From positions 1-40,962 of the IMG/VR virus record IMGVR_UViG_3300030102_001222: a stretch of 40,962 bases of DNA. One strand, written 5' to 3'. Numbering within the stretch: position 1 is the first letter of the stretch; each line of letters begins with the position of its first letter. Positions 1-40,962 of this stretch are shown here, piece after piece. The position numbers were made by a program, and so were the translations under genes. The notes beneath the pieces are model-generated. The model ran no database searches. It was not told the origin of the DNA and was given only the letters and a program-made list of their open reading frames with translations. This stretch comes from a virus.

Positions 1-49
1 TAGACTTGGGTGGGTCTGTCTCTGTAATTTTTTCTATGGTCTTAGCCAT
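1..49 (-). CDS. Start of a gene cut by the window edge, possibly a terminase subunit
   Basis: An ATG at 49 opens a frame that runs off the left edge, giving about 16 codons (MAKTIEKITETDPPKS). It overlaps the stop of the holin-like gene in the form ATGGCTAA, the same tight coupling used between other genes here. In T7 the genes after the holin encode the small terminase, Rz and the large terminase, and no terminase is found elsewhere in this window, so a terminase subunit is the likeliest identity. This is inferred from position only, because 16 residues carry no diagnostic motif. Confidence 0.5.
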   Translation of the reverse strand, partial: MAKTIEKITETDPPKS

Positions 50-494
50 TTCTACCTCCAATCCTTCCTGCAATCACATATTCTTTTAAACTCTCTACCT
101 CCCTCTCCACATTCTGCATTCTGGTGTCCAACTGACCAATGGCAGTCTTAACCTCAATCCAATCGGTTTTATCCAATGATTCTCTGACCAAATCCTCAAA
201 CTTGTCTGTGAGTTTTATACGGTCTTGTCGAGCCTGATTCTCAGTTCTGTAAAACCACATACCCAAAATGATCAACATTGCCCCCACAATACCTTGACCC
301 ATGATCATGTCTACCAGTTGATTTGGGAGTTCGTTAATACCAGAACTTTGTGGTTGCACTACACTGAACTGGTGGTACTGAGGTTCAGGTGGTACTTGCA
401 TTTGTTGCATCGTTTGTTGTGCCTTTGTCATGTGATGACCCATGCCGTATGCAGTACCTATGAGGAAAATGCTTGTCAGAATTAGTTTTCTCAT
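42..494 (-). CDS. Small membrane protein, holin-like
   Basis: This 150-aa protein has a hydrophobic N-terminus (residues 3-17), a Pro/Gln-rich linker, one clear membrane segment (about 62-82, ending in GMWFY) and a charged coiled-coil tail (about 85-140). Its size, single strong membrane helix and position after the tail genes and before the presumed terminase match the place of the T7 holin (gp17.5). The topology could also suit a spanin-like or other inner-membrane lysis protein. The ATG overlaps the upstream stop as ATGA, supporting the start. Membrane location is well supported; the holin function is inferred from position and shape. Confidence 0.6.
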   Translation of the reverse strand: MRKLILTSIFLIGTAYGMGHHMTKAQQTMQQMQVPPEPQYHQFSVVQPQSSGINELPNQLVDMIMGQGIVGAMLIILGMWFYRTENQARQDRIKLTDKFEDLVRESLDKTDWIEVKTAIGQLDTRMQNVEREVESLKEYVIAGRIGGRNG

Positions 495-2812
495 ACGACT
501 CTCTCAATATCTGTCTGTGCTTGCTCTTTAAGACCTTTAATTTTTCTGTCTCTCGTACCCACCTGATCTCCACCCTGATCCATGTAGCTCATCTGAAAGT
601 CTTTGAGATAGGTCATGGTGGGGTCCACAGGCTTGCCCAAAAGAATGCTCAGTTGAATCTTTTGAGGTAAGGTCATGTCAGGTTCTCCATTTGCCAGACC
701 CTTAAATATTTCACCCTGTATGTTTTGGAAAAATTCTGGATAAACAGAAACCAATGCTTCCCGGTGTTCAGAGGTCAGTGTGCCATTTATCAAGTGACCA
801 AAGATTTTTAAAGGCTCATTAACAATTTCTGAATACCTCATAAATTTTGCTAATTCTGCAGGGTTTGGCGTATAAGGTTTTTCTGGTAAAACTAACTGTA
901 AATTTGCAGATGGATCTTTAGGTAGTTTTGAATGTAGAAAATTTACACCTCTTGCTAAGGACTGCATCACTGCACCCTGCACTGCAGTGTTACCTTTCAT
1001 TGTTGGCATTGACTGCTCAATGCTTGCAAACAAAGAGTCTTGATTCGTCATTACCTCATTCAGATCTTTTCTCATTTTCTCAAAGTTTTTCATTTGAGAC
1101 TTCATGCTTTCTCGATCTGGATAAGTTCTACCTGCTACAACCGGGACTCCTTTCAAAGTCCCTTTCATCAAACCTTTTACTGCTTTTGTCATAATGCTTT
1201 GAGTTCTGGATATATTTCCCAGAGCACCTGTCATGTCTAAAATATTGTCCAGAGTTCTAGCAGCAATGAGTTCTCCTTTGTCCCTTGCCATTTTTCGGAG
1301 CAACATACCTGTCATCAAACCTGCAGTACCACCACCTATGCTTCCCAGAATGGACTCTCCTGCAGCAATCCCTCCTGCTCCCAGACCTGCACCTAAGTTC
1401 ATTGATGTGAGTCCAAATGTATTGTTGACTGCATCTCTTCTTACTGATGCAGACATGAGCATCTCTAAATCTCTGAGATCTCCATAATCATTTTTAAGTT
1501 GTTTGAATGTTTCAAAGAGTGCTTTGTCTGGGTTATTTATCAGACTTTGCTCCACACGTTCCAAAACATTCTCAGACTCTTCTCTGAGCACCTTGGACAT
1601 AGACCCATAGATTCGGTCCATACCATCAGAAACCGATGTCCCAGGCATGGGTTTAGTCCAGTTCTTGAGCTTGGAATACAGACGTTTCTGTGTCTCTAAT
1701 CCAAAGAAATCTTGATCAGGAAGTTTTCTAATCTCATCAATCTCTTTGTCTGCTTTATTGATCAGATTCTTTACTGCTTTTGGTAATTGATTTTCTGGTA
1801 TGAGTTCACCAGAAGGATCTTTAAACTGTGCTCTGATCTCTAACTTCATTCGGTCTGCTAGATCACTGGTACTGACTAAGAAGTTGTCACCTTGAACCTT
1901 TCTGACCTCTTTCAAAACATCGTTGAGCTTCTGACCTGTCTGGGGTATTAGACTGTCCTGAAGTGTGTTCAGAATATTTTCATGATCTGACAGAGATTTG
2001 ATTGCTCCTTGTTGTTGAAGCTCTCTCATCCTTCTGCCAATCTGACCAACTCTTTCCCGATTCATCCCATAACGAGTCAGTTTGTTGTATTCAGGAGTCC
2101 TTGCACCTGTAGATCTAAAGTAAAGATAATCTGCCAGAGACTTGCCTTTCCCCCCAACAAAAGAAAGAGATCGAGATAACAGACCAGAAATACCACCTAT
2201 TGCACTTCCAAACCCAGATCCTGCTATAATTTGCTCTGCAGACAGGTTGGGTTTTTCATTTAAGATAGACTCAGAGACTGCCATTGGTGTGGTTGCAATG
2301 GCACCCTCCACTGCTCCAGAAGCAATACCTCCAGTAATCTTACCTTTGAGTCTACTCTTGACTAAGGAACTACCGATAGCCATTGCTCCACCCACAGGTG
2401 TGAAGCGTGGCAGAACCGCAAGAGCTTCACCTGTTAAGTTAAAACCAGGATTAGCATCACGGTAGGCTTTGATAGCATCTGCAGGAATACCTGCATCTGT
2501 CAGAAGTTTGTCTGAGTATCCGAATGAGAGGGATCTGAGAAAACCAAGTGCTAGAGAAGTTCCTGGTCTTTTAGAAGCAAATGACCTGAGTTTTGCCAAC
2601 TCAACATCTTTTGCCCCTGCATACTGATAACCATCTCTTAGTGCTAAATGTCCATCAGTGGCAGGTATCTCAAACACATCACCAGTGTCATCTTTGATGT
2701 GTACTTTGTCACCCTGTAGAAAAGAATGACTGCCACTCAAAACTAATTGAGCAACTTCATTATCAGGAACAGTTCTGACTTCCTCTGTCTCGTAATCGTA
2801 AAGTCTTGCCAT
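491..2812 (-). CDS. Large virion protein resembling DNA-ejection proteins
   Basis: 773 aa. Residues 1-70 form a small domain with the pattern 'vPdnev..lvlsG...l..Gd.v.i.d..Gdvf.iPa......al..Gy', which I associate with N-termini of podovirus internal or ejection proteins. Next comes a segment around LRSLSFGYSDKLL, followed by Gly/Ala-rich hydrophobic helices (about 135-215 and again 470-510) that could insert into membranes, and a helical C-terminal half. I see no enzyme motif. It begins in TAATG overlap with the stop of the preceding gene. It is the last large gene of the higher-G+C block. An ejection or internal virion role is inferred; a tail-associated structural role is possible. Confidence 0.5.
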   Translation of the reverse strand: MARLYDYETEEVRTVPDNEVAQLVLSGSHSFLQGDKVHIKDDTGDVFEIPATDGHLALRDGYQYAGAKDVELAKLRSFASKRPGTSLALGFLRSLSFGYSDKLLTDAGIPADAIKAYRDANPGFNLTGEALAVLPRFTPVGGAMAIGSSLVKSRLKGKITGGIASGAVEGAIATTPMAVSESILNEKPNLSAEQIIAGSGFGSAIGGISGLLSRSLSFVGGKGKSLADYLYFRSTGARTPEYNKLTRYGMNRERVGQIGRRMRELQQQGAIKSLSDHENILNTLQDSLIPQTGQKLNDVLKEVRKVQGDNFLVSTSDLADRMKLEIRAQFKDPSGELIPENQLPKAVKNLINKADKEIDEIRKLPDQDFFGLETQKRLYSKLKNWTKPMPGTSVSDGMDRIYGSMSKVLREESENVLERVEQSLINNPDKALFETFKQLKNDYGDLRDLEMLMSASVRRDAVNNTFGLTSMNLGAGLGAGGIAAGESILGSIGGGTAGLMTGMLLRKMARDKGELIAARTLDNILDMTGALGNISRTQSIMTKAVKGLMKGTLKGVPVVAGRTYPDRESMKSQMKNFEKMRKDLNEVMTNQDSLFASIEQSMPTMKGNTAVQGAVMQSLARGVNFLHSKLPKDPSANLQLVLPEKPYTPNPAELAKFMRYSEIVNEPLKIFGHLINGTLTSEHREALVSVYPEFFQNIQGEIFKGLANGEPDMTLPQKIQLSILLGKPVDPTMTYLKDFQMSYMDQGGDQVGTRDRKIKGLKEQAQTDIERVV

Positions 2813-4974
2813 TATTGACTTATGTTGCCTACTTTTTGTGCCTTAGAAGCATCAAATCTTCGTTTTTTCTGTGTCCCTTGTTGGTTTTGTTGACCTCTGG
2901 TTCTAATGTTTACAACGTCATTTCTGACTAAAGAATCTCTGTAAGTTCTTCTCATTTCATTTTGCAGGTTTTTTAGACCAGAGACATAAGTTCCAAATGC
3001 CAAATCTTTGACATCAGGATCTCCCACAATACGGTCAATAATGACAACCTCAGTACCTGTCAGGTTTGCCCCTGCTTGTGCAATCTCTCTTTGGTAATAA
3101 CTCTTTAACAATGCGTGTAACTGTCTTACTTTTTTACCTGCTTCAGTAACACTAATTTTTGCTTGGACGGGTTGTGCTTCTGCTATATCAATAAGTTGCT
3201 CTATCAAGCCTTTATTTGATTCTTTGTAAGAGACTAACCTTTTGTAATCATCATCCATAAGATCGTAATAGGCAGGATTTGAATCTGGATTACCCATGAT
3301 CTTCATATAACCACCTATAAAAGTATTAAAATTTTCAAACACTTTTAATATTTTTTCTTTAGACATTGATTCACCAAACTCACCCACTTGATTACCTACA
3401 AGTTTTACAGTTCTCAAACGTGTAAGTTCATCTTGAGATAATCTGTTTTTTGCTAATTCAGCATTGTAGGCAAGTATTGCCTCCTTACTTGCTTGATTTA
3501 GTCTTTTATCCTCTAATTCCAATCCTGCAATGGTCGTTTGACGTTCAAACAATCTGTCTGCTTCTGCATAAAGTTCTGCTTTTCTTTGTGCCAAGATTTC
3601 ATTCTGTGTAAGCAAAGAAGTTCTCTGTCTCTCTAACTGCTCTTTCTGGATAGCAAGATCATCATCGATTGCTTTGTTAATGATATTCAGAGCAAAGTTA
3701 GGTGTGCCTGTCATTGCACTAGCATAAGCACCCAAACCTGCAGCAATGGCTGCAAGAAACTTACGTCCAGTGTCTTCTTTGCCAAAGTAAGGTTGAATTT
3801 TACCCTCTGAGATCTGCAGTAATTTTTCGTTGTTTGCTTTGATTTCTTCATTAATGTCTTGGAGTGCAGTCACATCAAGACCATCCTCAAACATAAACTC
3901 AGTTTCTGCGATTTCAATCACTGCATTTGCAGCATCCTCATCCTCAATAATCTGCTTAACACCTGACTCATTTGTGACTTTGGTCACAGTAGTGTCTTCA
4001 GTTGTGTCAGTTGGTGTTGTAGTTGGCGAGACTGCAGGTTTTTGAAGATCAGTGGCTTTACTTATAGCTATATCTGCTATTTGTTCTGGCACTGCACCAC
4101 CTTGAGTGGGATCAGGATCTTCACCTCCAGGTAATATAAAGTTTTTGACACTATCTATAGTTTTATCAATCAGTGTTTGATCAACATCTTTTTTTTGTTC
4201 TTCTGGCAGATTTTTTACTACCTGATTGACTGCCTTCTTAATATTTTCATTTTCAGTAAAAGGTGGAGTAAATCCCAGTGTTTCTACTGCATTATTAAAT
4301 GATGCTTTTGCTTCTGTCTGTAAACCTGACATTTCTTCAGATGACCTATACATAAGATCACCATCTTTACTAAGGGCATAGGGTAGTCCTAAAGTGTAGA
4401 GTGTATTTTCAAAAACGTAGGTTGTTACAGGATCAGTCAATCCAATAAAGGTCTGGTCTGAACCAAGTAAAGGTCTTAAACCTGCACCTGGAAACTGTGT
4501 CTTTTTACTCTCTGCGGTATCTGTAGCAACAATTTCACCCTGACCTTCAAGCACCGTAGGAGGAGTAAGATCTGTTTGGTTTACTGTCTCAGCAACTGGT
4601 TCAGGTTGTAAGTTTTGTTGCAATGCAGACTTAATCGAGTCATCTGTAAGTTCTAGGGTGTCCAAGTCTTGTTGGACAGTGTTTCTGACTATAGGTCTTT
4701 GTCTTGGGATGGGTTGTCTATCAATCTTTGTCTCCTGCACAATATCTGCAGGTTTCAGGTCCATTGCAGTCTGAGGTTCAGTCTGTGGTTGAGTATCAGT
4801 CCCACCTTTCACCTGTCCATCCTCTACAATAATAAATCTGGGAATGTTACGAGCAGACTCTGCACCTGTGCTCTGTACCAGATTTAAAAGAGATGTCTGG
4901 ATTCCTCGTTTGTTCAGAGTCTGCAGGATCTGATTGCCTGTCTGCCCACTTACATCAACAATTTCCTGTGCCAT
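2812..4974 (-). CDS. Unrecognised large virion-type protein, acidic disordered plus helical
   Basis: 720 aa that I cannot assign to a family. The first 350 residues are acidic, rich in Pro, Thr and Gln and probably largely disordered (for example TTTPTDTTEDTTVTK). A hydrophobic Gly/Ala helix near residues 405-425 (FLAAIAAGLGAYASAMTG) runs into a long charged helix with IDDDLAIQKEQLERQRTSLL and about 100 residues of coiled coil. A short hydrophobic helix joined to an amphipathic coiled coil occurs in virion proteins delivered into the envelope. It sits between two other large module-5 genes with almost no spacing, so co-assembly with them is likely. Function unknown. Confidence 0.5.
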   Translation of the reverse strand: MAQEIVDVSGQTGNQILQTLNKRGIQTSLLNLVQSTGAESARNIPRFIIVEDGQVKGGTDTQPQTEPQTAMDLKPADIVQETKIDRQPIPRQRPIVRNTVQQDLDTLELTDDSIKSALQQNLQPEPVAETVNQTDLTPPTVLEGQGEIVATDTAESKKTQFPGAGLRPLLGSDQTFIGLTDPVTTYVFENTLYTLGLPYALSKDGDLMYRSSEEMSGLQTEAKASFNNAVETLGFTPPFTENENIKKAVNQVVKNLPEEQKKDVDQTLIDKTIDSVKNFILPGGEDPDPTQGGAVPEQIADIAISKATDLQKPAVSPTTTPTDTTEDTTVTKVTNESGVKQIIEDEDAANAVIEIAETEFMFEDGLDVTALQDINEEIKANNEKLLQISEGKIQPYFGKEDTGRKFLAAIAAGLGAYASAMTGTPNFALNIINKAIDDDLAIQKEQLERQRTSLLTQNEILAQRKAELYAEADRLFERQTTIAGLELEDKRLNQASKEAILAYNAELAKNRLSQDELTRLRTVKLVGNQVGEFGESMSKEKILKVFENFNTFIGGYMKIMGNPDSNPAYYDLMDDDYKRLVSYKESNKGLIEQLIDIAEAQPVQAKISVTEAGKKVRQLHALLKSYYQREIAQAGANLTGTEVVIIDRIVGDPDVKDLAFGTYVSGLKNLQNEMRRTYRDSLVRNDVVNIRTRGQQNQQGTQKKRRFDASKAQKVGNISQ

Positions 4975-4983
4975 GTTTTTTCC

Positions 4984-6813
4984 TTACGTTGCAAATGCTG
5001 AGACTATGGTTGCAATAGCTCCTATAGTTGCTGCCCTTTCTTTAGAATCTGCAGCGTACTTTTTTGCCTGTGAGTTAAGGTTAGCAATGGCTAATTGAGT
5101 GTCTGCATTTAACTGTGCAAGTTTTTCCTGCGTTTCAAACCCCAACTCTGCAAGTTTGGTTTTTACATCTAATTCCAACTCTGTTAAATCAATCTTGACC
5201 TCAATGCCCTCCAATGCCATTTGACCCTGATAGTTGGCAAGGGCAAGTGCATCATCGAGTGCTCTGGACCTAAGTGCTAACTCTGCATCCAGTTTAGACA
5301 GGGTAATGTCTTTCTCTAGGTTTGCTAATGCCACTGCAACGTCTATCCTGCCCTGTGCCAGTGATCTCTGTCTCCGGGTGTCAAGGTTTGCCAACTCAAC
5401 ATCTCTGTCCAGATTAGCCTTGGTGATCACCCTCTGAAGGTTGGCTTGTTGGATGGAGAGGTTACGAACCTGATCCAGATCTGCTTGCTTAAATGCTTCC
5501 TGCTTCTTGGTCTCCAAGTTGACCATTGCTACCTGCAGTTCACGATCTCCTTGTTGCTTGTAAAGTTGAACCAGACGGTTCTCTGCATCAATCTGTTCTC
5601 TGGATCTGAGTTCTGCAGCCTGTCCTGAGAGGACTTGTGAGGTTTCTGCAAAGATGTTTCTGATCTGTCTGAGCTTGGCAGGGTCTGCAGTTCCTGCAGT
5701 TGCCCCCAGAAGACTTCTAAGGTTCTGCTCTGTGGCACGTTTGAGTTGCAGTTCTGCAGGAGATGTTGCTTCACCACGGACTCTTTGGAGGAGGTAGTCT
5801 GCAAGTTGATCCTCACCCTCTACTACTTTGTCAATCAAGTCCCTGTTTAGTTCTCCGATCTCACCAACAATGACACGATCAGGAGCACCCACCTCACCTA
5901 CTGCAACCTGATCTGCAGGAGCAACCTCACCTACAGTGGGTGCAGTTGCATCATCTACAGGGGCAGCCTGGATTGCAGTTCTAGCAAAGGCATCCACTTC
6001 TTCTGGAGTCAGAGTGAACCGTGCTTCTCTGACTGCAGTCTGCAACATAGAACCAAAGATGTTTCTCTGAGTGTCTTCACTGAGCCTATTGTAGTTTCCT
6101 AAACCTTGTGAGATCTGGTCATAAGTCAGGTTCTGAAGTGCAGTCTGGTCTAGGTTCTGAAATGCCCTGCCAATGTCATCAGACAGATTTTTGGTCTGCA
6201 GTTTAGATTCTTCAAAGGCAAGGATTTTCTTTTCGTCAAACTTCTTCCTGACTTCATCTTCAGGTAAATCTGCAAAGTAAAATTTATCTGGTTCTTGGAG
6301 CTTTAAGGTATCGAACTCTTGGTCTGTAGTGAGGGTATCAAATGCAGTTTCAAGTTGTGCTCTTTGAGTATCAATCCGTTGATTAGCAAGATCTGCATCT
6401 GCTTGAGATGAGTATTCTCTGCCTAACTTGTCAAAGAACTTGGGAGGTGGAGTGTAGATAGGAATGTTGTCAGAACTGTCACCACCACCACCTTGATTTT
6501 TTCTTTTTGCAATTACATCAATTCTTGTCTCAAATGCTCCTTGGTCTGGTTTTTCTTCAGGTTCATTACTTCCAGTAAACTCACCTGAGTAAGTTTCTGC
6601 TTCGTCTGGTTGGTAACTCCTAATCGGCCCCCCACCTACACCAAAACCCTGAGTTCCAGGGATAGGTTCTCCAGATCCTCCTGCATCACGGAGCATCTGT
6701 GCTTCACCAGGATTGATAAAGGCCAGACCCTCACCTCTGGTTTGTTGGAGCAGTCTTGCAAGTCTCAGGAGTTCATCGTCTGTGAGACCACCGGGGTTCA
6801 TTGGATTCATCAT
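4984..6813 (-). CDS. Long coiled-coil or helical-repeat virion-type protein
   Basis: 609 aa. The N-terminus (MMNPMNPGGLTDDELLRLAR) leads to 'INPGEAQMLRDAGGSGEP', a phrase I associate with podovirus internal or structural proteins, then a Gly-rich disordered stretch. Around residues 285-320 there are three tandem variants of a 'VGEVxAPDrV' unit. From about 410 to 590 the protein is an extended Ala/Leu/Asp/Glu helix in which 'ANLD' or 'A-LN-D' recurs every 8-15 residues, ending in a hydrophobic tail (IGAIATIVSAFAT). The ATG overlaps the stop of the 1000-aa gene. The shape suggests a rod or trunk element; no enzymatic motif is seen. Confidence 0.5.
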   Translation of the reverse strand: MMNPMNPGGLTDDELLRLARLLQQTRGEGLAFINPGEAQMLRDAGGSGEPIPGTQGFGVGGGPIRSYQPDEAETYSGEFTGSNEPEEKPDQGAFETRIDVIAKRKNQGGGGDSSDNIPIYTPPPKFFDKLGREYSSQADADLANQRIDTQRAQLETAFDTLTTDQEFDTLKLQEPDKFYFADLPEDEVRKKFDEKKILAFEESKLQTKNLSDDIGRAFQNLDQTALQNLTYDQISQGLGNYNRLSEDTQRNIFGSMLQTAVREARFTLTPEEVDAFARTAIQAAPVDDATAPTVGEVAPADQVAVGEVGAPDRVIVGEIGELNRDLIDKVVEGEDQLADYLLQRVRGEATSPAELQLKRATEQNLRSLLGATAGTADPAKLRQIRNIFAETSQVLSGQAAELRSREQIDAENRLVQLYKQQGDRELQVAMVNLETKKQEAFKQADLDQVRNLSIQQANLQRVITKANLDRDVELANLDTRRQRSLAQGRIDVAVALANLEKDITLSKLDAELALRSRALDDALALANYQGQMALEGIEVKIDLTELELDVKTKLAELGFETQEKLAQLNADTQLAIANLNSQAKKYAADSKERAATIGAIATIVSAFAT

Positions 6814-9812
6814 ACTAATTTTTGTTGTGGTAGTTTCATGCCTGTGTCTCTGAGACCCACCTCCAACATCATATTGGAGACACTGTAGGACTGACCCACT
6901 TCAGGCTTTGCAGTCGCAGAGTCCTCTGTGTCCTCTATGGTAAATCTCAAGCACTCACATTTCTGTTTACCCAAGTGCATTCTGAACTGGTACACCCCGT
7001 TTGCCAGATCTCCACTACTACCTGATGCAAAGGTCTGAGATGCAAAGGGGTTTTCTTCTGCAAACTTAGTCAGAAAGAGGTCACGGGAGTAGTTAAACGT
7101 GTGTGTCTCTCGAAAGAATGGTTCAAAGTCATACCCTACCTGGACCTTGAGGATGTGATCTGACTGATACTCTCCTAAAACAAATGCCTTACGGACCCTT
7201 TGCAGACCCTGCACTGCATCAGTCTTTAGCCATGAGGTTGTCAGTTTCAGAGGATAGAAAGCACCGTCATCTGTGTAGGCAGACGATTGCTCCCACACAG
7301 ACCCGTCTGTTCTGAGGTAGACATAGTTTCCTGTCTTCTGCCAGACCGTTGCTCCATTACCTTGATGTGAGGTGAATATGGAGTATTTGTTATAGTAGTA
7401 GTCATAGCAGATGGTGTCACCATTACTGCAAAGAAACCTGACCTGATTTACATCCTGCAGGAGATCTGCAGAGGTGATGATGTTGGAGTTAAATCTCTCC
7501 ACAGGTGCTCCAATGTAGACAGTCTCCAAAGAACGATTGAGCAGATAGATCCCTTTGTTGGACTTAAACAGAATGCCTTGAGGGATTAAGACTATGGATC
7601 TGGGGTCCACACACCCTGCATCTGAGGTGATCAGTTGTGCATCACTAAAATCATTGTTATCCCCGGTGGGTGTAGGTCCATTACCTGTGATGAGAAAGAT
7701 CCTGTTATCCTCAAAGAGAATCAGTTTCTCGTCCATTTGCTGAATACCCGTAATGGACTTTGCTTCGTTGACTGTGATCTTAAATGAGTCATTGAACTCA
7801 ATAGCACTGTCACCCAATCTCTGTTTGGAAAAGTACAGAACCTGTGGATCTTCTGAGGAGACCACAAACATCCTATTCTTAAACGTACCCAAAACAGACT
7901 GAGCAGGAGGTGCTATGTTGTCCAGAACCCCTCCGTTGGTGTAAAGAGACTCCAGACCAATCAGATTTGCATCAGTAATTGATGAATCGACAAAGCTTAC
8001 TGTGTCTGCAGACTCATCATTAGAGACAGAACCCACCTTGAAGTAGAGAGTCCCGTTGTTAGTGGTCCTGTAAACCTCCACATCCACTGCACTGTGATCT
8101 GTGATCCTCAGTGTAGGTATGGTCAGTGTGTTTTTGGAGGTGCTTCCTGTGGTGGTTTGTTGGACTCCAGAGGACGGTGCAGATCTGTGTATCCTCCCAT
8201 TTGCATCTGTGAAGACATAGATCACTTTGTAACTGTATGTTCCTGCAGCCAGTGACCCACTGGACGTTGCAGTTGCACAGGACACGTTCTCAGGAAAGAT
8301 GTGGAATCCTAATTCTGCAATCTCCTGGGTGTCATACAGAGATGTGAATCCTCCACCAGTGAGCAGAGACTTACCCAACTGCTTCGTCAAGAAGGTTCTG
8401 TTACCCTCAAAGTCCACAGACAGTCTGGATATACCTTTCAGACTGTAGACGTTGTTTCCTGTACTGGTCAGTCTGGTCTGTACTTGCGCAGGACATTCAA
8501 AGATCCCTGATGCAGTGTTTAGAATACTTGTGGTTACACCACGGGTCAGGTGTGCTCCTGCTAAACCCTGTTTGTACTTAGCGAGTACCAGACCTGAAGA
8601 GTCTATAAGGAAGTATGTAGGTTGCAGAACACTCTCATGAATCACCCACAGATAGGTGGTACTGGAGAACTGGAAGGGTCTGGAGACCAAACCTACAGAC
8701 CTCATAACCACTGTGGCAGAAGTAATCGAGTTTGAAGTGGTGGTAAATGTTCTTTTGTTAATCAGATGATCATAAGTATTGGAATCATCATGTTCGTAAT
8801 ACACCTCCAAAGTAGAAGCATCAGACAAGATCATGGAGATCCGATTGATCTTGGTAGCATCTGCAGAGGTGGTGGACCCATCTGTGGTCAGATCCTCACT
8901 GAGATGAAAGACCTTCAGACCCGTCCCAGAGGTACTCTTGCCAAATGCTACATAAATGTCTGTGCCAATACTCTTGTCTGCAGAAATGGACAAAGAATCT
9001 TCAGCCTGTGCCGATAAGGTTGCTTCATTAGGAAATCCTGATGCCAAACTACCCTTTGCTGCACCTGAATCAATGTAGCTAACTGTGACGGTATTAGAGG
9101 TGTTTGCATAAGCTACTACTGCAGAGTCATCTGTAGAGTCATATTTAACTACATCAAACAGAAATGAAGTCGTATTTATGTCAGAAGCAATTGTAACAAT
9201 GGCACCCAGACTTGTGGGTTGTTCCACATTGATCTGTCTGGCAGCAAGTTTCTCAAGTCCTGTGTCTGTATCTGCATAAAATATCGTGATATTCTTACCC
9301 TGTGAGACCACTCTGGGACTTCTGCCATTGCTATTTACCAGTGCATCTTCTAGGACAACTACACCATTGTCTGAGTCTAAGACACTGCAACGTACTCCTC
9401 CAGAGGTGTCCTCCCAAGCATAGACGATGATATTTTCACTGAGAGCACAATCGACTGCACTTTGCTGATTCTCATTTCTGATAAGGTCTGTAGAGGTTGC
9501 ATCAACTGATCTGAACCCACCACGGTCCACCCACTTATTTAGACCTGAAGCATACGAATAGAGTTTGTTGGAACCAAAGACCAGGAGTTCATCCTCCAAG
9601 GATGTCAGTGCTTCTCCTGTAGGAAGTGTGGACCCATCCACTAACTCTGTACCCAGAGCAGAATAGCCAAACCTCTTCTCCACAGATTTGCCCTTGGTGA
9701 AGACTGCATTCTCCAATTCCACCAGTTTGGAGGAGAGAACTAACTTCTCATCTGTCTTGGTGTCTAAAGACCCGGAGAGGTCAATTGGGACGAGTGCTTT
9801 TTGGAGTGGCAT
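6810..9812 (-). CDS. Second tail nozzle/hub-like beta-propeller protein
   Basis: 1000 aa, almost entirely beta-rich. The N-terminus (about 25-60) contains 'LENAVFTKGKSVEKRFGY', the 'eN-x(n)-kR-G' signature also seen at the N-terminus of the gp12-like nozzle protein of this phage (21457-23925). A fibronectin-like segment follows near 510-610 (GSLAAGTYSYKVIYVFTD), then propeller-like blades such as 'FKNRMFVVSSEDPQVLYFSK', 'ILFEDNRIFLITGNGP' and 'GILFKSNKGIYLLNRSL'. Proteins with these phrases are hub or nozzle proteins of non-T7 podoviruses. Local G+C is near 46-48 per cent by hand count, against 30-37 per cent in the T7-like genes. Its 5' end overlaps the 52-aa gene by 32 nt. A tail structural role is likely; the exact position is unknown. 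Confidence 0.55.
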   Translation of the reverse strand: MPLQKALVPIDLSGSLDTKTDEKLVLSSKLVELENAVFTKGKSVEKRFGYSALGTELVDGSTLPTGEALTSLEDELLVFGSNKLYSYASGLNKWVDRGGFRSVDATSTDLIRNENQQSAVDCALSENIIVYAWEDTSGGVRCSVLDSDNGVVVLEDALVNSNGRSPRVVSQGKNITIFYADTDTGLEKLAARQINVEQPTSLGAIVTIASDINTTSFLFDVVKYDSTDDSAVVAYANTSNTVTVSYIDSGAAKGSLASGFPNEATLSAQAEDSLSISADKSIGTDIYVAFGKSTSGTGLKVFHLSEDLTTDGSTTSADATKINRISMILSDASTLEVYYEHDDSNTYDHLINKRTFTTTSNSITSATVVMRSVGLVSRPFQFSSTTYLWVIHESVLQPTYFLIDSSGLVLAKYKQGLAGAHLTRGVTTSILNTASGIFECPAQVQTRLTSTGNNVYSLKGISRLSVDFEGNRTFLTKQLGKSLLTGGGFTSLYDTQEIAELGFHIFPENVSCATATSSGSLAAGTYSYKVIYVFTDANGRIHRSAPSSGVQQTTTGSTSKNTLTIPTLRITDHSAVDVEVYRTTNNGTLYFKVGSVSNDESADTVSFVDSSITDANLIGLESLYTNGGVLDNIAPPAQSVLGTFKNRMFVVSSEDPQVLYFSKQRLGDSAIEFNDSFKITVNEAKSITGIQQMDEKLILFEDNRIFLITGNGPTPTGDNNDFSDAQLITSDAGCVDPRSIVLIPQGILFKSNKGIYLLNRSLETVYIGAPVERFNSNIITSADLLQDVNQVRFLCSNGDTICYDYYYNKYSIFTSHQGNGATVWQKTGNYVYLRTDGSVWEQSSAYTDDGAFYPLKLTTSWLKTDAVQGLQRVRKAFVLGEYQSDHILKVQVGYDFEPFFRETHTFNYSRDLFLTKFAEENPFASQTFASGSSGDLANGVYQFRMHLGKQKCECLRFTIEDTEDSATAKPEVGQSYSVSNMMLEVGLRDTGMKLPQQKLV

Positions 9813-9939
9813 TCTTAGAGTTATCTAAATCCAATAGGGCTTGTCTGTAACCTAACAACCGTTGTTGTTCTACTGAGAAATGGTTTAACTTTTCTTGGAT
9901 TTGTACTAACTCTTGGTCTATCTCTTCTAAAGTTTTCAT
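9781..9939 (-). CDS. Small coiled-coil protein of 52 aa
   Basis: This short frame begins with an ATG at 9939 in ATGA overlap with the stop of the XkdW-like gene, and it ends 32 nt inside the next gene. The product (MKTLEEIDQELVQIQEKLNHF...) is predicted to be almost all amphipathic helix with heptad-like Leu/Ile spacing, then a short polar tail. Without it there would be a gap of about 120 nt in an otherwise gapless genome, which supports its being real. It closes the adhesin-chaperone cluster and may help assemble the last adhesin, but nothing in its sequence identifies a function. Confidence 0.65.
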   Translation of the reverse strand: MKTLEEIDQELVQIQEKLNHFSVEQQRLLGYRQALLDLDNSKNATPKSTRPN

Positions 9940-10298
9940 TTAGGCTTTGGATACTTGTCTTTTACTGCTTTTATCTTAGCTTTCCACCCATCTATATCAT
10001 GGTAGATCATGTCCAATTGTTCTCCCAGACCGATGGCATCATATTCCTCTAATCTTTTCCTTTGATACTCGTTATCTGCATACTGCTTTTCTAGCTCTGC
10101 AATTTTATCGTTTATCTGCTTATCAGATGGTCTTGTTACTTTCCCAATATGTGATTTTTCAACAATGACATACTTTGTCTGCATTCGTTGATCATTAGGA
10201 ATTTTGTTTCCATCAGAATCAGTTTCAGCCCAACTATACCAATTGGGAGTCTCAGGTAGTAATATTTTTAAAGCGTCTTGCAGATAATCTCTAATCAT
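9936..10298 (-). CDS. XkdW-like small tail protein, probable adhesin accessory
   Basis: 120 aa. The C-terminal half reads 'R-x-x-EYDAIGLGEQLDMIYHDIDGWKAKIKAVKDKYPKP', close to the phage pattern '(R/E)Y-x-x-IGdQLDmlyhDid-W---I--VK--yPkP' of XkdW-like proteins found beside tail fibre genes. The N-terminus (1-40) is variable, and residues 65-90 are charged helix. It overlaps the 203-aa adhesin-like gene upstream by 4 nt (ATGA type), so the two are probably made together. The family has no firmly established biochemical role; adhesin folding or attachment is inferred from constant co-location. Confidence 0.7.
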   Translation of the reverse strand: MIRDYLQDALKILLPETPNWYSWAETDSDGNKIPNDQRMQTKYVIVEKSHIGKVTRPSDKQINDKIAELEKQYADNEYQRKRLEEYDAIGLGEQLDMIYHDIDGWKAKIKAVKDKYPKPK

Positions 10299-10906
10299 GT
10301 GTCACCTAATCTAAGAAATGTGAAGTGTGTTCTATTGATTGATGCGTGACCCATCAAATATGCATTTGTAGTGCTTGTTTCAACACTAAATTTTACCTTA
10401 TGCGTTGTTACGTTAGTGCAATCAAATAAGTAACAAGCACTGTGACTTTGCCAATGACTAGTGGTGTACATGCTTGCATAAGTTTGAAGCTTTAAAGTAT
10501 AAGTATCACCTGATCCAGCATCTACTGCGGTTTTAAGATGAAGACCACCATATGCTACCGTACCAGAATTTGAATTAAATAACCCAAGAAGAGAAATTAG
10601 CCACTTACCTGTTACTGGAAAAGTAAAAACACCTGACGATTCAGTCATAGCAGATCCAATTGAACCAAAATCACTATTGTCAACACGATATAAGTTTGAA
10701 GTAATGTCTCCACTGCCTGATGTATAATTTACGGTAAGCCTCCATTGGTCTGCATTTTTAATTCCAGTAAAACCAGTAGCATTACTACCTAGTGTCAGAG
10801 TAGGATTATTCTGGTTGATTGTAACCTGACCATCTGAGGCTATTGACAGTCCAGTATTACTGCCAGTTAGGTCTTTTATATTCGATACTTGTAAATCGCT
10901 AGGCAT
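10295..10906 (-). CDS. Adhesin or tail-fibre tip-like protein with C1q-type beta domain
   Basis: 203 aa. The N-terminus (SDLQVSNIKDLTGSNTGLSIASDGQVTI) is a short beta tag of the kind that starts many marine phage fibre proteins and resembles the first residues of the 191-aa gene at 11187-11762. The rest looks like a C1q/TNF-type jelly roll, with alternating strands such as 'GVFTFPVTGKWLISLLGLFNS' and a terminal 'RTHFTFLRLGDT' strand. Such domains form trimeric tips that contact the host surface. It is followed directly by a chaperone-like gene (9936-10298). Adhesin function is inferred from fold-type sequence and context. Confidence 0.65.
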   Translation of the reverse strand: MPSDLQVSNIKDLTGSNTGLSIASDGQVTINQNNPTLTLGSNATGFTGIKNADQWRLTVNYTSGSGDITSNLYRVDNSDFGSIGSAMTESSGVFTFPVTGKWLISLLGLFNSNSGTVAYGGLHLKTAVDAGSGDTYTLKLQTYASMYTTSHWQSHSACYLFDCTNVTTHKVKFSVETSTTNAYLMGHASINRTHFTFLRLGDT

Positions 10907-10911
10907 GATTT

Positions 10912-11190
10912 TTATTTGGGTTTAGTGGGCCAAGTAACCCCTGTTAGTTGTCCGTTATTATCTAACTTAGGTTTTGCATTAGCAGGAAGATCACGCAAGG
11001 CTTGTCTATATATTTGCCATTCACTTGACATTGTGACATCTGAGTTACCCATCCAATCAGAATTTTTCAAAAGTCCGTTTCGGTGATCTCTAACAAACCG
11101 CATAGCAATTTGATCATTTGTAGGATCTGAAATTCCTTTAGTAATCAATTTTGACCTACACATGCGAATATCCAGTTCTGTTAATGTCAT
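10912..11190 (-). CDS. Tail-fibre assembly chaperone-like protein
   Basis: 92 aa containing 'RFVRDHRNGLLKNSDWMGNSDVTMSSEWQIYRQALRDLPANA', which fits the widespread phage pattern 'R--R---L--sDW------l----w--YRqaLRdlp' of tail assembly chaperone (Phage_TAC) proteins. It ends in a Trp-Pro-x-Lys-Pro tail, also typical. It overlaps the 191-aa adhesin-like gene upstream by 4 nt and is separated from the 203-aa adhesin by 5 nt, so it sits exactly between two fibre-tip genes. The family assignment is fairly secure; which adhesin it serves is unknown, with the upstream one favoured. Confidence 0.75.
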   Translation of the reverse strand: MTLTELDIRMCRSKLITKGISDPTNDQIAMRFVRDHRNGLLKNSDWMGNSDVTMSSEWQIYRQALRDLPANAKPKLDNNGQLTGVTWPTKPK

Positions 11191-11762
11191 GCCTTGACCT
11201 CAAATAAATAAAATTGAAAATCTGGTGAAGTAAAATTCTGCATTTCAACATGTGTCGTACTTCCTGAACCTCTAGAAATTGCAATTGCATAATCTGGGGT
11301 TGTGGCATCTTGTGGATTAGAATCATAAGCCCAAAATGAAACTGGGCAATAATTATCACTATCACTACCAAGTCCAAAATTTGATCTACTTATTTGCGTT
11401 CCAAGACTTGCTGATGTTCCTTGATAAATAGAAACTACTCCAAAGCTATTTGTATTTGCATTAATAGTCACAAAACATTGACAATAGATTAAAACATGAT
11501 TCCCTGATGTTATTGTAATCTGTCCAGTAATATCGCATCTTCCAGTATCGGTATTTGTACTAACTACACTTGTATTTGTATTGGACAAAGTTGGATTGTA
11601 AACTGCTTGCACTATATGACCTGACGGAAAAACAACATTACCCCCAATAGTCCCTCCACTTAAAGTTCCACTTAAAGATACATTACCAGTAGAATCAGCA
11701 ATACTAATTCCAGCAGTCCCGTCTTTTGCTTTTACAGATGATACTTTTATTTCAGAACTCAT
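11187..11762 (-). CDS. Adhesin or tail-fibre tip-like protein
   Basis: 191 aa, rich in Ser, Thr, Gly and Asn. The N-terminus (SSEIKVSSVKAKDGTAGISIADSTGNVSLSG) is the short beta tag found on many fibre proteins of marine phages and parallels the start of the 203-aa protein downstream. The remaining ~140 residues are beta-strand rich with several Cys, ending in 'FQFYLFEVKA', a typical last strand of a jelly-roll tip. It overlaps its neighbours on both sides by 4 nt, and the next gene is a tail assembly chaperone-like protein. Receptor-binding function is inferred. Confidence 0.65.
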   Translation of the reverse strand: MSSEIKVSSVKAKDGTAGISIADSTGNVSLSGTLSGGTIGGNVVFPSGHIVQAVYNPTLSNTNTSVVSTNTDTGRCDITGQITITSGNHVLIYCQCFVTINANTNSFGVVSIYQGTSASLGTQISRSNFGLGSDSDNYCPVSFWAYDSNPQDATTPDYAIAISRGSGSTTHVEMQNFTSPDFQFYLFEVKA

Positions 11763-11992
11763 GATGCCTCACATTTAAGAGCTTTAAGTTCATCTGTAGT
11801 TTTACAAGAATCTACTTGTTTTGTTATATCTCTAAGCCTCTGCTTTTCTGCTACAATTGCTTTTGTGTCAGATCCAGATTCTTGAGCTTGCATAAACAAA
11901 ATATCTTGTGCTTCTAGTAAAGGTTTTCTTTCAATCCTAAGTCGTTCCTTGGTTATATCTTTTGCTTTATCCATGTTGATCGTAATACTCAT
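11759..11992 (-). CDS. Small helical tail-associated protein
   Basis: 77 aa, almost wholly helical: 'MDKAKDITKERLRIERKPLLEAQDILFMQAQE...DTKAIVAEKQRLRDIT...TDELKAL'. The arrangement 'A--i-k-rlR--RkplLe--D--fm-A-E-g-----i---kq-LRD-t' is familiar from phage genes beside tail fibres and resembles tail assembly chaperones. It overlaps both neighbours by 4 nt. I infer an assembly role for the adhesin cluster; no catalytic residues are visible. Confidence 0.65.
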   Translation of the reverse strand: MSITINMDKAKDITKERLRIERKPLLEAQDILFMQAQESGSDTKAIVAEKQRLRDITKQVDSCKTTDELKALKCEAS

Positions 11993-12195
11993 GCACCAAC
12001 TCCATCATAACTGTCTGTAAAATCATACTCCCAAGCATCCCTAAATTCAAAATCTTTTGGTAGATCTAAATTATCAATAATTTTATATTTAACGCCAGTT
12101 GGAACGTCTTTAAGTGCAGTTTCTTCTAATGGCAATTCGCCAGTTGGGAACAATAGGGTTATTCCTGTTTCGTTTGGATATATTATTGTTTTCAT
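11989..12195 (-). CDS. Small tail-cluster protein (MKTIIYP family)
   Basis: 68 aa starting at the ATG at 12195, two bases after the upstream stop codon; a longer in-frame extension overlaps the upstream gene and is less likely. The sequence 'MKTIIYPNETGITLLFPTGELPLEETALKDVPTGVKYKIIDNLDLP...FRDAWEYDF' matches a conserved small phage protein type seen next to tail fibres, with the recurring pieces 'KDVP-G--YKIid--dlP' and 'FR-AWe-DF'. Function is not established. Its constant pairing with adhesins suggests a folding or attachment aid. Confidence 0.7.
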   Translation of the reverse strand: MKTIIYPNETGITLLFPTGELPLEETALKDVPTGVKYKIIDNLDLPKDFEFRDAWEYDFTDSYDGVGA

Positions 12196-12197
12196 TT

Positions 12198-12584
12198 TCA
12201 GCAAAATATAGCTACGCAAATTAAATGAGCATTTGTAGTTGTGCTTTGATTATGTGAGACTACACCTACAGATGTTTGGGTAAAATCTCCAAAACCTCCG
12301 GCAAATGCATTAAAAAAATCATTCCTGGTAGTTCCTGTAGCTCCGTTTTGATACATAGAACCACTATAATTGGCGTGTGGCATTCCTTTTGTAAAATTAA
12401 CTGTATACTTGCCTGTAGTTGAACTACCAATAGACGAAACATTGTATGAGTTTCTTATCATAGCTGTTCCAGGGTTTGTGCTAAAATCTCCAGCCCCATT
12501 AAAATTAACCCAAGCTCTTACTCTAGCATTACTACCTATTGTTTTAGATCGTGCATCTGCACTTGATTCAACTAATCCACTCAT
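12198..12584 (-). CDS. Adhesin or tail-fibre C-terminal-domain protein
   Basis: 128 aa matching a common C-terminal fibre domain: 'ARVRAWVNFNGAGDFSTNPGTAMIRNSYNVSSIGSSTTGKYTVNFTKGMPHANY'. The core pattern 'aR-WVnFnG-------i--s-NVsSi---gtG-YtVnFt--m--aNY' normally ends large fibres, but here it stands as a separate protein with only about 20 residues in front. This suggests a detached tip that attaches to a shared shaft, perhaps the 314-aa fibre. It is followed by two small chaperone-like genes. Domain recognition is firm; a stand-alone adhesin role is inferred. Confidence 0.7.
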   Translation of the reverse strand: MSGLVESSADARSKTIGSNARVRAWVNFNGAGDFSTNPGTAMIRNSYNVSSIGSSTTGKYTVNFTKGMPHANYSGSMYQNGATGTTRNDFFNAFAGGFGDFTQTSVGVVSHNQSTTTNAHLICVAIFC

Positions 12585-12585
12585 A

Positions 12586-12966
12586 TTAACTCCAATCTTG
12601 GTCTATAAAAGTGCAGTAACCATCTATGCCTGAACCAGATGCAGTAAATAATAATTTATCACTAGGGCGTAAAACTATTTTATCATTCCAAACAAAAGTA
12701 CCAAAACCAGAAATGGATTGGGATTGTAATAATGCAATTGAGTTTGAACCATCGTAGGCATCTAATTCAAAAGTTTTTGTACCACCACCTTGTTCAGTAA
12801 AAACAATGCTTATAACTGTAATTATATGATTAGCAGGAACAGTGTAAGTACTGGTTCCGAGTGTTGCATTAGTCCCATCCCATCTAAATGCTGTTTGAGA
12901 AGTTGATTGTGATTTTATTGTTGTTCTGTTTAAAACCTCTGTCCCAGATCCGCTTGGTATAGCCAT
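12586..12966 (-). CDS. Small beta-rich virion or fibre-associated protein
   Basis: 126 aa with alternating strands and little charge: 'TYTVPANHIITVISIVFTEQGGGTKTFELDAYDGSNSIALL...WNDKIVLRPSDKLLFTASG'. The 'ytVPa-h---v--i---' opening and 'l-p-d-L---as' close look like a jelly-roll decoration or fibre-tip domain. It begins one base after the 44-aa gene stops and ends one base before the 128-aa adhesin starts. I infer a structural or adhesin role from composition and location; the family is not recognised. Confidence 0.55.
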   Translation of the reverse strand: MAIPSGSGTEVLNRTTIKSQSTSQTAFRWDGTNATLGTSTYTVPANHIITVISIVFTEQGGGTKTFELDAYDGSNSIALLQSQSISGFGTFVWNDKIVLRPSDKLLFTASGSGIDGYCTFIDQDWS

Positions 12967-12967
12967 A

Positions 12968-13102
12968 TCAACTCATTATTAATGATCGGTGTAATGCCTT
13001 TTGAGCAAAAGATTGTTTGTCATGGATGCCACCAGTTTTTGCTTGTATAGCGTTGTTATCCACAACAATGTAACTAGAGAATAAAGCTTTTAAAAAATTC
13101 AT
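12968..13102 (-). CDS. Small conserved-type protein of 44 aa
   Basis: A 45-codon frame begins at ATG 13102 behind a good ribosome binding site (GAAAGGAATTATG on the minus strand) and stops one base before the next start. The product is MNFLKALFSSYIVVDNNAIQA..., with a hydrophobic N-terminal helix and a basic polar tail containing HDKQSFAQKALHRS. Filling an otherwise empty 145-nt gap and having a well-placed binding site make it likely to be a real gene. Function unknown. Confidence 0.6.
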   Translation of the reverse strand: MNFLKALFSSYIVVDNNAIQAKTGGIHDKQSFAQKALHRSLIMS

Positions 13103-13111
13103 AATTCCTTT

Positions 13112-13345
13112 CTAAACAATGACCAGAGTTCCATTAACAGTAAGAGATCCATTTGTACCTATAGTTACTGGCCCAGCCATTACCGCATTTTCATCTGAGG
13201 TTATTTCTACTGCACTATTAATAGTAGCAGGATTCCTTAATATACCTGACAAAGTGCTAGAAACATGACCAGTAATACCACTACTATCTGTTTGTAATGG
13301 TGTAAAGTTTCCTTGAGTTAAACTGCCGTTTCCTTGTCTTTTCAT
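13112..13345 (-). CDS. Small Gly/Thr-rich fibre-like protein
   Basis: 77 aa, low charge and rich in Thr, Ser, Gly and Asn (GHVSSTLSGILRNPATINSAVEITSDENAVMAGP), ending 'GPVTIGTNGSLTVNGTLVIV'. This ending is a beta-helix-like strand repeat typical of fibre shafts ('v-i---gsltvnG-l-v-'). It overlaps the 119-aa gene upstream by ATGA. It may be a small shaft or tag piece in the modular fibre. No enzyme motif. Confidence 0.6.
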   Translation of the reverse strand: MKRQGNGSLTQGNFTPLQTDSSGITGHVSSTLSGILRNPATINSAVEITSDENAVMAGPVTIGTNGSLTVNGTLVIV

Positions 13346-13704
13346 TATGCGTTCTCTAATACAGAAACAATAATATCCGCTTTAGTATCTACACTACACC
13401 TTGCGTGTATCTTAGTAGTGTCAGAATCAATTACAATCTTACCATCGACTAACTCTACGTTACCCCCTACTGGAATCGTAACGTCTTTAGCTATGTAAGT
13501 AATTACATCAGGATCTCCATCAGTAATTAAAGCTACATCAACTGTTACTGTTGCTGTGTGAATGTTTGCTACATTACACCCAATAAGGACATGACCTTTG
13601 TTTGATGTAAGTGCAGTTAAAGAACCTACTAAAGTGTTTGCTAAATTATAGGTACTAAATGCGGTATTTTTTACGTTTCTACTTTTATTTACAAATTTAG
13701 CCAT
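13345..13704 (-). CDS. Small beta-rich virion structural protein
   Basis: 119 aa: 'NVKNTAFSTYNLANTLVGSLTALTSNKGHVLIGCNVANIHTATVTVDVALI...YIAKDVTIPVGGNVELVDGKIVI'. The pattern of an apolar strand with 'hvligcnvaN', then 'vtvdv-l----g---yi--dv-iP-g----l--gki-l' is one I associate with small structural proteins near tail fibre genes of marine phages. It lies directly downstream of the gp17-like fibre gene and is translationally coupled to the 77-aa gene. Role inferred as fibre- or tail-associated. Confidence 0.6.
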   Translation of the reverse strand: MAKFVNKSRNVKNTAFSTYNLANTLVGSLTALTSNKGHVLIGCNVANIHTATVTVDVALITDGDPDVITYIAKDVTIPVGGNVELVDGKIVIDSDTTKIHARCSVDTKADIIVSVLENA

Positions 13705-13707
13705 AGG

Positions 13708-14652
13708 TCATCCGAGGGCAATACTAAACACAATTGAGTTTGATAAAGCATTTGCTTCTGTTGTTGCGTCACCTGTGTCTGAGTGAGTTATTGTTGCTAA
13801 CCCTGCTTCAGTAGGGGTTTGATTAATAAATTTAGAGGTACTGTTATCGTAGGCTAAAACTTCATTATCACCAGCAGAAGTAATAGTAACATCTAGTAAT
13901 TCGTTTATTTCATTAACTGTTGCTATTTGTGTAGCTACATAAGCCTTAATTGATTGTTGTGTAGCCAGCTTAGTATTACTATCGGATGCCATGTCATCTT
14001 CATCCAAGATAGCACTACCAGAAACACTAGTATTTAAAACAGGGGATGTAATAACTGGTCCTGTCAATGTCCCTAAACTAGCAGTATCAACATAGTTCTT
14101 ATTAGCAACATCGTTACTGTTAGTAGGATTAGCTACACCAAAGATTCTTTTATCTACACCAGAAATCTGTACGTTGAATTGGGTAGTGTCATTGGCATCC
14201 AAACTAATAGACTCATCTGCTCTATCGACTGCTTCTAATGACAGGAAACGTGCTTGGTTAGCAGAGGTATTAAGGTCCGTATCGGTAAGAACAGAGTCAG
14301 AACTAAAGGATACTTCAGCAGTTGTTCTATTGGTTAACCTAGAGATCCGCATTACCTGACTAGTAGATAATGTAGGTACTCCGCTACTTACAATTCCTGT
14401 GATATTAACACTTGTAAGAATAGTAATAGTACCACCACTACTTGTACCAGAAACAGTATATTCAGCATTTTGAACAGACCCAGTATCATCATCTGGAAGT
14501 CTTGTGCCTGTGTTATACTTCCTTACACCATCGAAAAGATGTTTACCACCAATCGTTACTTTAATGTTGGTAGTGTTATGACTAACTGCATCAAAGCTAT
14601 AGGCATAAGCAGTACCATTAGCAGTAGTATGTTCTTGATAGGATAAAGCCAT
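13708..14652 (-). CDS. Short tail fibre with T7 gp17-like N-terminal anchor
   Basis: 314 aa. The first ~150 residues fit the T7-type tail fibre N-terminal domain that docks to the tail tube: an opening 'SYQEHTTANGTAYAYSFDA', an internal 'RISRLTNRTTAEVSFSSDSVLTDTDLN', and 'QARFLSLEAVDRAD'. The C-terminal part contains 'NPTNSNDVANKNYVDT', a typical shaft motif, and ends without a recognised receptor domain. T7 gp17 is 553 aa, so this protein looks like an anchor plus short shaft, with the tips probably supplied by separate downstream genes. It overlaps the gp16-like gene at its start. Confidence 0.85.
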   Translation of the reverse strand: MALSYQEHTTANGTAYAYSFDAVSHNTTNIKVTIGGKHLFDGVRKYNTGTRLPDDDTGSVQNAEYTVSGTSSGGTITILTSVNITGIVSSGVPTLSTSQVMRISRLTNRTTAEVSFSSDSVLTDTDLNTSANQARFLSLEAVDRADESISLDANDTTQFNVQISGVDKRIFGVANPTNSNDVANKNYVDTASLGTLTGPVITSPVLNTSVSGSAILDEDDMASDSNTKLATQQSIKAYVATQIATVNEINELLDVTITSAGDNEVLAYDNSTSKFINQTPTEAGLATITHSDTGDATTEANALSNSIVFSIALG

Positions 14653-17600
14653 TATCTAAGGAATGCTTGGTTTACTGAAGCTGGTTTCTGCATTTTCTGG
14701 AGGTCATCCATCTTAAATGCACGAATCCGTTGAGTTAATCTAGGGAACTGTCTAAGAAGTTGTTGTTTTGCTATTAATTTATGTTTTCGTAGAGAAGATT
14801 CTATTAGTCTTCTTTGTTGTCCTTCCTGCATTTTCTTGAAGAAAGGTTTATTAAGCATAGGTTCCAAATGTTTCTTATTTAGATCCCCAGCAGTCTTAGA
14901 CCAAAAGTATCTTTCTTCAGCAGTTAAAGGAATAGTGTCTGTCCCAAACTTACCTCTAGTAATAATCGATCTCCACCTTGAAGGTGGTTTAGATTGTACA
15001 TTCAACTCTGTAATTTTTTTAATCAGAGGTGAAGTTTGTTTTGGTCTTTTAGGAACTGGCGATAAATATGCTTGTGCTATATGCCAATATTTATCTGTAC
15101 CTTTATTTTCATATACAGATGCTTTAACAGGCTCACCAACATAGTTTAATCTAGGCATAAGGTCACCACTAAAACCTTTAGGTTTTCCTGGCATATTTAG
15201 TGGACTAACTGGACCAAGTATTCTTAATGCTTCTGGATTACGTTTATAATAATCGTTCCATAAATCTGTATAAAAATCTGCTGATCCTGTTTGTCTTACT
15301 ATTTGATCGTATGCTCTAGCAGAGTCACCTCGTAATGCTGAGTAGAAAGAAACAATAGGGTTGTAAGCATTAAATAACTGTTTCTTTGCTTCTTTGCTTT
15401 TTAACGGATCAGAAGTAAGCAAACTAACAATATTAGAAAAACCTCTTAGCATAGCTTTATCTTCTGCTAATGCTATTAACTGATACACACCCTGACTAAC
15501 TACATCTTCTAACTTAGAGTTATAATATTCCTTTTCCCCTTGTTCTAAGTATTTAGGATCATTATAAATTTTAACCAAATTGTGAACATCAGCCGCCAAC
15601 CCAAACATGGTTCCTATGGGGTCAAGCCTATTAAAAGGTACGTAACCATCTTCTGTTACAAAAGCATACGGAGTTGTACCTTTTTCTAATAAGTTCATTC
15701 TTTGGTTTAAATTTTCTGGTAATGCACCAGTAATCATTCCATTCTCAGCAAAATTGTAAGCAATAGAATACATAGCAACACCAGTAGCAGTTTTAGCCAT
15801 AGCTAACTGTCCTGCTCTTTGTCCGTTCTTAAACCTAAAATCACTAAATCGTGTACCATCAAACAATAATTGGATTCCTGGGGTTCGTTCACCAGTAAAC
15901 TTTAAGATATTTAATATTGTGTTATAGAAAGGAATATAGATTTGTCCTAAACCAAAAGGTGCAGATTGTCTAACCCTATCTATGCCTTGTAAAAATTTGT
16001 TCGATTGTTTTTGTGCAAAGATAGATTTTAATGTAGCTTCTTGTGCTTCTAAATCTATACCTTCTAAATCAGCATATTGTCTTAATTGATCTGGTCCTAA
16101 GTTTCTTACTTTATTGTACTGCTCTAAAAATTGTTCTCTTCCTTCTTTTGAACCAAAGAACCTTGCTTGATCTGGTACTGATTTTCTAGCAAAGACATAC
16201 GCTTGTGCGTGTTTCTCCATGTTGTAAGACAACCCCCTAAAAAATTCGTCATTGGAAAGTAATAACCTTGAGGGGAATCTAGTTAAAGTACCTATGTGGT
16301 CAATAAAAGATCCAAAAGCACCACCTACATTAAAATTTTCAGCAGTAATAACATTTCTTTGTGCTAGTTCTTGTTTGACCCACATTTTGTTAGATGGTGC
16401 ATCCTTAGCAAATGCGTATGCCATACCCTGCCAACCTTCAGCAATACCCATTTTCATACCATGAGCTAACGCTAATGCTTCACTAAATTGAACCCCATCA
16501 CCTTTACCAATAACTTTACCCGCACTATTAATACCACTAGCAATAAATCTTTCTTCTATTGCAGTAGCAACAGACATAAGATTACCAGCACTATTAGCCA
16601 AGGTACTGTCTAAACCACTAAGAATTCCGTTAATATATACTTGTATTAAACCTTGTGTAATTTTACCCCTAAGTGTGGGTTCGTAACCTTTTGCTATTTT
16701 ACTGGCTTTTCTAATTGAGTCTTTATCGTTAGAAAACCTGAGTACACGTTCTGCATCCTTTTGGATAGTGCTAACACCACCAAACTGATCTTGAAAGAAT
16801 TTAACTTGTGCATCTTGGGCTGATTTAGATTTGGTATCTATTTTTAAAGCATTTAATGCTCTACCTATTTCGCTTTTAATACCAAGTGCTTCTGACTGAA
16901 AACCAGCATGAATAGCTTTTTGTCTCTGGTATGCCATTTGTGTTCTGGTCACACCATGATCTATGTTGGTTCCTCTAAACTCTGGTGCTACTTCATTCTT
17001 AGATACATATTCTGCAAGTTCATATAATTTTTTTGCAGACTTCTGCATTAATATTTGGACTGCTACTGCTTTTGAAGATAGCTGACCAGTTTCTAGATAA
17101 GTCCTATTTATAAAGCTGGCAGTACCTAAAGAATTTTGACTAAGGTTCTTTACAAATTCTTCTGCTTCTTTTTTTGTTAATTTTTGTGTTTTAGCACCAA
17201 TACGAGTTTTACCAGTTTTTTTATTTCTTATTGTTTCTTTTGCTCCAGTACCTACTCGTCCTAGTATTTCAATATCCCCAAAGGCTTCTGATACACCAAC
17301 AATGGTGTTCCTAATAGAATCATCGTCTTCAATTGTATTTATATTAAAATCTAGTTTGTCTACATTACCTTTTGTGTACTCATCAAAAGAAACATCACGT
17401 TTACCAAGCCCATCTAAAAAGTCATCTGATAACCCAGCAAACAATACTGGTTTGTCTACACCTTCTTTTACTCCGCTATCTATCTGAGGTGACATTCCCT
17501 CTTCAATTGGGTTGCTATCTATCAACTCATCTACATCCCTTAAAGAATCCTCTTGGATTGCTTTACTGGTCTTCCTCAATCCCTCTCTAGTCCATTTCAA

Positions 17601-18296
17601 TCCATTAAAGATTCCTTCAAAAGCAAATCCTAATCCTGCACCTTCTATAGCATTTTTCAGTCTACCATTAAGTTCACTATCTAATTCTTCATCACCTTCA
17701 GGGGCCGATAACCAGTTGGTAATAGGATCTCGTAAACCTCCATACTCTCTGAGCATATTGGATAATCTAGGATCATTTGCACCAAAAGCAGTAAAGTCAG
17801 CAATACCAGATTTGACCATTGTTTTGATTAAGTTGTTTCCACTTACAACTCCACCTACTTTAGGTACTGCTGTTAATGCTTTTACACCTAATCCTCCAGG
17901 TACTAAAAAACCAGTAGCAAATTGAGATAAACCTCTAATAAAACCACCTACACCTGAATCTGGTGCATCTAAAGTATTTAACCTACCATCTTGTGTTAAG
18001 TCATACCCTGCTACAGAGATGTCAGGCAAAGATATGTCAGCATCAAACTTACTTCCAACATAGTTAAAGAGAGTACCCATCTCATTGAGAGCATCGATAA
18101 ATCCACCAGCAACTTGTCCAACAGATTCATGCAATACGTTGTAATCGTCATCTTCACCTACTTCTATTTGTTTCAGATACTCAGGTTCAGTTGAATTATC
18201 AAATAACTCTGCTTCTTCTCTGTAACTTATTTCTTCAAGTGAATTATTGTCACTATAGGTATTGTTTAATAACGATTCAGTAAATGTTGCTTTCAT
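14652..18296 (-). CDS. Internal virion protein, gp16-like (ejection core)
   Basis: 1214 aa, in the gene position and size class of T7 gp16 (1318 aa). In T7, this protein sits in the internal core and is ejected to help form the DNA channel across the envelope. The sequence is largely helical with Gly-rich hydrophobic segments near residues 105-140 (GFIRGLSQFATGFLVPGGLG) and 555-580. I see no lytic transglycosylase motif of the kind in the T7 gp16 N-terminus. The start overlaps the gp15-like stop. Assignment rests on synteny, length and composition rather than an obvious motif. Confidence 0.7.
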   Translation of the reverse strand: MKATFTESLLNNTYSDNNSLEEISYREEAELFDNSTEPEYLKQIEVGEDDDYNVLHESVGQVAGGFIDALNEMGTLFNYVGSKFDADISLPDISVAGYDLTQDGRLNTLDAPDSGVGGFIRGLSQFATGFLVPGGLGVKALTAVPKVGGVVSGNNLIKTMVKSGIADFTAFGANDPRLSNMLREYGGLRDPITNWLSAPEGDEELDSELNGRLKNAIEGAGLGFAFEGIFNGLKWTREGLRKTSKAIQEDSLRDVDELIDSNPIEEGMSPQIDSGVKEGVDKPVLFAGLSDDFLDGLGKRDVSFDEYTKGNVDKLDFNINTIEDDDSIRNTIVGVSEAFGDIEILGRVGTGAKETIRNKKTGKTRIGAKTQKLTKKEAEEFVKNLSQNSLGTASFINRTYLETGQLSSKAVAVQILMQKSAKKLYELAEYVSKNEVAPEFRGTNIDHGVTRTQMAYQRQKAIHAGFQSEALGIKSEIGRALNALKIDTKSKSAQDAQVKFFQDQFGGVSTIQKDAERVLRFSNDKDSIRKASKIAKGYEPTLRGKITQGLIQVYINGILSGLDSTLANSAGNLMSVATAIEERFIASGINSAGKVIGKGDGVQFSEALALAHGMKMGIAEGWQGMAYAFAKDAPSNKMWVKQELAQRNVITAENFNVGGAFGSFIDHIGTLTRFPSRLLLSNDEFFRGLSYNMEKHAQAYVFARKSVPDQARFFGSKEGREQFLEQYNKVRNLGPDQLRQYADLEGIDLEAQEATLKSIFAQKQSNKFLQGIDRVRQSAPFGLGQIYIPFYNTILNILKFTGERTPGIQLLFDGTRFSDFRFKNGQRAGQLAMAKTATGVAMYSIAYNFAENGMITGALPENLNQRMNLLEKGTTPYAFVTEDGYVPFNRLDPIGTMFGLAADVHNLVKIYNDPKYLEQGEKEYYNSKLEDVVSQGVYQLIALAEDKAMLRGFSNIVSLLTSDPLKSKEAKKQLFNAYNPIVSFYSALRGDSARAYDQIVRQTGSADFYTDLWNDYYKRNPEALRILGPVSPLNMPGKPKGFSGDLMPRLNYVGEPVKASVYENKGTDKYWHIAQAYLSPVPKRPKQTSPLIKKITELNVQSKPPSRWRSIITRGKFGTDTIPLTAEERYFWSKTAGDLNKKHLEPMLNKPFFKKMQEGQQRRLIESSLRKHKLIAKQQLLRQFPRLTQRIRAFKMDDLQKMQKPASVNQAFLR

Positions 18297-20347
18297 TTAG
18301 GTTCATTTCTGGCAGGGGTAAGCATTCTCCAAAACCTTAACGATAATGATGGTTTTTCATTTCTTTTACGATTAATCCAGTTAGTAAAATGAGAAGGTGG
18401 GGGATCATCTGTATTAAATAAATATTTTTGTACTTCTTCTAACATATTTATTTTTTCTCTAAATCCAGCACCAGCATTAGCGTATAATTGTTGTGCTTTT
18501 GGTCTACTATAATCACCTTCAAACAATTCTTCCCAAAGATCCCTGTTTGTAAAATATAGGGTATCTCTGTAAAATGCTTCAGGTACTCCATTTTCTAATG
18601 TTTTATACATATCTGGTAAAGTACCTTCTATATTTCTTACATCTATTTTTGCTTGATTAAGATTAGTTTCTAAGTTGGTGCTTATACTTTGTAACTCATT
18701 CATTCTCTGAATGTACTTTGGTCGCATTTCTTTAAAGAATTCTATTTCCTGCTGTATGCTGGGTTTATTTTGTTTAGTAAAGCCTTTTTCTTTAATAAAC
18801 AATTCTACATCCCTATTAAATTCTAACTGTATTGATCTGTAAGCATTTAAGAATGCAGGATCTGATAAATTATATAGAAAACTTTCTTTACCCCCGAATA
18901 TGCTATGTGCATAGGCTTCTAAACCTTTGAGTTCAACCTTTTGTGTTTGTAGTGGTCCTGCATCTGAATTGAACAACAAATCTACTAATTTTATTTGCTG
19001 GTTGAAATCTAGGTTTTTGTTTTTGCCTGTTTTAAAATATTTAGGATCATTTATAAGATTTTCTGTTGTTACTTTTCCTGTCAATATTTCTATTTGTAAT
19101 TCTGCAAATCGTTCTGTGTCTCCGTTACCACCAGAAGTAGTGTAGCTATTAAAAGTCCTAAGAATGTCTGCTACTGGTAAATTAAAATCAATGTTCCAAT
19201 CTTTTAATTGTAGTTCATCAATTTTTTTATTTAAATCTACAAGAGTAGTAATTTTACCTGAGTAGATGTCTTGATAAAGATCATCAGTAGCTTGGTTTCC
19301 ATTTAGTATATTGGTTTTCCTACTATCGGTATCATCCTTAGAATCTTTGTTTTTCAACATGGTATTTATGTTACTTATACCTTGTTGTGCTACTTGTTCA
19401 AAAAAAGCATTACTAGCAATATTACCCCCACTTTTTACAAATGATTTATTAACATCATTTGCTTGTAATGCAGTCAAAATGTCAGTAAGTATTTCTTCTT
19501 CTCTATCTGTAATTTCACCAGCATTTTGTGTATCAGTTGGTCTAAGGAAAGAATCAGCATACCTAAAAATGTCGTTAATAATGATAGCTTGAGCATGAGA
19601 TTCTTTTAGTCCCATCTTTCTACCTTGTTCTAACATAAGTCCTAATTGACCATAGAAATTAGCATTTATGTCATCTGGGTCTATCTCTGTCTCAAATGTT
19701 CTAGCTTTGCTTTTTAACCACTCATTATTCAATCTACTAAGATTCTGTACTTTCTGACCCTCTGTTCTTTTCAATAACCTCTCAAAGAACTTATCTTCAA
19801 ATTGGTTAAATGCTTCTGTGTATTTTTCTAAATAAAAAGCATCTGCATTTTTTGGTAGTTGGCTAAATTGTCTCTCTTTAAATTCTTTAAATAATTGCTC
19901 TTCTGTAACATCTTTATCCCCATCTTTTTTTCTTTTATCAAATTTGATAAATATGTCATTCAGTTTTTTATCATCATTAAGTAACTTTCTACCATCTTCA
20001 ATCCCATCTAATCCAGATTGGATACGTTGTACTTCTTTGTCATAAGAAGCAAAACTAGATTCAGTATCTAAATCAACATTTGGGTCTTCTGCTCTTAATG
20101 GATTGTAATAGTTCTTAACTGCATCTGCTCTTGCTTTTAACCTTACATCTTCTTCTTTACTTTCTCTGTAAGTCTGATATGCACCAAAACCAGCATCTAT
20201 AATACCCTGTGTTGCCTTCAACCTTTGATTAGCAAACTCGATAAAGTTATCTAAGTCTCTGGTATCCTGCCTTCTAAAAGTATCTACTGGTCTTGCTTGA
20301 GGACGTAGGTTACCAAAGTTTGCTCGTTGGGTTACTCGTTCTACCAT
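18293..20347 (-). CDS. Internal virion protein, gp15-like (ejection core)
   Basis: 684 aa, between the gp14-like and gp16-like genes as in T7 (gp15, 747 aa). The N-terminus is basic and polar ('NFGNLRPQARPVDTFRRQD'), followed by charged helices with many Lys, Glu, Asp and Asn and few hydrophobic runs. T7 gp15 forms part of the internal core and of the periplasmic tube during DNA entry. No catalytic motif is seen. The call depends mainly on position and length; composition agrees. Confidence 0.7.
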   Translation of the reverse strand: MVERVTQRANFGNLRPQARPVDTFRRQDTRDLDNFIEFANQRLKATQGIIDAGFGAYQTYRESKEEDVRLKARADAVKNYYNPLRAEDPNVDLDTESSFASYDKEVQRIQSGLDGIEDGRKLLNDDKKLNDIFIKFDKRKKDGDKDVTEEQLFKEFKERQFSQLPKNADAFYLEKYTEAFNQFEDKFFERLLKRTEGQKVQNLSRLNNEWLKSKARTFETEIDPDDINANFYGQLGLMLEQGRKMGLKESHAQAIIINDIFRYADSFLRPTDTQNAGEITDREEEILTDILTALQANDVNKSFVKSGGNIASNAFFEQVAQQGISNINTMLKNKDSKDDTDSRKTNILNGNQATDDLYQDIYSGKITTLVDLNKKIDELQLKDWNIDFNLPVADILRTFNSYTTSGGNGDTERFAELQIEILTGKVTTENLINDPKYFKTGKNKNLDFNQQIKLVDLLFNSDAGPLQTQKVELKGLEAYAHSIFGGKESFLYNLSDPAFLNAYRSIQLEFNRDVELFIKEKGFTKQNKPSIQQEIEFFKEMRPKYIQRMNELQSISTNLETNLNQAKIDVRNIEGTLPDMYKTLENGVPEAFYRDTLYFTNRDLWEELFEGDYSRPKAQQLYANAGAGFREKINMLEEVQKYLFNTDDPPPSHFTNWINRKRNEKPSLSLRFWRMLTPARNEPK

Positions 20348-20353
20348 AATTAA

Positions 20354-21001
20354 TTAGCTAAATAAGTAGTCATCTTTATAGTCAATATTTTTACCATATT
20401 GATAAGATTGGAATCCTGCACTCCCAGCACCTAACAAGGCAGTAAGAGGATCTGGTTTACTTGGTCCTCTAAAACTAAAGATCCTATCTTGCATCTTTGC
20501 TTTTGCTTGAAGTTTACTAATCTTTAACTGGTCACTCATCATTGCTAAGTTTCTGGTATTGATACCTCGTTGTTCTGCAATCATTTGTTTAGAACGATCT
20601 CTATTTAAATCTATGTCACCAGTTCGTTCCAACATTTGTTGGTCATAGTCAGCAATAATAGCATCTACAGTATTACCAGAGAGCATATTAGCAGTCAGTT
20701 TACCTACTGCTTTTCCTTTAGCCTTTTCCCCTTCTTTTTCTACTCTTCGTTTAGCAACAGTAGCATCTACACCTTCTTGTATATTTTTCTTTTCTAATTG
20801 TCTCTGGCTTAACTCAAATGCTTCTTCTTCTTGGTCTTGTCTTTTATTTATTTGTGCTATGTCTAAATCGTATGCTTGTTCTGCTAATTTTTTATTTTCC
20901 TCTTCTAAATCCTGACCTTCTTCATACGCTTGTTCTTGTGCCATATAATTAGCGTAACCTTGGGCTATTAATAAAGCACCATAAGCGTAGGGATTACACA
21001 T
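20354..21001 (-). CDS. Internal virion protein, gp14-like
   Basis: 215 aa, similar in length to T7 gp14 (196 aa), which forms the outer-membrane part of the ejection channel. It opens with a short hydrophobic, Ala-rich helix (PYAYGALLIAQGYANYMAQ), continues as highly charged coiled coil (residues 25-175), and ends with a Gly/Ala segment (ALLGAGSAGFQSYQYG). A hydrophobic N-terminal helix followed by a Gln/Glu/Lys-rich coil is typical of this family in T7-like phages. It overlaps the gp13-like gene by 8 nt. Confidence 0.75.
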   Translation of the reverse strand: MCNPYAYGALLIAQGYANYMAQEQAYEEGQDLEEENKKLAEQAYDLDIAQINKRQDQEEEAFELSQRQLEKKNIQEGVDATVAKRRVEKEGEKAKGKAVGKLTANMLSGNTVDAIIADYDQQMLERTGDIDLNRDRSKQMIAEQRGINTRNLAMMSDQLKISKLQAKAKMQDRIFSFRGPSKPDPLTALLGAGSAGFQSYQYGKNIDYKDDYLFS

Positions 21002-21668
21002 TTTTTATCCTCATAAATTCTACAAAGGGAGTTCCAGCATACCCAAAATTAGGTATGACTCTGATAAATGAAAAACCTAAAAACTTTAACCATTTGATTG
21101 CGTTATGATTATCCACATCAACGTAATTATATAAAAGATCCCAATTAGTAGATAAAAGACCATCTACCCACTTCTTTCCTGTTCTTAAAAATTTAATTTC
21201 TATTCCTTCAAATTGACCATCACTTAATAACCAAGGGATTCCTATGCGGTCATTTATTATACTTTTGTTCACACCAAACATACTTTTAATTACTCCGTTA
21301 TGAACAATTGTATACACTTCATCAGAAGCATAAAAACCAGCACATAACGAATCCACAGGTTTAGATCCACTTGCTCTCCATATTTCTTCTTTGTCTTGTA
21401 TACAAACTCTTGTTGCTAAATCAAATACATCTTCAATAACTGATTTACGGAAATAACTAGTTTTCCCTTCTTGATCTGATGTGGTAGAACCCTTCCCATT
21501 CAGCAGATTGGAACTCGCATGGGAGGTGAGATTCTGATAATAGTTCAAGTTTGATGTTTTTGGAGTTTCCAAGCAAAGGTACTTTAAATGATCCTGAGCC
21601 GATAATTGAGGTTTGGTTGGTTTTATTACTTGCTTGGGAGACTTTTCTTCCAGTAAAGAGTTTGTCAT
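20994..21668 (-). CDS. gp13-like internal virion/assembly protein; real start uncertain
   Basis: The conserved part begins near residue 70 ('YFRKSVIEDVFDLATRV') and matches T7 gp13 (138 aa) in order and in motifs: 'TNWDLLYNYVDVDNHNAIKWLKFLGFSFI' against T7 'TLWNYVWVGNTSHIRFLKTIGAVF'. T7 gp13 is an assembly factor for the internal core, and the family resembles GNAT acetyltransferases. The only ATG ahead of the domain is at 21668, which forces a 212-nt overlap with the gp12-like gene, and those ~70 residues look like an out-of-frame reading of gp12. No ATG, GTG or TTG lies in frame near the expected start just after the gp12 stop at 21457. The protein probably spans only about 20994-21456, made from a non-standard start or by frameshift from gp12. 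Confidence 0.7.
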   Translation of the reverse strand: MTNSLLEEKSPKQVIKPTKPQLSAQDHLKYLCLETPKTSNLNYYQNLTSHASSNLLNGKGSTTSDQEGKTSYFRKSVIEDVFDLATRVCIQDKEEIWRASGSKPVDSLCAGFYASDEVYTIVHNGVIKSMFGVNKSIINDRIGIPWLLSDGQFEGIEIKFLRTGKKWVDGLLSTNWDLLYNYVDVDNHNAIKWLKFLGFSFIRVIPNFGYAGTPFVEFMRIKNV

Positions 21669-23925
21669 CTGTATCTTCTGTTATTCTGTTAGTATGCGTC
21701 ACTCTTGCAGTAAAGTTTCCAGTATTAGCAAAGTTTAAGGTCATGTTCCTAAGTTGTAGTCTTGATATAGTTTGAGGTTTCTGACCTTGCCCTACAATGA
21801 TCTCACTAAACTGAAACTTAAACGTAAAAGACTGACCTACATAGATTGGATTACTGGCAGATAGAGTAAGATCTTGTGCTTGTGCTAATGATAAAGTGTT
21901 TCCAGCTTTGTCTATATATTTAAGACTAGAACCATCATCATAATATACAGTATTAAAGTTAGTTAAATTACTATCACTTGTTATTTTAACTCTTCTATCC
22001 AGTAAAATTTCATGTTCACTTGTTGTTGCTCCGACTGCTTCATCCTGTGATAATTGCACTTTCTCCAAGTAAACTTTATTACTCCTTTGTACAACCATAA
22101 ATATATCATCTTGTACAAAAGTAATAGCAAGGATGTCAGCATCAAATTTCCATTGGGACCATGAGGATTGAACTTTATTTTGTCCGTTCCAATAGTAACT
22201 ATAAACCCACATGGTTTTACTAGAGTCAGTATCATCTGTAATAAGACATAACATATTGTAATTACTGCTGGCTATCATTTGTTTAACACCACCAGCAATG
22301 TATCTAGGTACATGACCAGTTACATCAGTTGCATCTTTTACTTCTGTATCTGTTTGTAAATAAAACTCTCTTATGGTACTAAATGCACCCCCTGGACTTG
22401 CAAAGAACACATATCTTCCTGCACCTACTGGAGTAGTATCTAAATCTGCTTCAAACTCTGTTGTTACATTAAGGCTAATATCAAGGGGACTAAGGAATTC
22501 TGCTGAACTAAGAATAAACTGAGTTTGATCAGAGAAGATAAGGAGGGATTCTGAGAAAGGAAGTGCGTGTTTTAAGAGAGAAACACGATTAGTAGAAACT
22601 GTTACATCAATAGGATCAGTATCAAGTAGGTTTAATACTGTAGGTCTGAACCAGTTAAGGAATTTTCCTGCTTCAGTAAATATGACACTTTCCTCAGAAA
22701 GGACACCCAACCTATTCTGATGGAAAAATATATCACTAAGAGTAGACCCGACAAAAGAAGGAAAGGGGTTAGAATCGTCATCACCAGCAACACGACTAGA
22801 CCATCCAGCTTGTTTAATACTAAATGTCCCATTTGTCTCCTTTATAATCTGTAGGGGCATTGTACTAGGATCTAGACTATTCTGAAGACCAGTAGCTACT
22901 GTTTCTTCATAGATCCCTTTAGTTTCATCTGTAAGTTTTACATAAAAATCATCAGCAAATTTACTATTATCCCCTGTGATCTTTATGATCATATCTTTAG
23001 CATCCGTAGGACCAGCACCAGGAAGTTCTGCAAACCTTAGTGTGCTATCTTTAAATGCTTGTATAAATCCGTTGGACCTTGAGTCTGTTACTCTTATTTC
23101 AAAGTCACCAGAAGTAGAAGGATTATCTGTTTTTGGTTGTGAAGATTTTATATGTATAACAGAACCAGTAACAGTTGCAGATAAATTACTAAATATTCCA
23201 GACCCTAATATATTGTCTAAATCTTCTGCTAAAGTAGCTTGTCCAAATATAGTTCCATCAGTTAATGCTTTTGCTATTTTGTCTGTAGCAATATTAGTTT
23301 CTTTAGCACCCCCTGTTGAATCAGCAGTAGTTACTTTTGCTACTTCAGTAAAACTAGATTGCCCTGCTGGTTTTATTTCTATTGTGTAAACATTAGCATA
23401 ATCCCCACCCCTTACATAAACCAATGCTTCAGGGTTTCTAGCAGTAGTAACAGTTGAGCTTTTTGCTACTACTTTATTCTTATTAACCAGATAGGTGAAA
23501 TCAGCTACAGTCGTAGCAGTAAAAGCAGTATTGGGATTACCATCGGTGAGATAGGTTTTAATCTCGTTAAAGGTATCCCCAGAGGTTATAACACTATCAG
23601 TTGCATCCCTAATATTTACAGTCTTAGCAGTCCCATCACTAGCATCAAATATTTTTACAAGGTCACTAGCAGTAGACCCTGTTCCAGTAAATACTGATAT
23701 AAATGTTTCTGTACCTGACCTTCTAATAGGATGGATAAAAGTAGAAGAATAAGAAGTATCTGATAACTTTGCTACGTGTTGAGTTCCTGGCCTTTTCTTT
23801 AATCCCCTAACAGGATCACTATATCCATTCTCTTGAAGATCCCCCTGCGATTTATCTTTGACTGTAGGTGCTTGTTGACTAACTCCATTCAGTAGGGAAG
23901 GAATTAGATCAGAGATTAGTGGCAT
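21457..23925 (-). CDS. Tail tubular protein B / nozzle, gp12-like
   Basis: 822 aa (T7 gp12 is 794 aa). The N-terminus 'ISDLIPSLLNGVSQQAPTVKDKSQGDLQENGYSDPVRGLKKRPGT' closely follows the T7 gp12 start, with 'l-gGiSQQp------gq---NG-s---GL-KRP'. This protein forms the beta-propeller nozzle at the tip of the short tail. Later segments such as 'FFASPGGAFSTIREFYLQTDTEVKDATDVTGHVPRYI' and 'SESLLIFSDQTQFIL' are typical of the family. Its start overlaps the gp11-like stop as TAATG-type coupling. Very secure call. Confidence 0.93.
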   Translation of the reverse strand: MPLISDLIPSLLNGVSQQAPTVKDKSQGDLQENGYSDPVRGLKKRPGTQHVAKLSDTSYSSTFIHPIRRSGTETFISVFTGTGSTASDLVKIFDASDGTAKTVNIRDATDSVITSGDTFNEIKTYLTDGNPNTAFTATTVADFTYLVNKNKVVAKSSTVTTARNPEALVYVRGGDYANVYTIEIKPAGQSSFTEVAKVTTADSTGGAKETNIATDKIAKALTDGTIFGQATLAEDLDNILGSGIFSNLSATVTGSVIHIKSSQPKTDNPSTSGDFEIRVTDSRSNGFIQAFKDSTLRFAELPGAGPTDAKDMIIKITGDNSKFADDFYVKLTDETKGIYEETVATGLQNSLDPSTMPLQIIKETNGTFSIKQAGWSSRVAGDDDSNPFPSFVGSTLSDIFFHQNRLGVLSEESVIFTEAGKFLNWFRPTVLNLLDTDPIDVTVSTNRVSLLKHALPFSESLLIFSDQTQFILSSAEFLSPLDISLNVTTEFEADLDTTPVGAGRYVFFASPGGAFSTIREFYLQTDTEVKDATDVTGHVPRYIAGGVKQMIASSNYNMLCLITDDTDSSKTMWVYSYYWNGQNKVQSSWSQWKFDADILAITFVQDDIFMVVQRSNKVYLEKVQLSQDEAVGATTSEHEILLDRRVKITSDSNLTNFNTVYYDDGSSLKYIDKAGNTLSLAQAQDLTLSASNPIYVGQSFTFKFQFSEIIVGQGQKPQTISRLQLRNMTLNFANTGNFTARVTHTNRITEDTDDKLFTGRKVSQASNKTNQTSIIGSGSFKVPLLGNSKNIKLELLSESHLPCEFQSAEWEGFYHIRSRREN

Positions 23926-24560
23926 TAAAGAAACCCTAGTCGTAACCTTTGAGCACCAAAATGATCCCGATTCACTACCCGATACACAGAGTATTCATCG
24001 AAAGCATTGTGTCCTGCTATTTGACTTTCTGCTTCTTTTAATTCTGCAAGTGATCTAGCTTCATCTTCTTTTTCATATCCATACAGTTGTGCGTTACCTA
24101 TAACTTGTTGGGAAAAACGTCTACTAGATTTAATTCCTATATACCTCTTGGCAATCTCAGGTAAATTTTCAAATTCTTCCTGAGTTACAATATCTATATA
24201 GATACTCGTATGATTGTTACCTACATCATAGGTATGATTATAGGGATCGTAGAGTTTATTGACTGTACCCACTTTCCTCTGAATCATTCTTAGGTGACTA
24301 CTGGTTCCTACACAATCAATTTTAAGTGTATTTAGGGGTAATACTACTTGCTTACTTTCCCCATCTGGAACAAATTTCTTATTATAGTCCGTATTAAACC
24401 ACCAACCCTCAGATTGCGTTTCTCTATCTATCCTACCAATAATTGTTTCTGCTAACTCAGCATCAGTAAGACCAGAAGATAAAGCACTTACTGGTGACTC
24501 ACCTATGCTTGCCAGCATAAGATTAACTAAGTCTAGTTTGGTTGTTGCGTTATAGGACAT
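23925..24560 (-). CDS. Tail tubular protein A / adaptor, gp11-like
   Basis: 211 aa (T7 gp11 is 196 aa). The opening 'TKLDLVNLMLASIGESPVSAL' followed by 'AETIIGRIDRETQSEGWWFNTDYNKKFVPD' is the hallmark of the T7-type tail tubular A (gatekeeper) family, which forms the ring between portal and nozzle. The Trp-Trp-Phe-Asn motif near residue 53 is characteristic. It is coupled to the 52-aa gene upstream (TAATG) and to gp12 downstream. Very secure. Confidence 0.93.
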   Translation of the reverse strand: MSYNATTKLDLVNLMLASIGESPVSALSSGLTDAELAETIIGRIDRETQSEGWWFNTDYNKKFVPDGESKQVVLPLNTLKIDCVGTSSHLRMIQRKVGTVNKLYDPYNHTYDVGNNHTSIYIDIVTQEEFENLPEIAKRYIGIKSSRRFSQQVIGNAQLYGYEKEDEARSLAELKEAESQIAGHNAFDEYSVYRVVNRDHFGAQRLRLGFL

Positions 24561-24718
24561 TAGTTAGCTTTGGGTCTTCCTTTTTTCTTAACTTGGGGTT
24601 GCTCTTGTGACTCTTTTTGAAGTCTTAATTCTTCCATTTCTCTCCATACTGATTTTGATTCACCAGCAGGGCATGGTCTATGTTGTTGTTCTCGTACTAC
24701 TCTATCTAAATCAGACAT
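24560..24718 (-). CDS. Small protein of 52 aa with basic C-terminus
   Basis: A 53-codon frame starts at ATG 24718 after the post-capsid hairpins and stops in TAATG overlap with the gp11-like gene. The product begins MSDLDRVVREQQHRPCPAGESK, contains 'SVWREMEELRLQKE' and ends 'KKKGRPKAN', an AT-hook-like basic tail. It was recognised from continuous coding frame and the coupling of its stop to the next start. Function unknown; the position between capsid and tail adaptor suggests a minor virion or packaging role. Confidence 0.7.
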   Translation of the reverse strand: MSDLDRVVREQQHRPCPAGESKSVWREMEELRLQKESQEQPQVKKKGRPKAN

Positions 24719-24740
24719 AATTACTTTTATTTAAGTGAGA

Positions 24741-24766
24741 CAGGGGGGCAAGGGCAAACCCCCCTG
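24741..24766 (-). terminator. Hairpin after the capsid gene (late terminator candidate)
   Basis: An 8-bp perfect stem (CAGGGGGG with CCCCCCTG) surrounds a 10-nt loop about 50 nt downstream of the capsid stop. T7 has its phage-polymerase terminator at this point, just after gene 10. There is no clear U-run behind it, so the call leans on position and stem strength. Confidence 0.55.
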
Positions 24767-24771
24767 AGAGG

Positions 24772-24804
24772 TAGAGTAGCCAGAGGGAGATTATAGCTAC
24801 TCTA
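24772..24804 (-). terminator. First hairpin after the capsid gene
   Basis: A perfect 9-bp stem (TAGAGTAGC with GCTACTCTA) with a 15-nt loop lies only 8 nt after the capsid stop and is followed at once by the G/C-rich hairpin at 24741-24766. The pair may act together to reduce read-through or protect the capsid mRNA 3' end. Confidence 0.5.
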
Positions 24805-24812
24805 AGGGAACA

Positions 24813-25802
24813 TCAACTACCAGTTGCACGTGCAAGGTAGCAACATTCAGGACGTAATACACCATGTCCGACAGCCATCTTTGCTACCAGTAATGTACCT
24901 TGTCTACGAATGTCATATTCGCTCTCTGTTTGCAAATTCATAAGTTGTACAGTACCTACTGCACTTTTATGAAAAGCAAGAAAACGAGTATTACCAAGTG
25001 CGGCCGCATTGTTAGCAGTACCATTACCATAGTACACGTTATTTTCACCAGTAACTGCACTACTAGTATTTGCAGATGGTAAATGATTTGACACTAAAAT
25101 AGTAAACCCGGCAAGTCTAGGCATATTAGCATTAGCTATATCACCTTGCCCACCATAGTCTCTATTTACTGCTTTTGTTGAATCAAGAACATCATAAAAA
25201 TCTTCAGGATTTAATACGATATACCTGTCATCTTTAGGGATGTCTAATTCATCAAACTTCTGAGCGCAATCAAAAATCCTAGCTACTTTATCATCACTAG
25301 AATCATAATCGGCATTATTAACTGCAATAGAACTTCCACCACCAGATCCACTATTAGTAATAGTAGTAGTAGTATTAGCACCAATGTGTACTAATTTAAG
25401 AAGATTTTCGTCCATTCGCTTAGACAATGCTCGTCCCATTTCTGTACTGTAGACACTACGTACATCATAGTGAGATCGTGCTTCATCTAACTTATCAATG
25501 AACACATGGGAAACTAAAAGGTCATCAATAGTAATAACCTTTTCTGCTTGTTGAGGAAGAGTAGCACCCAGTAATTCATTTCCAGGTGTATGGTATGATG
25601 CAGTTGTCTTACCAAACACAGGAAATTGTGCAGACTTACCTGAACTAATTGAGCGTTTCATAGTACGTGAAAGCATTACATTTGCTTCTTCAAAAGCAGT
25701 AATAGTTTCACCACTAAATACCTTTAAAAATAGAGCATCATCTGCATTAGCAGCGTTTATTTGTCCTATTCTATTAGGCGTTGCGGGACTGTTATCAGCC
25801 AT
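24813..25802 (-). CDS. Major capsid protein, gp10-like
   Basis: 329 aa (T7 gp10A is 345 aa). Family features include 'ADDALFLKVFSGETITAFEEANVMLSRTMKRSISSGKSAQFPVFGKTTASYHTPGNELLG' in the N-arm and E-loop area, 'VITIDDLLVSHVFIDKLDEARSHYDVRSVYSTEMGRALSKRMDENLL' and a C-terminal 'GTLLVAKMAVGHGVLRPE'. It follows the scaffold gene and is flanked by RNA hairpins on both sides. HK97-fold capsid identity is very secure. Confidence 0.95.
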   Translation of the reverse strand: MADNSPATPNRIGQINAANADDALFLKVFSGETITAFEEANVMLSRTMKRSISSGKSAQFPVFGKTTASYHTPGNELLGATLPQQAEKVITIDDLLVSHVFIDKLDEARSHYDVRSVYSTEMGRALSKRMDENLLKLVHIGANTTTTITNSGSGGGSSIAVNNADYDSSDDKVARIFDCAQKFDELDIPKDDRYIVLNPEDFYDVLDSTKAVNRDYGGQGDIANANMPRLAGFTILVSNHLPSANTSSAVTGENNVYYGNGTANNAAALGNTRFLAFHKSAVGTVQLMNLQTESEYDIRRQGTLLVAKMAVGHGVLRPECCYLARATGS

Positions 25803-25819
25803 AGTTATTTTCCTATATG

Positions 25820-25844
25820 ATTAATGTTAAGGTACGACATTAAT
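25820..25844 (-). promoter_or_regulatory. Stem-loop in the capsid gene leader
   Basis: A perfect 8-bp inverted repeat (ATTAATGT with ACATTAAT) with a 9-nt loop sits 18 nt upstream of the capsid start. It leaves the ribosome binding site (ATAGGAAAATAACT) exposed. It may stabilise the mRNA or mark a processing site. Whether a phage promoter is also here cannot be told without a known consensus. Confidence 0.45.
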
Positions 25845-25865
25845 TACACCTTAGTCACTAATCAC

Positions 25866-25896
25866 AACAAGTTGTCTTTCCTCAGAAAGGCTTGTT
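25866..25896 (-). promoter_or_regulatory. Hairpin between scaffold and capsid genes
   Basis: Two stacked stems, AACAAG/CTTGTT and CTTTC/GAAAG around a TGAG tetraloop, are separated by a 1-by-4 internal loop. They start just after the scaffold stop. Such interrupted hairpins between T7 late genes are RNase III processing sites or weak terminators; the role here is inferred. Confidence 0.45.
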
Positions 25897-25898
25897 AA

Positions 25899-26663
25899 TT
25901 ACATGACATTGGAGTTCGCAAGTTTGTCGTGAACTTGCTTTCTAAAGCTGGGATCATCGGTGTACCTAGGATCTTTCATGTCCTTAGTTACTTGTGCCAT
26001 TGATGTATAGGCACTCGATGAATTTGTTCTTTGACCTTGGATTAAATTTGGGGCCGATCCAGTACCCATCTGGTATCGTGCATGAAGAGAATTAACTGCA
26101 AACTTAGCAGTCTCTATATTATTTAGGTCAACATTAGCATTGAATACATTTATCTCATCTTGAGATAGATTATCTTTAGCCCAAGCAGTCATTTTATTAT
26201 AAGTATCCTGACCACCAACTAAGTTATAAACAGATTGTTGTATTAGTTCTGATCTAGCTTCTTGTCCATCTATAAAATCATCTACAAAGCTTTTTGGGAT
26301 ACCTGCCTCTTCCAACGCTTGATACGATTCATTAGAAAGTTCACCCTCTCTCGCATATTCAGCAGAAAGAGATCCAAAGTCCAGTCCCTTAGCCTCCACA
26401 TATCTTTCAGCTTCCTCCAAAAATTCCTCATTTTCATCAGAGGAAACATTATCAGATTCTTGAGATCCTTGAGATAACTTTTGTTCCAGATTTTGGTAGG
26501 CATTGGCTAAATCCTCTGGTGAATTAAATTTCTCTGGTAACCACTCTGGTCTGTCAAATTGTTCTACTACTTCTTCTCCATCAGCAAGAGAAGCCATAGC
26601 TTCATCATGACCTTCAGGTGGTTGTTCGTTTTCTTCTGGTGGTACTGATACTTGATCTACCAT
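25899..26663 (-). CDS. Capsid assembly scaffold, gp9-like
   Basis: 254 aa, very acidic (T7 gp9 is 307 aa). It has the typical 'RPEWLPEKFNSPEDLANAYQNLEQKL' entry, a Glu-rich middle, and a C-terminal basic/polar piece ('MAQVTKDMKDPRYTDDPSFRKQVHDKLANSNV'), the T7-family pattern 'm-eami-DPRY--D-aFR--V---l--s'. It lies immediately upstream of the capsid gene as in T7, and a ribosome binding site (AAAAGGGATATATG) supports the start. Secure. Confidence 0.92.
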   Translation of the reverse strand: MVDQVSVPPEENEQPPEGHDEAMASLADGEEVVEQFDRPEWLPEKFNSPEDLANAYQNLEQKLSQGSQESDNVSSDENEEFLEEAERYVEAKGLDFGSLSAEYAREGELSNESYQALEEAGIPKSFVDDFIDGQEARSELIQQSVYNLVGGQDTYNKMTAWAKDNLSQDEINVFNANVDLNNIETAKFAVNSLHARYQMGTGSAPNLIQGQRTNSSSAYTSMAQVTKDMKDPRYTDDPSFRKQVHDKLANSNVM

Positions 26664-26672
26664 ATATCCCTT

Positions 26673-27467
26673 TTATTTAGTTGTGTATTTTCGGCCTTGC
26701 CATGTAAATGTTTTCTTTCCTGCTTTTTTCTCCCTGTTATAAGTTTCTCTAAATGATTTAGCCATTTCAGAACCTTTGCGAAAGATAGGGTAGTTACCTC
26801 TAAAAGCTATTGGTTGACTATCTTTATCTTTCTGCATTCTTTTTTTAATTTCTTCTTTACTATCAAACTGAGCTTTTACATTCCTACTACCCTCTGACTT
26901 AGAGGGTGGTACTCTGGTAGGTTTCTTTGTAGGTGCTTTCTTGTTTTCTGACTTCTTAGAAGTAGAAGCACCAATACCTAAAGCACTTAATACACCCAAT
27001 AACATCCCAGCTTTACCACCTTTACTTTTAATTCTAGTAGGTGCTTTTGGTGTATTAGCATCTGGTTTCCTAGTAGTTTTCTTCTTAATTCTTTCTACTA
27101 CTTTTTCTCTTCGTTCACCTTTTAATGCTGGTTTGGGATCTTTGACCCCTTTCATAGGTACATATTCTACTGTGTAATGACCTGTGTTAGGTTTCCCTGC
27201 TCTTTTATCTGCAATTAACTTTTCTGCTACTGGTTTTTTAATACTGTCAACTACACCATCCTGAAACTGTTTATAGTATCCACCTTTTTTACCACCCCTC
27301 ACATATCTTTTAATTACAAAGGTACGTTTATTACCCATGTACTCAGGTGCTTTATTTCTATTCTTTAATTCTTTTTCTAAATCTTTGGTAGGTATAAATT
27401 CTTTCCTAGGGTCTTTCTTAGGTGGTCTACCTACTTGGTTCCCATAAGTGCCTTTACCTTCTGGCAT
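26673..27467 (-). CDS. Highly basic protein between portal and scaffold
   Basis: 264 aa with an exceptional Lys/Arg content, many KKP and KAPT stretches and a single hydrophobic Gly/Leu helix in the middle (GMLLGVLSALGIGA, about residues 155-170). The C-terminus 'FRETYNREKKAGKKTFTWQGRKYTTK' resembles a motif I have seen at the end of small virion proteins in marine phages. T7 has no gene here. Strong basicity and head-gene context suggest a DNA-binding or DNA-associated virion protein. Function is not established. Confidence 0.6.
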   Translation of the reverse strand: MPEGKGTYGNQVGRPPKKDPRKEFIPTKDLEKELKNRNKAPEYMGNKRTFVIKRYVRGGKKGGYYKQFQDGVVDSIKKPVAEKLIADKRAGKPNTGHYTVEYVPMKGVKDPKPALKGERREKVVERIKKKTTRKPDANTPKAPTRIKSKGGKAGMLLGVLSALGIGASTSKKSENKKAPTKKPTRVPPSKSEGSRNVKAQFDSKEEIKKRMQKDKDSQPIAFRGNYPIFRKGSEMAKSFRETYNREKKAGKKTFTWQGRKYTTK

Positions 27468-27468
27468 A

Positions 27469-29046
27469 TTATCCTTGTTGTTGAGGTTGTTGTTGTGGTT
27501 GTAGTCCAGCCATTTGCATGATCTGAGGTAGTAGTTGTTTACCTATTTCTGGACCCATAGTTTTAGCTATTTCCATAACCATTTGTTGTTGTCTTTGTTG
27601 TTGAGCTTGCTGTTGTAGTTGTGCTTGCTCTTCCTTAGACTTCAACAACCCTTGAGGATCTATCCCTAGTGATACACCTACACGATCTATAAAGTCATCG
27701 ATGTTGATTTGTTGTAAGAAACCTTCAGCTCCAAGAGGTTGAAACATCTGCATCATCTGCATTAGTTTCTTTAAGTCTTCTGATCTACTCATTGCTTCTA
27801 GACCAGTAATAATTTGAGGTCTTACTACACCTTCTGGTAGAGGTGGTACTTTGTCTTCATCATTAAGTTTCTTGAGCATCAATCTAACCAGAGGTAATTG
27901 AAATTCTTGGGACAACAAACTAAATATTCCACCTAACCCAGATTCTATTTCATTAGCGAGTAGACGAACTTCAGTAGCAGTAACTCTCTCAGCATCCCTT
28001 TGTACAGACCCAGACATAAGGAATGCACCAGCAAGTCTGTCACTAATAGTTTTAATCATGCTCTCAGCAATCCTAAAATCTACTGCTTTGTTAACTTGCA
28101 ATACACTCACATCATTAGCATCCCCTTGGATGATTGCTCCGTTAGGTGAATTAGCTAATGATCTGGCTTTAGTTGTACCATTGGGACGTACTAGGAATAG
28201 TACCTTTGCAGAGGATGCAGTACCTTCTACTAATGCTTGTGATAAACCTTCTAGTGAACGTAAGTCACCTAAGTATTGTTCTACTAAACCCCTCCCATAG
28301 GATTCACCATCAATCCTGTCAAACCTAAGTACCATCCAAGGGAAGTTATCTAACTTATATGTTCCTGAACTATTAGGTACTTCTATTTCTTTTACTTCTT
28401 GTCTAACAACCCATTGGTCTGCTTCTCTAATTATCTTTGTGTAGAGATCAATACTTTTATCTGAGTCATCATTAGTATCTTCTTGTTGTATTTGGTTTCT
28501 TATTTCCTCTGGTAACATAAGAGGACTTACAGATTCCTTAACGATAATCTCTAGGACATTCCCCATAGCATCCCTTTGGCATACATATCTCTCCAAAGGA
28601 AATACTCTCATGCCACCTTCTTCAGGGAAGTAAACTAAAGCATTACCAGAAACAATAAGATGTTTTAGCATCTCAAAAGTAGGTACACGTACTCTTGTTA
28701 CTTCTATTTCAGACATAACAGCACGTTCTATAGCACCTAATGCTTCCTCAACTGCCCCTCGACCTTCTTGTTTAAGTTGTGGGATCTCAAGATCATCCAC
28801 CATTAGTCTAAAGAAGGGGCCAGATGGGGGCAGTAAGGCAAGAAGTAACTTAGAAGCAAGAACATTAACTGCTCTAGCACCTACACTTTGGTATGGTGTA
28901 GGAAATATGGTACTAGCTGAATGTCCTTCTGGAGGTATGAGGTAGGGTAAAGTTAGTTCGGAACAGTCCCTGCTTCTTGTAAGGAATATGTGTCTCTGGG
29001 ACTCTAGTTGGGAATACCTTGAAGCACAAGATTGGTTATTTATCAC
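27469..29046 (-). CDS. Portal / head-tail connector, gp8-like
   Basis: 525 aa (T7 gp8 is 536 aa). Family features include 'ASTIFPTPYQSVGARAVNVLASKLLLALLPPSGPFFRLMVDD' near the N-terminus, 'YGRGLVEQYLGDLRSLEGLSQALVEGTASSAKVLFLVRPNG' in the middle, and 'RDAERVTATEVRLLANEIESGLGGIFSLLSQEFQLPLVRL' further on. The C-terminus is Gln-rich (LQQQAQQQRQQQ and MAGLQPQQQPQQQG). It forms the dodecameric DNA gate. Secure. Confidence 0.95.
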   Translation of the reverse strand: MINNQSCASRYSQLESQRHIFLTRSRDCSELTLPYLIPPEGHSASTIFPTPYQSVGARAVNVLASKLLLALLPPSGPFFRLMVDDLEIPQLKQEGRGAVEEALGAIERAVMSEIEVTRVRVPTFEMLKHLIVSGNALVYFPEEGGMRVFPLERYVCQRDAMGNVLEIIVKESVSPLMLPEEIRNQIQQEDTNDDSDKSIDLYTKIIREADQWVVRQEVKEIEVPNSSGTYKLDNFPWMVLRFDRIDGESYGRGLVEQYLGDLRSLEGLSQALVEGTASSAKVLFLVRPNGTTKARSLANSPNGAIIQGDANDVSVLQVNKAVDFRIAESMIKTISDRLAGAFLMSGSVQRDAERVTATEVRLLANEIESGLGGIFSLLSQEFQLPLVRLMLKKLNDEDKVPPLPEGVVRPQIITGLEAMSRSEDLKKLMQMMQMFQPLGAEGFLQQINIDDFIDRVGVSLGIDPQGLLKSKEEQAQLQQQAQQQRQQQMVMEIAKTMGPEIGKQLLPQIMQMAGLQPQQQPQQQG

Positions 29047-29510
29047 GCAGGAATTTGTACACCGACTGAGGAACTAGGAATCTTTAATGCACCAGAACGT
29101 ACATCTTTCTCATTTCCCCTTCTTCGTCCTCTTCTTCGTCTGCCAGCAAGAGTAGGATCTTCTAGGGTTTCATCATAACCACTCATACCACCCATCATTC
29201 CTTGTCTCTTTAGTGCAGTATTAATTTGTTTGCTAAGAGAAGTACCAACAGCAACAGCATTATTTAATGCACCAACTGCTTCACCAGAAATATCAGTTAG
29301 TGTGCTTTCCATGTCTTTGGGTAAATCAGTAAAAGTTTCACCAACTGTTGTTACTTCTTCTTTTACATCCTCTATGTCTTCACTAACGTCTTCTATTGCA
29401 TCATCTATTTCTTCTTTTATTTCTTCTTGGTTTTGATTGGAAGTAGGGTTACTGTCTGCTCCACCCGTACTACTTTCTGCACCCCCTGTTACACCACCAG
29501 TTCCACACAT
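29043..29510 (-). CDS. gp7.3-like small virion protein
   Basis: 155 aa, in ATGA-type overlap with the portal gene. It has a Gly/Ser-rich start, an acidic helical middle (EEIKEEIDDAIEDVSEDIEDVKEE), a cluster of arginines (RRRRGRRRG), then 'DVRSGALKIPSSSVGVQIP'. This last motif resembles the conserved C-terminus of T7 gp7.3 ('kkSLsvarsSGgGinI') and of related proteins next to podovirus portals. T7 gp7.3 is a virion protein needed for tail assembly. A ribosome binding site AAAGGAATACT supports the ATG. Moderate confidence. Confidence 0.6.
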   Translation of the reverse strand: MCGTGGVTGGAESSTGGADSNPTSNQNQEEIKEEIDDAIEDVSEDIEDVKEEVTTVGETFTDLPKDMESTLTDISGEAVGALNNAVAVGTSLSKQINTALKRQGMMGGMSGYDETLEDPTLAGRRRRGRRRGNEKDVRSGALKIPSSSVGVQIPA

Positions 29511-29519
29511 AGTATTCCT

Positions 29520-29936
29520 TTAAGTAATTATAGTTGTTGTCCCTGAAGACTGAGATTGTGAGGGACTAGTAAGAGTAGTAGGCAAGTCTTCTCTTATTCT
29601 AAGACTGTTCATGTTTTTTCTTTTCTTTTTTAATCTAGGATCTATTTCACCTTGCCTAGCATCTAGGTTAGTTACTTTTGTAGGTGTAATGGTAGTATCC
29701 ATTTCTGGAGCAGAGGAACTACTATCATCATTATTTAAGTAAGTATTAGGATTTAAATTACGTAGTAACAACCCTGCACCAGATTGACTGTCAGGACCAA
29801 CAAAGGTATCTACTGCATTACCTATATCTAAAATAGGATTCCTAATTAAATCATCGAATGCTTTACCTTCAACAGTAGAAGAAGTTCCGTCATATCCTCT
29901 TTTTCTTCTTTCTGCTACTTGGTCATACTCACACAT
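29520..29936 (-). CDS. Second gp7.3-type small virion protein
   Basis: 138 aa from the ATG at 29936, which overlaps the upstream stop as TGATG. The N-terminus is polar ('CEYDQVAERRKRGYDGTSST'), the middle acidic and Ser-rich, and the C-terminus has 'RLKKKRKNMNSLRIREDLPTTL', a basic run followed by 'sLRi', the motif type seen at the end of the neighbouring 155-aa protein. The two may be diverged relatives or partners at the portal. Function inferred from position. Confidence 0.5.
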   Translation of the reverse strand: MCEYDQVAERRKRGYDGTSSTVEGKAFDDLIRNPILDIGNAVDTFVGPDSQSGAGLLLRNLNPNTYLNNDDSSSSAPEMDTTITPTKVTNLDARQGEIDPRLKKKRKNMNSLRIREDLPTTLTSPSQSQSSGTTTIIT

Positions 29937-30127
29937 CAACCTTCAAACTCCTGCATATCCCTACGTTCCATTAACCATTCAACCATTGCTCTTTTTCCTG
30001 CATACATAAATATTTCTCTTTCTGTCATATCAATAGTAGGACAAGCAGATGGGAATAGTTGATCTAGATCCTTTACTAACTGTTCTGGTATATCTAGATA
30101 CAGTTCTTTTTTACCCTCTAAATCCAT
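29936..30127 (-). CDS. Small helical protein upstream of the head genes
   Basis: 63 aa: MDLEGKKELYLDIPEQLVKDLDQLFPSACPTIDMTEREIFMYAGKRAMVEWLMERR... It reads as a compact alpha-helical protein with the phrase 'dm-erei-myaGkr--veWL'. I associate such short proteins with the junction between replication and structural genes in T7-like marine phages, but know no function. The stop overlaps the next start (TGATG), supporting expression as one unit with the head genes. Confidence 0.6.
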   Translation of the reverse strand: MDLEGKKELYLDIPEQLVKDLDQLFPSACPTIDMTEREIFMYAGKRAMVEWLMERRDMQEFEG

Positions 30128-30149
30128 AAAAATCGGTTTTCCAACGTAG

Positions 30150-30947
30150 TTAAAAAATATTTCCTATGGGGTTGGGTAATTTATGGGTCAAATCACCATC
30201 TCTTTGTATCCTTGTGAGCCTTGCATTTATCTTTGCGTATTCCTTAGTTAGATCATTGTCTATGTAGGTATCTACAACGAGTTTCCATAGGTATTTTAAT
30301 TCTTCTACTCCTTGTAGTATCTTTCCTGCTCTCTTTATCCCCAAACCTTTAACACCCACTATATTATCTACAGTATCCCCAGCTATGGTTTGGCACATCC
30401 AAGTAAAGTCTGCTTGTTTTTCTGTTATTTCTACTAACTCATCTTTTATATAATGTAATCCTGGTACTGTTTGTAGATCCTTATCGATAGTCACACATAC
30501 TGCTCTGTTGTTCTGTGTCTTTACTGGTGGTTCTACTTTCCATAATTTTGCATAAGGATCTTTAGCAGTAATAAACTCACCTATAATATCATCTGCTTCA
30601 TATCCATCTTGTTCTATATTGTACTGATATACATAACCTAATCTTTCTCTTATTCTCCTGAGACACAAAGGTTTCCTCTGGTCTTTCCTGTTCATCTTGT
30701 ACTCAGGATAAATTTCTTTTCTAAAATTGTTTTTATGTGACCAACAAAGAACAGGAATAACTGTAGGATCTCTTTGTGTGTCTCTAAATCCTTCTACTAT
30801 TTTAGTAATGGTATCAATAGCTATGTGGGTTGCTTCTTCTTCTGAACTCCAGAGTGTCCAAAGATCCTCATCCCATTTAACTGCTTTCTCTGCATTGAAA
30901 GCTGATCGGTATGCTACTATGTCTGCATCTATTGCTAAGATTGTCAT
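30150..30947 (-). CDS. 5'-3' exonuclease, gp6-like
   Basis: 265 aa from ATG 30947, which forms a TAATG overlap with the DNA polymerase stop; an ATG 18 nt earlier is less likely. Flap-endonuclease motifs are in order: 'LAIDADIVAYR' (first metal-binding Asp), 'NFRKEIYPEYKMNR' (helical arch basic patch), 'DGYEADDIIGEF' (metal-binding Glu-Ala-Asp-Asp), 'VTIDKDLQ' and 'GDTVDNIVGVKGLGIKRA' (Asp pair plus helix-hairpin-helix). In T7 the enzyme removes RNA primers and degrades host DNA. It lies directly downstream of the polymerase as in T7. Secure. Confidence 0.93.
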   Translation of the reverse strand: MTILAIDADIVAYRSAFNAEKAVKWDEDLWTLWSSEEEATHIAIDTITKIVEGFRDTQRDPTVIPVLCWSHKNNFRKEIYPEYKMNRKDQRKPLCLRRIRERLGYVYQYNIEQDGYEADDIIGEFITAKDPYAKLWKVEPPVKTQNNRAVCVTIDKDLQTVPGLHYIKDELVEITEKQADFTWMCQTIAGDTVDNIVGVKGLGIKRAGKILQGVEELKYLWKLVVDTYIDNDLTKEYAKINARLTRIQRDGDLTHKLPNPIGNIF

Positions 30948-32659
30948 TAGTGTGTCTCCATCCAAGAGTTTCCAATTTTATATTCCCCATCCAGAGGACA
31001 TTTGAAATCGTAATATCGTTCTGTCTCAAAAATTTTTTCCACAAAACTTTTTCCAACTTCATCAAGATCCAAGGTTTCACTAACGCTTACCTGAATCTCA
31101 TCATGTACCCAAAGAACGATCCTTGCTAATCCATTGTAGGATCTAATAATTTCGTCATTTACTAAACTAATCCATCTTTTACATAATATTGCCCCAGCAG
31201 ATTGTATTAAGAAGTTGAGAGCAGAATGAGTAGAACGAACAGGAATATGCCTACCATCTAACCCCTTTAGAAACTTCTTCTTCTCTAGTGACCTAGCAAT
31301 ATTATTATTCAAGCTAGAGAAGCCAGTAATGTTACTCATGAACTTATCTTTAAGTTTCTTACCTTCTTCTTTACCACCACCAATAATAGACCCTATTTTC
31401 TGTGATCCAGCACCATAAAGTAGGGCATAGATAAATGTTTTTGCTTGGTCCCTAGTTTCTAGTCCAGCAGACTTCTGGTTTTCAGTATGTATGTCACTTT
31501 CTACTACTTTTTTACCATAGGAACCATTGTCATACTTTGCTAAATAATGAGACAATACTCTTAGTTCCAATGAGGACATATCTATACCAATAAACTTGTG
31601 TCCTTTATCTGGTAAAAACAAGGATCTACATTCTTTACCGAAAGGTGAGCGAGTAGCAGGAACTTGTCCTAGATTAGGATGAGTGTGAGTTGCCCTAGAT
31701 GTATATGTACCAAGAGGATTAGTTCGGTTGTGTATGATGTAACTACCATTCTCTTTGTTAGCCAGCTTCAACCATGCTTGTTTACCTTCACTAATCTGAG
31801 CTATTCTTTTTTGTAGCAGTAAGTAGTCTGCTATCATTAGTGCTTCTGGTGTACCTAGTTCCCTAAGTACAGCTTCATCCACTATAGGATGACCCAGAGG
31901 TGTTTTCTTAGTAGGTTCCCATCCTCTTTCTATTAAAACTTTGGCTATATGCTGTCTTGATCTAGGATTAAAATTTACATTCTTGATCTTGGTATAATCT
32001 TTTTTCTTTCTTGTTCTACCTTCTCCGTTGTTTACAATCCAAGATCCAAACTCATCCTTTAGTTTATCTTCAAATCCTACTCGTTTTAGTGATAGCTTTT
32101 CTTCTAATGCTTTTGCATCTTTCCTATTAAATCTAACACCAGTAAATCTCATATCAGAACATATAAGTTGCATAGAATGCTCTAGTCGTACAGCATCTTG
32201 TACACCAGAGTCTTTCATCTTCTTCTTTAACTTCTCATACAACTTAAAGTTTAGTTTTACATCATTGATGCAGTAGTTAAGCATATCCTCAGAGTATACC
32301 CCAAAGTTACTACACTCCATCTTGGGAAAGTTTAACTCTTTACCCCAACTATCAAGACTGTGAAACTCTCTAGTAGGAAAAAGCAGTCTAGAAATAGTAA
32401 GAGTATCCCTAGGTAATGCTTTAGGAACCCAATTGTAGATTTTGTTTATAAAAGGAATGTCAAAGTCGATGATATTGTGACCAACGACAATCTTAGCTGA
32501 GTCTAGGTATTCAATTCCTGCTTCTATTTCTTTTGGACCGAATGATTTTATCTCCCATGTCTCAGCATCCATAGTAACGATGCAATGAATAACTTTTCCC
32601 TGCTCATAAAAGTTATCTGTCTCAATATCAAAAATCAGCGTCCTCTTCTTCTTCATCAA
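30947..32659 (-). CDS. DNA polymerase, family A, gp5-like
   Basis: 570 aa (T7 gp5 is 704 aa). Proofreading motifs are intact: 'FDIETDNF' with Asp11 and Glu13, 'VVGHNIIDFDIPF', and 'YCINDVKLNFKLYEKL'. Polymerase motifs are present: A 'FIGIDMSSLELRVLSHYLAKY', B 'RDQAKTFIYALLYGAG' and C 'VLWVHDEIQVS' with His519-Asp520-Glu521. The position in the B motif that affects nucleotide analogue discrimination is Tyr, as in T7 and not the Phe of E. coli Pol I. Its start overlaps the helicase stop by 32 nt. Secure. Confidence 0.95.
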   Translation of the reverse strand: MMKKKRTLIFDIETDNFYEQGKVIHCIVTMDAETWEIKSFGPKEIEAGIEYLDSAKIVVGHNIIDFDIPFINKIYNWVPKALPRDTLTISRLLFPTREFHSLDSWGKELNFPKMECSNFGVYSEDMLNYCINDVKLNFKLYEKLKKKMKDSGVQDAVRLEHSMQLICSDMRFTGVRFNRKDAKALEEKLSLKRVGFEDKLKDEFGSWIVNNGEGRTRKKKDYTKIKNVNFNPRSRQHIAKVLIERGWEPTKKTPLGHPIVDEAVLRELGTPEALMIADYLLLQKRIAQISEGKQAWLKLANKENGSYIIHNRTNPLGTYTSRATHTHPNLGQVPATRSPFGKECRSLFLPDKGHKFIGIDMSSLELRVLSHYLAKYDNGSYGKKVVESDIHTENQKSAGLETRDQAKTFIYALLYGAGSQKIGSIIGGGKEEGKKLKDKFMSNITGFSSLNNNIARSLEKKKFLKGLDGRHIPVRSTHSALNFLIQSAGAILCKRWISLVNDEIIRSYNGLARIVLWVHDEIQVSVSETLDLDEVGKSFVEKIFETERYYDFKCPLDGEYKIGNSWMETH

Positions 32660-34280
32660 AATTTATTTCCTCTAGTGTCTCAAATAATCTTCCTGTCTCA
32701 GGTGTATATCTCAGTACAGAACAAGCACCCTCTTCCCCCGAATATCTATTTTTTAATACACGTACTGTAGTTAAGTGCTTATCTGTCCCTTGTTTATCCC
32801 TCTCCAGAGCTATACACATATCTGATAACTGAGCTATAGCCTGAGATCCCCTAAGATGATTTAATCCTACTCGTTCACCTTCTTCATGACCTTTGCCCCC
32901 ATTGGTTCTTTTTAAATGCGATACAAGCAATAACGCACATTGGGTATCCTCAACAAAATCCCGTAGGTTGGTCATGAGGTTATCTATTTTCCTTCTCTCA
33001 TCCCCTTCCCCATCTCCTGAGACAATAATAGAAATGTGGTCAAGAATAATTAACTTACAGTCGTATCCTTTTACAAAATGACGTAACTTATCCTTAATAC
33101 TGTCTTCTGAGGAACTACCCCAATGTTTATCGAATACTACTTTGTTTCCCAGATCCAGATCCTTGTACCAGTTTTCCCATTTATCTAAATCTCGTTCTTC
33201 CTGTGAATGTAGATGTAGTGGTTCATTAGCATGAAGAGCAAGTAAACCAATAGCAGAACGCTTAGTGTTTTCCTCTAGTGCATAGTAGGCTACTTTGTGT
33301 CCTTGTAAGATAGTGTTGTATGCTACCTCTCTACAAAACTGTGACTTACCTACTCCTGTTCCAGCAGTAATACAAACTATCTCACCACAACGTATACCCC
33401 TAGTCATCTCATCTAACTTAGGGAATGGGTAAGGAATACTTACTTCATCATGTACTTTTATTATTTCTTCCCATATTTCATCCCCTGTTACTATCCCCTC
33501 TGGTTTATGAGGTTTAGCATTATAGATCGCTTGCATGAGATCCTGTTGTCTGTTCTGCATCAGTAACTCATTAGGATCTTTCTCAGGAAGTTGAACTATC
33601 TTGCATTTACCATAGGACAGTAGTTGTGCTACTTTTTTTGTTGCTTTATCACCAGCTTCATCAGCATCAAAACAAAGTATTACTTCAGGGAAGGATTCAA
33701 CCCATTCTAGGTTTTCTTTTATTTGTGTAACTGCATTACCAGCACCTTTAGTTAAAGATACTACTGGTCTTTTAAGGTTGAATACTTGTGCTACAGTTAA
33801 ACAATCAATCTCCCCCTCTGTTATTATCAGAGGTTGAGGGTAGGTCAGGTTCTTTTGTGGTTGAAACTTGTTCTGACCAAAGAGAAGAGATGTCTTCCCC
33901 CTCCATTTGAAATCCCTGTTCAACCCCCTCGTCTTCTGGGCTATGTCTACTCCGTTCTCTGTAAAGCTGATTACTGCTGTTTTTACCCCTTCTAATAACG
34001 CTTTTTGGTAATTGTAGAATCGGCAAGTTTCCTCTGTTATTTTACGTTTAGGTAAGTCTTCATAGAATAACTGATCCCTAGGAATTAAATTAAGTTTCTT
34101 CTTAGGTTTCTGTTCTACTGTTTCTGCTACATCTCCATCCATTGTTCCCCTTTTTTCACAAGTCCAGCACCAAGTGCTACCATCGTCATAAACTGATTTG
34201 TTATCTTTACTACCACAAGAATCACAACTTACATTCTTAACCCAATTAGCTTCTTTATAAGGATGTTTGCCCATTAACAT
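32628..34280 (-). CDS. DNA primase-helicase, gp4-like
   Basis: 550 aa (T7 gp4A is 566 aa). It has a zinc finger with Cys19, Cys22, Cys38 and Cys41, a TOPRIM domain with 'ITEGEIDCLTVAQVF' and 'ILCFDADEAGDKATKK', and a RecA-like helicase with Walker A 'ITAGTGVGKSQFCREVAY', 'YALEENTKRSAIGL', Walker B 'CKLIILDHISII', and 'ALLLVSHLKR' followed by 'LRGSQAIAQLSDMCIALERD'. The tail is acidic (FDEEEEDADF), like the T7 gp4 C-terminus that contacts the polymerase. It overlaps the lysozyme-like gene by 26 nt. Secure. Confidence 0.95.
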   Translation of the reverse strand: MLMGKHPYKEANWVKNVSCDSCGSKDNKSVYDDGSTWCWTCEKRGTMDGDVAETVEQKPKKKLNLIPRDQLFYEDLPKRKITEETCRFYNYQKALLEGVKTAVISFTENGVDIAQKTRGLNRDFKWRGKTSLLFGQNKFQPQKNLTYPQPLIITEGEIDCLTVAQVFNLKRPVVSLTKGAGNAVTQIKENLEWVESFPEVILCFDADEAGDKATKKVAQLLSYGKCKIVQLPEKDPNELLMQNRQQDLMQAIYNAKPHKPEGIVTGDEIWEEIIKVHDEVSIPYPFPKLDEMTRGIRCGEIVCITAGTGVGKSQFCREVAYNTILQGHKVAYYALEENTKRSAIGLLALHANEPLHLHSQEERDLDKWENWYKDLDLGNKVVFDKHWGSSSEDSIKDKLRHFVKGYDCKLIILDHISIIVSGDGEGDERRKIDNLMTNLRDFVEDTQCALLLVSHLKRTNGGKGHEEGERVGLNHLRGSQAIAQLSDMCIALERDKQGTDKHLTTVRVLKNRYSGEEGACSVLRYTPETGRLFETLEEINFDEEEEDADF

Positions 34281-34737
34281 AATCCTCTATATCAAAGTAT
34301 GGTTTTTCCTCATCTTTAAGTAATTGATCCTGACCTATAACCCTTGCATCTGGATATACTTTTTTAAGATGAGAAATAAGAAGCAGTAATGATTCTAGTT
34401 GTTCCTCGAAATAACTTTGATCTGTAGGTAAACCTTCTAAATTTCTACCACCTACCAAAGTTATACATACAGAAGACTCATCATAACCCCAAGTGTGACT
34501 ACCATGTTCTTCTAGTTCCCTACCCTTTTGTATTTCCCCAAATTTATCTATAAGAAAATGACAACCTACAGAGATCCATCCTAATGCTCTATGCAGTCTA
34601 TCTAATTGTACAATGTCTAGTAGTTTGTCAGGTTTAGTATCAGTACAAGTAACAATAATAAAATCAGTCTGATTCCTTTTCTTTATATTCACCAAACCAT
34701 GAGGTAGGTACTCTTTGATCTGCATAGATAAATCCAT
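34255..34737 (-). CDS. T7 lysozyme (gp3.5)-like protein, predicted inactive amidase
   Basis: 160 aa (T7 gp3.5 is 151 aa). It aligns with T7 lysozyme through 'TDFIIVTCTDTKP', 'LGWISVGCHFLIDKFGEIQKGREL', 'GSHTWGYDESSVCITLVGG' and 'KPYFDIEDYV' without gaps in the core. T7 lysozyme cleaves murein using zinc held by His17, His122 and Cys130 with Tyr46 and Lys128, and also binds phage RNA polymerase to inhibit transcription. Here these positions are Thr30, Asp137, Lys145, Cys59 and Glu143, so none survives. The fold-supporting residues (GSH, LVGG, FD) remain, which argues against decay. The likely remaining role is polymerase control. The fold is secure; loss of activity is inferred from the residues. 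Confidence 0.9.
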   Translation of the reverse strand: MDLSMQIKEYLPHGLVNIKKRNQTDFIIVTCTDTKPDKLLDIVQLDRLHRALGWISVGCHFLIDKFGEIQKGRELEEHGSHTWGYDESSVCITLVGGRNLEGLPTDQSYFEEQLESLLLLISHLKKVYPDARVIGQDQLLKDEEKPYFDIEDYVNGQTSL

Positions 34738-35149
34738 ATCTTTCAGCCCATTCTGCTAATGAAGGTTTAGTATTATCTTTTCTTTTAACTGCACCTTGGT
34801 AAGTACTTTCACAGTTATAGAATACAAATCTTAAATCTATCTCTGGAAACTGTTCTTTAAATTTAACGTATTTAATTCTGTCTTTTAATCTCAGAAAACC
34901 TTTTACTTCTACATAAATACCATTAGGTAAAAGAATGTCTGGAACGTAAGAGGTAGGGATGTCTACATAAAACCTTTTAGGCTGATATATACATCCCTTT
35001 TGTGGAAGTGCCTCAAACACTTCTTTTTCAAACTTTGATCTAAAAATCGTCTTCCTCTTCAAAGATCGTTTCTTTCCCCTCTTCCTTGTATTCAAACCCT
35101 TCTTCCTCTTCAAATCCAAATCCATCTGAATTAGCTGAGTAAGGTACAT
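34664..35149 (-). CDS. Endonuclease I / Holliday junction resolvase, gp3-like
   Basis: 161 aa from ATG 35149; ATG 35125 is another candidate start. The core matches T7 gp3: 'FRSKFEKEVFEAL' with Glu41, 'YVPDILLPNGIYVEVKGF' with Asp71, Glu81 and Lys83, then 'DRIKYVKFKEQFPEIDLRFVFYN' and 'SLAEWAERYGFIYAD'. The PD-(D/E)xK metal and catalytic residues are intact. T7 gp3 resolves branched DNA and cuts host DNA. The N-terminal ~35 residues are very basic and are encoded over the acidic tail of the SSB gene in another frame, an overlap of about 86-110 nt. Secure core; start uncertain. Confidence 0.92.
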   Translation of the reverse strand: MYLTQLIQMDLDLKRKKGLNTRKRGKKRSLKRKTIFRSKFEKEVFEALPQKGCIYQPKRFYVDIPTSYVPDILLPNGIYVEVKGFLRLKDRIKYVKFKEQFPEIDLRFVFYNCESTYQGAVKRKDNTKPSLAEWAERYGFIYADQRVPTSWFGEYKEKESD

Positions 35150-35627
35150 GGTTAATAACTTGTACTGCCATTGGAATTAGGGATACACCACAACCAGTTC
35201 CAGCAACACTCCAAGTTCTAGTTTTATATGCAATCTTGACAATAGAACCATTGCCAATACTAAATTCAGGATCAGTAATTACAATACCTTTAGCATCTAC
35301 TACTGTAGGCTTCTGAGTAATGACATCACCTTTCCTAGTTTCGTACTTAGCCTTCATCTTAAACTTGAAAGCAATACCATCTTCTTGACCATCTACTTCA
35401 TTTACTTTGTAAGGTGGATTTGCTTTTTTTGGCTTCTTACCATCTACTGTGTGTTCTGCAACAGCATCAGTAATATACTGATCCACAATAGATTTAAACT
35501 CTTCTGCTTCTTTACCTTTTAAAACAAGGTTCCCTTCATACACTCCTTGCGGATTATAATTAGTCTCTGGTCTTATCATCTTTAACCAAAGTGCTTCACC
35601 TTTTGGTGTTTTCTCTAATTGTTTCAT
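35040..35627 (-). CDS. Single-stranded DNA-binding protein, gp2.5-like
   Basis: 195 aa (T7 gp2.5 is 232 aa). The OB-fold region carries 'GVYEGNLVLKGKEAEEF', 'VDGQEDGIAFKFKMKAKYETRKG' and 'IGNGSIVKIAYKTRTWSVAGTGCGVSLIPMAVQVI', close to the family. It ends in a strongly acidic tail finishing 'TIFEEEDDF', the aromatic-terminated acidic tail by which gp2.5 contacts the polymerase and helicase. It lies between the RNA polymerase and endonuclease genes. Secure. Confidence 0.92.
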   Translation of the reverse strand: MKQLEKTPKGEALWLKMIRPETNYNPQGVYEGNLVLKGKEAEEFKSIVDQYITDAVAEHTVDGKKPKKANPPYKVNEVDGQEDGIAFKFKMKAKYETRKGDVITQKPTVVDAKGIVITDPEFSIGNGSIVKIAYKTRTWSVAGTGCGVSLIPMAVQVINHVPYSANSDGFGFEEEEGFEYKEEGKETIFEEEDDF

Positions 35628-35635
35628 TTCACTTC

Positions 35636-38107
35636 CTATGCGAAAAAGAAAGGTGATTCCCTCACCAGATTAATATCCAAGTTCCCCCTCTCTGGTGGAC
35701 TTGGTAATGCACTCTCTGGTACTACCATTGAGGCATCCTTTAGAAACTCTTCACATACATCCCATTGTTCATACATTTCAACAAAGGATTCACGTAAGAG
35801 TTTCTGCATTAATGGCATTTGTGCCACTAAACTTCCGTAACTATCGTGTATCATCGTCACTTGATTTAAATCATGTTCTCTACATTTCTGTAAAGTAAGA
35901 GTAAGATGACTAGCATCCATACTATGAATAAAATTAGGTGGCGTAGCGTTACCAGTTTTCCAACTATCCTGCTTGCTACCTATTGGGTTGCCCTGAACAT
36001 TAGCCATGATTAATTTACCATCCAGTACAGTTCTTATTTTCCTAGATCGAACTTCTGGATAATTTTGTACTACTACAAAACCACTTGGGGTTCTCCATTG
36101 TACTGGTACTTTCTGTTTTATAATCTGTCTTGCTACTGATTTAATCCATTGCATTCCATTAGTGGCTGCTTTTACTTTTACTTTAAGTGCATCCTGTATT
36201 TTACTTACTAACCAACGTGATTCTTTAAACGCATCTGTTACTCTTACACCATTGTTAAAAGGCCACTCTACTTCCCCTGCATACTCTATTACATAACCAT
36301 TTATGTATTCGGTAAACATATGAGGTGTACCCCCATAAGGGAATGTCATAACTATTTTCTTCAGCATGGATCTATCTATCAGATCACTCTTCAACCAATC
36401 CCTAGCTAAAGGTTCATTTGATTCTTTCAGTATTGCTTTTACTTCATCTGCTACTTCTTGGTATAAGTCTTGTGGATTATTGGTATAGGTGAGGTTGCAA
36501 TAGTGAGCAGTTTCCTCATCACCTAACATAGCAGAGTAATGCTGGATACCATTCTGACTACCATCGGTATGTACCCAATAAAAACTTTTGTATCCTAGTC
36601 CATTAGTTTTGTACTTTCTCCACTCCTTACAGAATGCTAGAAACTGCCAAGGTTCATCTGCTTGGGTCCACCATTTAAAATCAAAAGGTGCTTTAGCACT
36701 CTCTATGATTTGATCAGTATGATAGTTGACCCACTTAACTCTGTTCTCCATATTGGTTTTATCAAACCCATACAAGTTTGCTCCTGCTACTGCCAAAGCA
36801 TTCACTTGTTCGTCTTCTGTAACAGGCATTCCTACTGCACTCTGTAGAAGGGATTTAGACCAATCTGGACCTTGGGGATGTAAGAAGTTGTGCATGAGGT
36901 AATATCTACCTCTATAATCACATTGGGCTACATAATTAAACTGTTTGTGTTGCATTAAGTCTTTAGCCATTTGCAACCCTCTAACAAACTGCAACCTTCT
37001 GCTGTACATCTGATTGTTTTTCCTCATCAGCATGGCATAAGGTTTAGCCCACTTTTCCCATACTTCTTTTTGTTCTTCTGTTAGAGTTTTCTTTTGTGTT
37101 CCTGGGTATGGACATTGTGGTAAGTCATAAGGTTTATTAGGTGGTATTCCTTCCCACTCTGCACCACTATCGTAAGCCTTTTGCATCAACTCATACATTG
37201 GTATGTTGATAGCAAACTCTGTCCTCTGCATTTGATTTAAAGCATCGTACACAAGGGGCATACTTACGTTATCTAAATCTTGATACCCTGTCTTTTTATG
37301 TAACTTAATTGCACGTAGTCCTTTTAATTGACTAGTGTAATAACCACCACCTAATGTTTTCTCTTGCCAATCTCTAGGTGTTACTACACAAGGCATATAT
37401 TGAGTAGCTATGTTTTCCCTATGTCTTTCCAGCTTCTCTATCCATTCAAGAGCAGAAGGATTAGGTACTAACATATTGATGGTTTTTCTTTTATTAACGT
37501 AGTTTGGTACTACATTAACTAATCCAGTTTCCCTGTGTATAAGATGAATTAGAATCTTACCCAACATGATCTTATCAGCATCTTCTAATGTAAGATCATG
37601 AAGATTTAATTGAGTCTTTCTGGAAAGTAACCAAGTCATAGCGTTTTTTTGTCTATACCTTGGATTACGTTTTTGATGTTCTGACTCTAAAACCCTCTTA
37701 AAATAATTTGGATTCTCTGTACGAAAGGTACGTAACCTATGTTCGTCTTGTATAGCATTACCTATGGTCCTTGCTACACGATATTCTGGATGGGATTGGG
37801 ATAAACCATCTAGCGTACAGATAAGTGCTAGATAAGCTATTGTTTCATCTTCTAGTTCAAGAGATTCAACAACTTCTATTAGGTGAGTAGCGTAAGCTGG
37901 TTTACCAGTTTTACGTTTATCTATCCATTTTCTAAAAGCAGTAGAAATAGGACTTACTGCTTCTGACATAATAAAACGAACAGAGGGGAGTCTAGTCCAT
38001 GACTCTTGGTCCTTAGCCTCCTTGCTAACCCTCTGATACCTTTTTTGACCTAATCTCTTACCCTCTAGTTCGAGATTAAGCTGTTTCTCCAGTACGTTTT
38101 GATACAT
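35636..38107 (-). CDS. Phage single-subunit RNA polymerase, gp1-like
   Basis: About 823 aa from ATG 38107; a TTG seven codons earlier is less likely. Motif A 'VHTDGSQNGIQHYSAML' supplies the first catalytic Asp, motif B 'DRSMLKKIVMTFPYGGT' the Lys and Tyr, and motif C 'VTMIHDSYGSLVAQM' the second Asp, 68 residues from the end. It ends 'RESPFFFA', comparable to the T7 'ESDFAFA' end that reaches the active site. It is somewhat shorter than T7 gp1 (883 aa), with a divergent N-terminal promoter-binding part. It should transcribe the replication and virion genes. Secure. Confidence 0.96.
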   Translation of the reverse strand: MYQNVLEKQLNLELEGKRLGQKRYQRVSKEAKDQESWTRLPSVRFIMSEAVSPISTAFRKWIDKRKTGKPAYATHLIEVVESLELEDETIAYLALICTLDGLSQSHPEYRVARTIGNAIQDEHRLRTFRTENPNYFKRVLESEHQKRNPRYRQKNAMTWLLSRKTQLNLHDLTLEDADKIMLGKILIHLIHRETGLVNVVPNYVNKRKTINMLVPNPSALEWIEKLERHRENIATQYMPCVVTPRDWQEKTLGGGYYTSQLKGLRAIKLHKKTGYQDLDNVSMPLVYDALNQMQRTEFAINIPMYELMQKAYDSGAEWEGIPPNKPYDLPQCPYPGTQKKTLTEEQKEVWEKWAKPYAMLMRKNNQMYSRRLQFVRGLQMAKDLMQHKQFNYVAQCDYRGRYYLMHNFLHPQGPDWSKSLLQSAVGMPVTEDEQVNALAVAGANLYGFDKTNMENRVKWVNYHTDQIIESAKAPFDFKWWTQADEPWQFLAFCKEWRKYKTNGLGYKSFYWVHTDGSQNGIQHYSAMLGDEETAHYCNLTYTNNPQDLYQEVADEVKAILKESNEPLARDWLKSDLIDRSMLKKIVMTFPYGGTPHMFTEYINGYVIEYAGEVEWPFNNGVRVTDAFKESRWLVSKIQDALKVKVKAATNGMQWIKSVARQIIKQKVPVQWRTPSGFVVVQNYPEVRSRKIRTVLDGKLIMANVQGNPIGSKQDSWKTGNATPPNFIHSMDASHLTLTLQKCREHDLNQVTMIHDSYGSLVAQMPLMQKLLRESFVEMYEQWDVCEEFLKDASMVVPESALPSPPERGNLDINLVRESPFFFA

Positions 38108-38291
38108 AGTTACCCGACTTCCTGTCAAGTATCAGTTCATCTACAATTTTAAGTGCTTCTACTTCTAAATTTATTCTTGCAATAGCAATAAACTTATTAC
38201 TACAAGAGCATTCAATAATACTAGTACCAGAATGTTCTCTATTTTCTATATGTCTTTTACCACAATAAGGACACTTGCTTTCTACTCTCAT
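38076..38291 (-). CDS. Small zinc-ribbon-like protein
   Basis: 71 aa. It begins 'MRVESKCPYCGKRH' with Cys7 and Cys10, then 'IIECSCSNKF' with Cys28 and Cys30, a compact four-cysteine ribbon; the rest is helical. It overlaps both neighbours (the RNA polymerase start by about 32 nt and the upstream Cys-rich gene). Such early zinc ribbons in phages often bind nucleic acid or host transcription factors; no specific role can be assigned. Confidence 0.6.
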   Translation of the reverse strand: MRVESKCPYCGKRHIENREHSGTSIIECSCSNKFIAIARINLEVEALKIVDELILDRKSGNYVSKRTGETA

Positions 38292-38430
38292 TGTACTCCA
38301 TACATTCTACACATATTATGTGTTTACCTAATTTATTACTGGTAAGTCTTTTACATTGAGAACAAGGTACATAACTATGGTTACCCAATAGTTGTTTCCT
38401 CATAAACTGCTGGTTTGAAGTTTCGGTCAT
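38257..38430 (-). CDS. Small Cys4 zinc-finger-like protein
   Basis: 57 aa from ATG 38430, which has an AGAAAGAG ribosome binding site about 7 nt ahead; longer (38478) and shorter (38403) starts are possible. Cys23-x-x-Cys26 and Cys40-x-x-Cys43 frame a likely zinc finger ('YVPCSQCKRLTSNKLGKHIICVECMEY'). It overlaps the DUF6378-like gene upstream and the other zinc-ribbon gene downstream. An early regulatory or nucleic-acid-binding role is inferred only. Confidence 0.55.
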   Translation of the reverse strand: MTETSNQQFMRKQLLGNHSYVPCSQCKRLTSNKLGKHIICVECMEYNESRKQVSLLW

Positions 38431-38728
38431 AATCATCTCTTTCTGCTTGTTGTATTTGTAATTCTTCTTTCTTATCATAAATCATCTGTACACAAGCAGA
38501 ATAACCAGCAAGATCAACCAAGTTATCTTCTTTATGTCTATATATTTCTCTGGCTATTTTCATACCAGCTAACATAAGTGCAACCTTCTCAGGTGCTACT
38601 GGATCTGTATCTAGTATTACACCCCAAATAATTCCTATTCTTTCACAGTTTTCCAATGGGTGATCATAAGCCCATTGTCTGTCACCATTAACTAGTCTTT
38701 CTGCTTGTTTATTTACTGATTCTTTCAT
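38381..38728 (-). CDS. DUF6378-like protein
   Basis: 115 aa from ATG 38728; a TTG two codons earlier is possible. The sequence 'AERLVNGDRQWAYDHPLENCERIGIIWG...PEKVALMLAGMKIAREIYRHKEDNLVDLAGYSACVQMI' matches the phage pattern 'R---yGd----h---f-ria-lW-----------vAlmma-lKiaR-------dn-vDlaGYa'. This family has an all-helical, MazG-like look and is common in tailed phages, often near nucleotide metabolism genes. The activity is not established. It overlaps both neighbouring genes. Confidence 0.7.
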   Translation of the reverse strand: MKESVNKQAERLVNGDRQWAYDHPLENCERIGIIWGVILDTDPVAPEKVALMLAGMKIAREIYRHKEDNLVDLAGYSACVQMIYDKKEELQIQQAERDDYDRNFKPAVYEETTIG

Positions 38729-39002
38729 CCCCAATTTTAATTCTATCTATTTTATGTTTTTTATATAATGCTCGTTTTTCTTTTCCTTCTTTTTCTCTTT
38801 CTTTCCAATAAGGATCATTTATATATCTAGGGTCACCATCTACATATCCTAGTACCACGTTAAATTCATTTTGTAGATCATGAATCCAATCTTGTAGGAG
38901 ATTTAATTTTAGTAAATCTTTTTGACTTCTAAAATCATCAGACCATTTAATACTTCCGTAATCTTCATTAAATAGTAATGTTACTGCTTCGTATCTAGAC
39001 AT
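38709..39002 (-). CDS. Unrecognised early protein
   Basis: 97 aa: aromatic and charged, with 'LLFNEDYGSIKWSDDFRSQKDLLKLNLLQDWIHDLQNEFNVVLG' in the first half and a Lys-rich C-terminal helix. The ATG follows a good ribosome binding site (GAGAGGATGAT). It is the first gene after the 80-nt structured element, whose 3' arm ends 26 nt before this start. I recognise no family. Confidence 0.5.
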   Translation of the reverse strand: MSRYEAVTLLFNEDYGSIKWSDDFRSQKDLLKLNLLQDWIHDLQNEFNVVLGYVDGDPRYINDPYWKEREKEGKEKRALYKKHKIDRIKIGDERISK

Positions 39003-39027
39003 ATCATCCTCTCAAAAAATTAAAATT

Positions 39028-39107
39028 AATGGGCAAGGTAAAGCTCCACACTTTATTCATTTAAGCCCAACCTATGCATTGTTAAGTTAAATAGATCCTT
39101 GCCCATT
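39028..39107 (-). ncRNA. Structured RNA element with three-way junction
   Basis: On the transcribed (minus) strand, 80 nt fold into three helices. Helix 1 closes the element with 11 perfect pairs (AATGGGCAAGG at the 5' end with CCTTGCCCATT at the 3' end). Helix 2 pairs ATTTAA with TTAAAT and CTTAAC with GTTGGG, 12 pairs with one bulged C and a 9-nt loop. Helix 3 is TAAAG with CTTTA around a 7-nt loop, stacked directly on helix 1. Junction strands are ATCT and GAA. Two G-U pairs in helix 2 would be C-A mismatches on the other strand, so the structure favours minus-strand RNA. It starts right after one gene's stop and is followed by a U-rich tract, so it may be a terminator, a processing or stability element, or a new regulatory RNA. 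Confidence 0.65.
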
Positions 39108-39527
39108 TCATACTGCTTCGTAGTACAAAGCAGTTAAATCTTTCATAAATTGTTTGTCATACTTTGCTACTTGATTTGCTGGTACAAACTTATGTTTAAT
39201 CTCACCATCTACTAATATTTCTACTCTCTTTTGACCTTTGTTCTTTGGTGGTCTACCTATACAAGCCTTGAGGTGGTTTTCTCTTCTCTTCTTTTCACTC
39301 TTTCTCATCCTTTTGTATACATAGGGGTCTTGCTCTTTTTTAAGACACCCACATGACTTTGTATTTAGAGAATTAACTGCTTGCTGGTATAACTTTTTAT
39401 AGTTGCCACAACTACACTTATATAAGTTTATTCTGCTACCATTCTTATCTCTATGAGAGAACCTTACACAAGTAAGTCTACTACCAGCTACACGACCAGT
39501 TAGTTGACCAGTATCATTAGGATGCAC
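39108..39527 (-). CDS. Zinc-binding, AP2/HNH-type DNA-binding-like protein
   Basis: 139 aa. A GTG start at 39527 has a spaced AGG ribosome binding site. 'GQLTGRVAGSRLTCVRFSHRDKNGSRINLYKCSCGNYKKLYQQAVNSLNTKSCGCLKKE' matches the zinc-binding N-terminal region of many AP2- or HNH-type homing endonucleases, with Cys38, Cys40, Cys59 and Cys61. The C-terminal part is basic and lacks a visible HNH motif, so cleavage activity is doubtful. It could be a relic or a DNA-binding regulator. Confidence 0.65.
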   Translation of the reverse strand: MHPNDTGQLTGRVAGSRLTCVRFSHRDKNGSRINLYKCSCGNYKKLYQQAVNSLNTKSCGCLKKEQDPYVYKRMRKSEKKRRENHLKACIGRPPKNKGQKRVEILVDGEIKHKFVPANQVAKYDKQFMKDLTALYYEAV

Positions 39528-39792
39528 TTATATCCTCATTTGTTAGATGGTCTTGTTTAACTACCCCATGTTTCCTAACACTATCAAAGGTCCAGCTATA
39601 GACTTTGTAAAACTCAGATCCAGATACTAGCTTTTGGCTAAAAGCATCAGATAAAGCAGGAAGTTTAGTAATGGTTCCACCTTTACTTTTGTATGCTTCT
39701 ACTGCTTTATTAACTTGTTCTCTAGAGATTAATTTATTCTTGCGTACCCTCTTATGTGCTAATGCTCTACTAGCAAAAGTATTTTGCCCCAT
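39517..39792 (-). CDS. Small basic early protein
   Basis: 91 aa with a strongly basic start ('SRALAHKRVRKNKLISREQVNKAVEAYKSKGGTITKLPAL'). The 'ai--y---GG-I-kLP' phrase recurs in small phage proteins of unknown role. The ATG follows an AGAGGG ribosome binding site and a perfect hairpin. It overlaps the next gene by 11 nt. It may bind DNA or a host protein; function unknown. Confidence 0.55.
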   Translation of the reverse strand: MGQNTFASRALAHKRVRKNKLISREQVNKAVEAYKSKGGTITKLPALSDAFSQKLVSGSEFYKVYSWTFDSVRKHGVVKQDHLTNEDISAS

Positions 39793-39809
39793 AACCCTCT
39801 TTATATAAT

Positions 39810-39825
39810 CTTGCAGAAGTGCAAG
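39810..39825 (-). promoter_or_regulatory. Perfect hairpin upstream of the 91-aa gene
   Basis: Six perfect pairs (CTTGCA with TGCAAG) around a CTTC tetraloop lie 18 nt before the start codon, followed by an A/T-rich stretch. It could protect the 5' end of an early transcript or be an operator. The rest of the gap 39826-39927 shows no gene or clear promoter. Confidence 0.4.
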
Positions 39826-39927
39826 TATGTGAAGTTGTAGTGAATTAGCAGTTATGGCAAAAGCGGAAACTTAATTGTCGCTTATGGAGTAAACTGGTAA
39901 TTCGTAGATATGAAAAGATACCATGGC

Positions 39928-39945
39928 ACAAGGATTATTCCTTGT
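39928..39945 (-). promoter_or_regulatory. Palindrome with TTGACA at the end of the ribbon-helix-helix gene
   Basis: A perfect 7-bp inverted repeat (ACAAGGA and TCCTTGT around 4 nt) contains the stop codon of the ribbon-helix-helix-like gene. The minus strand reads TTGACA here, a perfect -35 hexamer, but no good -10 follows at 16-18 nt. It may be an operator or a small hairpin; promoter function is doubtful. Confidence 0.35.
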
Positions 39946-40108
39946 CAACCCCTTCATCCATCTTTTTTATTTTTTCTTCTATAGCTTGCTCTACAAAACT
40001 TTTAAGAGGTATATCTAACTGATTTTTCAGCATAAACATTTTAGTTTCTCTTACGAGTTTTCGGGACAGCACTACATTGATAACCGAATTTCTGTATTCA
40101 TCTTGCAT
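39935..40108 (-). CDS. Ribbon-helix-helix-like DNA-binding protein
   Basis: 57 aa from ATG 40108, or 60 aa from GTG 40117, both within range of an AGGAG site. 'SVINVVLSRKLVRETKMFMLKNQLDIPLKSFVEQAIEEKIKKM' fits a ribbon-helix-helix fold: a short beta strand, helix 1 and helix 2. These proteins are dimeric repressors or accessory recombination factors. It lies just downstream of the integrase terminator and behind a 13-bp-period repeat, which suggests autoregulation or control of the lysis-lysogeny choice. One CCCGAAAACT repeat lies inside it. Moderate confidence. Confidence 0.6.
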   Translation of the reverse strand: MQDEYRNSVINVVLSRKLVRETKMFMLKNQLDIPLKSFVEQAIEEKIKKMDEGVDKE

Positions 40109-40130
40109 TATTTTCACATACTCCTATGGT

Positions 40131-40161
40131 TATAGATCCTACCTATAGATCCTTTCTATAG
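40131..40161 (-). repeat. Tandem 13-bp-period repeat upstream of the ribbon-helix-helix gene
   Basis: TATAGATCCT occurs at 40131 and 40144, and TATAG again at 40157, giving a 13-bp period. On the minus strand this reads CTATAG-type motifs followed by AGGATCTATA. It ends about 20 nt before the gene start. Direct repeats at this spacing are typical operators for ribbon-helix-helix repressors. Confidence 0.5.
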
Positions 40162-40177
40162 TTGGGAATTAGAGAGA

Positions 40178-40202
40178 GAGGGGTGCGTGAGAAACACCCC
40201 TC
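40178..40202 (-). terminator. Hairpin terminator after the integrase gene
   Basis: An 8-bp perfect stem (GAGGGGTG with CACCCCTC, 9-nt loop) lies 7 nt after the integrase stop and is followed by TCTCTCT. It would isolate integrase transcription from the early operon. Confidence 0.6.
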
Positions 40203-40208
40203 AACTTC

Positions 40209-40784
40209 CTACATTATGTTAAGTGCTTCCGCTTTATTCAAAGCATCTTCTGCACTAATATTTAAATAAAGAGAAGTAGAAGCAACATTAGAATGACCTA
40301 ATAGTTGTCTACACGTTTCTATATCCCTAGTTTTACCATATACAATACTAGGTTTGGTCCTACGTAAGCTATGACTAGAGTATAGTTCCCAATCTAATCC
40401 TGCTCTGTAGGCTATTTCTTTTACTATATTCCGATACATCTTATCACTAAGAGGTTTCAGGTTACCCAGCTTGTCCGTTGCTCTGCTTGGGAACAAGGGA
40501 TCATTACTTTCTAGTTTTCGGGTTCTCACCCATCGATCTACCAGTTCCATAGTGAACTCTGATAGTCTACATGAAACTCGTCTACTTGTTTTCTTTTGTT
40601 TGATCTCTAAGTTCTTGCGAACTCTACCATGAGAATCAACTAAATCTTTTACCCTAAGATTTATTAAATCAACACATCTGAGACAAGTATCAACATGAAC
40701 ACAAAATAAAAGTTGGTTTCTACCATGCAGGTTAGATCGGATAGCAAGGATCTGGTCCTGTGTAAAAGGGAGTTTTTGAGGCAT
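40209..40784 (-). CDS. int: Tyrosine recombinase / integrase, catalytic domain only
   Basis: 191 aa. The full catalytic set is visible: Arg36 (TCLRCVDLINL), Lys64 or Lys65 (KQKKTSRRV), His138 and Arg141 (SHSLRRTK), His164 (LLGHSNV) and Tyr173 (STSLYL). The protein starts directly in the catalytic domain, without the usual arm-binding and core-binding domains. An in-frame TAG three codons before the ATG rules out a longer version. Its size is like the FimB/FimE invertases. It should integrate or invert DNA; its place beside the early genes matches integrative T7-like marine phages. Confidence 0.9.
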   Translation of the reverse strand: MPQKLPFTQDQILAIRSNLHGRNQLLFCVHVDTCLRCVDLINLRVKDLVDSHGRVRKNLEIKQKKTSRRVSCRLSEFTMELVDRWVRTRKLESNDPLFPSRATDKLGNLKPLSDKMYRNIVKEIAYRAGLDWELYSSHSLRRTKPSIVYGKTRDIETCRQLLGHSNVASTSLYLNISAEDALNKAEALNIM

Positions 40785-40852
40785 TTTCTTGAGCTAGTTG
40801 AGAGATTAGAGAGAATAAATAGTTTTCGGGGAGAAGTTTTCGGGGTGGAGGA

Positions 40853-40962
40853 TTGGCAGATAGCCAAATGGGATGCCTAAAAATTACACCGCCTTTTTTT
40901 CTATACCTATTAGTCATTAATAAATCCTATAAAAGATATTTAGTTTTCGGGCATCCTGCCAA
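40853..40962. repeat. Nested inverted repeats upstream of the integrase
   Basis: TTGGC (40853) and GCCAA (40863) flank 5 nt, and in addition TTGGCA (40853) pairs with TGCCAA (40957) and GGATGCC (40871) with GGCATCC (40950). The last arms abut one CCCGAAAACT repeat at the window end. This gene-free region of about 180 bp could hold the phage attachment site, but no tRNA-like core could be identified. Confidence 0.4.

Follow-up and report, generated by a model that had tools for sequence, protein, structure and literature searches.

The RNase III sites of phage T7 are the textbook case of punctuation in phage mRNA. Processing of the T7 early mRNA by RNase III has been described, and site R1.1 is cut by an alphaproteobacterial enzyme (PMC4858673, PMC6121014). 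In phage LUZ100, a leaky terminator lies between the integrase and the RNA polymerase genes (PMC10134795).

We analyzed a window of 40,962 nucleotides, the whole stretch of DNA under study, from an IMG/VR virus record whose main genes are all on the minus strand. Judged from its sequence, the source record is a T7-like phage, whose RNA polymerase and capsid are similar to their counterparts in Rhizobium, Pelagibacter and Roseobacter phages and in LUZ100, the nearest isolates. Between the integrase gene (40209-40784) on one side and the RNA polymerase gene (PF00940; 35636-38128) on the other is an early region of small genes, within which we found an 80-nt structured element, with DUF6378 and RNA polymerase genes downstream of it (Table 1). 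The stop codon TGA (39108-39110) of an upstream 139-aa gene, for which there was no Pfam match, abuts the element, which begins at the next base, as a reading of the sequence alone had pointed out. From the end of its closing stem, P1, to the next ATG there are 26 nt in the window and 14 nt in the related contig L086. A 12-bp direct repeat, TACGAAGCAGTA, flanks the element on the minus strand (about 38983-38995 and 39112-39125), one copy lying where the 139-aa gene ends and the other where the 97-aa gene begins; in the outgroup L088 the first copy is missing and the 139-aa homologue is longer.

Table 1. Positions of the element, its parts and neighboring features in the window.
Feature	Position	Strand	Basis or remark
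Three-way-junction element, whole	39028..39107	-	MFE, z; homologues in 5 further IMG/VR contigs
P1 5' arm, AATGGGCAAGG	39097..39107	-	pairs with 39028-39038; outermost base varies in L085 only
P2 bulged hairpin, loop AATGCATAG	39058..39093	-	allele MFEs; 5' strand differs between alleles, uncompensated
P3 hairpin, TAAAGTGTGGAGCTTTA, abuts P1 3' arm	39039..39055	-	invariant 6/6; exact search: these phages only
P1 3' arm, CCTTGCCCATT	39028..39038	-	invariant 6/6
U-rich spacer 3' of P1	39014..39027	-	reads TTAATTTTAATTTTTT in window; not kept in relatives
Presumed ribosome-binding site GAGAGG, outside fold	39008..39013	-	sequence
Upstream 139-aa gene, Cys/KSCGCL motif	39108..39527	-	weak phrog_374 (HNH endonuclease), E 2.7e-13
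Downstream 97-aa orphan gene	38709..39002	-	in relatives other small genes instead, or absent
Leader module after integrase	40166..40202	-	
Hairpin of this leader module	40178..40202	-	

On the minus, transcribed strand (39107-39028) the element folds into a three-way junction with an MFE of -26.2 kcal/mol and a z of -3.81; none of 200 shuffled versions was as stable. P1 has 11 Watson-Crick pairs and no mismatch, exactly the perfect closing stem that the sequence-only reading had proposed. The two hairpins that it placed inside, of 12 bp with a bulge and of 5 bp, are both present but slightly longer: P2 has 13 pairs, one bulged C and a 9-nt loop, and P3 has 6 pairs (5 plus one U-G) with the loop GUGGA and no linker to P1. 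The minus-strand order is AATGGGCAAGG ATC TATTTAACTTAAC AATGCATAG GTTGGGCTTAAATG AA TAAAGTGTGGAGCTTTA CCTTGCCCATT. The opposite strand folds more weakly (-17.5, z -1.8), and the same asymmetry was seen in all three alleles of the element (minus -26.2/-25.2/-25.9 versus opposite -17.5/-20.3/-19.4), bearing out the proposal that G-U pairs favor the transcribed strand. As the fold is strand-asymmetric, RNA is favored over DNA as the functional level.

Nowhere else in the 41,455 bases of the record is there a perfect stem as long as P1 (11 bp or more, spanning up to about 120 nt), and a first-order random genome contains on average 0.1 such stems with 6 or more G/C. An energy of -26 or lower was reached by 13 of 2045 minus-strand 80-nt windows, placing the element in the extreme tail without making it unique; it stands out because of its intergenic placement and conservation, beyond fold energy. 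Pairing of AUCUAU with AUAGGU, two invariant strands, would give an alternative P2' helix; this was rejected, as it is 1.7 to 5.6 kcal/mol less stable and accounts for no more than 10% of the population. So was a short peptide beginning ATGGGCAAGG... or ATGAAATGG..., the frames of which, translated by hand, differ among the three alleles (17, 16 and 11 codons for the first). A tRNA search found none.

Pattern, protein and RNA-model searches converged on the same seven related IMG/VR contigs, an identical set to the RNA polymerase relatives, which numbered seven contigs only. The element is present in five of them (L083, L084, L085, L086 and L087) and thus, with the window, in six of eight. The close relative L089 keeps only a remnant, TATGGGCAACG, that breaks within a P1 arm, and the outgroup L088, with an RNA polymerase 79% identical, has no element, its longer 139-aa homologue running directly into the 97-aa gene. 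The element is dispensable, since L089 lost it and L088 lacks it. Allele A, in the window and L083, is followed by the 97-aa gene; allele B is followed by an 82-aa orphan in L084 and directly by the DUF6378 gene in L086; downstream of allele C, in L085 and L087, lies a gene of 59/67 aa related to the 97-aa gene. The 139-aa gene is always upstream, while the downstream gene is swapped between relatives, and the pairing of alleles (L084 with L086, L085 with L087) is at odds with RNA polymerase relationships. An extra 82-aa gene sits between the 89-aa and 139-aa genes in L086 and L089, and early junctions are hot spots for turnover of small genes.

An inverted-repeat pattern scan of IMG/VR returned 26 stretches, of which only 5 had the interior sequence in common; the others were unrelated or chance matches, and L008/L018 and L011 scored no higher than the element itself does when read on the wrong strand. 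Searches with P3 and loop patterns gave nothing beyond the same 5 contigs, a search of species genomes gave 0 hits, and known phage records held no DNA match, the Vibrio hits being 19-nt chance matches. There were no second copies elsewhere in the searched genomes and no copy in three further contigs with the leader module described below. No Rfam family (riboswitches, hammerheads, tRNA-like and others) matched the window at gathering score, in line with the earlier impression that the hammerhead and the purine and glutamine riboswitch cores are not matched, and when a 351-nt stretch containing the element was searched by E-value, the best hits were chance matches far below gathering scores. 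The element is real, strand-specific, constrained and undescribed in the sources searched, and it is confined to one narrow group of uncultured T7-related viruses.

Two of the three same-allele pairs are identical and the third differs at one base, 1 change in all against about 36 expected at the third-codon-position rate of the neighboring 139-aa gene (11-18% differing). Over 81 nt L084 and L086 have the same sequence, whereas third positions of synonymous codons in their RNA polymerase genes agree at 77% only. Local recombination could have contributed to this identity; the final 50 bases of the neighboring gene do differ in the B pair and in the C pair. Between alleles, every change falls within the P2 hairpin or its loop; P3 and the junction of P1 with P2 do not vary, nor does P1 apart from one outermost base in L085, and the unpaired stretches AUCUAUUU, GCAUAGG and GAAUAAAGUGUGGAGC are invariant in all six phages. 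Among the four distinct sequences, in which P1 and P3 are nearly invariant, there were 0 two-sided compensatory changes, and the changes in P2 keep fold stability no better than random mutation does. The comparison thus establishes that the sequence of the element is conserved, but not that the pairing of P2 is.

In four relatives (G001-G004), most gene junctions of the early region to the left of the integrase, as well as the junction directly after it, have a 9-12-bp hairpin that runs straight into YTCTCTAATTCTC, then a ribosome-binding site and an ATG. There are about 7 such sites per genome in the clade, with a hairpin sequence that differs from site to site, and a scan with the pattern found 7 IMG/VR contigs, 4 of them already in our set. 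This leader module is a candidate promoter, processing or leader motif. Downstream of the integrase the stem reads GAGGGGTGT/GCACCCCTC in seven phages versus GGGGCAAGT/GCTTGCCCC in L088, with 4 of 9 pairs changed on both sides, in a compensatory way, by a hand count from the alignment, and among the same seven phages this hairpin is as invariant as the element. The three-way junction shares a strong stem, short spacer, ribosome-binding site and ATG with these simple hairpins but has two extra arms and lacks their conserved pyrimidine-rich YTCTCTAATTCTC tail, and it is the most elaborate fold among the early-junction structures of the clade, which appears to rely on stable RNA hairpins to punctuate the genes of its early region. 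Elsewhere on the minus strand, a copy of TCTCTCTAATCTCTCAACT with no strong hairpin lies just upstream of the integrase gene (40785-40815), and a strong hairpin, CAGGGGGGTTTGCCCTTGCCCCCCTG, follows the probable major capsid gene (24721-24812), in the position of the late terminator of T7; L088 has the same post-capsid hairpin, then TCTCTCTAATA.

As an illustrative comparison with T7 we used R-site positions attributed to Dunn and Studier. Gene coordinates came from V01146, and a sixth position, "R0.7?", folded poorly and was left out. At these positions, five T7 early R sites form irregular hairpins with energies between -20 and -26 kcal/mol, and in four of the five the next ATG is 27-35 nt away. 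Like the element, R0.3, R0.5, R1, R1.1 and R1.3 are intercistronic, follow a stop codon and precede an ATG by about 14-35 nt, and they also share a similar folding energy and an early-region location in a T7-like phage. The sequence layout puts the element where an RNase III-type site is placed: between cistrons, before a ribosome-binding site, in a T7-like early region. Each T7 site, in contrast to the multibranch three-way junction, is one irregular hairpin, and the T7 sites have a sequence of their own in common. Compared with an irregular RNase III stem of about 20 bp, P1 (11 bp) and P3 (6 bp) would amount to about 17 bp if stacked, with P2 separate.

We tentatively favor, at a little below an even chance, the reading that the element is an intercistronic processing or mRNA-stabilizing punctuation working like the T7 R sites, because its layout (stop, strong fold, AU-rich spacer, free ribosome-binding site) resembles that of the T7 early sites and because a hairpin stands in front of a ribosome-binding site at the majority of early junctions in the clade. 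A generic punctuation role also suits an element that is constrained while its downstream gene is swapped. The element would lie within an early polycistronic transcript, between a stop codon and the next ribosome-binding site; the strong fold would set the two messages apart, because an endonuclease cuts there, because a stable hairpin shields the ends, or both, and the ribosome-binding site would remain free outside it. Fold, strand, position, conservation and the exposed ribosome-binding site are properties of the locus itself, from which we infer transcription across the element, cleavage or protection, and the enzyme. The sequence-only reading had listed a nuclease-resistant element among its options, which is compatible with these results and favored by the layout. 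The multibranch architecture, the only ~17 bp of stacked P1/P3, the missing YTCTCTAATTCTC tail and the dispensability seen in L089 and L088 count against this reading, and as cleavage is only predicted, we do not class the element as an RNase III site.

The invariant unpaired stretches in all six phages, the single change where some 36 were expected and the constant presence of the 139-aa gene, whose Cys-rich product is a suggested binder, would fit a specific regulatory RNA, an operator or aptamer in which a protein or small ligand binds the invariant P3, junction and loop nucleotides and tunes the flanking genes. We nevertheless consider this unlikely. Invariance need not mean a specific ligand, because the simple integrase-downstream hairpin is equally invariant. 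The riboswitch combination of aptamer, expression platform and consistent regulated genes was not found: the ribosome-binding site is outside the fold, no terminator is conserved, the downstream genes differ and the clade is very narrow. An undescribed regulatory RNA, with loops bound by a phage factor (perhaps the Cys-rich protein) or a host factor and controlling the hand-over from integrase and early genes to RNA polymerase, appears slightly less likely again. Of the earlier suggestion of an undescribed regulatory RNA, the part that stands is an undescribed, conserved, strand-specific element between early genes (no Rfam match, six phages, constrained).

We regard it as improbable that the element acts at the DNA level, as an inverted repeat or a mobile or recombination boundary for the swapping of downstream genes, with an incidental RNA fold. 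It does coincide with a breakpoint, after which different genes follow, and the discordant allele pairing, the break of L089 in a P1 arm and the flanking TACGAAGCAGTA repeat in the window would agree with such a role. However, G-U pairs let only the transcribed strand fold well, there are no copies elsewhere in the searched genomes, and no consistent target duplication is seen.

Hardly different in probability is a terminator or attenuator in the early region. LUZ100 provides a precedent between integrase and RNA polymerase (PMC10134795), with its T4 structure likewise between an integrase and the RNA polymerase behind it in a T7-like phage, and the GC-rich stem is followed in the window by TTAATTTTAATTTTTT, the U-rich tract noticed at the outset. 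That tract is not conserved, which disfavors termination: in L085 and L087 it is weakened, and in L086, which reads CCTTGCCCATTACAAAGGAATAAATG, it is gone, with the fold unchanged throughout. In place of the short-loop GC stem and conserved U-tract of an intrinsic terminator, P1 encloses a 58-nt multibranch; a terminator scan did not list the element, and the location of the DUF6378 and RNA polymerase genes downstream likewise disfavors the early terminator proposed from the sequence. T4, annotated as an intrinsic terminator, directly follows the integrase of LUZ100, and the separate hairpin just after the integrase in the window is its better counterpart. Least probable is a functionless stable fold kept by shared descent in a young clade, which would accord with the lack of two-sided compensation, the P2 fold being kept no better than by random mutation, the mere remnant in L089 and the absence from L088, but not with far fewer changes than at neighboring third codon positions, including the L084-L086 identity over 81 nt.

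The element is narrow in distribution, so its broad impact is moderate, and the leader module of hairpin and YTCTCTAATTCTC is possibly more interesting than the three-way junction. An integrase-bearing T7-like clade from environmental samples, with hairpins at most early junctions and a three-way junction at one, would be a natural test of the generality of mRNA punctuation outside coliphages, and of whether structure, sequence or both are selected.
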